A DNA stretch of 64,000 nucleotides from the NCBI GenBank assembly GCA_028753945.1, contig JAPNXP010000007.1, positions 2,418,001 through 2,482,000 on the forward strand. Direction: 5' to 3'. This document shows, piece by piece, positions 1-64,000 of the stretch. The translations under genes and the position numbers were made by a program. Numbering within the stretch: position 1 is the stretch's first letter; each line of letters opens with the position of its first letter. This DNA comes from Hexactinellida sp. DTS-2022. Lineage: Eukaryota > Porifera > Hexactinellida. A model generated the notes under the pieces. That model was not told the DNA's origin. It searched no databases and saw only the letters and a program-made list of their open reading frames with translations.

Positions 1-410
1 CGCGAACTTATTCAAAATCTATTCTGGTCAACTTTTAACGATCAGATCCGTTGTCCACATAAATTTACCGTCGTTTAAGGGATCACTTGGCCATTGTTTA
101 TTCCTAGCAACGCAAGAATGTCTTGGGAATGCTACAACATTCCTTCCTCAAATTTTGTCCAAATCTATCGAGTGACCCCTTGTTCGACTCCCATCAGCTA
201 TCTGAGTTTAGTTATAAACATAGTGACACTCTAAATCGTCAATTGACGCTGTTTAATGACAATTTCCTTAGTTATCTTTACAGTATATTCTCTCTAATAG
301 TCTACCAGTGGGTAAAGGAGTAATGTGGACTATTAGAAAACATGGAATATAAAGAATTATGCCATAGGTAAGATTAAATATACATAATATACTAACATAT
401 GGTATAAGTA
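1..410. other. No recognised feature
   Basis: No exon, terminus or repeat recognised. Later HTT exons could lie here or beyond the left edge, but I found no match. Confidence 0.5.
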
Positions 411-660
411 TAGTAGAACTCGGTTAACACGTACCACCCTGGGAACCAGAAAAAATACGTACGAACCGAGGTAAGTCTTATCCGTTAGCATAATCCACAA
501 GTCAAGATACTGACTTGCTCAATCGTATGATCACGATGTAGGGTATTCGAGTCGTTATAACATACTTAATATTTAATGATGAGATTAAACTATTTTAGTT
601 GACACCTACTCACTTAAACCAATTACTAACTGGGTTTTGCTGATAGTTTTCTAGAGACGT
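411..660 (+). repeat. Partial pogo-like MITE
   Basis: Starts TAGTAGAACTCGGTTAACAC and matches the first 240 bases of the complete copy at 8358-8785 with many substitutions. The right half is missing. Confidence 0.7.
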
Positions 661-780
661 GCTAAAAGATGTTATTATACGGTAGACCAGGCTTTAAGAA
701 CTATTTAAAGCATTAATGTGTTAATAGAGCAGAATCTCCGGAGAATCCTAAGGCTCCGTTGTGGTTGGGCTACATTAGAC

Positions 781-932
781 CTATTGCAGCTATTCTAAAG
801 CTATAATAAAATGCAGTTTGCTTTAGTTGTCTCATTAAATCCCATCAAAAGATTAACAATAATATCTTGCGAAGAACTATCTAAATATTGTCTGAATGGA
901 GGTAATGGCGGAAAATTTAGATACGTGATGAA
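781..932 (-). CDS. HTT: HTT (huntingtin) candidate exon with two frameshifts
   Basis: Candidate exon that would follow the 1013-1150 exon across an 80-base intron (donor GTATGTCC, acceptor TATCAAG). Read in the phase delivered by that exon it gives SKFSAITSIQTI, then needs one T fewer in a TTT run to continue as DSSSQDIIVNLLMGF, and one T fewer in a TTTT run to continue to a donor-like GTCTAATG. The pieces resemble the stretch near the huntingtin C terminus (human QFMATVVYKVFQTL then DWVMLSL). The two defects are both in T runs, so either the base calls are wrong or the exon is decayed. An unmodified second frame ends in TAG at 801-803, which would give an early C terminus instead. Confidence 0.45.
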
Positions 933-1012
933 CTTGATAATATGTGAAAAATATGAAAATTACAAAAATACTATAATAATGAAGAAACAATACAAAAATA
1001 TGAAGGACATAC

Positions 1013-1150
1013 AGGTAGTGATTATGTTCAGAATAGAGTTAAAATATATTTGAATGATCGTTCGGAGGAATGGTGACATACGCGAAATCGTATTGTTTCG
1101 AAATAATTCCGTGCATCTACATGAAACACTTATACTAATACCAATTGTTG
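1013..1150 (-). CDS. HTT: HTT candidate exon
   Basis: A 138-base open exon on the minus strand. The acceptor is TTACTTCCTGGAG and the donor CACTACCT/GTATGT. It starts and ends in phase 1, matching the phase-1 end of the 1987-2299 exon upstream. It encodes about 46 residues including ISRMSPFLRTIIQIYFNS, which I place against the huntingtin stretch with ARILPQFLDDFF and DIMNKVIGEFL. Similarity is weak by eye, and the main support is position, phase and splice sites. The open frame extends beyond both splice sites, so the borders are inferred. Confidence 0.5.
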
Positions 1151-1986
1151 CTCCAGGAAGTAAAGACGTGGATTTTTTTAGATTTTCAAAGTAATTGAAT
1201 ATCTCTTTCAATAAGTTAAAAAGTATTTGAACACCACAATTATTGTAGTAATGTAAAACAAAGATAATTTTGATCTTCTTCCAGGCGCTGTGCGCATGTG
1301 ACTTGCTCAGTTTACTATTTGTTTGAAAAATTATAAATTTAATATTTTTCACTTAATTAATACTGTAGTTTGAGATGAAAAGAAAAACCCAAGGATTCAG
1401 TTTCCTGTGACTACCTTCTAAAGTGGTTTCGCATTGGGAGACAAAGAAATTCCCCATCTAAAAATTATTCTGGATGGGAAGGAGACTTTCTTTTCCTGAT
1501 ACCCAGGCACCACCTTCTCCCGCATTTCGCAACTGGTTTTATTTATGCTAGAACAAAATAATTGGGATGAGGTATAAAACACTCACACCGTATAGAATTT
1601 TGAGGAACAAATGTCCACCTAAGCAAATAAATTAAAAATACATTAGTTAAACTCAACTCTTTGTTACATACCTAGTAACTAGTATGTTGAAATAATAAGT
1701 CTATATATTAAGGTGCCCAAGGATTGTAATCTTACTATAATTAACAACTCATGAATTTCAACTAATAGAATTAAGTTTAACAAGAAATTCATCATTATCT
1801 ATGCAAATATATGATTCATAAGATTAGAAGATTGATTACGCACTGTACTAAAATAGATTAGTTTAACCAATACAATGCGGATATACAACCTCGAAAAACT
1901 ATAATGAAAACGATGCTTGTCTAACAAGAGATCAAATAAATAAAACTAACTACAAGTTCAAAATAGTTATAAAATAAATAAAATAC

Positions 1987-2299
1987 CTAAATACATGCAT
2001 TTAACAAGCAGTGATAGGGCACAGAATGATATGCTTGAACAAATCCCATCAGTCAAAAGTTTCAAAGTTAGATCCAAAATTGATGCTCTTTCTGGTTGCT
2101 GGGGTGATAAAGTGATTATTAGAAGCTCAAAAGCATATAATATAGAGTATAAAACATTCCAATTTCGCTCATTTTCAGATAATAAACAATAATTTACCAA
2201 TTGATCAATAAATTCAATTAAAAAGAGTTCATCTTTGAGAAGATATTTGTGATACAGTATAAGTTCAGTTCCAGCTGAGATAAGCACCAAAAGTTGTTG
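1987..2299 (-). CDS. HTT: HTT exon, C-terminal HEAT region
   Basis: A 313-base exon with acceptor TTTCATCAG and donor TTTAG/GTATTT, starting in phase 0 and ending in phase 1. It encodes 104 residues beginning QQLLVLISAGTELILYHKYL and ending ALSLLVKCMYLG. These align colinearly with human huntingtin [20 protein letters not shown] through ALGLMLTCMYTG, with LYSILYAFELLIITLSPQQ opposite IYHCALRGLERLLLSEQL between them. Huntingtin is a large alpha-solenoid scaffold, and this part lies in its C-terminal HEAT domain. Identity is modest but the spacing is almost gap-free. Neighbouring exons are 7 kb upstream (9360-9548) and 0.8 kb downstream. Confidence 0.82.
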
Positions 2300-2850
2300 C
2301 TGATGAAAGTATAAAGGTCTAAATACACAACGGGAATAAAATTGTAATCTAGATTAGGTAAATTGTGCAGTATTTATCAAAGTTTAACAGATATATTGTA
2401 ATAAATCAGCCATTTAATATACACAATTAATCTATTGCAATAAATTATATATATTCCTTCGTGAAATGAGATTAATTCCAAACCTAATAATGTAAATTTC
2501 ATTTGTATGAGAACAATGTTCGTTATTGTAAAGAGAAATAAATTCATTAAACAGTTACATTTTATAAAAATAGTAACGTAGTTTATTTATAGAAATCCAA
2601 TTTTATAATGTATCCAATATTTTGATACCAACAAATAGTTGTTGCCAAATATTATTTGTATAAAAACTATTTTTAAACAAATCTTTCGCGAATTGTCATT
2701 ATGACAATCATTAATTATATTATTTGTGAAAGATTATCGATTTCTACAGTTAACCATTTATTATGGAATCAAAACATGGTAATTTAGGTAAAATGTACTG
2801 ATTGATAATCATCAAAATTAAACTCAAGCAAGTATAAATAGTAGTACGTA

Positions 2851-3009
2851 CAGTGGATGGCGGTTATAAGCACATCTTCGGGAACTGCACTTAATGTGCT
2901 TATAACCGACATGTTCTTATAACCGACATAAATTATACACGGTATATGGCAACCGTTTCCCAACATAGTGTGCTCATATCCGATATGTTCTTATAACCGG
3001 TGTGCTTAT
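2851..3009. repeat. Truncated TA-flanked MITE
   Basis: TA followed by CAGTGGATGGCGGTTATAAG, with internal repeats of GCTTATAACCG/CTTATAACCGAC. Its far end is replaced by the hAT MITE that starts at 3010. Confidence 0.5.
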
Positions 3010-3372
3010 CAGTGGCGGCGGAACCACGGGGGCTACGGGGGCTATAGCCCCCCTGAAGATAATAATAGGGGGGCTTAGCCCCCCTCTAAAGTTCAGGCTT
3101 GTATAGGATTATAGGTCAAGTACTGTGATATACTTGTTTAATCTTTACCTGGCTAAAAGCAAATTTTGTATTTACACATCAAATCAAGAAATACTGTTTA
3201 TTGCCTGTGAGAGCTGTCCTAATTTAATTTCCACATTAAGTAGTAAATTCCACTTTATGTCTAACTATTAAGAAGAACTTAGTATAATTATATACCAACA
3301 ATAACTAATATTACCTATAATTTCTCAGTTACGATTTTCAGGCCCCTAAAAAAAATCATTCCGCCGCCACTG
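3010..3372. mobile_element. hAT-type MITE, CAGTGGCGGCGGAA family, copy 1
   Basis: Inverted ends CAGTGGCGGCGGAA and TTCCGCCGCCACTG (the right end imperfect). It contains runs of GGGGGGCT/AGCCCCCC that can pair. Homologous to the copy at 50725-51090, inverted. No 8-bp duplication is visible here, so the flanks were probably rearranged. Confidence 0.75.
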
Positions 3373-3429
3373 CCCACAGAGAGATGTCAGAGGTAGAGCA
3401 AATACATTGCAAAGTGTGAATCACTGATG

Positions 3430-5250
3430 TATTGCGCTATAAGACAACTTCCACCAAAGATACCCCAAACCTCATTACCAAGTACCTCATATGCATTATT
3501 TGTGAAGGATATCGTAACAGCCGGTGATAATCAAGCTTTGATTGATTTCTGATGAAATTATGGTTTTACTGGCTGACATTTTCGAAAAATCATTTGATGA
3601 TACATTTCATACTGTGCCCAAACAATTTACCAGCTGAGGGCAATATTTTATTATTGTTGATCTCTACGTCCTTCCAGCTATACACTGTCTTTTAACTGCT
3701 AAATCTCAAGAACTCTATAAGGCAGTATTATTCAAAATACAATCTATAATTCCTAAATTTAATCCTCAAATACCAATCTTCTCCTGGGAAATTGCACCAC
3801 GAAACGCGTTCAAAACAGAATAGTACATTGGAATCAAGCTACAAGGCTGTTGGTTTAATTACACCCAGCGAATTTGGAAAATGATTAAAAAGTGTAATCT
3901 GATAAATGCATATGACCATTATGCTGCATTTCCCACTTTTTTTCGTCACATTATGGCCCTCCAATTCCTTCCACCAGAAACAATATAGCTTGATTTCAAT
4001 GAAATTAAAGCCACAGCACTACACCTAACTGATCAACAATTTGTTAATTTTGCCAAATTGAAGCACTAAATACTAATAATGAGGATAAAACAAGTATCAA
4101 GTGAAGAGTTATCTATCTGGAAACAACGGAATCTCTACAATTAATGGGGCAGATATCTACAATGACAGATTGAAATCTATAATTAAATGCAACCAGCCAA
4201 GGATATGGAACTTTCTGGAAACACTTAACGACTCACGGATAACGAACTAGCAAGAATGAAAAATGGATTACCAATTACAAGACCAAAGAAATAAAGTTGT
4301 TAGTTAAATGAGGAGTATCGTCGTAATGCAAGATAAACTTATCAAAGGTGCTTTTTCGCCATCATAATATATTAAGGATATCAGTAAACGGTGGCACCTC
4401 TAACGGAAATAATTATATTTGATGTAAGTTAATAATTCCAACCACAAATGCTTCTATTATCGAAAATTGGAATGCATATTTAAGTGTGTTTGTTTGAGGG
4501 CAGTGGTTCCCAAACTTTTTTAACTCGTGAACCCCCAGATACCCGAAAATTTGGTGGTGCACCCGCAGGACATACTTAGGTCTGAAGGATTCTATTTACA
4601 AGGGCATCGATTATAAAAACAGGATGGGGGTGAACATCATTTGGTCTCATTAGGATGAAAAGCGTCAGAATGTAATAATATCACAAGGTTAATCTAAGTA
4701 TACATGTATTTATTTACGAGCGAGAGGAACAAGCGAGAAAGTTTTTCTGGGATGAAGAGGATTTTAAAATATCATTGAGTATTACTAACAATTTATGACA
4801 ACAATATTTTGCTGATTTAGGGAGGATAAAATTATGAGGTGCACCAATATTGGGGGGGAAGCGAATGCTAAAAGGTAGGTTGTGGTAAATTGACCAGTAC
4901 GGAACAAGCCCTCTCTGAAAAAGCGTCGGGTAACTTACAGAACACAATAGTAACAAATCAATATAGTCGAGAGATATAACTTGTAGATCATAACTATATA
5001 TTAAAAACTTAATTTAAAATGAACAATATTCATCCACTCCTTGTCCCGTGTACCCCCGAGATGTGTCCCGTGCACTCCCAAGGGGTTCATGCACCCCAGG
5101 TTGGGAACCACTGGTTTGAGGGCAAGAGAAACAACATGCATTGTCATGCCCTGCAAACCTGAAAATTGCTATGGAGATTGCAATACACAAATTGAAAAAC
5201 TTGGAGAAGCATGTCCTACTTATCGTAGTGTTATTAAAATATATATTAAA
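3430..5250 (+). pseudogene. Decayed MULE transposase, interrupted by a hAT
   Basis: From 3572 to about 3990 one frame, broken by TGA and TAG, shows the MULE signature: DDTFHTVPKQF (first catalytic Asp), LLTAKSQELYKAVLF, APRNAFK, GCWFNYTQRIWKMI (Cys/His region) and HIMALQFLPPE. The Glu region follows as ASIIENWNAY near 4450. A hAT at 4501-5113 splits the tail, and a further 130 bases after it continue the old sequence. Not functional. Confidence 0.75.
4501..5113. mobile_element. hAT non-autonomous element
   Basis: Ends CAGTGGTTCCCAAAC and GGTTGGGAACCACTG, the common animal hAT terminus. The direct duplication GTTTGAGGG (9 bases; 8 is typical) lies at 4492-4500 and 5114-5122. Inside is a GCGAGCGAG-type motif (4716-4741) shared with two other hATs in the window. 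Confidence 0.88.
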
Positions 5251-5409
5251 TGAAATAATCAAAGAATTTCTTATCTTCCATAGCTAATCATATTTCTAAT
5301 ACCTATTCTTAAAATCACTATTTTAAGCTTCAAAATAATAATCAGGAATAAAATAGATTGTAGAATATGCTATATAGGGCAGAAATATAATGGGAAAGCA
5401 CATTAAGAA

Positions 5410-5570
5410 CTTGTCCGACAAATGCCAATATAACACAAAGGTGCATGACAAATGCCAACATAGGGAAAAAGGAGTCGAACAATTGCCAACATAGCACAAA
5501 GGTTGTCTGATACATGCCAAAATAGCACAATAGTTGTTTGACAAATGCCAACATCCAAAGATTCGGACAA
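5410..5570. repeat. Minisatellite, 30-31-bp unit, five copies
   Basis: The word GACAAATGCCAACATAGCAC recurs with variation from 5417, 5447, 5477, 5509 and 5540. Both strands are open in several frames, which explains spurious ORFs here. Confidence 0.85.
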
Positions 5571-5649
5571 ATTCCAACATATGGTGTCTTGAAAGGATCT
5601 CATCACTAGATAATGGCAGAATTATTGCATTTGAGATTAACAATCATCT

Positions 5650-6460
5650 TTCGAGTTTAAAGGAATAATTTTAGCAATACATTCCAAATAGAAAAGATAT
5701 GAATTTAAATATGGGTAGGAAATCTTTTTCATACTAAAACAGAAACTATCCCATTTGAGCTGCAAAATGATTTTCTGACGGTATCAATGACTCAACATTC
5801 AAAATTTATTTCGAAAAGGAATACCTAGCAAGAGCCTGTGTAGAATTATTTCTTCATACGCACGAATCGGGAAGTGTGGACTGAAAATGTCAGTGATTTT
5901 TCCAACTACATAACTAAGTGAATCTCAATTTGAACTCTTGTTTGCAATATAATCCAAATTAAGGAAATGTTCTTAATGTGTAGATAATATCGTTTGTACA
6001 ATTTCTGCAATTAAACCAAGCATTTCACATATGAGTGAATGTACAATGCCAACGCTCGCATTAATTTCTTAACAATAATTTAGGTAAACATACTATAATT
6101 TCTTGATTGTCACCAGTAATATATAATTGAGTAATATTATTATTATGCTAATACTCATGTATCGTGGACTACAGCTTAATCTGTAGTATGCTAGGTTGGC
6201 AACGGTTACAAACAGTTGAGAAACACGGTTTAAAAGAAAAGTTATATTCCGGTTTTTACAGGAACTAACTATTGTACTACAGGGTTATGACTGAGTTTAA
6301 CCATAAATGTTAAATTTGTGTAACAGAAGCCCGCCCGATCGAAATTCGAATCACCAAATTATTTCTCATTATAAAGGAAGTAAAGCATTTCCAAGTACTG
6401 GTAACCAAATAATTATCGAATGACAAATAACAGACTGATACGTACTATCAACGATTCGTC
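5650..6460. other. No gene recognised
   Basis: AT-rich intron sequence. I see no splice-bounded open frame and no transposon terminus. Confidence 0.5.
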
Positions 6461-6465
6461 CCCAG

Positions 6466-6645
6466 TTGAGCGAAACTTTATTGAGCTCATTTGGGTTTCG
6501 CTCATTTGGGTTTCGCTCATTTGGGTTTCGCTGATTTGGGTTTCGCTGATTTGGGTTTCGCTCATTTGGGTTTCGCTCATTTGGGTTTCGCTCAATTGGG
6601 TTCGCTCAAGCGGGTTTCGCTCAATAAAGTTTCGCTCAACTGGGG
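6466..6645. repeat. 15-bp minisatellite with inverted ends
   Basis: About nine units of GCTCATTTGGGTTTC from 6484 to 6610. The outer units vary and form inverted ends: CCCAGTTGAGCGAAACTTTA at the left and its complement ending CAACTGGGG at the right. It looks like a MITE whose body is its own expanded terminal repeat. Confidence 0.8.
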
Positions 6646-7296
6646 AAACCCCCTATCAACATCATATATAGTAACTGCTAATAACAAGAAATGTACAATA
6701 TACATTTCTTATTATTAACAGTTATACATGATATTGATAGTGGGTAGATGTACAATGAGCATCTAATAACTATTATGTATATATAACTAACTTAAATATT
6801 ATTACTTTCTACAGAATACATAATTAATAAGTTTAACTTGAGTAAATTTTATACAATAATGAAATGTCATTCAATATTGTATAAAATACATTTCTTTACT
6901 AGGAGCACTCTTGGACACTCTCTTGGACAATTTATTTCTCAATTATATTTCTGATTCTAGATATGCATGGATTACGTGTATGTATGTACGCTTGTGTACA
7001 TGCATCCAAACTAATCACTAGTGTATACATGCATCTCCAAGTGAATATGGAAGAAATGACTAATTCATTGTCGTGCATATTCACTAGTGTCTCTGGACGA
7101 CAAATTTACGTTTTGATACTAATTGTTGGTGATAATAATTACAATCTGTGTTTTTAGTGTAATTGTATTAGGAACATTTAAACATATAGTCCAAATAAAT
7201 GATTGATCTGCAACCATTGGAAACGATGGCCTGTGACACAGATAGGCCTTTTCGTATTATCTGTACTATTAAAACACAAGGGTGTGTGTGTGTGTA

Positions 7297-7490
7297 TCAA
7301 GGAATTATCCAGGAGCGCGAGACGCTCCTTTTGGAGCATGATTTTTGGAAAATTTGAATTTAGGAGTGCAAAAATTTGGAAATATCTCCTATACCGTAAC
7401 ATAAATTTGTGATTTAGGCGTATGGAAATTGGATCAGACCGGTATTAGGAGCGTATTTACAAATGGCTGTATAATACACTGGTGTGTATA
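7297..7490 (+). repeat. Dispersed repeat, copy 1
   Basis: Starts AAGGAATTATCCAGGAGCGC and is matched in inverse orientation at 57555-57750 (TGGATAACTCCTTGAG end). Contains the inverted words GGAGCGCGAGACGCTCC. Family unknown. Confidence 0.6.
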
Positions 7491-7496
7491 TATATA

Positions 7497-7970
7497 CGTA
7501 GCCGGACAAAGTAATCGACCACCCAACATTTTCCCTTTGAAAATAGTACCATAGTAGGCCTAATAATATTGTTCAAATTATTAAAACTTTATGACATATT
7601 CTATTTTGAATTCATTTCGAATTTTTCGCAATCGAATTACCCATTGTAGATACTTTCAAATTGATTACATAGAAATGCGTTTGAAAATTATCAGCAAATG
7701 GCAACATGTGCTACCTGTTCCCATCACTCCCATAGTGGAAATTTAGGATAAGTGGTGCATAGTGGCACATAATGATAACTTTGAATCAACCAAAAAGGGA
7801 TTGAATTGAAAACTTCTACAATTGTTAATTCGAATGCGCAGAATAGGAATTTGTAATCGAAATAGCAATTACTCGTGCAATTTCAATACAATATCTTCCA
7901 TTGTTAAAACTACTATAGTACAAATTTTCAATGGTAAATGTTGGGTGGTTGAACACTTTTGTCCTCGCAT
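7497..7970. mobile_element. Tc1/mariner-like MITE (CGACCACCCAACATT ends)
   Basis: The left end has GGACAAAGTAATCGACCACC and the right end the complement of GGACAAAAGTGTTCAACCAC. A second, diverged copy of the left part lies at 54120-54437, inverted. The outermost bases are uncertain. Confidence 0.7.
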
Positions 7971-7974
7971 ATGT

Positions 7975-8290
7975 TTATATGTTCCGAGTTGATTGAAGAA
8001 ACTGGACGGTTTCCAAATGTGATTTTTGGCATATAGGGATAACCTTTGACACCAGCCAACATGTTGAGTTTCTACTCAAAATTTCTCACACCTCGACAAG
8101 TTATGACGTCATTGTCACATTTCGAGAAGCCTAAAAATTAACTTAATCGAACATTATTCGCGCCCACGAACAGATAACAATCTGAAGATCTAATAGAATA
8201 TGCACATTAATGATGCGGACACGTTGGTCACCAGATTTCCAATATGCTAACTCATTATCGCATGATGACGTAATCACAAAAATTTAAGTT
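7975..8290 (+). repeat. Dispersed repeat, copy 1
   Basis: From TTCCGAGTTGATTGAAGAAA to TCATTATCGCATGATGACG. A copy in inverse orientation lies at 51340-51665. About 80 percent similar by eye; no termini identified. Confidence 0.65.
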
Positions 8291-8357
8291 TCGAAATAAT
8301 ACGTAAATATCCTAGCGAAAAAAATATAATTCAATATAGGCAGTGTAAGTTCAGATA

Positions 8358-8785
8358 CAGTAGAACTCGGTTAAGACGTACCACCTTGGGAGACAAGAAA
8401 AAGTACGTACAAACCGAGGTACGTCTAATCCGTATGCATAATCCACAAGTCGAAATAATGACTTGTTCAATGATGTAAATCGATGTATGGTATATAAGTA
8501 TATAACATACTTAACGATAAGATTAATGTATTTTAGTTGTCACCTACTCACTTAAACCAAATAATACCTGAGTTCTGCTGATAGTATTCTAGAGTACGTA
8601 CTAACCGAATAAAAATAGATACATTTTATTTAATTGGGAATATAAATTGGTACGTCTTATCCGAGTACGTATAAACCGAATCATTTATAATGGATCAGAT
8701 AGGAGGAAAAATCGGTTATTAGAGAACAGTACGTTATATCCGAGAGTACGTCTTAAGCCGAGTACGTACTAAGCGAGTTCCACTG
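8358..8785. mobile_element. pogo-like MITE, complete
   Basis: Ends CAGTAGAACTCGGTTAAGAC and TACTAAGCGAGTTCCACTG, flanked by TA on both sides (8356-8357, 8786-8787). Many internal ACGTACTAACCGA-like words. TA duplication and CAGTRGAACTC termini are typical of Tc1/mariner-pogo. Confidence 0.85.
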
Positions 8786-8799
8786 TAGTTAGAAGAAAA

Positions 8800-9350
8800 A
8801 TCTAACATGCAGTAAAGTAGAAATATATTAAGGAGCTGTCAGCTTTCACAATAAATTGATATTTGCACAAAGCTATTAATATAATGTAAATTTGATATAT
8901 CTTGTGCAAATATCAATGAAAATTCATTCAAAAGAAATGTCGTGAGCGTAAATAGGAACCGATGAGGACATCAAACAAAACCTGTTTACTTTGCAAAATG
9001 ACAAAATATAGTAAAATTGCATAAATACGAAAGATTTTAGATAATGTCCCAAATTGTGTAACTTCTCAGGAATATCATTTTGGAATTCCTTGGAAATAAA
9101 CAAAATTTAGTATAACATAAGACATACTTCTAAACCTTAAGCACTGATAGTGATATATGCCGATTTAATTGTAGAAGACATATTTCTTACCTTTGCTAAA
9201 TAGGGAGGCATATACTCATTATCTATTAATTTGAGTTCGGGATACATTAACTATTAGAAAATACAAATAAAAGATGGATTATATAAACTGGCGCGTTGAA
9301 TAAATACAAATCATTTTATCTCGGAACCAAAAAAAGAATTATCAGAGAAG
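8800..9350. other. HTT intron sequence, nothing recognised
   Basis: AT-rich; no coding frame or terminus seen between the MITE and the HTT exon at 9360. Confidence 0.5.
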
Positions 9351-9359
9351 AACATACAC

Positions 9360-9548
9360 ATTGCGAGCATTCTCAAGTTCCGTAAGAATAAAAGTCGAGA
9401 CTTTAGAAATAACTGGCGAAAGATAAGCGCAATCTTCTTCCTGAAAGAGGAAAATTAATCCCTCAATGCTTGAAATATTAAGTGGAGGAGACGAAGAAAG
9501 TAAGCCATATTCTAAAACATCAAGTATTCCAACAATATGACCACAGTC
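9360..9548 (-). CDS. HTT: HTT exon, C-terminal HEAT region
   Basis: A 189-base exon of 63 codons, phase 0 at both ends. The acceptor is ATATTTAG/GACTGTGG and the donor CGCAAT/GTGTATG. It encodes DCGHIVGILDVLEYGLLSSS, then EGLIFLF and AYLSPVISKVSTFIL. These match huntingtin in order: KAVAEPVSRLLESTLRSS, HGVLYVLE and QLIPVISDYLLSNL. The phase fits both the exon at 38729-38884 (ends phase 0) and that at 1987-2299 (starts phase 0). The upstream intron is about 29 kb and contains the OTU-MULE transposon. Confidence 0.8.
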
Positions 9549-10250
9549 CTAAATATATAATTCGTTAATCGTATATAGGAAGAGTGGAAGATAATTACAA
9601 AATATAGAAAAATATTTTTTATATTAGAAGGGCTTTGATTTAAAGCTATATAAATGCTTAAGTTGTATATCATCCTCGAAGCCTAGATTTATACACTCCG
9701 TATCGGTCTAATACACTCCATTCCAATCAAAAACAAGACCTCAGATACCAATTAAATATTGTAAAGTAGGTTGATCGGAAAATAAATTTAAATACAAAGT
9801 TATATAGATCCCTTATTCTGACTGAACCAAAGTTGGCTTTATGCACAAATAACAGAGGATACGGAAATCGCCAAATCCATCTCGTAGAAGTCGTGAACAT
9901 TTTATAAAGTCATTCAGTCAAATTCCTTGGGAGACTTCGTAAAGATATCAAAGTTACTCATATAGAGTATAATCAATATTTACTTGAGCAATTCATACTT
10001 CAGGGTTAATTTATAGTGAGTGAATAAGTAAATGAATTAATTGATGAAATTTTGAGATGGAAATGCCATCAAATTACAAATTTATATCACGGTTACTAAA
10101 TAATAATAGTGGTTTGAATTAATTCATTTTGAATTATTTCGACTCAGTTTTAAAACTTAATTTTCGATTTTAAGATTGTCCATTATAAATGAACGCTATT
10201 ATCCCAAATGTATTAATTTGATATATAACTCAGGGCGCTTCACTTCCTTT

Positions 10251-10823
10251 GGTTTGTTCATAGACTACTTTAAAAAAGGACTGTAGGCTGCCAGCTCGGG
10301 TCCTGGAACTTGGGTCCATTGTGTCTTATTGATATCTCGTAATACGATAATGAAAGACACATTAAATGCATTATTGTCGTATAGGAAGTCATATTATGGG
10401 AGTCAATTGGTCATATTGCCTTATATCAAAAATTTGTGGGATGTGAGTTTTGCGGTTTTCACACTTTTCCATATATAGTAATATTCTCAAATTCTTGACT
10501 TCAGTTAGAGTTAGACATAAGAAATGTATTATTGTCGAATAGGAAGTCACATGTAAGGAAGATATTGGCATGTGGATGTGGACTATCACTAATTAGCAGT
10601 TCTCGACAAATTAGGTGGTTTGTAGGTTAGCCACCAAAAATCTTTCTTAAGCCACCAAATTTTTCCTTTGGAGGCTTAACTAATCCACCATTTGTGGATT
10701 ATTTGACCATGTGTAGAATATATTTTTTGTTGCATTATTTGTTATTAATATTAGTGTTGTTTTACGACATCAGAAGTTTGTTAAGCCATCAGTGGTTTGT
10801 TAAACCAGCCATTGTTTACTGAT
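10251..10823 (+). repeat. Left arm of a 2-kb inverted duplication
   Basis: Matches the reverse complement of 11700-12290 over about 570 bases. It carries two spaced copies of a word like AAATGTATTATTGTCGAATA (near 10372 and 10523) and a hAT MITE starting at 10597 whose inner end is missing. Confidence 0.8.
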
Positions 10824-11650
10824 TTAAATCGGTAGGAGGTCCAACTGGCTAATTTCTACCTTTTACACAGTCGCCCAAACACATTCAAAATGTGATTTAC
10901 GCACAAATATTTCTCTTCGATCTTTGAGACTCCCTGGATTATTTGGCATTGCCTCAATCTACCTATTCCGTTCATTTTAATCAGTATGAAAACGGAGTAT
11001 AAACTATTGCCCACATATCTAATTACACCATGTGCAATGCTTTGGCATAATTCGTATCCTGATGTCAGTCACTCAAACGCTTCAAGTAGGTGAATGCCAC
11101 TGATAAACAAAAAACTATTATAAAGAGCTGAACTTTAATAATCAAAGGTGGTTCAACAAATGTCAATAGATCAGTATTAATAAAAAATCCAGAACTAGCA
11201 TAATTTCATAAATTTACACATCGATGCTAAATAATCATTCTGGCTATTTTATAATCTCTAGTCATAAAATTTACATACTATACTATCAATAAATTTAACC
11301 ATAAAAATATACTATCATTTGTACACTCTTCGATTTATCCTCTTAAGTAGCGGATCTAGAAGTGGGCAGACACCCACCTAAGCCCCTCTGGATGTCTTCT
11401 CACAAGAACTTGTAGAGACTAGTAGGTTAGTTTTTGTAAAGATAATGTGATGTGTACAACAAACAGAATGATGATCGCAACTGGACATTCCAAGTTTATG
11501 CCAAGTATGAATCTCTAACTATAAATCTGTAAGAATATGAATCACTTAATATCTCCAACTCGTACACTGGGAAAATAATAACTTTGATCATATCTGGAGT
11601 TGTATAATAAGTAGGTAACTATGACACTACGAGTTATTAACTAATTACAG

Positions 11651-11946
11651 CAGTACTCGACAAAATGTAATTTTGATGGTGACCAATTAAACCACCACCT
11701 CAATTTTTATGGTGGCTAAATAATAAACAATGGTTGGGTTAACAAACCACTGATGGCTTAACAAACTTCTTACGCCATAAAACAACACTAATATTAATAA
11801 CAAATAATGCAACAAAAAATATATTCAACACATGGTCAAATAATTCACAAATGGTGGATTAGTTAAGCCTCCAAAGGCAAAATTTGGTGGCTTAAGAAAG
11901 ATTTTGGTGGCTAAGGCCAACAAACCACCTAATTTGTCGAGCACTG
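11651..11946. mobile_element. hAT-type MITE, CAGTGCTCGACAAA family
   Basis: Ends CAGTACTCGACAAAATG and TTTGTCGAGCACTG; right flank CTAATTAG, left flank CTAATTACAG (imperfect 8-bp duplication). Same family as 43829-44106, which has a perfect duplication. Confidence 0.8.
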
Positions 11947-12290
11947 CTAATTAGTGATAGTCCACATCCACATGCAAATATCTTCCTTACATGTGACTTC
12001 CTATTCGATAATAATACATTTCTTATGTCTAACTCTAACTGAAGTCGAGAATTTGAGATTATTATCATATATGGAAAAGGTGTGAAAACCGCAAAACTCA
12101 CATTCCACAATTATTTGAGATAAGGCAATATGTCCAATGGACTCCAAAATATGACTTCCATACGACAATAATACATTTCCTGTGTCTAACATTAGCGGAT
12201 TACGAGATATCAATAGGACACATGTACCCAAGTTCCAGGACCCGAGCTGGCAGACAGTCCTTTATTAAAGTAGTTTATGGGTTTGTTCAA
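11651..12290 (-). repeat. Right arm of a 2-kb inverted duplication
   Basis: Inverse copy of 10251-10823; the unique spacer is 10824-11650, in which I recognise nothing. Includes the complete hAT MITE at 11651-11946. Related shorter copies of the arm sequence occur at 13990-14140, 15253-15510 and 15870-15960. Confidence 0.8.
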
Positions 12291-12645
12291 CATTTAAGAA
12301 TTATGAATGTCAATGTACTAGTATTAATACAGATTTTTATCTCACAAGAGGTTCTTACTATGTATTATAGCCACAATTACCTTGAGTCTCCTCAATGGTG
12401 GTGTAGTTAATTTATAACTATGGGAGCGGTACAGCGGGATAACTTTCCAGAAAATTAACCAAATTGACGAATAATAAGAAATCCAGAAGACTAGACAAAG
12501 TAATCGGTTAAGTAATTAACACAAAATTGTGAAGTAATAAATAATTTGGCTAAACACTCTATGACGTTCAGATGAACTGGAAGGAATTCTCACTATCCTT
12601 CTGATCAATGAAAAATCTGTACCACTGTATGACTGCGGTAAAGTA

Positions 12646-12903
12646 CCGTATTTACTCGAATAGTAGCCTAGGCGATTAATGTTTTTACTCCATTTTTCGA
12701 CCAATAATTTTGAGCAATTTTCTAGAATATCACATTTTATTACAATTTAATTATGATAATCGGTTGATAATCGTATTGTGAGTTATATTAGATGTAAAAT
12801 TCACTCCTGGTAGCAGTAATAAATTTTTATTTACAACATTAGGGGGGCGATTATTGGAGGTAGGCGTTTATTCGAATAGAGGCTACTATTCGAATAAATA
12901 CGG
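12646..12903. mobile_element. TA-type MITE (CCGTATTTACTCGAATAG), copy 1
   Basis: Inverted ends CCGTATTTACTCGAATAGTA and its complement, flanked by TA. Homologous to 16124-16382 and related in its ends to 44586-44845. Immediately to the right is a CAGTGTTTCTCAACG hAT-like end. Confidence 0.85.
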
Positions 12904-12997
12904 TAGTGTTTCTCAACGTGGGCGATATCACCCCTTAAGGCGATAAGAGACTCAAGGGGGAAGAAAAATGGTGATGGTAAATAGAATACAATCAGAG

Positions 12998-13309
12998 CAG
13001 GGGCGTCGGAAGCGTGAAATCGGGGAGGGGGCAATCAGAATTTAGGGGGGGCACAGACCAAAACTAATTCCTAGTAGTATAAAACCCATGTGATTTTATG
13101 TCTTTTTTGATAGTATCACATTGAATAAGAGCAGTAGTATCATGACATTTGAACTCATGTATATCATTAGTGTTGTTATTTCATCTATTAGGACAGGGGA
13201 AGGGGGCACAGGCGAGGGGATGCACAGATGAGGGGGCACCGTGGGGGGGCACCGAGAATTTTGAGGGGGGCACGTGCCCCCCTGTGCCCCCCCCCTTCTG
13301 ACGCCCCTG
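12998..13309. mobile_element. hAT-type MITE
   Basis: Ends CAGGGGCGTCGGAAG and CTTCTGACGCCCCTG with the perfect 8-bp duplication AATCAGAG at 12990-12997 and 13310-13317. The body has G-rich tracts. It sits inside an older hAT-like element whose ends are near 12906 (GTGTTTCTCAACG) and 13384 (GTTGAGAAACGCTG). Confidence 0.9.
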
Positions 13310-13530
13310 AATCAGAGAGGAAGAGATGAGAACTCGTGCAATTCACTAAGGGGCGAAAGAAAGAATAAGGTTGAGAAACGCTGGGCTCTAAAGCAATTCG
13401 CTACTATGTTCGAAAAACGAGATAGAAAATCATGATGGAAGTGAGAAACAAATCCCAGGATTTAATTCCATTTAACTACATTGATCCAAAAAACACTTAA
13501 GTACAAAATCATTAACATATTAATTAGGTC

Positions 13531-13965
13531 CAGGCCTGGGGTCAATTACTCTAAAATGTAATATATTACTATTACTATTACTTATATTTCTTCCTATTAC
13601 TATTACTATTACAATTACATTATAATAATATGTAATATATTACTATTACTATTACTATTACTTTTAATATTAATATTACAAATTACTAGACATTTACTAA
13701 GACTCTGCTATGATTCAGAATGTCTGAAGTTTATTATTTTAATTGATTATCCCACACAAACCTAAGCAAACAACTAATTTCAATAAAGTGACAAATTCAA
13801 ATCGATAATCATCTTGCCTTAAATTTATTTTAACAACTTCCTATTTTTTCACGAAAAATCAAATAAGCCAGTCCGAAGTTCTAGAATTGTAATAGATAAT
13901 TCCTATTACAATAGGTTCTATAACTATAACTATAACTATTACATATTACTATTACCCAAGGCCTG
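13531..13965. mobile_element. hAT-type MITE, CAGGCCTGGGGT family, copy 1
   Basis: Ends CAGGCCTGGGGTCAATTACT and ATTACCCAAGGCCTG, perfect duplication ATTAGGTC at 13523-13530 and 13966-13973. The subterminal regions are long runs of ATTACT triplet repeats. Second copy at 41324-41881. Confidence 0.92.
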
Positions 13966-14579
13966 ATTAGGTCTATTCAAGGACTTCTTTAATATAGGGA
14001 CTGTAAACTTCGTTTTATGGTAAATTAGCTTAGGCTGAAAACAGTATTGTGTACATATTGATATCCCGTAATCCGCTAATGCGAGAAACAGTAAATGCAC
14101 AGTGGCATAATACATGGAAATAGGAAAATATTTGTGGTTATCAAAATGCCTCTAAATGGTATTAAATAAAAGTTAGATAGTATACTAACATTCAAATGAA
14201 ATTTCAATTGATTTGAACACAAACTACCCCGATAAATAATTTCTGAATTATATCAAATGTATAGTTCCATTTGCGGTTTTCAGAATTCATAAAAATACAA
14301 AATATTTCATTTCACTCTGAACTACATTGTATAAGGAATCGTGATTATTTTGTATTCAAATACGTATATACAAAATGAGTATGCTAAATATATATTTCTA
14401 TACTGATTTACTGTAACACTGATGCATTATAAATTTAACAGGGGGTAAAAGCTCTTATGTCCAAAATTCTTCAAACTTTCAAAATTAAAAATCTCAGGTA
14501 AGCGCAAAAAAAAAGTACATCAAAGATCAACGAGAAATTTTGACAGGTTTTAGATTAATGTTGTAAGAATTAATTATGG

Positions 14580-15250
14580 AAATCTTAGCTTCCGAAACAG
14601 TGCGCAACTTTGAATATTTTAGCGAATTCCATTGTCTCTTTGTATTGCTATGAAAATGCTAAAACTAATTATTCGCTACTATTCAGTAGTATATCTTATT
14701 GGTTACCCAAATGTATGGAAATTATTGTATATTAAGAATAACTGAGCACGTAAGGACAATTTCATCAATCAGAGCAGCGAACTATGAACTCATATTTGGT
14801 TTTTGATATTGAAGGCTGTTAGTTTTGCACAATTCGTAGGTTATTTAGTGTGATGCACAATTAACAGCTATGCTAGAAAAAGTCATCTAGAGTATTATGA
14901 GTTCTAATACACGTTATAATTACATTCAGTAACCATCTACCCCCCTTACATGAGCGTACAAATTCTTATATCCCTTGGGAACTGGACTTTTACGAAATAT
15001 TTCCCATGTTCAAGATATTTGAACAATAATTATGGGTGAGTATTAAAAGATTATTAACATACCAAAAATTTTGTGTTTCATTGATTTACAACAAATCGCC
15101 CAGAACTAAACTTAAAAGAGTGGATACATCATTTTTGATGATGCCATTCAATTCGCAGCTATTAATAACCTATATGTCAGTAATACTTCACTTTTGAGTA
15201 CCTGCAACTCAAATGCCTATTTCCTATCAACTACAGTTTTAAGCCACTGT
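14580..15250 (+). repeat. Old dispersed repeat, copy A
   Basis: Colinear with 61540-63800 once the hAT (61888-63111) and the Harbinger-like MITE (63220-63599) there are removed. Ends with AGTTTTAAGCCACTGTG in both copies. Diverged by roughly a fifth. No coding content seen. Confidence 0.7.
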
Positions 15251-15252
15251 GA

Positions 15253-15510
15253 AATGTATTATTGTCGTATAGGAACCGAAGTCATATTTGGGAGTCCAAC
15301 ATCATATCGGTTTTCGAAAATATTTGTGGAATGTAGGTTATGCGATGTTCACATCTTTCCAAATATGGTAATACTGTTAAAATCTCGAGATGAGTTACCT
15401 TTATAAATATGAAATGTATTATTGGCGAATGGGAAATGGGAATATATATTTAGGAACTCAGTAGATCACATTGATTACATAAGGCTTTTTCCTTAGGCCA
15501 GGTAAAATAA
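15253..15510 (+). repeat. Repeat unit with GTATTATTGTCG words
   Basis: Contains GAAATGTATTATTGTCGTAT and again GAAATGTATTATTGGCGAAT about 158 bases later, the same architecture as the 10.3-kb and 12-kb arms. The second half recurs at 15870-15960. Confidence 0.6.
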
Positions 15511-16115
15511 TTTAATTGTTTATCATCCGGATTTTTCAGCAAATACGGAAGGTGCACTGGATTATATTTTTGTATTTTTATTTCCATTAATATGCTAATA
15601 ACATCATCCTATGGTAAACAATAAATAATAAAATTTAACATAATTAGAAAATCACATGACAATGCCCAAGTAACGCCCTAATACAATACCTTTTAAAAAT
15701 TTATACATAAGGAGTACTTTACACATGTTTATAGCTAATATCTGTATGATTATGTTCATAAGATAATAATAAAATTTATCCGGACGGGGGCAAAATTTGG
15801 GAAGGACGGGATGATAAACAAGTTATTTATTTATATGGCCTAAGCCTATATAATTTTTATATTATTATATTTATTATTGGCGAATGAGAAATGGGAATTC
15901 ATATTTAGTGACTCACTAGATCACATTGATTTACCTAAGGCGTTTCCCTTAGCCTTTATTATAATGTTGGCTCTCTCCATAGGAAGATTGCCGACCCCTA
16001 TTTTGTAGTTTAGCTAATTATTACCTCTCAGATATCTGTAATTGTGTTGTTTATGAAATAAATATTGACAGTTTCTTTCAATTCTATTCCTTTTGATTCT
16101 GACTCATGATGAATA

Positions 16116-17655
16116 TCTATATACCGTATTTATTCGAATAGTAGCCTAGGCGACTATTGTTTTTTAGGCCATTTTCTGACAAATTATCTTTGTGACTTTT
16201 CGAGAATATCACAGATTGATACAATTTATTTAGTGTATTCGGTTGATAATTGTATTGCGACTAATATTAGATAAAGAAATTTACTCAGGGTACTGGTAGT
16301 AAATTTGTATTTACTAATTTGGGGGGGCTATTATTGGAGGTAGGCGATTATTCGAATAGGGCTACTATTAGAGTATATACGGTATATAAAGTTGTTTGTG
16401 TGTATGTATGTCCTCACATCTCCTCTGAGAGTTCTCAACAGATCTGGACGAAATTTTGTATGCCACTTAGGAGTTTTAAGAGATATTTACACTCCTCGCG
16501 AAGTTAACTCAAAATATTTGATTTTCGGCACCTTCCCATTCATTTCAATGGCAATTATCAAAAGTTCAGAGTACTGCCAGAAAAACATTTCAAACGTGCA
16601 ATCAGGGTTTTAGTGTATGAGGAATTTAAATATGATATATAAAAGTCAATAAAATGCATAATTTGCAATTTACCACATGGATATTTTCACACTTTGCGTT
16701 TGTACCGACCTTGACCTATCAGATTGCAGAGTTTTCACATTATTCTGACTCGAGTTTTATTGGTCTATAATTCAATGGGTCAATTGTGTGAAAGAAAACA
16801 ACAATTGAATGTCCCTTGCTATAGCTGACATGATTTAACCAATAAATTTTCAGCTTGCATTGAGTTGTCAATAGTCTCATTTCTGTGGTGCCCGTAATAT
16901 TAATACAACTGTTTACAATATTTTTAATATATTTCACATTTCACATTTCACATATTACACATTACACATCCGTCATATTTCAAATCATAAAAAATGCCAC
17001 TCAAGAAACGTTCGCATGTGTCCAACGATTCCAAAACAAGATGCAATACAGCAGGAAAGCGACTAAAACGAGACAACGAATGCGAGGAACAGAGAGAATT
17101 ACGCCTCGAAAGAAATAGAACAGCTACTGCAGCTATTCGTAGCAACGAATGCTAACTAACTAACCCACAGGAATTCACTTTCTATATCTGATTCATCAGA
17201 GATCGTAATCCATGCCAGAACTAGGACATCATGACATAATGCAGAGGCAAAACATAACAACATACTAACCAACTGGAATTCACAGCTTACAAATAATCTA
17301 ACTATACAGGACAGATTAATATTCCATGCACAATTTTGGGTACTGTCAGGTAGGAACCACGTAAATTTCAAGTTTTATTTTTACAACCCCCCCATGCCCC
17401 AATACTGACAAATGATACTTCGAATATACAGTTATCTTCTGTACTTCCCAAGTGGTAATACCACTAAAGAGGTACAGATATAACAAGTTCGTTGGAACAT
17501 AATGATATGAACTACCAAGAAGCCTTTTTTGTGGCGGAGGGCGGCACTTCGGCTATTAGTAATACTATCGATAACAAATGTAAATATCATTATTTACTCA
17601 TTATAAGACATCCCGTGAATTTGAATACCGCGGCGAAGCGCGGGTACTCGGCTAG
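16116..17655 (+). mobile_element. Non-autonomous Helitron
   Basis: The 5' end TCTATA continues, after the nested MITE, as TATAAAGTTGTTTGTGTGTA and CTCACATCTCCTCTGAGAG, the usual animal Helitron start. The 3' end has a short GC hairpin (CCGCGGCGAAGCGCGGG) followed by terminal CTAG, inserted between A and T with no target duplication. No Rep/helicase coding; the small open frames at 16885-17118 look fortuitous. Confidence 0.82.
16124..16382. mobile_element. TA-type MITE (CCGTATTTATTCGAATAG), copy 2, in the Helitron
   Basis: Inverted ends CCGTATTTATTCGAATAGTA and complement, TA on both sides (16122-16123, 16383-16384). Removing it restores the Helitron 5' terminus. Confidence 0.88.
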
Positions 17656-17899
17656 TGATAAATAAATTCAGATAATAAATAATCCCATACATAATCATAT
17701 ACTCTGAATGTGTTTATCATAATCATTAGGATTAGTCAGAATCAAAAGGAATAGAATTGAAAGAAACTTATCCTGATTTTTTTAATAAACAACATAACTA
17801 CAGTTATTTGAGAAGTAATAATTAGCTTAACTACAAAACAGGGTCGGTAAACTTCCTGTGGAGAGTGCAAAAATAATAATATAGATATTATTACATTTG

Positions 17900-18040
17900 G
17901 ATTTTAAGTTATGTTTATCCAGTATCCATGAAGTGGCATCTGTGTCTATGTCACGTGCCACTTGTGGGATAAGTTGCACATTAGGAAATGTGGCTGTATC
18001 TCAGTGGAAAAGAATCGAAAATTCATAATGATTAGAAAGT
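17900..18040. repeat. Fragment of Tc1-like MITE (GTGGC family)
   Basis: Carries GAAGTGGCATCTGTGTC and CACGTGCCACTTGTGG followed by GAAATGTGGCTGTATCTC, matching internal parts of 23955-24518 and 35730-36289. Confidence 0.6.
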
Positions 18041-18156
18041 ATTCACTTAGCTTTGTAACATAGTCGTATTAAATTATACAATAGTAATAGCTTTCTTATA
18101 TTATAAAGGTAAATACTTGCAGTATAAGTCAGATGACAGCGGCCTTGTGACTTCAA

Positions 18157-20110
18157 CCGCAAAAGAAACTCCAACCAATACCACCTCCGTCTAAAACGTG
18201 GAGACATATAGGAATGGACCTTATATGCGACCTCCCTGAGAGTGAAGACGGCTATAAACACATTCTAGCCACTGCAAGCTACCTGAGCAAATATGTTGCA
18301 GTATGCCCTCTCAAGACTAAGACTTCACATTAACTTATTCAGAATCTTAAGGGCATCTATCTCGATATTGGATTACCTGATATTATCCAGCACGACCAGG
18401 GCAAAGAGTTCACAAGCAGTGGAGTAGTATAATGTAATACTGTGTGTTAGATTCTTCCGACATAGTGTATCTAATTTTAGACACTAATTAGCACTAGAGT
18501 ATTTATTGATATTTGTATTTATTATTGTATTTACAGATATTTAAGGAATTCAACCAGAAATTGGGTATAGACAATCGTGGCACTCGTCCTTACCACACCG
18601 TGGCTAACGGCTCAGTCGAAGCGCACAACAAGATTCTGAAACAGTATTTTGTAATATAAAATTTAGACCCATTTACGAATTATCCATATAGAAAACTGAT
18701 TCAAATGCAGAGTCAGATAGGGGATCATTGGTCCAAACTGCTCAAACAGGCTGTACAAGCCGTGAACTCCTCAAGAAAGATCCCTCGCAAACTCCATTCA
18801 AGGTTATGTGGGGAAGAGAGTCCCGCATCAAGATCTCTTTTCCACCATTAACAACCTGCATACCAACGATGAGGAAGACTTTGAATTGGAAGAATCGATT
18901 TTCTCAGAAGTCATAGATCCACTAGATGATATCGAAGGAATAAACGACATTTTTTGCCCACCTCCTGATAATCCCCTCGAAGCAGTTAGCAACATCGATG
19001 AATCTCGAACTTCTACACAGCAATCAGCAATGGAATCAGCAATGGAGAAGCAAACGAAACAACTTGGGCCTTACACGGTGTCGAAAGTAACAGAAAGCCA
19101 TGTTACAATTTATAAAACAGAATTAACGAAGAAGGACAAAAACATTCCAATCCATATCACAAGACCCTTTTTGAAAGATCCTCAAGTCCCAAGAATACTA
19201 AGAAGAAAGTGAGCCTCGGTACTAGCATAGGAATCAACACCTCACAGGTAAATACATTGTGTATGAGTTGTTATTTTAATGATAAAATAGTGTTAATAGT
19301 AAATATTCCATTTTTTGATGTAGTACCAGAATCTCTTCGGACTTTCTAATGAATCTATATTTCAACAGCTTAATAACTTAAAAGTATTGTTCCGTTCTCA
19401 CCTCTACTTTAAATTAATTGAGTGCCATCTTTATTGACACTCATTGTTATTTTAGCTTTACACCTTCAATTGACGCCAATCCAGAATATTTGTAACATTC
19501 AGTAATAATTTTCTTACAATGTTGTCATTTGTAGGAAACCTAAAGCAGAATATACGTGGGCAGACCTTCATGACTCCTCTATATGAAGAGCTGCACAACT
19601 AGTTATACAAAGCGCACAATTACACTGCAAACACGATGTTATTCGAGTATTTGGATGGTGGAAAAGAAGAGGATGTAAGTTAACAATGATTCAAACGATA
19701 ACTACAATTCATCATTTTATCCACTTATTGTAGAAGAGAGATATTATGGAGATTATACTCAAGGGACAACAAATCTCTACCCCACACAGCTATACTGATA
19801 CACAACGTGCTAGAAACATACACAAAGTACTGTATTTCGTGGTAAGTTAAAATAATTTAACAATACACTCAGACAACTCAAATTCAGTTACATTAGTATG
19901 TTTGTTCAGTCTATACATACCTTCGAAAGCAGGCTATAACATAGAATTTTTATTTTATTAACTGAATTGTAAACGAATTAATATTTTAGGGAATGCAGTA
20001 TCTAAACACATGCAATGGGATTCATTTCACGACGCAGTTCCGCTCCGTATTCCATACGACACACCGATGGACCCAAGGATCACTGTGATAGATGAATACT
20101 AGCAGCTTAG
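18157..20110 (+). pseudogene. Multi-exon integrase gene, decayed (Ginger-like)
   Basis: The first exon in view ends at 18423 and reads KTWRHIGMDLICDLPES (first Asp), YLSKYVAVCPLK and IIQHDQGKEFT (second Asp); one in-frame TAA. After an intron (18424-18536) comes ANGSVEAHNKILK with the Glu, giving D-x36-E spacing typical of retroviral-type integrases. A frameshifted stretch then has TPFKVMWGRESR and a GPY-type module (GPYTVSKV, near 19066). Further exons at 19535-19674, 19734-19841 and 19990-20103 have GTAAGT donors and join in frame to YDTPMDPRITVIDEY and stop, with one more TAG inside. GPY/F plus introns suggests a Ginger-type DNA transposon rather than a Gypsy element, but no RT or termini were seen. 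Confidence 0.65.
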
Positions 20111-20509
20111 TAAATGCGATATGTTGGGAATATCATTTGAATCAGTTTGCATACAACCATATAATATCGTTGGGAAATTACTTAGAGGTTTTGAAACTGG
20201 GAACGGAACATATCGAAGGAGATAGCAACCATAGGTCGTAAGAAATCAAGGATTAGATTATTGAAATTCAGGAGAAATTAAAGGTTTAAACAGTTTTTAA
20301 ATCGTTTTATTTCACAACAACAAATTTTGTATATATTATTTTGTTAATCGTAATCAAATAATTATGACAGTGTTGGCAATTGGCGTAAATGACACTTGTA
20401 TTATAATTTCGTATGTTGGCTATACAAAGTTAATAACTACTGTATAAGTAATAGCTAACAAACTTACCTAATTAAAATGTACTACTTTAACTGCTTTGGT
20501 TTCATTTTG

Positions 20510-20615
20510 GGAAGTGGGAAGGGGAGAGGAGGAAGTGGGAGGAGGAGATGAGGTGGAGTGGAGAAGGGGAGATCTTGACATTAAGGAGGATATTACGGGG
20601 GAGGAGGAGGGGCTG
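20510..20615 (+). repeat. Purine-rich tract
   Basis: About 100 bases of almost only A and G (GGGAAGTGGGAAGGGGAGAG and similar), able in principle to form triplex DNA. Confidence 0.7.
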
Positions 20616-20619
20616 CTAC

Positions 20620-22195
20620 TGGAACTTTCATAATATTTTTTGCATTTAAATCCTCAGTTAGTTTATGTATTTATTGTGTGAGTATTTAATTAATCTAGCA
20701 TATTTATTTTGTTTGTTTGCAATACGTAGTAGTTTTTGTTTTAAAATAAAGTTGTGTACCTGTAATTGTTAGTACTATAACCATATGCTGAATTGGGAAC
20801 TATTAGAATAGGAAAAACTAGTCAAATTAGATATACATTGGAAATTGGGTTACTGGTATAACTTGCTATAATTAAATGTAATTAAGTTAAATAAAAATGG
20901 ATAAATCTTGCAGATATAATACAAAATATAGTGATACTTTCAAAACAGGTAATCAAGCCATAAATTGTTATATACCAGCATCTCAAAACAATATATAGTT
21001 ATCACATCTATGTCTCTATGGTTTATCTATACAATTGTCTCAAAATTGTAAGAATCTTAAATTCATAATAAAAAGTGATATTAAGTAAAAATTACCATTA
21101 TAGTAGTGTCTCAAATCTCACGCGTCTCAAAATATCAGTGTTTAATTTCTAATAGCACATCCATGGTTTGATAATAGTATGTCTCAAGATCTCACGCGTC
21201 TCAAAATATCATGCACAGTTCTCCTAACTTAGTGATATATTAACTTATTGCTACTCTTTTAATTGTGAGATTTTGGGATTAAGTTAGATTTCAGATCTTT
21301 TCATCTAGTGATCTTAACTCTGACATCTCAATTATCAGTGAAACTGTACAGATAACACTCATTTGAATTATATTGTTACAAATTGTAATAAAATATACGT
21401 TTGGCAACTATTTACTTGTTTTAAACCTTTGGAATATAGATTCGTTGATAGATTAATTTTGACACGACAGGTTCCCTAAACAATTCTGCCATGTGGTTCA
21501 TGTAGCACATATGCTACAAGTGGAACGGTCACAGTAAACTCGATCTGCTAAAACAGTAAAACTGTAATCTTCTTTCAAGGATAATTTTTATATGAAATAA
21601 ATTGAATGAAATAAATTGTTTAAATCACAATAACGAGGTGTCATTGATAAATAGATAACTATATAATGATGGAACTTATCTGAAACACTATATCATGATA
21701 GGAGGTGAAATCTATTCACAAAACTATAAATGTAGAGTTTTGTAATAAATTATTGGATGTGAGAGATTAAATAGCTCTGAAAAAATCCCAAACTATTGTC
21801 AATACAATGGAATTGTTGATACTTTTGTCTATTGACTGCATTTAAGGAAATTTATACCAAAGAACATTTCACCCCAGTGGGTTATTTTGACAATTCACAG
21901 GAAGTAGGCATTTACAGAGCAGATAGTCAGATACGCCAAAGAAATGCATCATTTACATATGGGTTAAAAATAGCTGGGATTCGATAGACATAATCAAACA
22001 ACTCGTACAGCTCGCATATTTAGTTATGACGTCATTTGATTTTAACAGCCATAGTTTAATAAATATTTTGTTCATATAACTTTTAGAATTAATTAACCGC
22101 CAACCGAAGAGCCACTCTAGCGAATCTAAGTCCATGCTAGCACTAATTAGTGTACAGTTCAATTCTCAAATCATAATAAGTTCTTAATTAATAAC
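20620..22195. other. HTT intron sequence with short direct repeats
   Basis: No gene. The word TCTCACGCGTCTCAAAATAT occurs twice about 75 bases apart (near 21119 and 21192), with looser GTCTCAA copies around them, suggesting a decayed tandem repeat. Confidence 0.5.
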
Positions 22196-22462
22196 TAATT
22201 AATGGAATACCGACGTTACGATAAACGACAATTCGATACCGACATTTCGATACACCGACATTTCGATTCACGACACTTCGATACACGTTGTACAATGAAT
22301 CGTTGTTGATCTTTCACAATTTTAAAATTTGATCTGATTTCCTTTCTTTTGATTGAAAATGACAAACATCTAGATGACAATTAATACAAAGATGATGTAG
22401 ACTATCGTTATGAATAGAATAGTTTGATTGAGCAAATTTAATCGAATACGTACTCTTATAAC

Positions 22463-23711
22463 ATGTCGGAAACTCAACAAGAATTTAGACTGCTCCAGTC
22501 TAGTAGAGGAGGATACAAGCTAGCCTAAAGGTTTTAAAAAAAATACGATAAACAAAGAAAGTAGGGGATATTATTCACTGGCAATGTGAACAGAGGAGTA
22601 TCTGCAAAGCCAGTTTATTCACGAAACATTCGAAAATTGTTAGGAGATCTAATGATCATTTACATTAAGCGGATGAGAATAGAATTAGCTGATATGTAAC
22701 GAAAACACGAATAAAAAGAAAGGCAGAATCTACACAAGATAGCACAAATCAAATTGTTGGAAACAGTCTCTTGATGGTTTCAGAGGATAAAGCTGCAAAA
22801 TTACCTAAACTTGACAGCTTGAAACGCACTATTCAACGTCAGCGTCAACGAGTACTTGCAGCCCCCGCACAACCTCTCAATCTACTTGAACTCGAGATTC
22901 CAATGGATTATAGAAGCACAGCTAAAGGAGAGATATTTCTCCTTTACGATTCTGGTCCCAGTCCAGAAAGGATTATAATTATTTGGACATGTCAAAATGT
23001 TGATACGTATGCTAATCAATTCACAACATTGATTAGCAGATGGAACATTTAAAATAGCTCCAACACTGTTCCAGCAAGTGTATGTGATGGACCAAACCCT
23101 TTTCTAGATTGACAAGTGCATCTTGTTACCAAACAAAACACAAGTTACGTACACAAGAATGTGGAATCAAATACAACTACACTGTCCTCAGGCCCATCCT
23201 TTGTACATGTTGATGGACTTAGAGAAGGCTTCAATCAATAGCTTTCAGCAACTGTGGCCGAACACACAGGTGAAAGGCTGTTTCTTCCATCTGACTCAAA
23301 ATATTTGGAGGAAGGTACAAGGAGTTGGTTTACAAGCGAGATACAGTCAAGATGCAGAATTGGCAATTCGTATCAGGTTGTTGCCAGCTGTTTTTCGCTG
23401 CACCTGATGAGGTTCCTCAACTGTTCGCACTTGTAGCTGAACAACATTCTATAAGTGAGGCAAGAGATCTTATCTTCTACTTTGAAAACACTTACGTAGG
23501 ACGTGTTCTACCAGGAGGAGGTATTCAGGCTCCTCTGTTTCCCATCTCTATGTGGAATTATTACCTAGAGAATCTCTTTGGATTGCCAAGAATAAATAAT
23601 GCAGTAGAAGCCTGGCATAGTTCCTTTAACGCGTCAGTAGGCTGTCATCACCCAAGTATATGGAAATTCATTAATGCTCTGAAACGTAAACAAGTTCTTG
23701 TTGAGTTTTAG
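22463..23711 (+). pseudogene. FLYWCH zinc finger + MULE transposase, broken
   Basis: Begins at ATG 22463 (MSETQQEFRLL), continues through a FLYWCH-like zinc finger (HWQCEQRSICKA read across frames), then AAKLPKLDSLKRTI, FLLYDSG, ADGTFKIAPTLFQQV (first Asp), MDLEKASINSFQQLWP (second Asp), GCFFHLTQNIW (Cys/His), and INNAVEAWHSSFN (Glu). At least three frameshifts and two early stops separate these parts. Same family as the minus-strand copy at 55971-56723, which shares AKLPNLDSVKRTI and LLYDSG. Confidence 0.85.
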
Positions 23712-23954
23712 CAGGCCAAATTTATTGCAGGGTCTAGACCAACCAAGAGACAAAGAGACCAAAGGACAAATATAGCACTCATTGAGTCAAGGAACTTGTC
23801 TTAAGTTTTTATCACAGGCCAATGATGGAATTCTTGCGTGGAGTGGCGCATCAATTTGCAATCCAAACAACATAATGACCAATATATTTTTTAGTCTATA
23901 ATTATTATTACTATCTCTGCAACTCAATCAGTTAAATAAAGCATTGTTTACCTA

Positions 23955-24518
23955 CACTAACCAGCCAAAAGTATTTGAACAATTGGAATTTTATTGCAGA
24001 CACAATAGTCGTCTGGTAACTCATTAACGGCTGTTTAAACTACTCTGAAATGATTATAAATATCTTGCTATAGTTATACATTACAAAATATTTTGAATTG
24101 ACGTCATTATAGTCAATATCCATCAAGTGGCATAAGTGTATCTGCCACGTGCCACTCGTGGCACAAGTGGCAGAGATTGGAATGTGGCTGTATTTCAGTG
24201 GAAAATGAACATAATGATTTAAAATTATGCACCCAGAGTAATTCAACCATGTGGAATTCAAATCTGCAATCAGAACTTCTATATTTTCATTACATCTTGA
24301 AGATCAGAAATTATATATTTAATTAGCTAATTATATAGTCAATGAGTTTAACACCTCCATATAAATGTAAATTCAAAAGATTTGCTATTTTATTATACTT
24401 AAAATATCGTATTATGTATATAGCAGTGTTGATGAATCCGTCAATGCTATTATGCTGCTAGAAGCTTGAATAAATAAATACAAATTATTGCTGTTCAAAT
24501 ACTTTTGGCCGGTCAGTG
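23955..24518. mobile_element. Tc1-like MITE (CCAAAAGTATTTGAACA), copy 1
   Basis: Ends CACTAACCAGCCAAAAGTAT and ATACTTTTGGCCGGTCAGTG flanked by TA. Internal cluster of alternating GTGGC and GCCAC words at 24124-24175. Inserted in the MULE at 22204-24655. Confidence 0.88.
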
Positions 24519-24959
24519 TATATAGCATAGTATGCACATTTAATAAACCAACTTACAACGTGTGTCGAAGTGTCGTGTATCAAATAGTCGTGTATCGAAA
24601 TGTCGGTATCGAAATGTCGTGTATCAATTGTCATGGATCGAAATGTCGGTATCCCCTAATTAATATCAGTTAACTATTATTAAAGTATTTATTATTCATT
24701 TTATTTCAATTTTAGAAACATTGCAATAATTTATAACGTGCTTCCGAATAATTAAAAATCGTGAAGCTTGGGATTACCTTACATCCAAAAATCGGAAAGA
24801 GATGCTGCTCTCTCATTTGTTAGTGTATTTAATGTGGGCGAAAACGAAATGAACTATGTGAGATATAAATTCAACAGTTTAAAATCAAGCCGGGAAAAAA
24901 TAGAATAAATGTCAAGAAATTCTTGTTTGGGAAGATATGCTATTTTATTCATTCAATTC

Positions 24960-25760
24960 AGGCAATCCTTCCAAAAAGAGAATGTCGGAGGAAAGAACAA
25001 TAATTTAACTTGACAATTTTCAATTGAAGTTAGGAAACCATGGTCCCAACTCACACTTGAAGGTTTAAGGAAACGCCTTGAAACTCTTCTTAATTGAATA
25101 AATGCAATAGCTGAAAAATAAGAGGTTGATTCAAAAACAGTAGCTGATTACGCATTAAAGCTTCTAGCCTAATGAATCGAAAGATTAATCCACAGCAAAG
25201 TTTTGTAACGATATTATCAGCCTGGGTTCCTTTTACCCACATTCTCAAATTATGCCGGTGATAAAGCGTCTTTAATACTTGATCTGCTGAAATCGTAAAA
25301 AGAAAACATACTAACTTTCGTCGTATCTGCAAATCAGAAAATATGACTTTTCCATAGTTTTCCAGATTATCGCAGTAAAGTAATGGAATTGTTTCAAACA
25401 ACGAATTTTTGTTCAATAAAAATAAACAAGAATACACAGTAGGGATCGCGTTATCTTAGATGCGAATTTTACACCATTCCGTATTACGTACTCTTCAACC
25501 AATACCTCTCGTTATGTTAAAAATTGCAGATGGCCTTGATGGGTCAGGTCGTCATCAAATCTATAATCAATTTGAGCTTAAACAACGATGGATTTGGACT
25601 AAAGAATATTCAGAAGAAGCAATTGTAGCGTGCAATAAATGAATTAGAAGATATAGAGAACCTTTATCAAGAAAAATTCATTGTCGAAAAATATAAAGGA
25701 TGAATTCACAAGACTACAATTACGGCTTTTAGATCAAGATAAAGTCGTGGCATCCCTGCT
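24960..25760 (+). pseudogene. Unrecognised transposon-type gene relic (ADGLDGSG family)
   Basis: Pieces of coding sense on the plus strand: SQLTLEGLRKRLETLLN, DSKTVADYALKLLA, DKASLILDLL, then at 25526-25560 KIADGLDGSGRHQIYNQ. The last motif recurs on the minus strand at 54636-54679 as TADGLDGSGSHQ, so this is a repeat family. The frame is broken several times. I do not know its function; I recall similar motifs in uncharacterised animal transposon proteins. Confidence 0.5.
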
Positions 25761-26082
25761 TTCATTGGATAAGTCAATTTAATTCGTGTTTTAATATTTT
25801 TTATTATCTATGACGTCATAATTATTCTGAATGAAGCTGCAGTGTTTTAGTACTTTAATCAATTTATCCTATCTAATAAGTATATTTAGAAAAATTATTA
25901 CTATTTAGGGGAATATCTGCCCTATATACACGTATGCCTATTTCTATTAATTGTTAAAATAAGGCCTCATTTATAATTTTCTCTAAAATAATTCGTGGAC
26001 TATGTGAACATTAAAATGACAACCGTCGCAATACTATAAATTCAAGTTAACTATATAGGCTTGATGTATAAATTAACTAGAT

Positions 26083-26126
26083 AACACTGCACGACGCTGC
26101 ACTATAGTGCAGCGTCGTGCAGTGTT
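26083..26126. repeat. Perfect 44-bp palindrome
   Basis: Arms AACACTGCACGACGCTGCAC... meet with no spacer at 26104/26105. GC-rich compared with its surroundings. It looks like two transposon tips joined head to head. Confidence 0.95.
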
Positions 26127-26134
26127 TTCATAAG

Positions 26135-27411
26135 TTGGCAACTTCGAATATATTTGGACCACCTGTCCGGATACGCAATTCATGACAATTTCTTAGTAAT
26201 ATAACCGGGCACAAATTATTCTGTCCATTGCAAATAACAATAAAGTATAATGATTCAAGGCATATTAATGACTATTCTAAATATCAGGAAACTTATTGTA
26301 ATATCTCATAAGAACTCGTACAAAATCTGGAGTCTAGTTTGAAAACCACAAAAACATCATAATTTATATTGTGTGATTTACTTTGCAAATTGAATAGTAT
26401 TACGTACATTCTTAGAATTTAATGTTATAAATAGATTTCCTATGTTCATGAGTATGACAAACGCGATGGAAACGTTTTTAAATCAATTTGAGAACATTAA
26501 TTTTGTACCCAGTTCCTGTGATAACCCACTGTGCATTTATCTGTATAAGATTTGTATAAGAAGCAGCCGGAGGTATCTTGTAAACCTTTTCCCAATTTAA
26601 AATTCAAATACTTTGGCCCAGTCATGGATCCGTCTCTTGTCTCAAAAATATACCCAAGCGTTATTCATTATCCATTGTTGAGGCTACCGAGGGAACTCTA
26701 ACTCAACCATTTTTTCCAGTATTTGTTGAGAAATCACCACATCCGAATGTAAGTATAGTATCCGTGGAATGCTTAATAGCAAGTCGGGTTTTGTAGCTAA
26801 AATAGTTGCTAATAGTCGAAGTTTCTAATAAGGGAATTTCAATAAAAAGAGTAAATATGATTGTCCTTAGGTATTCGTCATTCTCATTCTCTTAATTAAT
26901 ATAGTTATTGCTAGAACTGATAATGAAAATACACATTATGATACTACTCGAAGAATTTCTTGATCAGCTACTGGTTTCATAAGAGCATACAGTTTTCCTA
27001 TAAATGGTGAAATGGGGCAATGAATAGGGAAAGGATTGTAACAAGATCCCACTTCGGAAAGTAAACATTTTGAAAATGATAATATAAATAATATAAATAA
27101 TATAAATATACTTTAGAGTATCAATTGAGGAAGTCCTACTAAGAAAAATAATCATGTCAGATGACCAACGCAAATATGTCGATAAAAACGAATGAACACG
27201 TGCTAATTTTTAAAGTAAATCATTGGTTTATTTGTGCGAGTAATGTAATTGCTGTTTGTCTATTAGCAAATTTGAGTTTCAAAAAAGTGAACTTTTTAGT
27301 TTGATAGTTGCTACCATGAGTTGCTTATAGAGGAAGAGATCTACACATGGGACCATAAACAGGTTGATTATAAAGGAAAATTGTTATTATGCGAGTTGCT
27401 AATAGCAGAAC
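26135..27411. other. HTT intron sequence
   Basis: No firm gene. Near 26660-26750 a short plus-strand open stretch (SLSIVEATEGTLTQPFFPVF) ends at a consensus GTAAGT donor, possibly an exon relic. A 9-bp microsatellite (AATATAAAT) lies at 27079-27110. Confidence 0.4.
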
Positions 27412-27428
27412 ATGACTGTATAGAAATT

Positions 27429-28139
27429 ATGACTGTGAAGTTGGCTTAGTATTCGACCAGGCTCACTTCAGTCAAATATTTGACTCACTTCTAGTTATTA
27501 GATTTGAATAAATTTAGTCTCGTTCGAAAGAGGAGATACGGAGGTTTCCCGTGATATTATTTATTTTTTAATTTTTTAACTTTCAGTTGGTTATTTTTAT
27601 CATACAAAGCCGCACTGGTATCTCATCAAAAATCACATTCTCAAAATTTGTTTACAATTCTGAAAATTTGTTACCATACTTTGGAGAGTTGGAGGTTTAT
27701 GTGATTTAATTTTCATTTAAAATTTCCCAAAAATTGTGGAGTTATGAACATTCAAACTTGAAGTTGGGAAAAAGAGTGGAAGTAGAATTTTGGAAAGTCC
27801 ATTGAGTAGGGTTAGTACAAAGTGTCAATTCCTATCCAATATCAACCTGAATCTATTTTATTTTGGTATCATTCGTTAGAAGAGACACGGAGGTTTACCT
27901 CAATGCCATTAGATTCCCGAATATTCCCTATATAACAGATAAATAAGTCCTTTAAAAATGGCTTAAATCTCTGTTTTTATTGTTTTATCTTTTCAAACTT
28001 TGAGCTCAATTTTCCGAGATAAAATTGAACCAGAATCGATTCAAACTTTACAGGTACTTTCTCTGATATATTATTATTCTATCCCCAGAAAAAAAAACAG
28101 GGGTCGCTAGTCATTTCTTTCAGAATTTTTTTAATTTCT
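27429..28139 (+). repeat. Left terminal inverted repeat of the OTU-MULE (711 bp)
   Basis: Reads as the reverse complement of 33853-34562. By eye the two copies differ only in a run of 9 versus 8 adenines near the inner end (28089-28097). A TATATAA box lies at 27929-27935, a possible promoter. Two copies of an imperfect motif containing ACGGAGGTTT lie at 27521-27550 and 27874-27900 and may bind transposase. Confidence 0.93.
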
Positions 28140-28475
28140 TGGACAGCAATAGCTAATTAATTAAATTTTCAATATTCATACTTTAGTTTATAATAAGCTC
28201 TCTACAAGTATGCACCTATAGCTATCCCTAAATGGTATTTCCCACAAGTCTAATTTGCGTCACACAATCGTTAGTTCCACTTACAAATTTAGCTGTTGCG
28301 CATTTAGGCTATTCTTAGAATATTTAAGCCTCGACTCAGGCTAGTAGGAGATTTCGAACTTTACATTCATTGCTTTTTTCATCACTCTTTCAAACTTAGC
28401 CTTGATTCTTCTACAATTATTTCTTGAACTTTAGTTCTTTTCTACAATTATTTATTGATTCATTATTCTCTCTCA

Positions 28476-31400
28476 ATGATTTCTATTGAATTGTGGCGTG
28501 CTCACATCGGATTGCATTGCAGCCGCAGATGCAATAATACCCATCATCGTCATCAATCAACAGACCAAACTGATTCATCTGTTTCGATCATCTCGGCTTT
28601 TATTGCATGTATAGTAGCCATTCTACTCGTCATTGGCGGCATCGAGATCAACCCTGGGCCTATCACCCCAGCTCAAGATACTCATCACGAACGAGGTAAT
28701 TTTGACTTATATATGTTATGGATAAGAATAACCTTTATTGTTATTTTTTTTAGAACTACCAGCTGAGATCAAATCTTTTATCGACGCACTCCTCTCCACA
28801 ACAATATCATTCGAACAATTGGTCCAGTCCCTGTCTGCAAGCTACAGTTCGCCCAGTTCCATTTGGGGTTCCATTTGTAAGAAAGTCTACTTGCGTAACA
28901 AGCCTGATAAGAGACATAGCCTGTACTTGAAGTGGAGAAATAATTCTTATGACGTAAGAACCCTGGTGAGGGATGCTTTGAGCGAAGTTAAGCCTTCAGT
29001 AAGTCCCCCTAGTTCGGAGGAGCAATTTCACGTGAGTTATAGTCTTAGTAACTTAACTATTCAGAGCAGAGTATCATTGGTAACTTCCACAATTCTTAAG
29101 GAAGTAAGTTTAAGTGTAGCTGCTTGTTTCGATTTATTTTCGTCATTCGATAACTTAGATTTAAGAAAACTTGAATTGAATGTAGTTGACGATAAACTAC
29201 TTATTGTGTGGGCATCTTCTGCGTCCGACCAAGCTATGTATGATCAGTTAAAGATAGATTCTCAGAATACAAATCTTAGTTCTCTGAATAGTGAAGGTCA
29301 CGACGTGTATTACATGTTCAATACAACTGAATGCCAGTTATGGGTAGACGGTGCTATGTTTTATGGATTAATTAATCCACAAAATGTTTCTGGTTTTTTA
29401 CAATTCGAGGAAATGTGCTATTTTGAGGAGTGTTTTGATTTTATTACCACGATTGAAAATACTTATTGTAAAAGCTTTGTGGAATGTACTCCTTTATTGT
29501 TTTTGTGGTTGTCTGAAGTACAGCTTGAATGTAGTTTCTTGTATCAAATGTTTGGTAAGAAATATGTGTTTTTAAGTGGAGATGACTTGAGTCTTTTTAT
29601 AACTTGGGTAAAGGTGTTGAGAGATGAGTACAATGCTAATGGTGTCAAGTGCTTAGAAAGCAAGTGTACTGATTTTAGTGTTAAAGTTGAAAGTGAATTT
29701 AGTGAACCACTTCCTCGTTCTCACGATGTGCCTGATATTAAAACTGACAACTTTGAAACACAAATGGTGATAGAAAGTTCTGAGATTGAAGTTATAAGTA
29801 GTACGAGTAGTAGTGACTGTGGTGAGTTTTATCTCGACATGAGTGAGTGGGATAATATTTGTATTACCAATTCTACTGGTAAACTTCATTGGTTAGTAAT
29901 TGGACTAATGTTTTTGCTGAAAAATTTAAAGATTTAGCCCCAATGTGTGTTTTGAAGTTTGTAAATTATTGGTTGAAGAAACCTGATAGTCGCAAGGTTA
30001 ATAGTCCACTCTTCAGAGCTAGAGCGTCTTGTAAGTTTGAAAATTGTCGATCTTATATCTTCTATATTGATGATGCACTAAATTTGGTAGATAATGACAT
30101 ACTTGTCAAAATTTACTCAGAAGGATGTTTGTCACTTCAACACACAGATGGACAGAGCGCACATAGTCGCCATCTATCTTGCAGTGAGCGTAGTAAAATG
30201 GGAGAATTATTAGTGAATAATTCGGTTAGTAAAATTTATAATAAACAATTTAATAATTCAAGTAATCATGGTCTCTGTTATGGTAATTTTACTTCTCTTA
30301 AATCACAAGATTGTTTGCGGAAAGTTAGAGCTGAATTGAAATCTACGGAGAGATTTTCTAATTTATATATGGAAGATATAACAGCAACCCAGCAGTATTT
30401 CCGTTATTTACTCCCTGAATCCCCCCTACCAGGCTATGTCCAGTATTTCGTACAGGATCCTTTCATTATTCATATGTATTCTTATAAGCAGCTGGAAATT
30501 CTAAAACTAATGAATAGTAAAGATATTGTCTTGAATTTAGATGCGACTGGTTCTCTTATTTCTAAACCCCCTTCCTGTTCTAAGAAAATATATTACTATG
30601 CCCTTACAATACAACACCCGGAGTTTTCCACTAGTCCCATCCCATTAGCTGAAATGATAAGTAGCGATCATAGCACAGCTGAAATCTCACACTTCCTAAA
30701 TAAATGGTGTTTGAGTGTAAAATTATTTAACACAATGGAGTTAAAAATTAAGAAAGTTGAGATAGATTTTAGTTGGGCTATGATGCACAGTACATGTTTA
30801 GCGTTTAACAAATTTACTATTTTTCATTATCTCCAATATTGTTGGGAATTTATAGCTAATAGTGAGAACTTAGGTGTTATAACAGTCCTCCATCTCTGCT
30901 CGGCTCATATCATGCACAGAATTAGTTATAATTTAAATAAGAAATTCAAATTAGAAAAGGCTTTAAAAAGATTAATATTGCATGTATTTGGTCGTATGGT
31001 TAATAGTAAACAAATGGATGAAATTAATCAACTTTTCGGGTTAATTTGTTATATTTTGTGTAGTAAGAAGCAAACTAGTGTTTATTGCACTAAATTAAAC
31101 CAACTAGAAGAATGTATTAAGGCGGAGATTAATGTTAGTAATGATGTTCCCAATGAATTCGAGGATGAGACTGAAGTTAAAAGTAATGCTGTAACTTACA
31201 GAGATAAATCCCCTTTTGGCAGACATTTTGAAATGATTTATCGTAATACCTTAGTCTCAATAAGCGAATTCGAAAATAATTCGCAACTTGATCCTAGTGT
31301 TTCTTATAACCCCCAGATAGTTGAATCTCTTCTAACGTATTATATGCCATTGTTACCGTTGTGGAGTGGGATAATTTTATGTACAGTTAATTCGTCAGAG

Positions 31401-32513
31401 AATGCAACAGACAGTAATGCGATTGTTGAGAATTGGTTCAGAATAGTTAAACACAGCATATTTAATTCAGAGACCGGGATACGAGCTGCTGATTTCATCA
31501 GAACAGTTTATAATAATATAGACGATAGGATCGCGGCGTTTAAATTTGCTTTCACTCCACTGGCTCATAAAGTGTTTAAAGTTAAGAAGAGATTACGCGT
31601 AGAGAATGAGGAGGAGTGCAAAGAGGAGTGGTCTAGAAGTAAGAAGAGTAAATTTAGTTATACTAAACCAACTGTTGATAAAGTTAGTAAGATATTTACA
31701 AATTTCAAGTCTAAAAGTTTAAGTAGTAAAAATAAAAGTTTTAATGTAGAAAGTATAAGTAAACGTTCAATAGACAGAGAGGAAGCTACTATTTGTGAAG
31801 AGAATCCAGTCGATGTTGCTACAGTTATTAATGATATAGTGCGTGCAAGTGTGGTTGAAATAATTGGTGATTTAGATTTAGTAGAAATGGCTACCATGGA
31901 ATATAAGTTACCGGCATTCCAACCACTTACATATCGGGGACAGAAGAAGTTATGTGAAGGTTTACATTTACAGTTGTCGGATTCTACAAATTCCATAAGA
32001 GATAATATCCCAGCTAATTCTAATTTAAAAGAATATGTACCTTCAAAGTGTTTGCGAATTCCTGGAGATGGAAATTGTTTATTTGCATCATTGTCGTACT
32101 GGTTGACAGGAAATATTGATGGTTTTAATTTAGTACGGTTGAAAGTTGTAGAGAATATGGTTGGTAAGCTGAAGGATGCATGCAATAAGTTTATTGCCAA
32201 TAAATTTCCAAGGAGTGTAATCAACTATCGTAATGTGGCAGACTATGTAGTAAAATCTAATATGAAGAGGAATTCTACGTGGGGTACTGATGTGGAGTTA
32301 TTTGCAACAGCCTTATTATTGCATACGGATATTTGGGTATTTAGTTCAGACATGGGTAACAAGTGGATGGTATTCTCAGGCAGAGGTGCTAAACTAATTG
32401 ATACTTTGGAGTCTCCTCCAGGAAATAATGCAGGCTCTATCTATATTAATCATAATGGAGTGCATTATGAACCAATACTAAGGGTGGATTTAATATCTAC
32501 GGGCAATCAATGA
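28476..32513 (+). CDS. MULE transposase with N-terminal 2A-like motif and C-terminal OTU protease domain (3 exons)
   Basis: Exons 28476-28695, 28754-29821 and 29938-32513 join in frame to 1287 codons plus stop. The start is the first ATG after an in-frame TGA at 28425. Order of parts: hydrophobic segment about residues 37-53 running into GGIEINPGP at 54-62 (2A-like, skip expected between G61 and P62); an unrecognised region about 74-430; a zinc-finger-like C461/C466/H498/H505 (WRKY-GCM1/FLYWCH type); a DDE core with D631 (LNLDATG), D706 (EIDFSW), C750-x2-H753 and E927 (VENWFR); a basic linker about 977-1002 that could act as a nuclear signal; an OTU domain with D1140 and C1143 in PGDGNCLFAS and H1272 in NGVHYEP. 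DDE residues would cut and join DNA; OTU domains are cysteine proteases, usually deubiquitinases. The join is my inference from splice sites and phase. Confidence 0.85.
28696..28753 (+). other. Intron 1 of the OTU-MULE gene (58 bp)
   Basis: Begins GTAATT and ends TTTTTTTAG. It splits a codon after its first base, so G plus AA gives Glu and joins the 2A-bearing exon in frame to the long second exon. Without splicing the first frame stops soon after. Confidence 0.8.
29822..29937 (+). other. Intron 2 of the OTU-MULE gene (116 bp)
   Basis: Donor GTGAGT (consensus) and acceptor AAAGATTTAG. It also splits a codon after the first base (G plus CC, Ala) and removes both the stop ending the second-exon frame and the TAA that closes the third-exon frame upstream. 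Of the donor/acceptor pairs I tried, only this one keeps frame with good sites. Confidence 0.72.
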
Positions 32514-33249
32514 ATTCACTGATTACCTCGTAGTCGTAGATATTAATTAATTAAAACTATATAATTAGAAAACCAAAGGATTCCCTTTATTAGTTAATGA
32601 TTAATTGTCTTATGCGGAATGTTATCCAGGTTTAGAAGCGATCCAATTAATTACATCGATAGAAGCAAAGAAGAATAAAATTATTTCGGGCTCTTATAGC
32701 GCAAAAAATTGCGATTCTCATTTCTACAGGCAATAAACAAACATTTCTACAGCCACCTTCTCTACTTAAATAGTGAAGATTTTCAACAACATTTATGTTG
32801 GACAGTGTGACATAGCGGTGTGTGGTCCGCGAGAGCTTATGATCAGTCACTCCCAGGAGGACTAGGCGCTGCTGGAGCTGTGTAGACAGCGAGAGAGAGC
32901 AGGCCTAGTTGTGTCGCGACGATGGAAGAAGACCATCTGGACGAGGTCGGATACAGCGGTCTTAGTGAGCGTACCGTGGGTAGAGGACTGGACCGTCCTC
33001 CTGATGAGGCCTATGGAGGGCCGAAACCCTAGAGTGGTGGCGACACCACTTGGACCACTTGAGCTGTCAATGGTGGCAGCTTGATACAGAAAGGTCCCAA
33101 AGCTTCTCATGACAACAGTTATAAAGTGGTAAGTTCTATTCTTAAATGTACATGTGGATGATTTATAAATATTTGTGTAAAGATTTATCCTATAGTTCTT
33201 TAAAGGAAGGCAAATACAAAAAGGAATTGATCTATCCCAAAGCAGTCGG

Positions 33250-33440
33250 AATTGATAACAGCTACAGTAGTCTCCCAAAACGGACACTCCGAGAAGCGGA
33301 CAACACATTTAAAACGGACAAACCTCCTGGAACGGAATGAATTTACCATGCATGTAATTAATACTTCAGCCGTCTCCGAGAAGTGGACATCTCCAGAGTC
33401 CAAAGAACAAAGGCCATTTCCCCAACATGTCCGTTATTCG
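33250..33440. repeat. pogo-like MITE piece inside the OTU-MULE
   Basis: Contains CAGTAGTCTCCCAAAACGG followed by repeated AGCGGACA/GTGGACA words, the style of short pogo/Tc1-type termini. Limits are uncertain. The flanks carry short direct repeats (GGAATTGAT, GGATGCCATTCT). Confidence 0.35.
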
Positions 33441-33852
33441 GACGGTAAACACATATTATTTTAATGAGATACCTGGATGCCATTCTCTCTTCTTGGAATT
33501 GGATAAGTAAGATCAATCCAAAAAGCAGTGGGAATTGATACAAGCACACATTGTGGATGCCATTCTTCTTGCATTTGTTAATAATTATATAATTATCACT
33601 ACCATTATTTCAACCAGAATAATTCATTGTTTACTTATTCTGTTTGCATTCCAATCTGATGTCTTAGTTATATAGTTGCAATTACAATTTGCTATTATTA
33701 GTTGAAACTCAATACTACAATGGGAACTAAGATAAGCGAATGAATTGTGTTACATTACGTAGATAGTATATATGATATCACTAATATTGATGTTATGATG
33801 AAATAAAGATAGGCTTAGCTAAAATAATGAGATCGAAATTAAAACATTTTGG

Positions 33853-34562
33853 AGAAATTAAAAAAATTCTGAAAGAAATGACTAGCGACCCCTGTTTTTT
33901 TTCTGGGGATAGAATAATAATATATCAGAGAAAGTACCTGTAAAGTTTGAATCGATTCTGGTTCAATTTTATCTCGGAAAATTGAGCTCAAAGTTTGAAA
34001 AGATAAAACAATAAAAACAGAGATTTAAGCCATTTTTAAAGGACTTATTTATCTGTTATATAGGGAATATTCGGGAATCTAATGGCATTGAGGTAAACCT
34101 CCGTGTCTCTTCTAACGAATGATACCAAAATAAAATAGATTCAGGTTGATATTGGATAGGAATTGACACTTTGTACTAACCCTACTCAATGGACTTTCCA
34201 AAATTCTACTTCCACTCTTTTTCCCAACTTCAAGTTTGAATGTTCATAACTCCACAATTTTTGGGAAATTTTAAATGAAAATTAAATCACATAAACCTCC
34301 AACTCTCCAAAGTATGGTAACAAATTTTCAGAATTGTAAACAAATTTTGAGAATGTGATTTTTGATGAGATACCAGTGCGGCTTTGTATGATAAAAATAA
34401 CCAACTGAAAGTTAAAAAATTAAAAAATAAATAATATCACGGGAAACCTCCGTATCTCCTCTTTCGAACGAGACTAAATTTATTCAAATCTAATAACTAG
34501 AAGTGAGTCAAATATTTGACTGAAGTGAGCCTGGTCGAATACTAAGCCAACTTCACAGTCAT
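33853..34562 (-). repeat. Right terminal inverted repeat of the OTU-MULE (710 bp)
   Basis: Partner of the left repeat. Near-identity over 710 bases means the two ends have had little time to diverge, or were recently homogenised. It ends CTTCACAGTCAT and is followed directly by the duplicated target ATAGAAATT. Confidence 0.93.
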
Positions 34563-35612
34563 ATAGAAATTCCCATACATTTGATCGGGACTTTTAAATT
34601 GGTTGACAATAGAGCAATGTTGCAAATAGGGGAGTTGTTAATAAAGCAACTCGACTGTATTTGAATATACAGGACATTCCAGTATCAGGAGTGTATGATG
34701 AAATAATTGGAACCAGGTTCAATCAATATTGCAATGTGTTCTTCATATTCAGTCTATAAACTGCTGGACAACATTAGCATCAAACGATATTAGTGCTAGA
34801 TCAGAAATCCGAAAGACATTCACATTCCTTCAGAGAAGTATCTTAGTAATGCACGTTGCTAGTACACAGGATCAACAGGTCTAGCCGAGATAATTTAGTA
34901 ATTTGTGAACAAATAAAATAATATTGTAGTTAGGATTGGTGTAAATCAAAGCAGATTCCAGTGTTCATAAACCGGACTTGGTCTGTATGTGTCTGACGGG
35001 CTGGGGACGGGGCTCAAAAAATGAATTCTCCTAGGCGCGGGGAGAAGACATAAGCTCGTGGCGACCTCCAGATAGTTGAAATAATTTGATGGGTTTGATT
35101 TAGTAAGGCAAATTTAATCGGAATATACTACAAAAATTATAGATTTTTGGTAAATCATCATTGTTGGTCGCACTAGAATTCATTTCATCTATAATGAATT
35201 CATCAATGGAATCAATAGAATATAAATTTTGGTATTTCGGCAACTTATATTCTTGCGCGATTAATTTAATAAATGTTTGACAATTCATCCTATGGAATAG
35301 TAATCACTCAGTCTTAAAGTATCTAGAATGAAAGCCTTACTGGCACACAGGAAATTTATTTGGCAGTTATAAATTTGATAGTTGATATTCTAAAATTTAG
35401 TACAAAAAGCATCAGTGTTTCGGTTTAATATTGATAATAGGTATTTTCTTATAGTTAGGTAGCTCTATATAACCATGTACCGAGAGACGAATACATAAGA
35501 TCCTTCGATTAATAAGTGAAAGTCTTTATATTAAGTAGGTTACAAGTAAATAGATCAAAGGAATAATCTATTCTAACTAAGTACTAGGGATTAGGAGTAA
35601 TTAACAATTCTA

Positions 35613-36545
35613 CATTAACAGGCCTAAAGTATTTGAGCAGCAATAATTTGTATTCATTAATTTAAAATCTAGTAGCATAATAACATTTGAATATGCTTCC
35701 ACATGGATCTTGACAAGAAACGATATGTACACTAACCGGCCAAAAGTATTTGAACAGCAATAATTGGTATTCCGACATTTGAGGTTATACCAGCATAATA
35801 ACATTAGCAGATTTTACAAGATGGCTATTTACATGAAACGATGTGTAAAGAATAATAAAACAGCAAAGTTTTCGAATTTTCATTTTTATGGAGGTGTTTA
35901 ACTCATTAAATATATAATTAGCTAATTAAATAATTAATTTGTAATCATTAAGATGCAATGTTAATATATTAATTCTGATAGCAGATTTGAATTCCACATG
36001 GTTAAATTACTCTAAGTGCTTAATTTCAAATCAATCCGAATATTTTCTGCTGTGATACAGCCACATTTCCATTTGTGCCACTTATGCCACAAGTGGCACG
36101 TGGCAGAAACACTTATGCCACTTCGTGAATTTTTCAAAATTGTATAGAAATCACAATATTTTGTAATTTATATCTATAATAATATATTTATAGTCATTTC
36201 AGAGTAGTTTAGATAGCAGTTAATAAGTTACCGGAGTAATGTGTCTGCATTAAAATCCCTATTGTTAAAATACTTTTGGCTGGTTAGTGTATACTAAATA
36301 ACATAATTTTTGAATTTACATAACAATGGAGGTGTTGAACTCATTAACTATATAATTAATTATTAAATATATAATTTCTGAATATGTTCAAACAATTAGA
36401 AGATACTAATTCTGATCCAGATTTGAATATCACATGGTCGAATTACTCCTAGTATATAATCTCTAATAATAAAGATTAATTTTCACTGAGATACAGGCAC
36501 AATTCCTACTGTGCCACAAGTGGCACGTGGCATGGACGCTTAAAC
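35613..36545. mobile_element. Tc1-like MITE split by another copy of itself
   Basis: Left part 35613-35729 begins CATTAACAGGCCTAAAGTAT after TA. Its continuation resumes at 36290 (CTAAATAACATAATTTTTGA). The right terminus is lost after the GTGGC cluster at 36510-36540. Confidence 0.7.
35730..36289. mobile_element. Tc1-like MITE, copy 2, nested
   Basis: Ends CACTAACCGGCCAAAAGTAT and ATACTTTTGGCTGGTTAGTG with TA on both sides (35728-35729, 36290-36291). Same family as 23955-24518; GTGGC/GCCAC cluster at 36076-36125. Confidence 0.88.
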
Positions 36546-37111
36546 CACTTAATGCTTATTGCTTATTGGATACAAATGACTTAGAATCAGAATGTTATGA
36601 TATATATAAGTATAACACGATATCTAAATCCATTAAAGAGTATCTAATTGATAAAAAGATAAACAATGAATATTGATTTTTTTCATAAATAATAAATTAT
36701 TAAAGGTCTCTATTTATTTATTCGGTATAATAAGAAAAAATAAGGGGTCATTGCCTATTACAGAGTTGACAAATATAAAACCTCTTAAGTATTTACCTAA
36801 TGTTAATATGGAGCACATTCATGAATTAAAACTTTATTAGAGAATTCCTTTCAATTACTTTTGAAAAATTCCAGGGGAACAAATTGTACCTAAGTTTGTA
36901 TTCAGTTAGATTGAAAACCTTGGCGTTCATTTCAAGCATTCTACTATAAACCATTATTGAAGTGATCTTGATATATAAATGCTCGTTCAGTACGATGTGC
37001 ATTTGAAATAGAACCATTGGTTCACTTGAGTCAAATATTTAAGACAATATTGGATAGGACAACACACATTTGACCTTTTATGTCTATTATGGCCATGTGG
37101 TTCGAACACCA

Positions 37112-38402
37112 TTAAATTTAAGGGAAAATTCCAAAAATACTCAACTTTTTTGAAAATTTCCAAATATACTCTACAATACTCAACTAATTTTTAAATATAA
37201 TCAAGTTTTTCCAAATATACTCAAGTTTTATTGGATTATTCCAAATATACTCAAGTTTTATTGGATTATACCAAATATACTCAAGTTTTATTGGAATATT
37301 CCAAATATACTCAAGTTTTATTGGAATATTCCAAATATGCTCAAGTTTTATTGGACTATTGAAACTAGCATGGAGATCCCAAACACAAATGTTTATTAGT
37401 ACAAGCTGCTCGTCTGCTCTACGCGCGTCCTTACAACTTGTACTCGGGCCTGCGGCCCTCGCTTGTATTTCAAGCATGTTCCTTTTCAAATTAAATGTCG
37501 TTCTTGATGAGTGGCCCCTATTAGTCTATTTATATCCGTGGATCCTAGCTACAGGTTTATATAGAGTAAATGATTTGGATATTTATGCTAAATTGAACAG
37601 ATAATTTTCTAGATATTAAAGCTCGTCCGTGTATAATAATATACAAACTCCAAATATAATATTAAATATCACTAAGAAACTGTACCAGTGGAACCCTAAT
37701 TTTGGGATGTGGAGAAGTTATTGAATTGATTGATAATAATTTGATATCAAATAACACAATGGATTGTTAGAAATGTATGGCTAGACAGACAGAGCACAAA
37801 TAACTGATTAATTGCCTTAACTTCCTCTCGACCAATTATATTACTGTCTCAGTATTCCATAATGCACACTTAACATTTGACAGACACTAAAGCATTCAAT
37901 TATACTAATTGGATGCTAACTTCTAATCCATACTGGAAAAACCTTCGAATTTAATTGGCTAAAGGTTTCGCACCTTTTGTGATGGAAGATGTGAATATTT
38001 TTTTAGATATTGAACTTGTTTGCACATACAGTATTCCCTACCCCCCTTGCCAAATTTCAAGTCTGTAGCTTTTACCAGTTCCTCAATCAATTCTGAACAA
38101 ACAAACAAACAAACAAACACAAAAACATTGTGATTTAATGTATAAAATAGATCAAATATAGCCTTTCTAAACTTGAGTAGATCTGTGAACTTACTGAAAA
38201 GTTGAGTAGATTTGGAATTTATTGAAAAACCTTGAGCAGAATTGGAATTATTTTTAAAAACTTGAGTAGAATTGGAATTTTTTTTAAAAACTTGAGTAGA
38301 TTCGGAAATATCTAGTTTTATATTTGAGTGTCAGTAAAGTTGAGTATATTTGGAATTTTTTAAAAAAGTAGAGTATTTTTAGAATTTTCCCTTAAATTTA
38401 AT
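37112..38402. mobile_element. Element with 30-bp tandem repeats as inverted ends
   Basis: Left end ATTAAATTTAAGGGAAAATT and right end its complement. The left arm (37130-37360) is a series of about 30-bp units such as CCAAATATACTCAAGTTTTA; the right arm (38160-38390) is their inverse with drift (ACTTGAGTAGATTTGGAAT). The interior has a (AAAC)n microsatellite at 38096-38122 after a stretch that looks like a non-LTR/SINE tail, and no transposase. A 6-bp AAATTT may be the target duplication. Confidence 0.6.
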
Positions 38403-38728
38403 GAATTAATCACAATAGAAAGTGTTATCAAATATGTGGCAATGTTTAATAATAATGGTTGGAGGATGGTTTGTATTCCCTGTTCAAACCAAATCCGATA
38501 TTCAGCTTCCCGTTAACATTTAAATCTATCCATATAATTTGCGATGTTGGTGGTTTAGTGGTTTATAATACAACGACATTAAATAATAAAACGTATTTAA
38601 GGAAAGGACATTTATTTATGTTATTAACTACAACAAAAATACGAAGATTTTTAAATAATCTCTGAATTAGAAAAGAACAATGTAACATTAAAATTAAGAT
38701 TCAATTGAAAATATCAAAACAAACATAC

Positions 38729-38884
38729 CTTATGAATAATAGAACCAGTTTTAAAAATAGCAAGATTAATATAGACCTTTAATATTTCATCCTCAGTAGG
38801 GTGAAAATGATGTAAATTAAGACAAAATTCCAATAACCATTTAATCTGAGATTCATCAGTGAATAAATCCGAAAGAAAAAGTAA
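38729..38884 (-). CDS. HTT: HTT exon, C-terminal HEAT region
   Basis: A 156-base exon of 52 codons, phase 0 at both ends, with acceptor TTGTCTAG and donor ATAAG/GTATGT. It encodes LLFLSDLFTDESQIK, HHFHPTEDEILKVY and ends GSIIHK. This is the clearest huntingtin match in the window: human has LLVVSDLFTERNQF and RRVHPSEDEILAQY at the same spacing. The next exon upstream is 42791-43006; the next downstream is 29 kb away. Confidence 0.87.
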
Positions 38885-38959
38885 CTAGACAAATAAAGGT
38901 AGTAAACAAATTCAAGTCATTCGAACGCAAAAATAATAAATATACTAAGCCATTAACGA

Positions 38960-39131
38960 CAAGGACGGATCCAGGCTAGAATTATTGGGGGGGGGGGGGA
39001 AATTTAAACCATAGCGTAATTATCACTCTAATTTAGCTATCTGTGAAATGTGACAGTCTCAGAGTCCAATCTCATGAAGAGTTGGGGGGGGGGTGCGAAC
39101 CCCCCCGCATCCCCCCGGTGGATACGTGCCT
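38960..39131. mobile_element. Short hAT-type MITE
   Basis: Ends CAAGGACGGATCCAGG and GGTGGATACGTGCCT; perfect 8-bp duplication ATTAACGA at 38952-38959 and 39132-39139. Two long G runs and one C run inside. Confidence 0.85.
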
Positions 39132-40629
39132 ATTAACGAAAAGGTAATGGAGAATAGGCATTTGATAAGAAAGAAAACATTACATTTTTGAGGCATTATG
39201 GTGATGAGTGAGTATATATTCTACCATGGGAATCCCTGAAATATTTGTAGGAATTTGAAATTTTCTTTGCAAATTAATTATCAAAAACTAATTATAAAAA
39301 TCCAACACGAATTACTAAGTAGTATCATTAAAATTAGTTGCGACAATAGAAAAAGATAAAATAAGTGAACAAAATAATTATCACAGGTGCGAACATGGAA
39401 TTATATTTAATAGTTTTAATAATCTTCTGTATGAGGTTTAGGAAAATTAATAAGCTAATTCTCGTAGTTCCAAATTAGAATCCGTCAATGTGGAGAATTA
39501 AATTTACCATTGAATGACAAAATTGATTATTGATTACGAATTATTTACCTGAAGTGACAATCAAAACAATGCATAAAAGTACCAAAATCAATTTTCCCAA
39601 AGATCGTGACACCAGGACAACATACGTAGCCAATGAAATAAATATCGGGTAAGATTTAGCTTTTAATCACTAAGACAGTCATTCCTATGCTGTCTACAAT
39701 ACTCAATAATATTCAGTAGAGTTTAATTTTTTGTGTAAGATAAATTTGATTGTTACCTAAATTTGATGAATTGTCCGAATTAAGTATAGCGAATCCGAAA
39801 GTAAATGTGTACAAAAAGCTAAAAATCATAATCGTGTATAATTAGTTAATGTTATTTGAGAGTGATATCATTATACTATAATCAATGGATAGCTTTGTAA
39901 TTAAAAAAACTTATAAAATCAATTAATCTTACCCCTTAAGTTTTTTGCTATATTTCATTTGCTATAAAGTAATTTGGCTCAAAATGATTGGTTGAATCCA
40001 GTGCAACAAACAGTGGGGGTACGAGGGGGCGTGCGCCCCAAAGTAAAAGTTGAAGGGGACAACATTAGAGGTGCGGGTGTGACTGTGCCCTCTGCATAAA
40101 AAATAAAATGTTAAATATAATTTAGGATAGTAAATATTCGAAAAATTCATTCAAAACAAATCGACATCTAGCTATCTCGCAATCAATTAATTTTCTGGGA
40201 GGCAAGACCCAAAACCCCCAAAAGGGTCGCTCGCTACACCTGCTCCGCTCTTCCCCCCCTACTTGAACCTCATACTCGTAAATCTTTGTGCACATGGTTG
40301 AATCCTAAGGTTTTTCCAATACTGAGCCACTATACTAATGTATAGACAACGACTGATATCTAATCATTGCAGTTTTCACCCACCGCGTAGCGTAGTTCGC
40401 CACAGTAAGAACTAAACAAATTTTAACAAAAAATTAACAAAATTGTCGACAAAATTGTTTAAATCCCACAACCAGTAGGAAAAAGCTATAGTTATTGAGA
40501 TCAGAAAGAGATAAAATTACCACCATTAGATAGACGCTACAAGGAGTCAAACCATTGCATCAGCCATATTTCATTCCAGATGAATAATCAGGATATTACC
40601 AACAGTGGATCTGGTAAGATAGGCTAATC

Positions 40630-41930
40630 CGTGACCTACATCATATAAGGCCTATTCACCAAATTTGGGAACATTGACCATGGATTAAGGGAAGGCCATT
40701 GATGAATAGGTTATTTATCGATATCTAAAAAACTAGTAGCGATAGACCTCATAAATTTTCTATAAGTAGAATACATTTTCTAGGCCTAACTTCAATAATC
40801 TTTGAGATAATAAGAAAATTAGCACTTAATTCCTTATGAGGTAATACACTCATTATCTCGAAAATAATTCTAGTTATGCATACATAATGTATTATCAATG
40901 AATAGGAAGTGACCAATAGCGGATAGATCAGTACTAGCATAGTTTACATAAAATAGATAGTTTTTGAGTTATTGGCTCATTTCAGGAAATATACATTTTC
41001 CCTGGCATCCGAGGAATCATATATAATTTCGATATATTTCATCTAACTAGTTATTGGCATCATCATGTTCCAATTTTGAACATGTATAACGTTTCTAACT
41101 ATGTTAAAAGCAGGCTATAAAAACAAGATAATACCCACCAAAAAGAGCGATTAAGTATTCAAATGATGACATAGCTCAATTCTGAAGGGTTCTATGTCTA
41201 CCTTGATATGTACCATGTTCCTATTTAGTTATAGAACATTTATGAAGTCTATCACTAGTTGTTATTTAGATAACGATAAATAACCTATTTATCAATGGCC
41301 TTCCCTTAATACATGGTCACTGTCAGGCCTGGGGTCAATTACTCTAAAATGTAATATATTACTATTACTATTACTATTACTATATTTCTTCCTATTACTA
41401 TTACTATTACAATTACATTATAATAATATGTAATATATTACTATTACTATTAATTTACTATTACTTTTAATATTACTATTACAAATTACTAGACATTTAT
41501 TAAGACTCTGCTATAATTCAGAATGTATGAAGTTTATTATTTAATTGATTATCCCACATAAAAAAAACATATTATATATCCTAAGCAAACAACTAATTTT
41601 AATAAAACAACAAATTTCAATAAAGTGACAAATTCAAAACGATAATCATCTTGCCTTAAATACATTTTAACAACTTCCTATTTCTTCACGAAAAATAAAA
41701 TTAGCCAGTCCGAAGTTATAGAATTGTAATAGATAATTCCTATTACAATAGGTTCTATTACTATTACTATTATTATTGTATCCTATTTGAAACACAATTA
41801 CTTATTATTATTACTATTACTTCTAAAATGTAATCGTTAATAATACAATTACTATTACATAATAGTATTACCCCATGCCTGGTCACGGTTCACAAATTTG
41901 GTGAATAGGACTTATATAACGTACGTCACG
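40630..41930. mobile_element. Palindromic element with 7-bp duplication, copy 1
   Basis: Ends CGTGACCTACATCATATAAG and TTATATAACGTACGTCACG. Flanks GCTAATC (40623-40629) and GCTAACC (41931-41937) form a 7-bp duplication with one mismatch. The arms pair for over 130 bases (AGGTTATTTATCG... and ...CGATAAATAACCT). The right arm is split by the hAT at 41324-41881. Same family as 57922-58400. Confidence 0.82.
41324..41881. mobile_element. hAT-type MITE, CAGGCCTGGGGT family, copy 2
   Basis: Ends CAGGCCTGGGGTCAATTACT and ATTACCCCATGCCTG. Flanks GTCACTGT and GTCACGGT (7 of 8). Colinear with 13531-13965 plus short insertions. Confidence 0.88.
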
Positions 41931-42790
41931 GCTAACCTTACTACCATTGAAATGGCTTTTCCACAACTGACACAGCTTACTGAGTAAATTCCAAAAACGT
42001 TACAAAATTAATTAATTCAAAATAATAATATTTGTGTGCTTTCATTTATTCGTTTTATGCAGAAGACAATACCTGATATACACTATATTGTAAGCTGCAA
42101 ACATCTTGAAATTTACTTCAAAATCGGTGGTCCAAATCGATCATTTGGGGAACAAAGCATTTTGCATAATTCGATTGATTAATAATAATAAAAATAATAA
42201 AAATAATAATAATGCGTACATTGGGCTTTAGACTCTCTCAGTCAGTTCTGAACTACTTTATAAGTTAGTAAGTCGGCTAACTGCATGCTACGAAATGAAA
42301 AGATGTGAAATCTCCATCCTGATTAGTGTCTAGATACACTCGTTAACCTGGTGAAAGCCCACGGGTTTAACTATGTGTCCTCCACAGATTAAGAAAGGTG
42401 AAAATTTCGACACTATGCTAAATATGCTAACACAATGCTAAATATGCTGAATTCATTGAAATTGTAGTATATTTTCTAAATTTCAGCACAACGCATTAGA
42501 AATCTATTATATAAAATCATTTATTCAACAGGTACATAGATACATTGTAACGCATTTCTATCTAGAATTATTCATACCATACTACTAATGATCTAACATT
42601 GGAGGACATACATTTTTGGATATTATATGGCAAATAGTCAGTTTGTGAGGATGGGATTCTCAAATTTAGAGGAGGACAAGAATTACAGTTAGGATATGTT
42701 CAAATTAATAAATTCACATACAGCTTTTGAATACATGATATGGAAACAATAAAAATATATTAAATAGATAAAACAAAAGACTGAACTTAC

Positions 42791-43006
42791 ACTTTTCATA
42801 GTAGAATGGTATAACATTATTGGAATACTGGACATCTCATCAAGGACCCAGTTATTGTATAGGTCATACAGTAATCGCACACAGGATGTTAAATTTACTT
42901 CTAACGATCCCTTGGCAGGAGTATCATGTCTAGGCTTTTGGATAACCTTTTTAAGTTCAATATTTCTTTCTGATTCACTGTTGATGACAAAAGGCGGAAA
43001 AGAAAA
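42791..43006 (-). CDS. HTT: HTT exon before the SDLFT motif
   Basis: A 216-base exon of 72 codons, phase 0 at both ends. The acceptor is a strong TTCTTTTTTTTAG and the donor a consensus AAAAGT/GTAAGT. It encodes a polar stretch with NSESERNIELKKVI followed by SCVRLLYDLYNNWVLDE and MLYHSTMKS. The second part corresponds to human huntingtin SCSQFLLELYSRWIL, which directly precedes the VSDLFTE motif carried by the next exon. The acidic/polar first half matches a loop that is also low in complexity in the human protein. Confidence 0.85.
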
Positions 43007-43828
43007 CTAAAAAAAAGAAATATGATGGAGTATTTTCTTATAGATGTGAGAATCTCTGGAAAAAAAGCATAGTGACGAGTTTAAAATTTATAAATCTAGA
43101 CAATTTTGGGTATATTACCAGCATATATTATAAAGAAATAATATGTATATTTTTATAATTATGTAGAATTCTCAAGCTTAATTATATAGTACTAAAGCAC
43201 AAAGATTATAAATGTATAATATAATGCTACTACACTTGGTAAACCTGAGTCGGTTCGAACAGAACACAACCACGCCAGGGGTGGCGCTAGGGGGGGGGGA
43301 ATTGGGGCAATAAGCTCCCCGTCGGGGAACCTTAGCCCCCACGTCGGGGAAAAGTCACAAATCTATCGGGGAAGAGTTGTAAACAAATTTATAAAATTTA
43401 GTTAGATAGCTATTTACGTAATTATTACATACTGGACCAAGCGTTTTGTTTTCGGATTCGGATTTACAACTTTATACTAGTGTATAATTATGTTCGGAAT
43501 TTGACTATTTTTAATTTAGCTGTCCCCTAAATGCAAATTGAATATAGTAAATGAGTCCTACATAAGTTTGATTTCCAATACTTTGAAATCACAGTTATTG
43601 AATAATAATTGAAAAAGAATCATGATCACAGTATGACAGTTATTGAATAACAATCGACAAATAAACATAATCACAATATCACAGGTATTTGAATAATAAT
43701 CTACAATGAATCGTGATATCGCTTCTTTGCTTGAACTAAATGGTATACATATATAACCAAATGGTATATAGAAAGAGATAGTATACGATTTCAAGAAAGT
43801 AGATCCTTATTTCATGATCATGGCAAAG

Positions 43829-44106
43829 CAGTGCTCGACAAAATCAAATTTAGATGGTGGCTAATTAAGCCACCACCTGATTTTTCTGGTGGCTAAAGAA
43901 TAATCAACGGGCGGTTTAACAAACTTGATGCCGTAAACAACACTAATATCCATAACCAATAATTCAACGAACAATATAATCTACACAACATCAAACAATT
44001 CATCAATTAATGGTGGATTAGTTAAGCTACCAAAGTTTAAAGTTGGTGGCTAATGAAAGAATTTTGGTGGCTAACGCCACCAAATCACCTGATTTGTCGA
44101 GCACTG
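43829..44106. mobile_element. hAT-type MITE, CAGTGCTCGACAAA family, intact
   Basis: Ends CAGTGCTCGACAAAATCAA and TTTGTCGAGCACTG, perfect duplication TGGCAAAG at 43821-43828 and 44107-44114. Reference copy for the two in the 10-12 kb inverted duplication. Confidence 0.93.
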
Positions 44107-44371
44107 TGGCAAAGGCTGTCCCCTTCAGGGTGAGTTGCACTATTTATAATTAAATATTTCAAAACTACTATATTGAAATACTTAGAATAACTAAAAATAG
44201 AGATTTAGACTTGTCTGGTCGCATAGTACCGACTACAGTTATTTTTGAAGAGAGTGTTGGTCGACTAAGGACAATGGTTTCATTCTTTAGTTCTTGTGTC
44301 GACGCCCCTACTTTGAAAAGAACAAGAATAGAAATGACATAATCTTTTGAAAGAGAACTATTGACTGAAGA

Positions 44372-44549
44372 GAGGTGTTCTAACATAACTGATACTTTTG
44401 TATTTCCCAATACACATACTGATTCCAAAAAGGAAATCCCTAACGAAGAGATAAGAGAGTTTGATTACAGTGAAGGGAGTTTGTTTGGTGAGATGTCTGA
44501 AGAGATCGATCCAGCTGGACTCGACGACATCGACGAAGGTATTTACTGA
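44372..44549 (+). pseudogene. Acidic open stretch, origin unknown
   Basis: Reads on as TDSKKEIPNEEIREFDYSEG and ends EEIDPAGLDDIDEG at a donor-like GTATTTACTG. The same frame upstream has VIFEESVGRLRTMV, then one TGA. Could be an exon relic of a transposon gene; the opposite strand is also open, so this is weak. Confidence 0.3.
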
Positions 44550-44585
44550 TTGTGTTGCAATTAATAAGTATTTTGAAAATACATA

Positions 44586-44845
44586 CCGTATTTCCCCGAA
44601 TAAGCGCCCCGGCACTTATTGTTTTCGTGGGCTAAAATTATCTTGGAATATTTGTGAAAAATCCAGAATATAATATTTAGGTCGGTTCTAATGGTTTCCA
44701 CCAACCGTATACCTACCGAAGTTGCCAAAATCAATGGAATTACATTCCAGTGATCAACTAATGTATATAAAAATTTTCATACCAATGTCATTTTTATTGA
44801 CCCGGGGCTTATTCAAGCCCCCGGCGCTTATTCGGGGTATTACGG
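44586..44845. mobile_element. TA-type MITE (CCGTATTTCCCCGAATAAGC)
   Basis: Inverted ends CCGTATTTCCCCGAATAAGC and complement, flanked by TA (44584-44585, 44846-44847). A terminus seen in many animal genomes. Inserted at the 3' edge of a hAT transposase fragment. Confidence 0.9.
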
Positions 44846-44851
44846 TATTCA

Positions 44852-45259
44852 CTAAGTCATTGTTGGGGACATGTATGGTAACCATATATATAAGTTTTGT
44901 ACAAGATGGAGTGGCACTTCAGAAGCTACAATGAACTCGGCTAGGAGTTTGTCAAATTTTCCTTGAGTTTCACTAGATATTTTCCTAACCCTCACCTGTA
45001 CGACAGACTCTAGAGTAGGTTGTACTAGCTCTCTATCCTTAGTCCAGGCTGAAAACTTCTCCTTACATCCTTTATGTTTCACAACACTGGAAAAGTGGCG
45101 TTTTAGGTTATGTAAGGAGCTAGGTAATGCCATTCCTATCCATCCACATATAAGACACTTGAATTTGCGAAACGAATGGTCAATTACTGGTTGGAAAATT
45201 CCTCGTACCATGAGGGTCTGGATTTCGTTCTTTTGATATTCATTAATCGAATTCTTCAT
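44852..45259 (-). pseudogene. hAT transposase N-terminal fragment (BED finger)
   Basis: A 135-residue frame. A BED-type finger is visible as FKCLICGW with HNLKRHF and a later His/Cys, followed by KLLAEFIVASEVPLHLVQN, the helix that precedes the catalytic core in hAT transposases. It stops next to the MITE at 44586-44845; the catalytic part is absent. Not near any of the hAT MITE termini identified here. Confidence 0.65.
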
Positions 45260-45538
45260 TATCTTCGTTCTGATTTAGGTTGGTCGGTGGACTAACCGAA
45301 ATGTCGTGCCGAGGAAAGCATATACCTAAGGATCAACTCATTCATTTTGCTGTTATCAACTCAATCAACTCATTCAAGAAAATGATTTGTTTCTGCCAAC
45401 TCAAATTGAGTTGATACAACCCTGGTAAGTGTGGTATGCATTAAGACAAAACTAACTGTTATTCGATGTTAAAATTTTGACTATTAATAATGTGCACGTC
45501 AGTTATCACTGGTAAATAAAAACTACAATATTCATCTT

Positions 45539-47127
45539 CAGAGACGTTGCCAGGACTTTTCACCTAGGTGGGGCATATAAATTGCCAGGGGGGGCAAACA
45601 TTATATTGGTATTAGATCTAGCAGTTGACGTTACCAAAAACTAGGCGATAAGGATGAAGATTTTTAGTTTAATGTCTTGCAAAGTATGAAAAGTAGCCTA
45701 CAAAAATCAATACATTAACAATAATTTTGCAACCCCAGGCAAATATTACAGCTTAACTACTAGCTATAATGACAGTACAAAGTCAATTTTGACAGGTAGG
45801 AGGTCTAAAGTAAAGGTATATTTGGTTTGTAAAATAGTTGATTAGAAGTTAGAAGAAATTTTGCCAAAATAACTAGGAAGATCCTACAAGGCGTATCTAG
45901 ATTACTAACAGTCCATTCCTGTCAACCGTACAGGGATTTCAACTATTTTGGATGATCTGTCCAAGCGTACAGGGATGTAATAAATTTGTATATGGATTAC
46001 TAGTTTGCATAAATTATTGATTGTTTGTCGAATAATACATAAAAAATGCCTAAACCTAAAATATAGCATTTTGTTTTGTGTAAATTAATACCCTATTCAA
46101 GCGTACAGGGATTCTCTGTACAAACTATACATTTCTATATTATCTGCGTACCTAAGTGATTATGTTGATTTATGTCAAACTTAATAAGGATAAATAACAT
46201 GTTCGTATCAGGGAATGAAAGGTTCACGAACGGACAGAATTGACGACATTCAGTTCATCTTAAATTGACGCACGTTCAGTTCGTTCAAGTTCACCTCCTA
46301 ACTTCAGCTCCACCAGCGTTCGTTCAGTTCGTTCACGGGCATACCCGCGTTCGTTCAATCCGTTCAATCCGTTCAATTCGTTTAGTTCAGTTCGTTCAGT
46401 GTACAGTAAGTGGTACGAACTATTCCGTTTATGATAGACTATTCGGTCCTCCAAACTGTTATTGAAGTTCAGGTTAAGAAGCTAGAATCTAAGCTAACAG
46501 ACATGAGTCCACGAGGGATGTCCGGAATTAGCACTTTTGCAGTCACCTATTATATTTAATGGGTCTATATATATAATTTATCTTTATTCAGTTTAGTTCG
46601 TTCAGTTCAGTTGATTCAATCCGTTCAATTCGTTCAATTCAGTTCGTTCAATTCATTCAATCTCCGTTCGGAAACCGTTGGCGTTCGTTCAGTTCGTTCA
46701 CCGTGAATCCCTTAAATGCCCGGCGTTCAGTTCGTTCAGTTCAAGTTCAATAAGTTCGTTCGTGAACCTTTCACTCCCTGGTTCGTATGTATATCTTGAC
46801 ACACATAATAAAATGCTTTGGTTAGTGTAACTCCTTTCAATATAAGTGTAGATTTACATTTTAGACGAGCGAGCCAAGCGAGCGAGAAAAGATTTGAGGT
46901 GTATAGGGGGAAATTGACCAATGTAAGGGGAAATTTGGAGCCTCGTACAGGGATAATATGACTCAAATGGATTGGAAAGTGTGAACTGATTAAATTGAAT
47001 TCAATAGCATCAATGAATCAGAGGAATAAAATAGTTCAATATATTTTACCAGGGGGGCATTGCCCCGGGGCAAAGATTTCTATCAGGGGGCATTGCCCCC
47101 CTATGCCCCCCCGTGGCGACGTCCCTG
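45539..47127. mobile_element. hAT non-autonomous element containing another hAT
   Basis: Ends CAGAGACGTTGCCAGG and GTGGCGACGTCCCTG; perfect duplication TTCATCTT at 45531-45538 and 47128-47135. GC-rich runs of GGGGGGCATTGCCCC near the right end. Contains the GCGAGCGAG motif (46864-46890) and the nested element 46209-46780. No transposase. Confidence 0.88.
46209..46780. mobile_element. hAT element made of GTTCGTTCA repeats
   Basis: Ends CAGGGAATGAAAGGTTCACG and CGTGAACCTTTCACTCCCTG; perfect duplication GTTCGTAT at 46201-46208 and 46781-46788. Most of the body is irregular GTTCAGTTCGTTCA repeats in two blocks (46265-46400, 46585-46760). Confidence 0.93.
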
Positions 47128-47139
47128 TTCATCTTGTAG

Positions 47140-48970
47140 GAGTGGATTAAGGGTTATTTATAGAATATAGCATTACGGTTTAACAGCGAATACGATTATA
47201 TTAATAATTATTTATACTAATCCAAAATTTGCACAGATAACTTATTAGATGAACCAAGAAATATTATGGGTAGGAGAACAGAGTAGGCATTTTTCAGGCG
47301 AGTAGGGGGAAATTGGAAATAAATTCTAGATAGAGCAAAATAAAGAACTATTGAAATAACCGTATGCCATCGATCATATAAAAGTGCTTATGAGACAAAC
47401 ATTTCTTAGACCTGCAGTTAATTACTTATCTAAATATAATTATCTGTTTTAAGCGACAAATGTGATACAAAAATAAGTATAGAAGATAGTCTTTTTAACA
47501 AAGTGAAGCAATACTTATACCAAGAACGAAAATAATGTAGATTCATCACAATCTACACTCAACTACCAAGATATTTGTATAGATCAGCAATTCAGAAATA
47601 ATTTGAGAAAAACTATTTTGGCTTTCAAGATAAAAATCCTAAATTGCAAGAATGCTGACATCGTTTTGTTTCCTTTGGATTAAGTTCTTTAGGTGGGTGG
47701 ATAATCAAAGTAGCATCCAAAAGAACATTGTTTCGGCACAGCAGCATTTGGGATTGATTTCGCTGTCATTGTTTCGGCAATACTAGACATTTTTTCGGCA
47801 ATACTAGACACATTTAATTTAATTTCGTATAAACAAATTGCTATATTTATTTATATTTATTTTATTTTCTAAATTAGAAAATAGAAATTATTCACAATTA
47901 AATGAAAATAATTATCGAAAGTTGAAACAATAGAGTAAGATTTAATAAGTTGAATCAATAAAAATAATAGAGGAAATAATTTAACAGTTTTACTTAAACT
48001 TAAGTGTGAGGAAATACAGGACATTGGTTCACCAATTGTAGCATAAACATAGGGCAAATTGAACATTCGTGATTAGCCAAAAAGTGTAGAATCTAATTAT
48101 CTAGAAAAATATGTAAATTTAGCAAGTTCACAATTAAGTATTTAAGGTTATGAACCATAATTAGTTTAAATAGGTGTTCCGGACGTATATGCCCAGTTTG
48201 AGCTTTTTATCTATAAATGTGTGGCGACGGCATGGTGTACGAAAAAATTAGAATAAAGGCAGTGAGATTAAAATAGAGCCACCATACTATAATATAGTCG
48301 GCACAGTAAATCATAAATTGGGATTGATAGTTAATAATTAACTTATTATTAATTTTTAAAATAACTTGATAAGATCTCATTACATATTTGTTTCTATTTA
48401 CCTATATGTGTCGAATTTTGAAAGCCTGAATGCAGTTTTGAATTCAACATGTCGGAATTAAAATGGCGACAATTTTCGCAACATTCCTTAAATTTGCGTT
48501 AACTTACAGTCCCAAATATTGTGCCACCAATACAAAAAGTATCAATTGGCTGCAATATGCACCTAACTTTGAAAAATTGAACTAAGATGGCCAAACATGA
48601 AAATACTATATTTCTGGCTAGTATGGTAAACACACATAAAGTTCTCAACATATTTCCACCATGTGCCAATTGTGGCACAAACTATTGATTGGTACGAATG
48701 CTTCTGGTAACAGAGTGTGTATAATATCAACTATTTTGTGTCTGCAAGAATTATCTGACTCAGCATACTATCTGTACATAATGTTTAGTTAAATAAATTT
48801 AGAAACGGGTCGCAATTAAAAAGTAAACGTATAAAATATTCCTATTAATGTTAAGGAAAATGATAATTTTATGCCAAGGTGGTGACGGTATTTCATGATA
48901 ATATTTCGCAAAATTCCACTGCCTCTCCAAATAAACTTGTCAATCAATGGCTGATCCTGTATGCTTTATT
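47140..48970. other. HTT intron sequence
   Basis: No gene or terminus recognised. Minus-strand 47869-48066 is open, hydrophobic and lacks an acceptor in phase. Confidence 0.45.
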
Positions 48971-48982
48971 TAATCTGAAAAA

Positions 48983-49037
48983 TGATCCATTTCCAATAGG
49001 TAATTATAAGTGATAATTACCTATTGGAAATGGATCA
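48983..49037. repeat. Perfect hairpin, 24-bp arms
   Basis: TGATCCATTTCCAATAGG... and its exact complement separated by 7 bases (TAAGTGA). No adjacent T-run or gene. Confidence 0.95.
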
Positions 49038-49039
49038 CG

Positions 49040-50715
49040 ATGCATTCAGTTGTGGCCTGTCAAGCCTTTCGAATCTATAGGTAATAACTTCTCTAATATA
49101 GATGCGTAGAACTACAAACAAGTTCATGTGATTTGTTAATTAATAATATAATTTCAGGGAAATAGAGAATAAATCCAAAAGAGTTCGATATTTCCAGTGG
49201 ATGACGTTCCTCCATCAATTAAAGGCTGGTCGAACCAACACAGTGATCATTTACGTGGAAAAGGATAGAATTTGGATCACCTTAAATCATTGCCAATAAC
49301 TATACAACAAATATATTGGATATCATGTTGATGACTGTTTACATCAATATGAAAAATAAGAATTCCTTTATGTGGTTTTCTATAGCATTGAATTTTATAG
49401 AACTTAGAAATGACTGGAGGACAATTAAAATAACTAATGCAAAGGAATATAGGATGTCCCAAAAAAAATTAGCAAAAGTTGACGGGGTTCCCGGTTAAAA
49501 GATTATTTGTGTTCTTTGTATTGTTAAAATGAATGATGTAAGAATTTCAGATTGAACTGAGGTCATTTAGTGCCTCCCCAAGCATAATTTACTTAAGAAC
49601 ACAAATATTTTAGATAGATAATACTAATGAAATACTTTCAGAATTGCCATCATAGTAGTATCGTATTTTAGGGCATGGGCGCTCTAGGCAACCTTAGATC
49701 GGGACATGGATAATTAATTGATTATTTATTTATCAAAATACGCTAACTACTTTAAAATGTACAATTATATGCAGTACAATGGAGGAAAGCACTCGCAGCC
49801 TTCATCACGGAAGGTTAACTGGCTTTACTACTGATATAGTACTTGTTTCCAAGCTGAAAATCGGGCCTGATGTGATGCAAATGTTATTTCAGCTGCGTAA
49901 ACAGAGATACACTCAACGTGACAGTACTCATTCAACAGACAATGAGGTCATAAAGATTTGGGAAGGATCCGTCTTCCCGTGAGGACAAAGAGGGACATCG
50001 TTCACAAAATCGAAGATATCTACTAGGAGCAACAAATGTTATTGAAGCACATGTTACGTAGCATCCGCTTGACTTACAGTTACAAAAGGCATATTGGATT
50101 AAACTAGATAAGTACATTGTTTGATATTGCTCATGCCAATGCAAACAGCATAATAAAAATTGCGGATGACAAGCATGTTGCTTGAACAAGAGCGCCTTCT
50201 CGGAGCATGGGTCCATTTGATTTTACCTTGGAAGCGTGTGAGAACAGCGTAATGCTAGAAGGCTCGTGGTGACAGCAAAGATTTCGGAAGATAAATCACC
50301 TTTTATCAACCAGGAAGTTTATATTGATAGTACCCAGACCAAGATGAAGAGATTTCAACATCTAACACCTCAAAATCCATGCAAAACTAGTCATCAGCCA
50401 AAGTGTCAGTGTCAAACTTGACAGAACGAACAGGAATGTTCGTCAGGAATAACGGCGAGAGACCTGTATAAAGCTGGAGTCCCTTTCCGCTCGATTGCTT
50501 TATAGAAGAGCACCATTCACAGAAAGCAGAAAAATGAGGAATCTTTTGCTCAACGAATGCTGTGGTAATTGGGAATATAAATTATTGCCAGACATGGATG
50601 ATACCAGTAAACATGCGGAGCGTATGGAGTGTACCTCACAAACTCTATAAATAGTGCAGATGCTGTTGCCGCACATTTGGATACTTGAGAGGTATAAACG
50701 TATATGTTTGGTATG
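49040..50715. other. Decayed sequence with scattered short open frames
   Basis: Small frames around 49779-49982 and 50220-50560 have coding-like composition but no recognisable motif and no splice-bounded continuation. Possibly an old mobile-element gene. Confidence 0.35.
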
Positions 50716-50724
50716 TACTTTGAT

Positions 50725-51090
50725 AAGTGGCGGCGGAATGAAAATTTTTAGGGGGGCTGAAAATCGTAACAGAAAAATTATGGGTAATATTAGTGATTGT
50801 TGGTATATAATAATTATACTAAGTGCTTCTTAATAGTAAGACATAAGTGGAATTTACTACTTAAAGTCAAATTTACTACTTAAAGTGGAAATTAACAACT
50901 TTCACAGGCAGTAAACAGTATTTCTTGATTTGATGTGGAAATACAAAATTTGCTTTTAGCCAGGTAAAGATTAAACAAGTATATCACAGTACTTGACCTA
51001 TAATCCTATACAAGCCTGAACTTTAGGGGGGCTAAGCCCCATATAATTATCTTAAGGGGGGCTATAGCCCCCGTGGTTCCGCCGCCACTG
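50725..51090. mobile_element. hAT-type MITE, CAGTGGCGGCGGAA family, copy 2
   Basis: Ends AAGTGGCGGCGGAATG and TTCCGCCGCCACTG; perfect 8-bp duplication ACTTTGAT at 50717-50724 and 51091-51098. Inverse of copy 1 at 3010-3372. Confidence 0.92.
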
Positions 51091-51245
51091 ACTTTGATAC
51101 AACTTCATCCAATACTGGTCATTTCTTTGGTGCCTGTGTCCTTCCTGAACGGTATCTGGAACGTACTTAATCTGGTTGGTCTGTAAGTGTGTTATAATAT
51201 GTTACTAGCGCGCTTCGCTTGCTAGGTCGCTTCGCGGCAGAACAC

Positions 51246-51281
51246 AACCACACACCAACCCCTTGCGGTTGGTGTGTGGTT
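51246..51281. repeat. Perfect hairpin, 15-bp arms
   Basis: AACCACACACCAACC, six-base loop, then its complement. Preceded by GCGCGCTTCGCTTGC and CAGAACACAACCAC; the latter also occurs at 43261. Confidence 0.93.
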
Positions 51282-51339
51282 TATATACTCCTAATATTGA
51301 TTATAAAGCGTAAATAGGCCTAAATATAAAATTTAACAA

Positions 51340-51665
51340 TATGCATTTTAGTGATTACGTCATCATGCGATAATGAGTAAGCATATTGGTGATCTGGTGC
51401 GACCAATGTGTCCGCATCATTAATGTACATGTTCTATTAAATTTTCAGATTTTTATCTCTTAGAGGGCTCGAATTATGTGCGATTTAGTGAATTTTCAGG
51501 GTTCTCGAAATGTGACAATGACGTCATAACTTGTCAAGGTAGGACAAATTTTGAGTGGAAACATCAACTTGTTGGCGGGTGCCAAAAGCTACCCCTATAT
51601 GCCAAAAATCACATTTGGAAACCGTCCACTTTCTTCAATCAACTCGGAACATACAAACAAATATA
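51340..51665 (-). repeat. Dispersed repeat, copy 2
   Basis: Inverse of 7975-8290; ends in a (TA)n microsatellite at 51662-51678. Confidence 0.65.
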
Positions 51666-51779
51666 TATATATATATATACCCACCCAGGCTTGTGTTTTA
51701 ATATTATAGATGTTTGTTTGTGTTTACAGTATGTATGGGTCCTTCCACTGGTCCAGACTTTCCTTTCTTGAAACACTTC

Positions 51780-53980
51780 ATAAAGAACGGGCCAAAAATA
51801 ATGATGAGCCGTGTATTACAAGACACTCGTAGAAGCTGATATAATAAAATTTATCCGCACAATAATTGACACTAAACTACCACGGAGGATTACCATGAAC
51901 CTCTCTGTCTTGCTGCTGGTGCGGTGGGAGTCTCAGTTACAAGCTCAGTGAAAGGACTGGGCCACTACACAGAGCACAATGGATGTCTAAAGCAATTTAC
52001 TCCCTAAATCGAATTCCTCTTAGATCGAAATGAGGATACGTTACATATCATCAAATGACAACTCCAAGGATGACAAAGTTTTGATCAATTTGTCATCCTA
52101 GTGAACATACAATATTCGTGCCACACCTCTGTTGATGCTGTTTCAACGATTTAGCACCCATTCATCGTTTACAGCTGTTCGAGATTAGAGCTGAGAACAT
52201 GATGCCTAAGCATTCTTGTTAATTTTCCACCGAGCTGGTGACCATGTCAATTATATTTACCAAGTACCGGATGAAGTTAAAGGTCATCTTGTTACGAATC
52301 AAGACAAGCATATGCTAAACTAACTTCCGAATTCTCTTAGAGAGGTTCGCGCGTCTCTTTCCGATTTCAGAAGGACAGGATTAGACACTGGTTTCTTCAA
52401 CACTTCAGTTGAATCGTGGAGCATAAATAAAGCTAGATTGAGGGTCAGAAGTTCGGAATGAAGCAGGCGTATGTGAATGACGTCGCATAACGTGGAATAA
52501 GCTAATTGAGAAATTCAACACTTTGTGATATTACACTCTATAGCTACATAGTAGGCTAATCAGGAATCAATAATCGAAAAAGTACGTCAAGAATTTGATG
52601 AATTAAAGTTTTTGAGTGAGCGGCAGTGTCGACAACTTAGAAGAAAAATACCTTTTGACATACTAAATCTCTAAGCGTTAACTGAATTCCACATGCTGTA
52701 AAGCAAGCAGATCTAACATTTAATTTAAAATGTTTATAGATGCGAGAAACAATACGACTTGAATTACCGAATTGAATAATACCTAATGACCGTAAAGGAA
52801 ACTAGATTTGCCTTTAAATATCATAACATTACAAGAAATGTGAACAATATAAATTTGCTATTAAATTATCATTTAAGTATTTAGAACTAGATGAGACGAT
52901 ATAGACCACTTTTCACCACTTCACCACTTTTCTCAAATTGGAACTATGGGAGAGTTGGGAACAGGTGGCATGTGTTGCCATTTGTGATAATTTTCAACCG
53001 AATTAAGTTGCTTCGGTCGAAGTTTGTATTAGCGATAAGAGAGAATTGTTTATATTGTCATATTCTAAGTGTTTATCTATCTCTAACTGACCTAATACAT
53101 TAGTCAAATTCTTTAAACTTAAAAAAATCCAAATTGTGAATATTTTGTGTTTCCCATTGAATAATGTTGTGAAAGTGCCGCCGTCATCCCAATGGTAACG
53201 TGACCAATATATGCTGACTTTTATCCAAAAAAATATACTACCGAATGCTCCCAAAATTGGAGTAGTTGTTCATTGTAACTGCACTTAAAAATGCAAGCAT
53301 TATAGGATATGTGAGATTTGTACTTTTAGCATGGTGGCATGACAACTGATAAGAGGTGTAAAATACCCCAAAATCTTGATTTTTTGACACCTAAACAGGT
53401 CTAAGGGAATGATATATTCATTATTTTGTACCTTACATAGGTTGCGTTTGTTGGTTCTAGTATAAATTAGGGCCTCTGAAAGTTTCAAGCACTCAGGATC
53501 AATATTTCTTAAGATTAAAGTCTGAGAGTGCCAAAAGATTATGTTCTTGGAAAAATGGTGTTAAAATCTACACATATTACATAGCATTATCTTGCAGTAT
53601 AGTGATTAAATATTTCAATTTGGCATTTAATTCTGTTAGTGTTGCAAGGCGTGGAATTCCTTTAAGCAGTAAACATATAATTAGCTTCAATAAATCGAAT
53701 TACATGCAAGTTTCTGTCATATTAATCGAGTCCGCTTTATTTTGGGACATCTTCATCAGCGATTAAATCATGGCTCAAGTAGTGATTAATGTTTTAATAT
53801 GTATAATATGTCAATACTAATTGGGATACAGTATGAATATACTAATATATTTGACAATAGAGTTGAATTATATAATACAGTCAATTAATCTGTTGATGAT
53901 GCATTAAAAATTATAAAAAAATATGCAGATCTGAATTTCTAGCCCATTATCAACTGATTTTTGGCAATATATGGTAACCA
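51780..53980. other. HTT intron sequence
   Basis: Fragments such as LPNSLREVRASLSDFRRTG (near 52320) look coding-derived, but I cannot name the source. No termini found. Confidence 0.35.
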
Positions 53981-54119
53981 CTGAAATATTTGTGCTTATT
54001 AGTGTTAGTTTATATATATAAAGTATTTAAGTGCACGATATAGTACATATAAAACCTATGAATGTCAATTGCGAAGTTAAAAAAGCTGAATCATCAATAA
54101 TGACGTCAGCAAATATACG

Positions 54120-54437
54120 TTTTGAAGGCTTTGCAGAATATTTTTTCAAAGAATTTCACTTCTCACATAATTTTATTATATATTAGCTTCATTTCACAGT
54201 ATAAACTCGCATTTCAATTTTGTCACTAAAAAACCTAAAATTTCACCCGAAGCATCTTGACATGTAATAAATTTGAAATATTTACAATGGATAATTTGAA
54301 CGCGTAGAATACGAATCTGAATTTTAAATAGCAATATGTCATAAAGTTTTAATACATTGAACATTATTATTAGGCCACTATGGTACTATTTTCAAAGGGA
54401 AAATGTTGGGTGGTCGAATACTTTTGTCCGGGTACTG
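54120..54437 (-). repeat. Tc1/mariner-like MITE, partial copy 2
   Basis: Read on the minus strand, it begins CAGTACCCGGACAAAAGTAT after TA and continues TTCGACCACCCAAC, matching 7497 onward for about 150 bases; its other end was not found. Confidence 0.6.
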
Positions 54438-54519
54438 TATAGTGATATTTTTTATAATGCTATTCAGTTTGCAAATATCGATAACCTCTGTATTAATATT
54501 AGTAGTAACGCGGCTGATG

Positions 54520-55190
54520 TTATATTGTAAATTAGGCGTACTGTTGACCCAACATAGTTTTAGATAAAATCTCAAATAGAGGTTTAGGAGAAGATGATAA
54601 AGTCTTTTCTACTAAATGTGTAGTATCATTAAGCTGGTAAGAGATTTGGTGGGAACCAGAGCCATCCAAACCATCTGCAGTAGTAAATGTCAGTGGGAAT
54701 TGGGGATCAAGAACTGAAGTAGGTTACTGAAGGAGTCTATAGATTGTTTCCAATATAACTGAGGTATATGATACTTCTATACCTGTAGGAATATAGAAAG
54801 TGTACGAATGAGTAGGAATCCATGTTAAGCGTAATATTCGATCGATACAGATATAATGTGTATGCAGGAATAATACCATCTGGTTTACATATTCTTGTGA
54901 AGTTGATGAAGTTGCTTTCCCCATTTCTAGCTGTGCAAACAGCAAGGTAGATTTTCCACAGAGATGTATCTCTTAAGTTTCCTTTGAAATCCCCTTCTTT
55001 AGAACTTTATGTGTGGATATACTTGTGTATTAGTCGCCCGAAAAGGTTGAAGCAAGCAAGTGGTGCAATCGCTTTACAGGCCGATTTCTTACAAAGCAAA
55101 GATATTCATCCATGCAAGAAATGGTTCCAGACGTACCTTTGTCATTGCCCACTTAATAAATCAAATTGGTTTTTGGATCATTTGACCTTT
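54520..55190 (-). pseudogene. ADGLDGSG-family gene relic, copy 2
   Basis: On the minus strand: NFTRICKPDGIIPAYTL upstream, then at 54636-54679 TADGLDGSGSHQ followed by KTLSSSPKPLFEIL. Same family as 24960-25760 (ICKSENMTFP and ADGLDGSGRHQ there). Frames shift between the pieces. Confidence 0.5.
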
Positions 55191-55199
55191 TAGCTGAGA

Positions 55200-55960
55200 A
55201 AGAATGAGATATAATTCCCGTTCAGGTCAGAGTTCGCTTTAATCTGGTGGTTTAAATACGTAACAGAACAAAACTTCCATACAGTTTTTCCCGATCGAAT
55301 ACTTGGTCGCTCTAACATTTACTAACTTATTAAGATTGAATCATAATTGCTTTCATCCAAGTGAATAGATTTAAAAAGCGCTGGTTTCCTCACTCAGAGA
55401 TGCTTTATTATATTTAAAATCTTTGGCTAAATAAATATTCTAAAGTATTAAGAGTTAACTATGAAAAGAGAGTATTTGGTGCGACTCTGGCGCCTTTAAA
55501 TGACAGTGTCTTTTGAAGTGTACTATATAACCTGCATCCAGAAACAGTAAAGCATCCTGCCCAATAGGGGCCACAATGAATTTCATTACTTTGTAAGTAG
55601 TAGCGCGGTGACTTGGGGTTCAAAGTAAATAGAAACCCCCAATTTCATTTTCACTATCAATTAACTTCTAATTTAACTTTAATATTCCTGAGCAACCGCG
55701 GATTTTAACTAAATAAAAATTGTATTCCGATTTCATATAGCCGGATGGATAATATGATATTTTGGGATAGTTTTTCGTATCACAATAAACTATTTAAGGT
55801 TGGTATGAATTGATATTATGGTTTCGAATAAACTAGAAATGATTGAAGATTCAGTGAAGAATAGTTTTCTATTACGACTAGGATTTTCACATATATCTTT
55901 CAAACGATTATGATTATGATTATGATTACTATAAGCATTATGATAATTCTAGACTTTTAC
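55200..55960. other. No gene recognised
   Basis: Expected position of the rest of the 55971-56723 transposase, but no remains seen. A GATTAT microsatellite lies at 55908-55927. Confidence 0.4.
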
Positions 55961-55970
55961 ATGATTACAA

Positions 55971-56723
55971 TTATGGTGACAGCTCAGCTGCTAGGATACT
56001 ACCATTACTAAGATGGCAATAAATATTTTCACTTTTTGAGGTACCATATATCGTGTATAACTGAAAGAAGTATTCAGGAACTACTTTAAATGTCCCGTCA
56101 GCGTACCATGTGTTGGATTGTTGGAGAAGTGATAGAAATTTCGGTGTGGAAAAAACGATCATTCGTTTATTGTCCCCATATCCGGAATCATATAGCAAAA
56201 AAGGTTCTTGTTTAAGTGTAATTTTGTATTTGGGGGGGATCAAGATTTCGGCAGCACATGTTGGGTTACCACAACTAACTTGAGAAATTTTCTTGTAATT
56301 GCGGATAGTTCTTTTAACAGAGTCTAAGTTGGGGAGCTTTGCTATACTTGATGAGGGCATTTGTTCAATTGCAATGGATAATATAGCTCTAGTACTCTCT
56401 TCAGAATCGATAGAGCGTTGTTTTGCATAATTATACCCTTTGAGCATCACAATACGTGCGGGATCTGATCCATGAGTATGACCATCTTCAATTTCATGTA
56501 TATGTATTGGCTTTATTACTTGGTTGTCTCTTGTATGGATCCGTGCTTTGCAAACTCCTCGTTTTTCACATGTCCACTGCATAACATCATCCACTGACCT
56601 AACCAAAGTATAGACAAATCCTTGGATAGCAGCTTTATCTTTGCCTCGAGTACTCTTCACCAATTCAATTGAAATAACTTCAGCCATACTATAATTGTAA
56701 CTTTCGAATTGAAAATGAAACAT
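55971..56723 (-). pseudogene. FLYWCH + MULE transposase, 5' part only
   Basis: A 250-residue frame starting at ATG 56723. A FLYWCH-type finger is seen in GFVYTLVRSVDDVMQWTCEK with C..C and later HTHG; then IAKLPNLDSVKRTIRN and WYADGTFKVVPEYFFQLYT with the first catalytic Asp. It stops before the second Asp, and no continuation was recognised below 55971. Upstream at 56948-57080 is a 15-bp tandem repeat that may be its terminal repeat. Confidence 0.8.
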
Positions 56724-56944
56724 TTTTATACTTAAGATGTTAATGGTTTTGTATTACATACACCATAGGTGGTGTTTCAGTTTGTGTATTTTTATCAAGA
56801 TTGTGAGGCTGCCATCATCATTTTAAACATCAATAAATATTTTGATGCAACACCTATATGATTGTTATCTTACGAAATAAGAATCCCGTGAGAATATCAT
56901 TGGTAAACATAACGAAATTATTTGTATGTAAACGAATATCCGTG

Positions 56945-57082
56945 AAAAGAATATTCTGGATACAAAAATTCTGGATACGAAAATTCCGGATACGAAAATT
57001 CCGGATACGAAAATTCCAAGAAACCAAATTTCCGAGACCAAATTTCCGGATACGAAATTTCCTGAGACGAAATTTCCGTCTA
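56945..57082. repeat. 15-bp tandem repeat
   Basis: About nine units of GGATACGAAAATTCC, the last ones drifting to GAGACGAAATTTCCG. Composition and period resemble the MULE ends at 22204-24655. Confidence 0.85.
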
Positions 57083-57554
57083 CCACCATATACATAGTAT
57101 TACTGATATTATCATATCAGAATTCAAAATAAGGTTATTTTAATACACGTGGGTGAACATTTCACAATGAAATGTGTCTACTATTACATCAAATAAACAA
57201 CAATTTTTCGAATAAATTGTGAGCTAATCTGCATTGTTCAGGAAGGAATAACTTTCCAACTGTAAAGAACAGTCCTTCCACTGCATGCAACACTTTAAGC
57301 AGATTAGGAGCTATAAACACACAAGGCTTGATAATTCTCTAGAATGGTATTAAGTATCTTCCATATTCAAAGGACCTGCATCTCCTGAAAAGTAGGGGTT
57401 AGATAAATATCCATCGACTCTAAATATGGTGTTTGAGGTGATATCTATATCCGAGCATTGACTGAGATTCCGGGAGACTTGCAAGAATTAGAACATGCTT
57501 GTCCTTTAAAGCTTCGAAAGTCCGGTGAGCTTTGAAATGCTCTGACAAAACTAA

Positions 57555-57750
57555 AGTGGGACCAGTGTATCATACAGCTATTTGTAAATACGCTCCTAAT
57601 CCAGGTCTGATCCAATTTTCATACGCCTAAATCGCAAATTAATGTTACGGTAAAGGAGAGGATTCCAAATTTTCACGCTCCTAAATTCTAATTTTCCAAA
57701 AATCATGCTCCAAAAGGAGCATGTAGCGCTCCTGGATAACTCCTTGAGTG
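57555..57750 (-). repeat. Dispersed repeat, copy 2
   Basis: Inverse copy of 7297-7490, sharing AATACGCTCCTAAT and AAATCATGCTCCAAAAGGAG. Confidence 0.6.
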
Positions 57751-57921
57751 GGACCCACATCATATCTTCCACAGGTTACTAATTCAACTATGAGATGTTT
57801 CAACTTTGCTGACTCCTCAGTTGTACAAAGCTTCCATCTTGGGACAATTCATTTGCAGAAGCCAATTGAAAGCTTGTCTTCTTCAAAATGAGAAAGGCGG
57901 TAATTAAGCAATAATTTGATG

Positions 57922-58400
57922 CGTGACCTACGCTATAATAAGGCCTGTTCATTAGTGTTAAATTTTGGACCAAGGATGTCGGTTAAGTCGATTGATTATT
58001 TTTACACTAAATGTTATAGTTAGAGATAATTAACCAAGTAGTAATCAAGAAGAAGTAAAATATCATTGGGTTTAATTAATACCAAGCACATTTTAAGTAA
58101 AAGTAGGTTGCAATAGTACAAAATATTAAAGAAAACATGAATGTAAATATAAGTTTTTAGCAAATAAACATTTGAAGAACAATAACAACGAATTGGATTT
58201 AACTTTCTTAATGTATAGATTATCTTCGAAACGAACCGACTGCAAGGGTAGTGAGGCATTCATATTTTTCGTTCTGGATTCCTACTTATTAATTATCTCT
58301 AACTATAACATTTATTGTAAAAAGAATCAATGGACTTAACCGACATCCATGGTCCAAAATTTAACACTATTTAACAGGCCTTATTATGACGTGAGTCACG
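57922..58400. mobile_element. Palindromic element with 7-bp duplication, copy 2
   Basis: Ends CGTGACCTACGCTATAATAA and its near complement ending GAGTCACG; perfect duplication TTTGATG at 57915-57921 and 58401-58407. The arms pair for about 115 bases (AAATTTTGGACCA, TGTTATAGTTAGAGATAATT). The 60-residue-size frames inside are not genes. Confidence 0.88.
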
Positions 58401-59996
58401 TTTGATGGTAATCACCATGGAGATTTATAATTGATTTCCAATCTTACATTCTCATCTTGGAGTTCGCTAATCAATGGAATAACTAAACTTGAACCACTTG
58501 GTTATAACCTTTTGTCAGTTTGTAGCAGATTTAAACGTGGAGATCATTTGGATAATATATTTATCAACATCGTTTTATGAGCATTAAGTTCACCGTTAAT
58601 GTCAAGAATCTCCATATTTGAGTCATGACAAAAGGTAAATATGACATCATTGTTAGTTGAGGCTTCCAACGAGTTGTATAGACAATCGGAGCTTCATATG
58701 ATTTTCGAAGAGGTCACAGGCTTGTGATGAGTGGAGCACATGAGGGCTTAGTTCTAAATCTTTGCCAATACTTCCTGAATCTATGTCGAAATCTTGACGA
58801 CATCTTTAAAAAACCATTACAATGTGCGATCGGTAACAAGTATGATGTGTTATAACTAACAGGTGAGTTCAAGTTGATTTGACAGTCATCAGTTTCCATA
58901 ACAAAGAAACCTCATCCTCATTCCCATCATCATATTGATAGACACTATTACCAATACCGAGACGGTAAGATCTCTTCATATGATGCTATTCATCAGTATC
59001 TACTTTTGAAGTGATTTCAAAAACACAAAAATTATGCAATGCCTGAATATTGCTTTAGGAGAGGGTAAACATGTTGACAGTTTCTAAACTCTGCCCATGG
59101 CCCTTGTTTATAGCAATGCAAATGGTGGATGGACTACATGGAGCACCAATAATTTCTTGGTAAAATTTCTTCAGGATCATAATAATAGGATTACGCAATA
59201 CCTTAACATGACGACAGAGTAATAATCCCTCAGACAGGATGACACAACTTGACTTCTGCTTGCACGTTAAGAAGAAACAGCTCGAAACACTTATTCAACT
59301 GTGCCGCCAGTAAATCGCCTGACCAGATGAGTATGCGAAATTGGAGCATCATCCCAAACAAAGAGACTTTAGCCATTATTGAGTACTGTATAGCAATTAA
59401 ATTCTAGTTAGTGATGTCATTCTTGAAAGAACCGACTGTCCTATCAGCATTTAAAAGGACCGCCGCTATTCCTGAAAAAATCATAGCTGGGGAATAATAT
59501 GATTAGATTAAATATCATCTACTACATAATAGTATTAATTTAAAAATATGTATTCATAATACTTTGAAGAAAATTTGATAATATCATCAAATAGATACAT
59601 CACATTAATATTTTTTTGCAAACCATGATTCGTCAAAACTGTCAAGCAATATTAAGGCCAATAATAAGCTGACGTTACAAAATGAGAGAATGGTAACGAT
59701 GGTTTCCTAATTAAACCTGAATGGTCAAGCTTTCCAAATAAACTAAAGTTAAAACAATAATATCAAAATCACGTAATCGACATGTTCAGTCGAAGAAAGT
59801 CAGTTTCTTAAAATTCACATTAAATTACCTAAATGAGTAAATCACATTAAAAAGTTAAATATTTGTTAGTGACACTCAATAAGGGTGCTTAAATATTGAC
59901 AGTTTAGAATCGTCCGATATTCGATATTTCTGTTTATCGGGAAATTTGTAACAACTATAATATACACGTAAGTGCAAAACAAATATAGTATGTCAG

Positions 59997-60131
59997 CAGT
60001 GGGGGCTCTAGCCAGCTGACAATGTGGGACACAAGCTATAAAACAAGGGCACCCCTACATTAATGAGTTGGAGCCCACTAAACTCAAGATGGGGCAGAGT
60101 CACCACCTGGCCTACCCCCGCGTAGCCCCTG
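59997..60131. mobile_element. Short hAT-type MITE
   Basis: Ends CAGTGGGGGCTCTAGCC and CGTAGCCCCTG; perfect duplication TATGTCAG at 59989-59996 and 60132-60139. Related in sequence to 62050-62195 (ATGAGTTGG, CCACCTGGCC). Confidence 0.9.
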
Positions 60132-60482
60132 TATGTCAGTGAAATATACCAATATGGTTTCACGTCCTTGATACTGTTAATCAGTGTCACTTAGATGAAC
60201 TCAAATTAAGCCACAAATCTTCAAAGATTCACTCGACGAACTAAAAAGTTCATGTCAGAAGTAAATTCCAAGAGAAACTAATCAGCGACGTTAATTATAA
60301 ATACAACAAGTTCATACAGTGGGTAATTGAATAATGAATAAAAGAATGGTACTTAGTAGGAATTGAAATCTTATCATTTTTATAACAACTTCTTTTAAAA
60401 TGTTAAGACTAAAAAAAGAAATTCCGAACCAAAGAACTTATTTGACAAACCAATGTACCAACTAAGAATACGAAATGAATAC

Positions 60483-60572
60483 CTGGACTGTTAAATATCC
60501 CACATAATCCAACGCGCGATCAATACTTCTGTTGGAGTTATCGTCAAAAAAAGGAGCATTCCTATACAAAAT
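60483..60572 (-). CDS. HTT: HTT candidate exon
   Basis: A 90-base exon of 30 codons with acceptor AATTTATAG and donor GTCCAG/GTATTC, compatible with phase 0 at both ends. It encodes a stretch ending SIDRALDYVGYLTVQ. Joined to the exon at 42791-43006, the junction resembles human huntingtin GSMSYKLGQVSIHSVW. Only the C-terminal dozen residues are comparable, so the assignment rests mostly on splice sites, phase and order. If right, the next intron is 17.5 kb. Confidence 0.45.
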
Positions 60573-60579
60573 CTATAAA

Positions 60580-61530
60580 TTATATATCCTACAAAATAAT
60601 AATTTGATAAAAGGAATGAGAGATTTGGAATAACCGGAACATACGTAATTTACCCTACTTCCGGCTACGAAGCCACTGTGTACACATCAGCTCTACAAAT
60701 GGATATTTATTAATATCCCATAATTGTTTTACACGACAGTAACTTAATCGGGAAACTGTCCTCAATATATAATAATGATGGTTTCATTAATAACAACTAC
60801 GACAGAGAACCTTGTACATATATTTCTCAGAATAATCTTAGAAATGCTCAACCAACAAGTCTACGAAATGATTGTTGTATGTTTTCTGTAGCTGAAGCAA
60901 AGTACTTAATTGTAATTTAATATTCAATCTGAATATTATTTCTATGGGTTTATTCTATCGCATAACCTTTAGTCTCGAAATAAAATATTTTGATTTGTAA
61001 TAAATGTTTTGTGGCCTTCCCTTTAAGGCATTCATATAGGATTGTTTTTGGGTGGGGAGATTGAATGTAAAGATTCCACCATGGCGTTTCGAAACAAACC
61101 GACATAGTACACTTGTTGTTTTGATGCGGTTGCATCAATTCTGTATTCGTATTTTAGCTAAATTAATATGTCATTTATGCAAGAATTAATTGAAACACTC
61201 GGATAAAATTGCTAACAAGTTGAAAGCCTACAATCTATAGAATACTATTATAAAAGTAAACAAATTGATGGTTCCATTTTGTGGTCAGGTAATTTCAAAA
61301 ACAACTTACTAAATGATGTTGGTAACTACTCTATAATACAAATAAAGTATGCTGAATCTAAATATGAATAAAGAATGCGAACATATTTTAGCAAGAAATT
61401 TCGAGTTAAAATTCCTAAGTTGAAAAATCTCAAAGATTCGGTATTAATGATTCAAAGTCAGCGATGAAAATAATGTCATTGAATGTCAAACCGATATTAA
61501 TATATTTTCTTAAGTAGTATATCTAGAGTT
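60580..61530. other. HTT intron sequence
   Basis: Searched for the preceding HTT exon without success. A minus-strand open stretch near 60690-60800 (QLWDINKYPFVELMC) lacks supporting splice phase. Confidence 0.4.
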
Positions 61531-61887
61531 ATTAAAAAATTTCAGCTTCCAAAATATTGCACAACATTGAATATTTTAAGGGATTCCATTGACACTTTAT
61601 GTAGGTATGAAAAACAAAAATTTTTTCGATCCTATTCAGTTGAATATTTTTGTGATTACGCAATTGTATGGCAGATATTGTATAATAAGAACAACTGAGC
61701 ACTTAAGCTCAATATAATCAATAAGAGTAATGAAAATGAACTTATATAATTATATTGGGAAGTTAGTTTTGTACAAGTAAGACGTTATTTGGTGTGATGC
61801 ACCATAGAGAGCTAAGCTAGAAAAATTTATCTAATGTTTCTTTGAGTTAAAATACACATTATAATTATATTCAGTAAGCATCTACAC

Positions 61888-63111
61888 CAGTGGTTCTTAA
61901 CCTTTTCTTTGCCATTTCCCACTTTGGAATACCTAGTTACTCTATTCCCCACCTAAATATTAACTTAATTTAAGAAGTAAATGGTGCTCATATACTTTAT
62001 GGGTACACTTAATAATATCCCTTTTAATATTATTGTTATTAGTCCAGTGCAGTGGCGGCGCCAGCCAGCCGCCACTAGTGGGGCACAGGCTGTTAAACTG
62101 GGGCACACTCACATCAATGAGTTGGGGCACACTTAATTTAGGTGGGGCACAGGCCCCACCTGGCCCCACCTGTCCCCACCCTCGGGCCGCCTCTGGTCCA
62201 GTGACACTTATAAATACATAACTATATATCAGGGTTGTGAATCAACCAAATATTTCAAATATTTGATTTAAATTGAATTGATTCACGGGAATATTGAGTG
62301 GCAAATGATTTGATTTGAAATGATTTTAAATCTCAAATGATTTGATTTAAGAAAATAATAATTATTTATTTACAGCCCTGCTATATGTTCATTGAGCATT
62401 TATTTTTAACCACAAGGGAAACCAAGGCTTTGCAAATTCTCCGGCCAAAGATTTTCTGTAGTCCAGCCAAACTAGACCATCCTATAATATGACATAGTTA
62501 CAGCAAATGAAAACTAGTCCGACCATAGCCGGACCAGCAGAACAGCGTGTTAACACTATGCCAAGGATATTTCTTGAAAAGGGCAATATAAATTTTCTAT
62601 GCAAGTCAAAGCGATATTTGAATTTGATTCTATATGGGTTTGAGCACCCCAGGTAACTCCGTTCGCACGGAGTTCCGAGAGGTGCTCAAATCCGTATAGA
62701 ATCATATTGATTCGTGATTTCCACACTAAATTTTGAATGAGCATTTAGTTTTTTAATATTTGATATGTCAAGGGAATCTCAAACTATTTCTGGAGTCAAT
62801 GTTTATAATGGACAACGGGCGAGCGTAGCGAGCGTGCGAAAATCTTTGGGCGTCCGAACCCTCTAGAAGTCCAGAATTTGTCTGGACAACACTGCAGCTA
62901 TGGCATGGAAGCAGTGAATACCTGTTTAATATACGTACGAGTTCAACCAAGAAATCTGAAAATAAGTTCAAGTATAATTTAATACAATAAATTGAACAGG
63001 TTTAATTCCATGAAATTTTCCCAACTATTGTTAATGATTTGTAAACTTTTTAGCCTGAAGCTCCATTCCCCACCTGAGGATCCTCAATTCCCCACCGGTT
63101 AAGTACCACTG
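61888..63111. mobile_element. hAT non-autonomous element
   Basis: Ends CAGTGGTTCTTAACCTTTTC and CCGGTTAAGTACCACTG; perfect duplication ATCTACAC at 61880-61887 and 63112-63119. Contains the nested MITE 62050-62195, a long hairpin at 62625-62705 (GGTTTGAGCACC and complement) and the GCGAGCGTAGCGAGCG motif at 62815-62837. Confidence 0.93.
62050..62195. mobile_element. Short hAT-type MITE, nested
   Basis: Ends CAGTGGCGGCGCCAGCC and GGGCCGCCTCTG; perfect duplication GTCCAGTG at 62042-62049 and 62196-62203. GC-rich. Confidence 0.9.
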
Positions 63112-63219
63112 ATCTACACCGTTTATATGAGAAAATCCTTATGCCCCCTGAGAATTGGGTTTTCACGAAATCTTTTCCATGTTCAAGATATTTGAACAAT
63201 AACAATGGGTGAATATTAA

Positions 63220-63599
63220 GGCACTGTTTGTTGGAATCCTGTTTCAGCTCCACAGCCCGCGTCAGATTTCAATCCCGCACGAATATTGTCTTTATTGTCA
63301 TCATTTCCATTATTACACCTACATTTCAAAGTAAGGCCACTGTTCGTTGCCAATTTTATGGTAGGACACACTCTAAAATAACCATATATAGCTAGTAACA
63401 AAATCAGAACCTATAACAAGCATTATTACCCAACGATTGCATTTTTTATCAATAAGCAAACACAAATTGAATATTTGCTTATATAATTAATAACTATGTC
63501 GTCATCAAATAATGAGATAATGATAATGAGATGCCGCCCGCCCGCATCCTCTGATAGACTTCGTGTGGAGCTGAAACAATATTGCCATTAACAGTGGCC
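63220..63599. mobile_element. Harbinger-like MITE
   Basis: Ends GGCACTGTTTGTTGGAATCC and the complement of GGCCACTGTTAATGGCAATA; inner parts CAGCTCCACA/TGTGGAGCTG. TAA on both sides (63217-63219, 63600-63602) is the 3-bp duplication, confirmed by the empty site in copy A of the surrounding repeat (14580-15250). Confidence 0.8.
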
Positions 63600-64000
63600 T
63601 AAACGATTGTTAAACAACCCAAATTTTTGTATTTCATTGATTTAGAACAAATCACCCATCACTAAACTTAAGAGAAGGCATCAACATTTTTATTATACCA
63701 ATCAATTCACAGCTAATAAACACCTACATATTCGTAATACTTCACTTTGAGTATCTGCAACCCAAATGTCTATTTACTATAAAATACAGTTTTAAGCCAC
63801 TGTGGTGTAATTAGATTGATTTTTCAAGATTTGTATGTTTAGTGACGCTGAGAAACATTATAATTCAAAGAATTTGAGTCAAATTAGACAAGGGAATCCA
63901 CTATTTAATTATTCCGAATATCTGTGGAAGGTTTGAATTCATGGATGCTACGAATCTATTTTCAATATTCGAAATTCAACAATTCCACGAGCCCCTCGGT

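Follow-up and report, generated by a model that had tools for sequence, protein, structure and literature searches.

The window, by which we mean the whole 64,000-nucleotide stretch of glass sponge DNA analyzed here, holds a transposon-like element with long inverted ends at positions 27429 to 34562. Its features, with those just outside its ends, are as follows.

27420..27428, no strand: left copy of the target-site duplication, ATAGAAATT
27429..28139, + strand: 5' terminal inverted repeat, 711 bp
28476..28695, + strand: exon 1, the leader, 73 codons plus one base
28581..28643, + strand: hydrophobic part of the leader, spanning residues 36-56, with a 19-residue Kyte-Doolittle maximum of 2.98
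28635..28661, + strand: 2A-like tail GGIEINPGP, with a putative skip between G61 and P62
28696..28753, + strand: predicted intron 1, 58 bp, GT..AG, with borders and phase kept in copies
28754..29937, + strand: first part of ORF2 in the window copy, reaching a stop after a frame shift
29821..30140, + strand: tentative WRKY-GCM1-like domain, limits approximate
29883..32513, + strand: second part of ORF2 in the window copy, 876 codons
30432..31574, + strand: RNase H-like DDE core, from aligned columns in 34 rows and from model and fold matches
30540-30542 (D), 30765-30767 (D) and 31428-31430 (E), + strand: DDE core residues, from the alignment
30897-30908, + strand: CxxH, between the second D and the E on the RNase H fold
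32061..32481, + strand: OTU cysteine-protease domain with DGNC and HYEP motifs
32839..33114, + strand: GC-rich island, a repeat dispersed in the genome by its genome matches, limits approximate
32975..33032, + strand: type III hammerhead ribozyme motif in the island (RF00008, 33.2 bits, E 6.3e-5; gathering score 48.5)
33853..34562, - strand: 3' terminal inverted repeat, 710 bp
34563..34571, no strand: right copy of the target-site duplication, ATAGAAATT, a perfect 9-bp match

The only difference between the two inverted repeats is one base in an A run, and both the ends and the perfect duplication were found as an earlier note on this DNA had described them. The assembly was searched for other copies, as that note had proposed: in the genome (112.4 Mb in 18 contigs, with the window on contig 16), an 857-residue piece of the protein returned at least 60 rows. 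Of ten close-family loci that we fetched (L016-L025), the rearranged L022 was excluded from every copy comparison. Both ends are present in six copies, counting the window's; five of these have 9-bp duplications that differ from one another and one has an 8-bp duplication. Since the duplications differ among copies, the family has inserted at many places; the window copy is probably a recent insertion.

The core of the encoded protein was aligned with 21 of 55 database relatives, and 22 of them entered the tree. Its best solved fold was the ISCth4 transposase (6xgx and 6xg8, at 10-11% identity), which we take to be of the IS256 type. Pfam MULE profiles gave no match to the window protein at E 10, and one distant relative (P0048) carries the source label "MULE transposase domain-cont...". 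Of the traits of Mutator and MULE elements, the family has duplications within 8-11 bp, a DDE core with C2H on an RNase H fold, and long terminal inverted repeats, which are common but not universal in that group. Judged by its modeled DDE core with CxxH, its IS256-type best fold and its C-terminal OTU domain, the family is MULE-like. The OTU domain matched Pfam PF02338 (E 3.5e-8, 34.5 bits against a cut-off of 23.3), with the DGNC cysteine and a later histidine. The earlier note's MULE-like transposon with a DDE core and CxxH was thus borne out by the duplications, the alignment columns and the model and fold matches, and its OTU domain was confirmed; in profile searches of the kind that it had suggested, the OTU similarity was recovered and Pfam gave no MULE match at E 10.

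The DGNC and HYEP-type motifs are kept in all four database relatives checked (P0002, P0007, P0009 and P0011). Among nine loci in the sponge's own genome, seven have the DGNC pattern (all but L027 and L030), and five match a second OTU pattern that the window's own family does not fit. Other branches of the transposase carry Ulp1 or PHD in place of OTU. The WRKY-GCM1-like domain, also named in the earlier note, can be kept as a tentative assignment by fold alone; the top Foldseek rows for this stretch were mostly hot-dog thioesterases, and FLYWCH and GCM structures were absent among the rows listed.

The nearest named relatives of the protein come from the glass sponge Oopsacas minuta (P0016 and P0017, 38-42%), and further ones come from fish, a lizard, barnacles and insects, among others; the viral contigs searched held none. 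A protein search with residues 1-440 returned no match at E 1, although P0003 has the same N-terminal region, and we take this null as a word-sampling miss, not as absence. A single match to huntingtin in the PDB-sequence profile search (E 0.11) was taken as chance. A loosely chosen DNA pattern gave counts of 232/224, below the 490/473 of its reversed control.

The GC-rich island sits between the stop codon and the 3' repeat. It has 44 genome rows, 15 whole-length and 29 partial, and therefore looks like a dispersed repeat that an ancestor of the family acquired by insertion. An Rfam scan of the window at the gathering score returned nothing, the hammerhead appearing under a lax threshold only. 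When the region was folded alone, the minimum-energy fold differed from the hammerhead fold, so isolated folding lends the motif no support. All nine family copies that cover the site, counting that of the window, have the motif, and its 58 bases show 0-2 changes; RF00008 has at least 68 matches in the genome (64 over the cut-off) and none in 14 control genomes.

The earlier note had read the gene as three spliced exons in an intact element. The GT/AG borders are present and joining the three exons gives an open frame of 1287 codons, but the stretch taken for a second intron (29822-29937), which is 116 bases long in the window copy with no frame open across it, measures 117 bases and stays open in one frame in nine of the nine other family copies compared. 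A single frame spanning exons "2" and "3" is open, stop to stop, for 1260 codons in four copies and for 1251 in one, and one intact copy encodes a 1326-residue product. Moreover, this stretch is conserved as protein in relatives, including named vertebrate ones (P0020, P0026 and P0032), and forms the first part of the tentative WRKY-GCM1-like domain. Since the other copies read through it in one open frame, a one-base frame shift in the window copy mimics an intron; going by these comparisons, the stretch is coding sequence. The window copy is out of frame here and therefore not intact, and a three-exon gene with two real introns in an intact copy is extremely improbable. The case illustrates a trap in reading raw sequence, in that a one-base shift can pass exactly for a short intron.

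Intron 1 (28696-28753), in contrast, we regard as supported, if short of proven, by its sequence pattern across copies. The rival reading, that the upstream open frame is separate from the transposase mRNA and that the 58-bp "intron" is accidental, is very unlikely on several grounds. No in-frame ATG precedes the conserved N-terminal stretch of ORF2 (SIWG...LYLKW), which is kept even in distant relatives; the donor and acceptor are kept in ten copies; and at L025, where exon 1 is 88% identical and two codons shorter, its phase to ORF2 nevertheless fits. In addition, homologous leaders are joined in frame, with no intron, to other proteins.

Apart from that in GGIEINPGP, the tail of the leader, no NPGP occurs in any of the window's six frames. 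By chance, at the base composition of the window, 0.16 occurrences of NPGP alone are expected there; for G-I-E-x-N-P-G-P the expectation is 0.00001 in the window and 0.02 genome-wide. The genome has 51 matches to the latter pattern and 48 to G-D-(I/V)-E-x-N-P-G-P (which also admits a few other residues at the V/I position and has a chance expectation of 0.001 in the genome at the same composition); both patterns reversed gave 0. A leader ending in NPGP is present in all ten family copies read (GGIEMNPGP at L025), which upheld the 2A-like leader of the earlier note. The dN/dS values for exon 1, all from small counts, were 0.14, 0.37, 0.19 and 0.15 against L020, L023, L021 and L024, respectively, and 0.59 against L025; for ORF2, dN/dS was 0.21 between L016 and L020, likewise from small counts. 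GIEINPGP agrees with the 2A tail D(V/I)ExNPGP in all letters but the first, and the missing D lowers the claim to a canonical 2A, not to a 2A-like working. From this sequence we infer that ribosomes may skip at the leader.

Among 13 loci of other subfamilies (L026-L038, 38-52% identical in protein), NPGP was found within the DNA fetched in one, L036. Its leader is different, has the canonical tail GDIEVNPGP and was not among the 109 rows of the leader search described below. The tree requires at least two changes of leader state across well-supported branches, so the 2A leaders of the two family branches either have separate origins or were lost and regained.

When the leader by itself was searched against the genome, 109 rows came back at E <=1, of which 79 were below 0.001; some rows are fragments of a single locus. 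With a second leader as the query, 95 rows were returned. The best 28 of the 109 rows have 74-100% identity, and 20 of them are no more than 7 kb from a transposase row of the family, 28 such rows having been used for this count. The weaker rows belong to other genes, and we read the leaders at five further loci, L039-L043. The leader runs in frame into a PF20700 "Mutator-like transposase" at L041 (E 9e-38) and at L043 (E 1.5e-36), and at L039 into a repeat-rich protein that has no Pfam match over the cut-off and may be of Helitron-like origin. The leader was also read at L042, and that at L040 is of the L036 type. In six leaders, which come from at least three protein families, 15 columns are invariant, from the MIS start to NPGP. 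Against the window's leader, L042 (5.7e-10), L043 (6e-5) and L041 (8.9e-5) gave low E values and L039 just 0.038; L039 is tied to the others through L042 and L043 (2.6e-8 and 2.8e-9 in the second-leader search). A search with the L043 protein found 13 relatives, four of them with an N-terminal NPGP tail (P0056, P0057, P0059 and P0062); three of these four deposited proteins, which may include proteins of the same species, have the MIS start, and one is 41% identical over the matched part. Between the window-family and PF20700 transposases there was no detectable similarity (hhalign 0.1% and 0.8%, for a piece around CxxH); a remote common origin may nonetheless exist, since the aligned piece lies around CxxH alone.

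Homologous leaders stand on PF20700 transposases and also on a third protein, which makes the leader look like a shared cassette. We see an even chance that this cassette (MISxExWRxxIG, then a hydrophobic stretch, then GG(I/V)ExNPGP) is a portable part swapped among DNA transposons whose transposases lack detectable likeness in sequence, where it would serve as a ribosome-skip switch between free nuclear and membrane-bound transposase, the MULE-like family having it as a spliced 5' exon. That the leader derives from a host gene family rather than another transposon is conceivable but rather improbable: sea-urchin NLR genes are described as bearing N-terminal 2A signal leaders (PMC4981915), and many leader matches lie in short open frames with unassigned genes, whereas the three long genes behind homologous leaders outside the family are two PF20700 transposases and one further protein. 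We consider it unlikely, somewhat more so than a host origin, that the leader is a membrane signal-anchor whose 2A tail is weak or dead, leaving the transposase mostly fused and tethered. A strongly hydrophobic segment that begins some 36 residues into the leader, the G in place of the canonical D and the dependence of 2A activity on a fitting upstream context, as described in PMC4981915, would all suit such an anchor; however, the GG, E, N, P, G and P of the tail are invariant in six leaders of three protein families, and an active GxExNPGP 2A is reported in DHAV-1 (PMC6249498).

Taken together, it is quite likely that the window element is a frame-broken, probably recent copy of a family of MULE-like cut-and-paste DNA transposons, whose intact copies have two exons and whose 2A leader, with skipping proposed, is a cassette shared with other genes. 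An intact copy would consist of the 73-codon leader exon, a 58-bp intron and one long exon, and would encode, in order, the 2A leader, an N-terminal domain, the WRKY-GCM1-like domain, the RNase H/DDE core with CxxH and the OTU protease. Most ribosomes would skip formation of the Gly61-Pro62 bond, so that the released transposase would lack the hydrophobic leader and could enter the nucleus, while an unskipped minority would stay at membranes. Such a division into free and membrane-bound forms is proposed here by analogy, because sea-urchin NLR leaders act as both 2A and signal. The leader, which the family would carry as a shared cassette in its 5' exon, could thereby set the dose or place of the enzyme. 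The WRKY-like domain may bind the inverted repeats, the DDE core would cut and join with a 9-bp stagger, and the OTU domain might strip ubiquitin off the transposase or off repair factors. If this is true, selfish DNA would have in 2A leaders a new means of regulating the dose or location of the enzyme that it encodes, and a leader common to dissimilar transposases would be a clear case of mobile elements exchanging parts.

The earlier note had put forward the domain order as the mark of a new element family, and this holds in part. OTU and Ulp1 on DNA transposases are already published, so the OTU part is not new: "Ovarian Tumour Gene" is given among the motifs of the MULE MuDR-6_HM (PMC6446971), and OTU or Ulp1 is described for Ginger1 and Ulp1 for Mutator elements (PMC2836005). 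A 2A on a DNA transposase, by contrast, was found in none of the titles and abstract openings of the literature searched on 2A with DNA transposon or Helitron.

MuDR-6_HM of Hydra (MULE group 14 of Dupeyron et al. 2019) resembles the window element as an animal MULE with OTU; compared by description only, it differs in that the 2A leader is not listed there (PMC6446971). Rehavkus shares the 9-bp duplication, inverted repeats of up to hundreds of bp and animal hosts (PMC6446971), and PHD fingers in some relatives of the window protein are a Rehavkus-like trait, but the window element has neither a PHD finger match nor a minisatellite before the 3' repeat, and we rejected this assignment. Ginger1, which also has a C-terminal OTU or Ulp1 on a DDE transposase and sometimes PHD, was rejected as well, its core being described as a Gypsy-type integrase (PMC2836005), whereas the window core is nearest the IS256 type and goes with a 9-bp duplication. 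The ISCth4 transposase, the best solved fold for the core, is bacterial, without OTU and 10-11% identical. APE-type non-LTR retrotransposons, in which 2A sequences were reportedly described by Odon in 2013, are likewise mobile elements with a 2A, but they are retrotransposons whereas those here are DNA transposons. Besides NLR genes, the 2A sequences reviewed in PMC4981915 are those of viruses and non-LTR retrotransposons, at internal sites. The sea-urchin NLR leaders share with the leader here an N-terminal 2A-like sequence and a hydrophobic, signal-like stretch, and their skipped product is described as cytoplasmic while the unskipped one enters the exocytic pathway; those leaders, however, belong to immune genes, and the ones here to transposases, with G for D in the tail (PMC4981915).

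Homologs of the 2A-like leader of the window element (GGIEINPGP) were found on other proteins in the same genome, and a distant subfamily bears a leader of its own:

L039:160-1464, forward strand: homologous 2A leader, in frame with a repeat protein
L041:34-2535, forward strand: PF20700 Mutator-like transposase with in-frame 2A leader
L043:30-2759, reverse strand: PF20700 Mutator-like transposase with in-frame 2A leader
L036 (C13:4674300-4683900) and L040: distant subfamily with separate 2A leader

Both PF20700 transposases carry leaders that share homology with the one on the window element, and the L043 protein ends in a PHD-like C-terminus that scores slightly under the Pfam cut-off. The protein behind the L039 leader combines ERLKDPEKRAEHN-type repeats with a cysteine-rich stretch. 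The separate leader (GDIEVNPGP) differs from that of the window element and was seen in at least these two loci.

In four loci of other subfamilies (L028, L029, L034 and L036), internally repeated blocks build the inverted ends, with offsets of ~173-186 bp in L028, L029 and L036; these termini are foldback-like.

The window holds further repeats:

24012-24524 / 35724-36235: inverted-repeat pair, 81-85%, spaced ~11-12 kb, inside which the window element sits
10320-12222: long inverted arms, 87-95%, perhaps another inverted-repeat transposon
37179-37389: 30-bp tandem repeat
32839-33114: GC-rich dispersed repeat inside the MULE family of the window element
32975-33032: type III hammerhead motif within that GC-rich repeat

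The MULE family is a carrier of this hammerhead-motif repeat, for which the genome search returned 44 rows. Genome-wide, at least 68 type III hammerhead (RF00008) matches were detected, 64 above the gathering score, and the 14 control genomes searched gave none. Since animal retrozymes are described as type I in PMC7761336, a type III hammerhead in the window repeat would be noteworthy.
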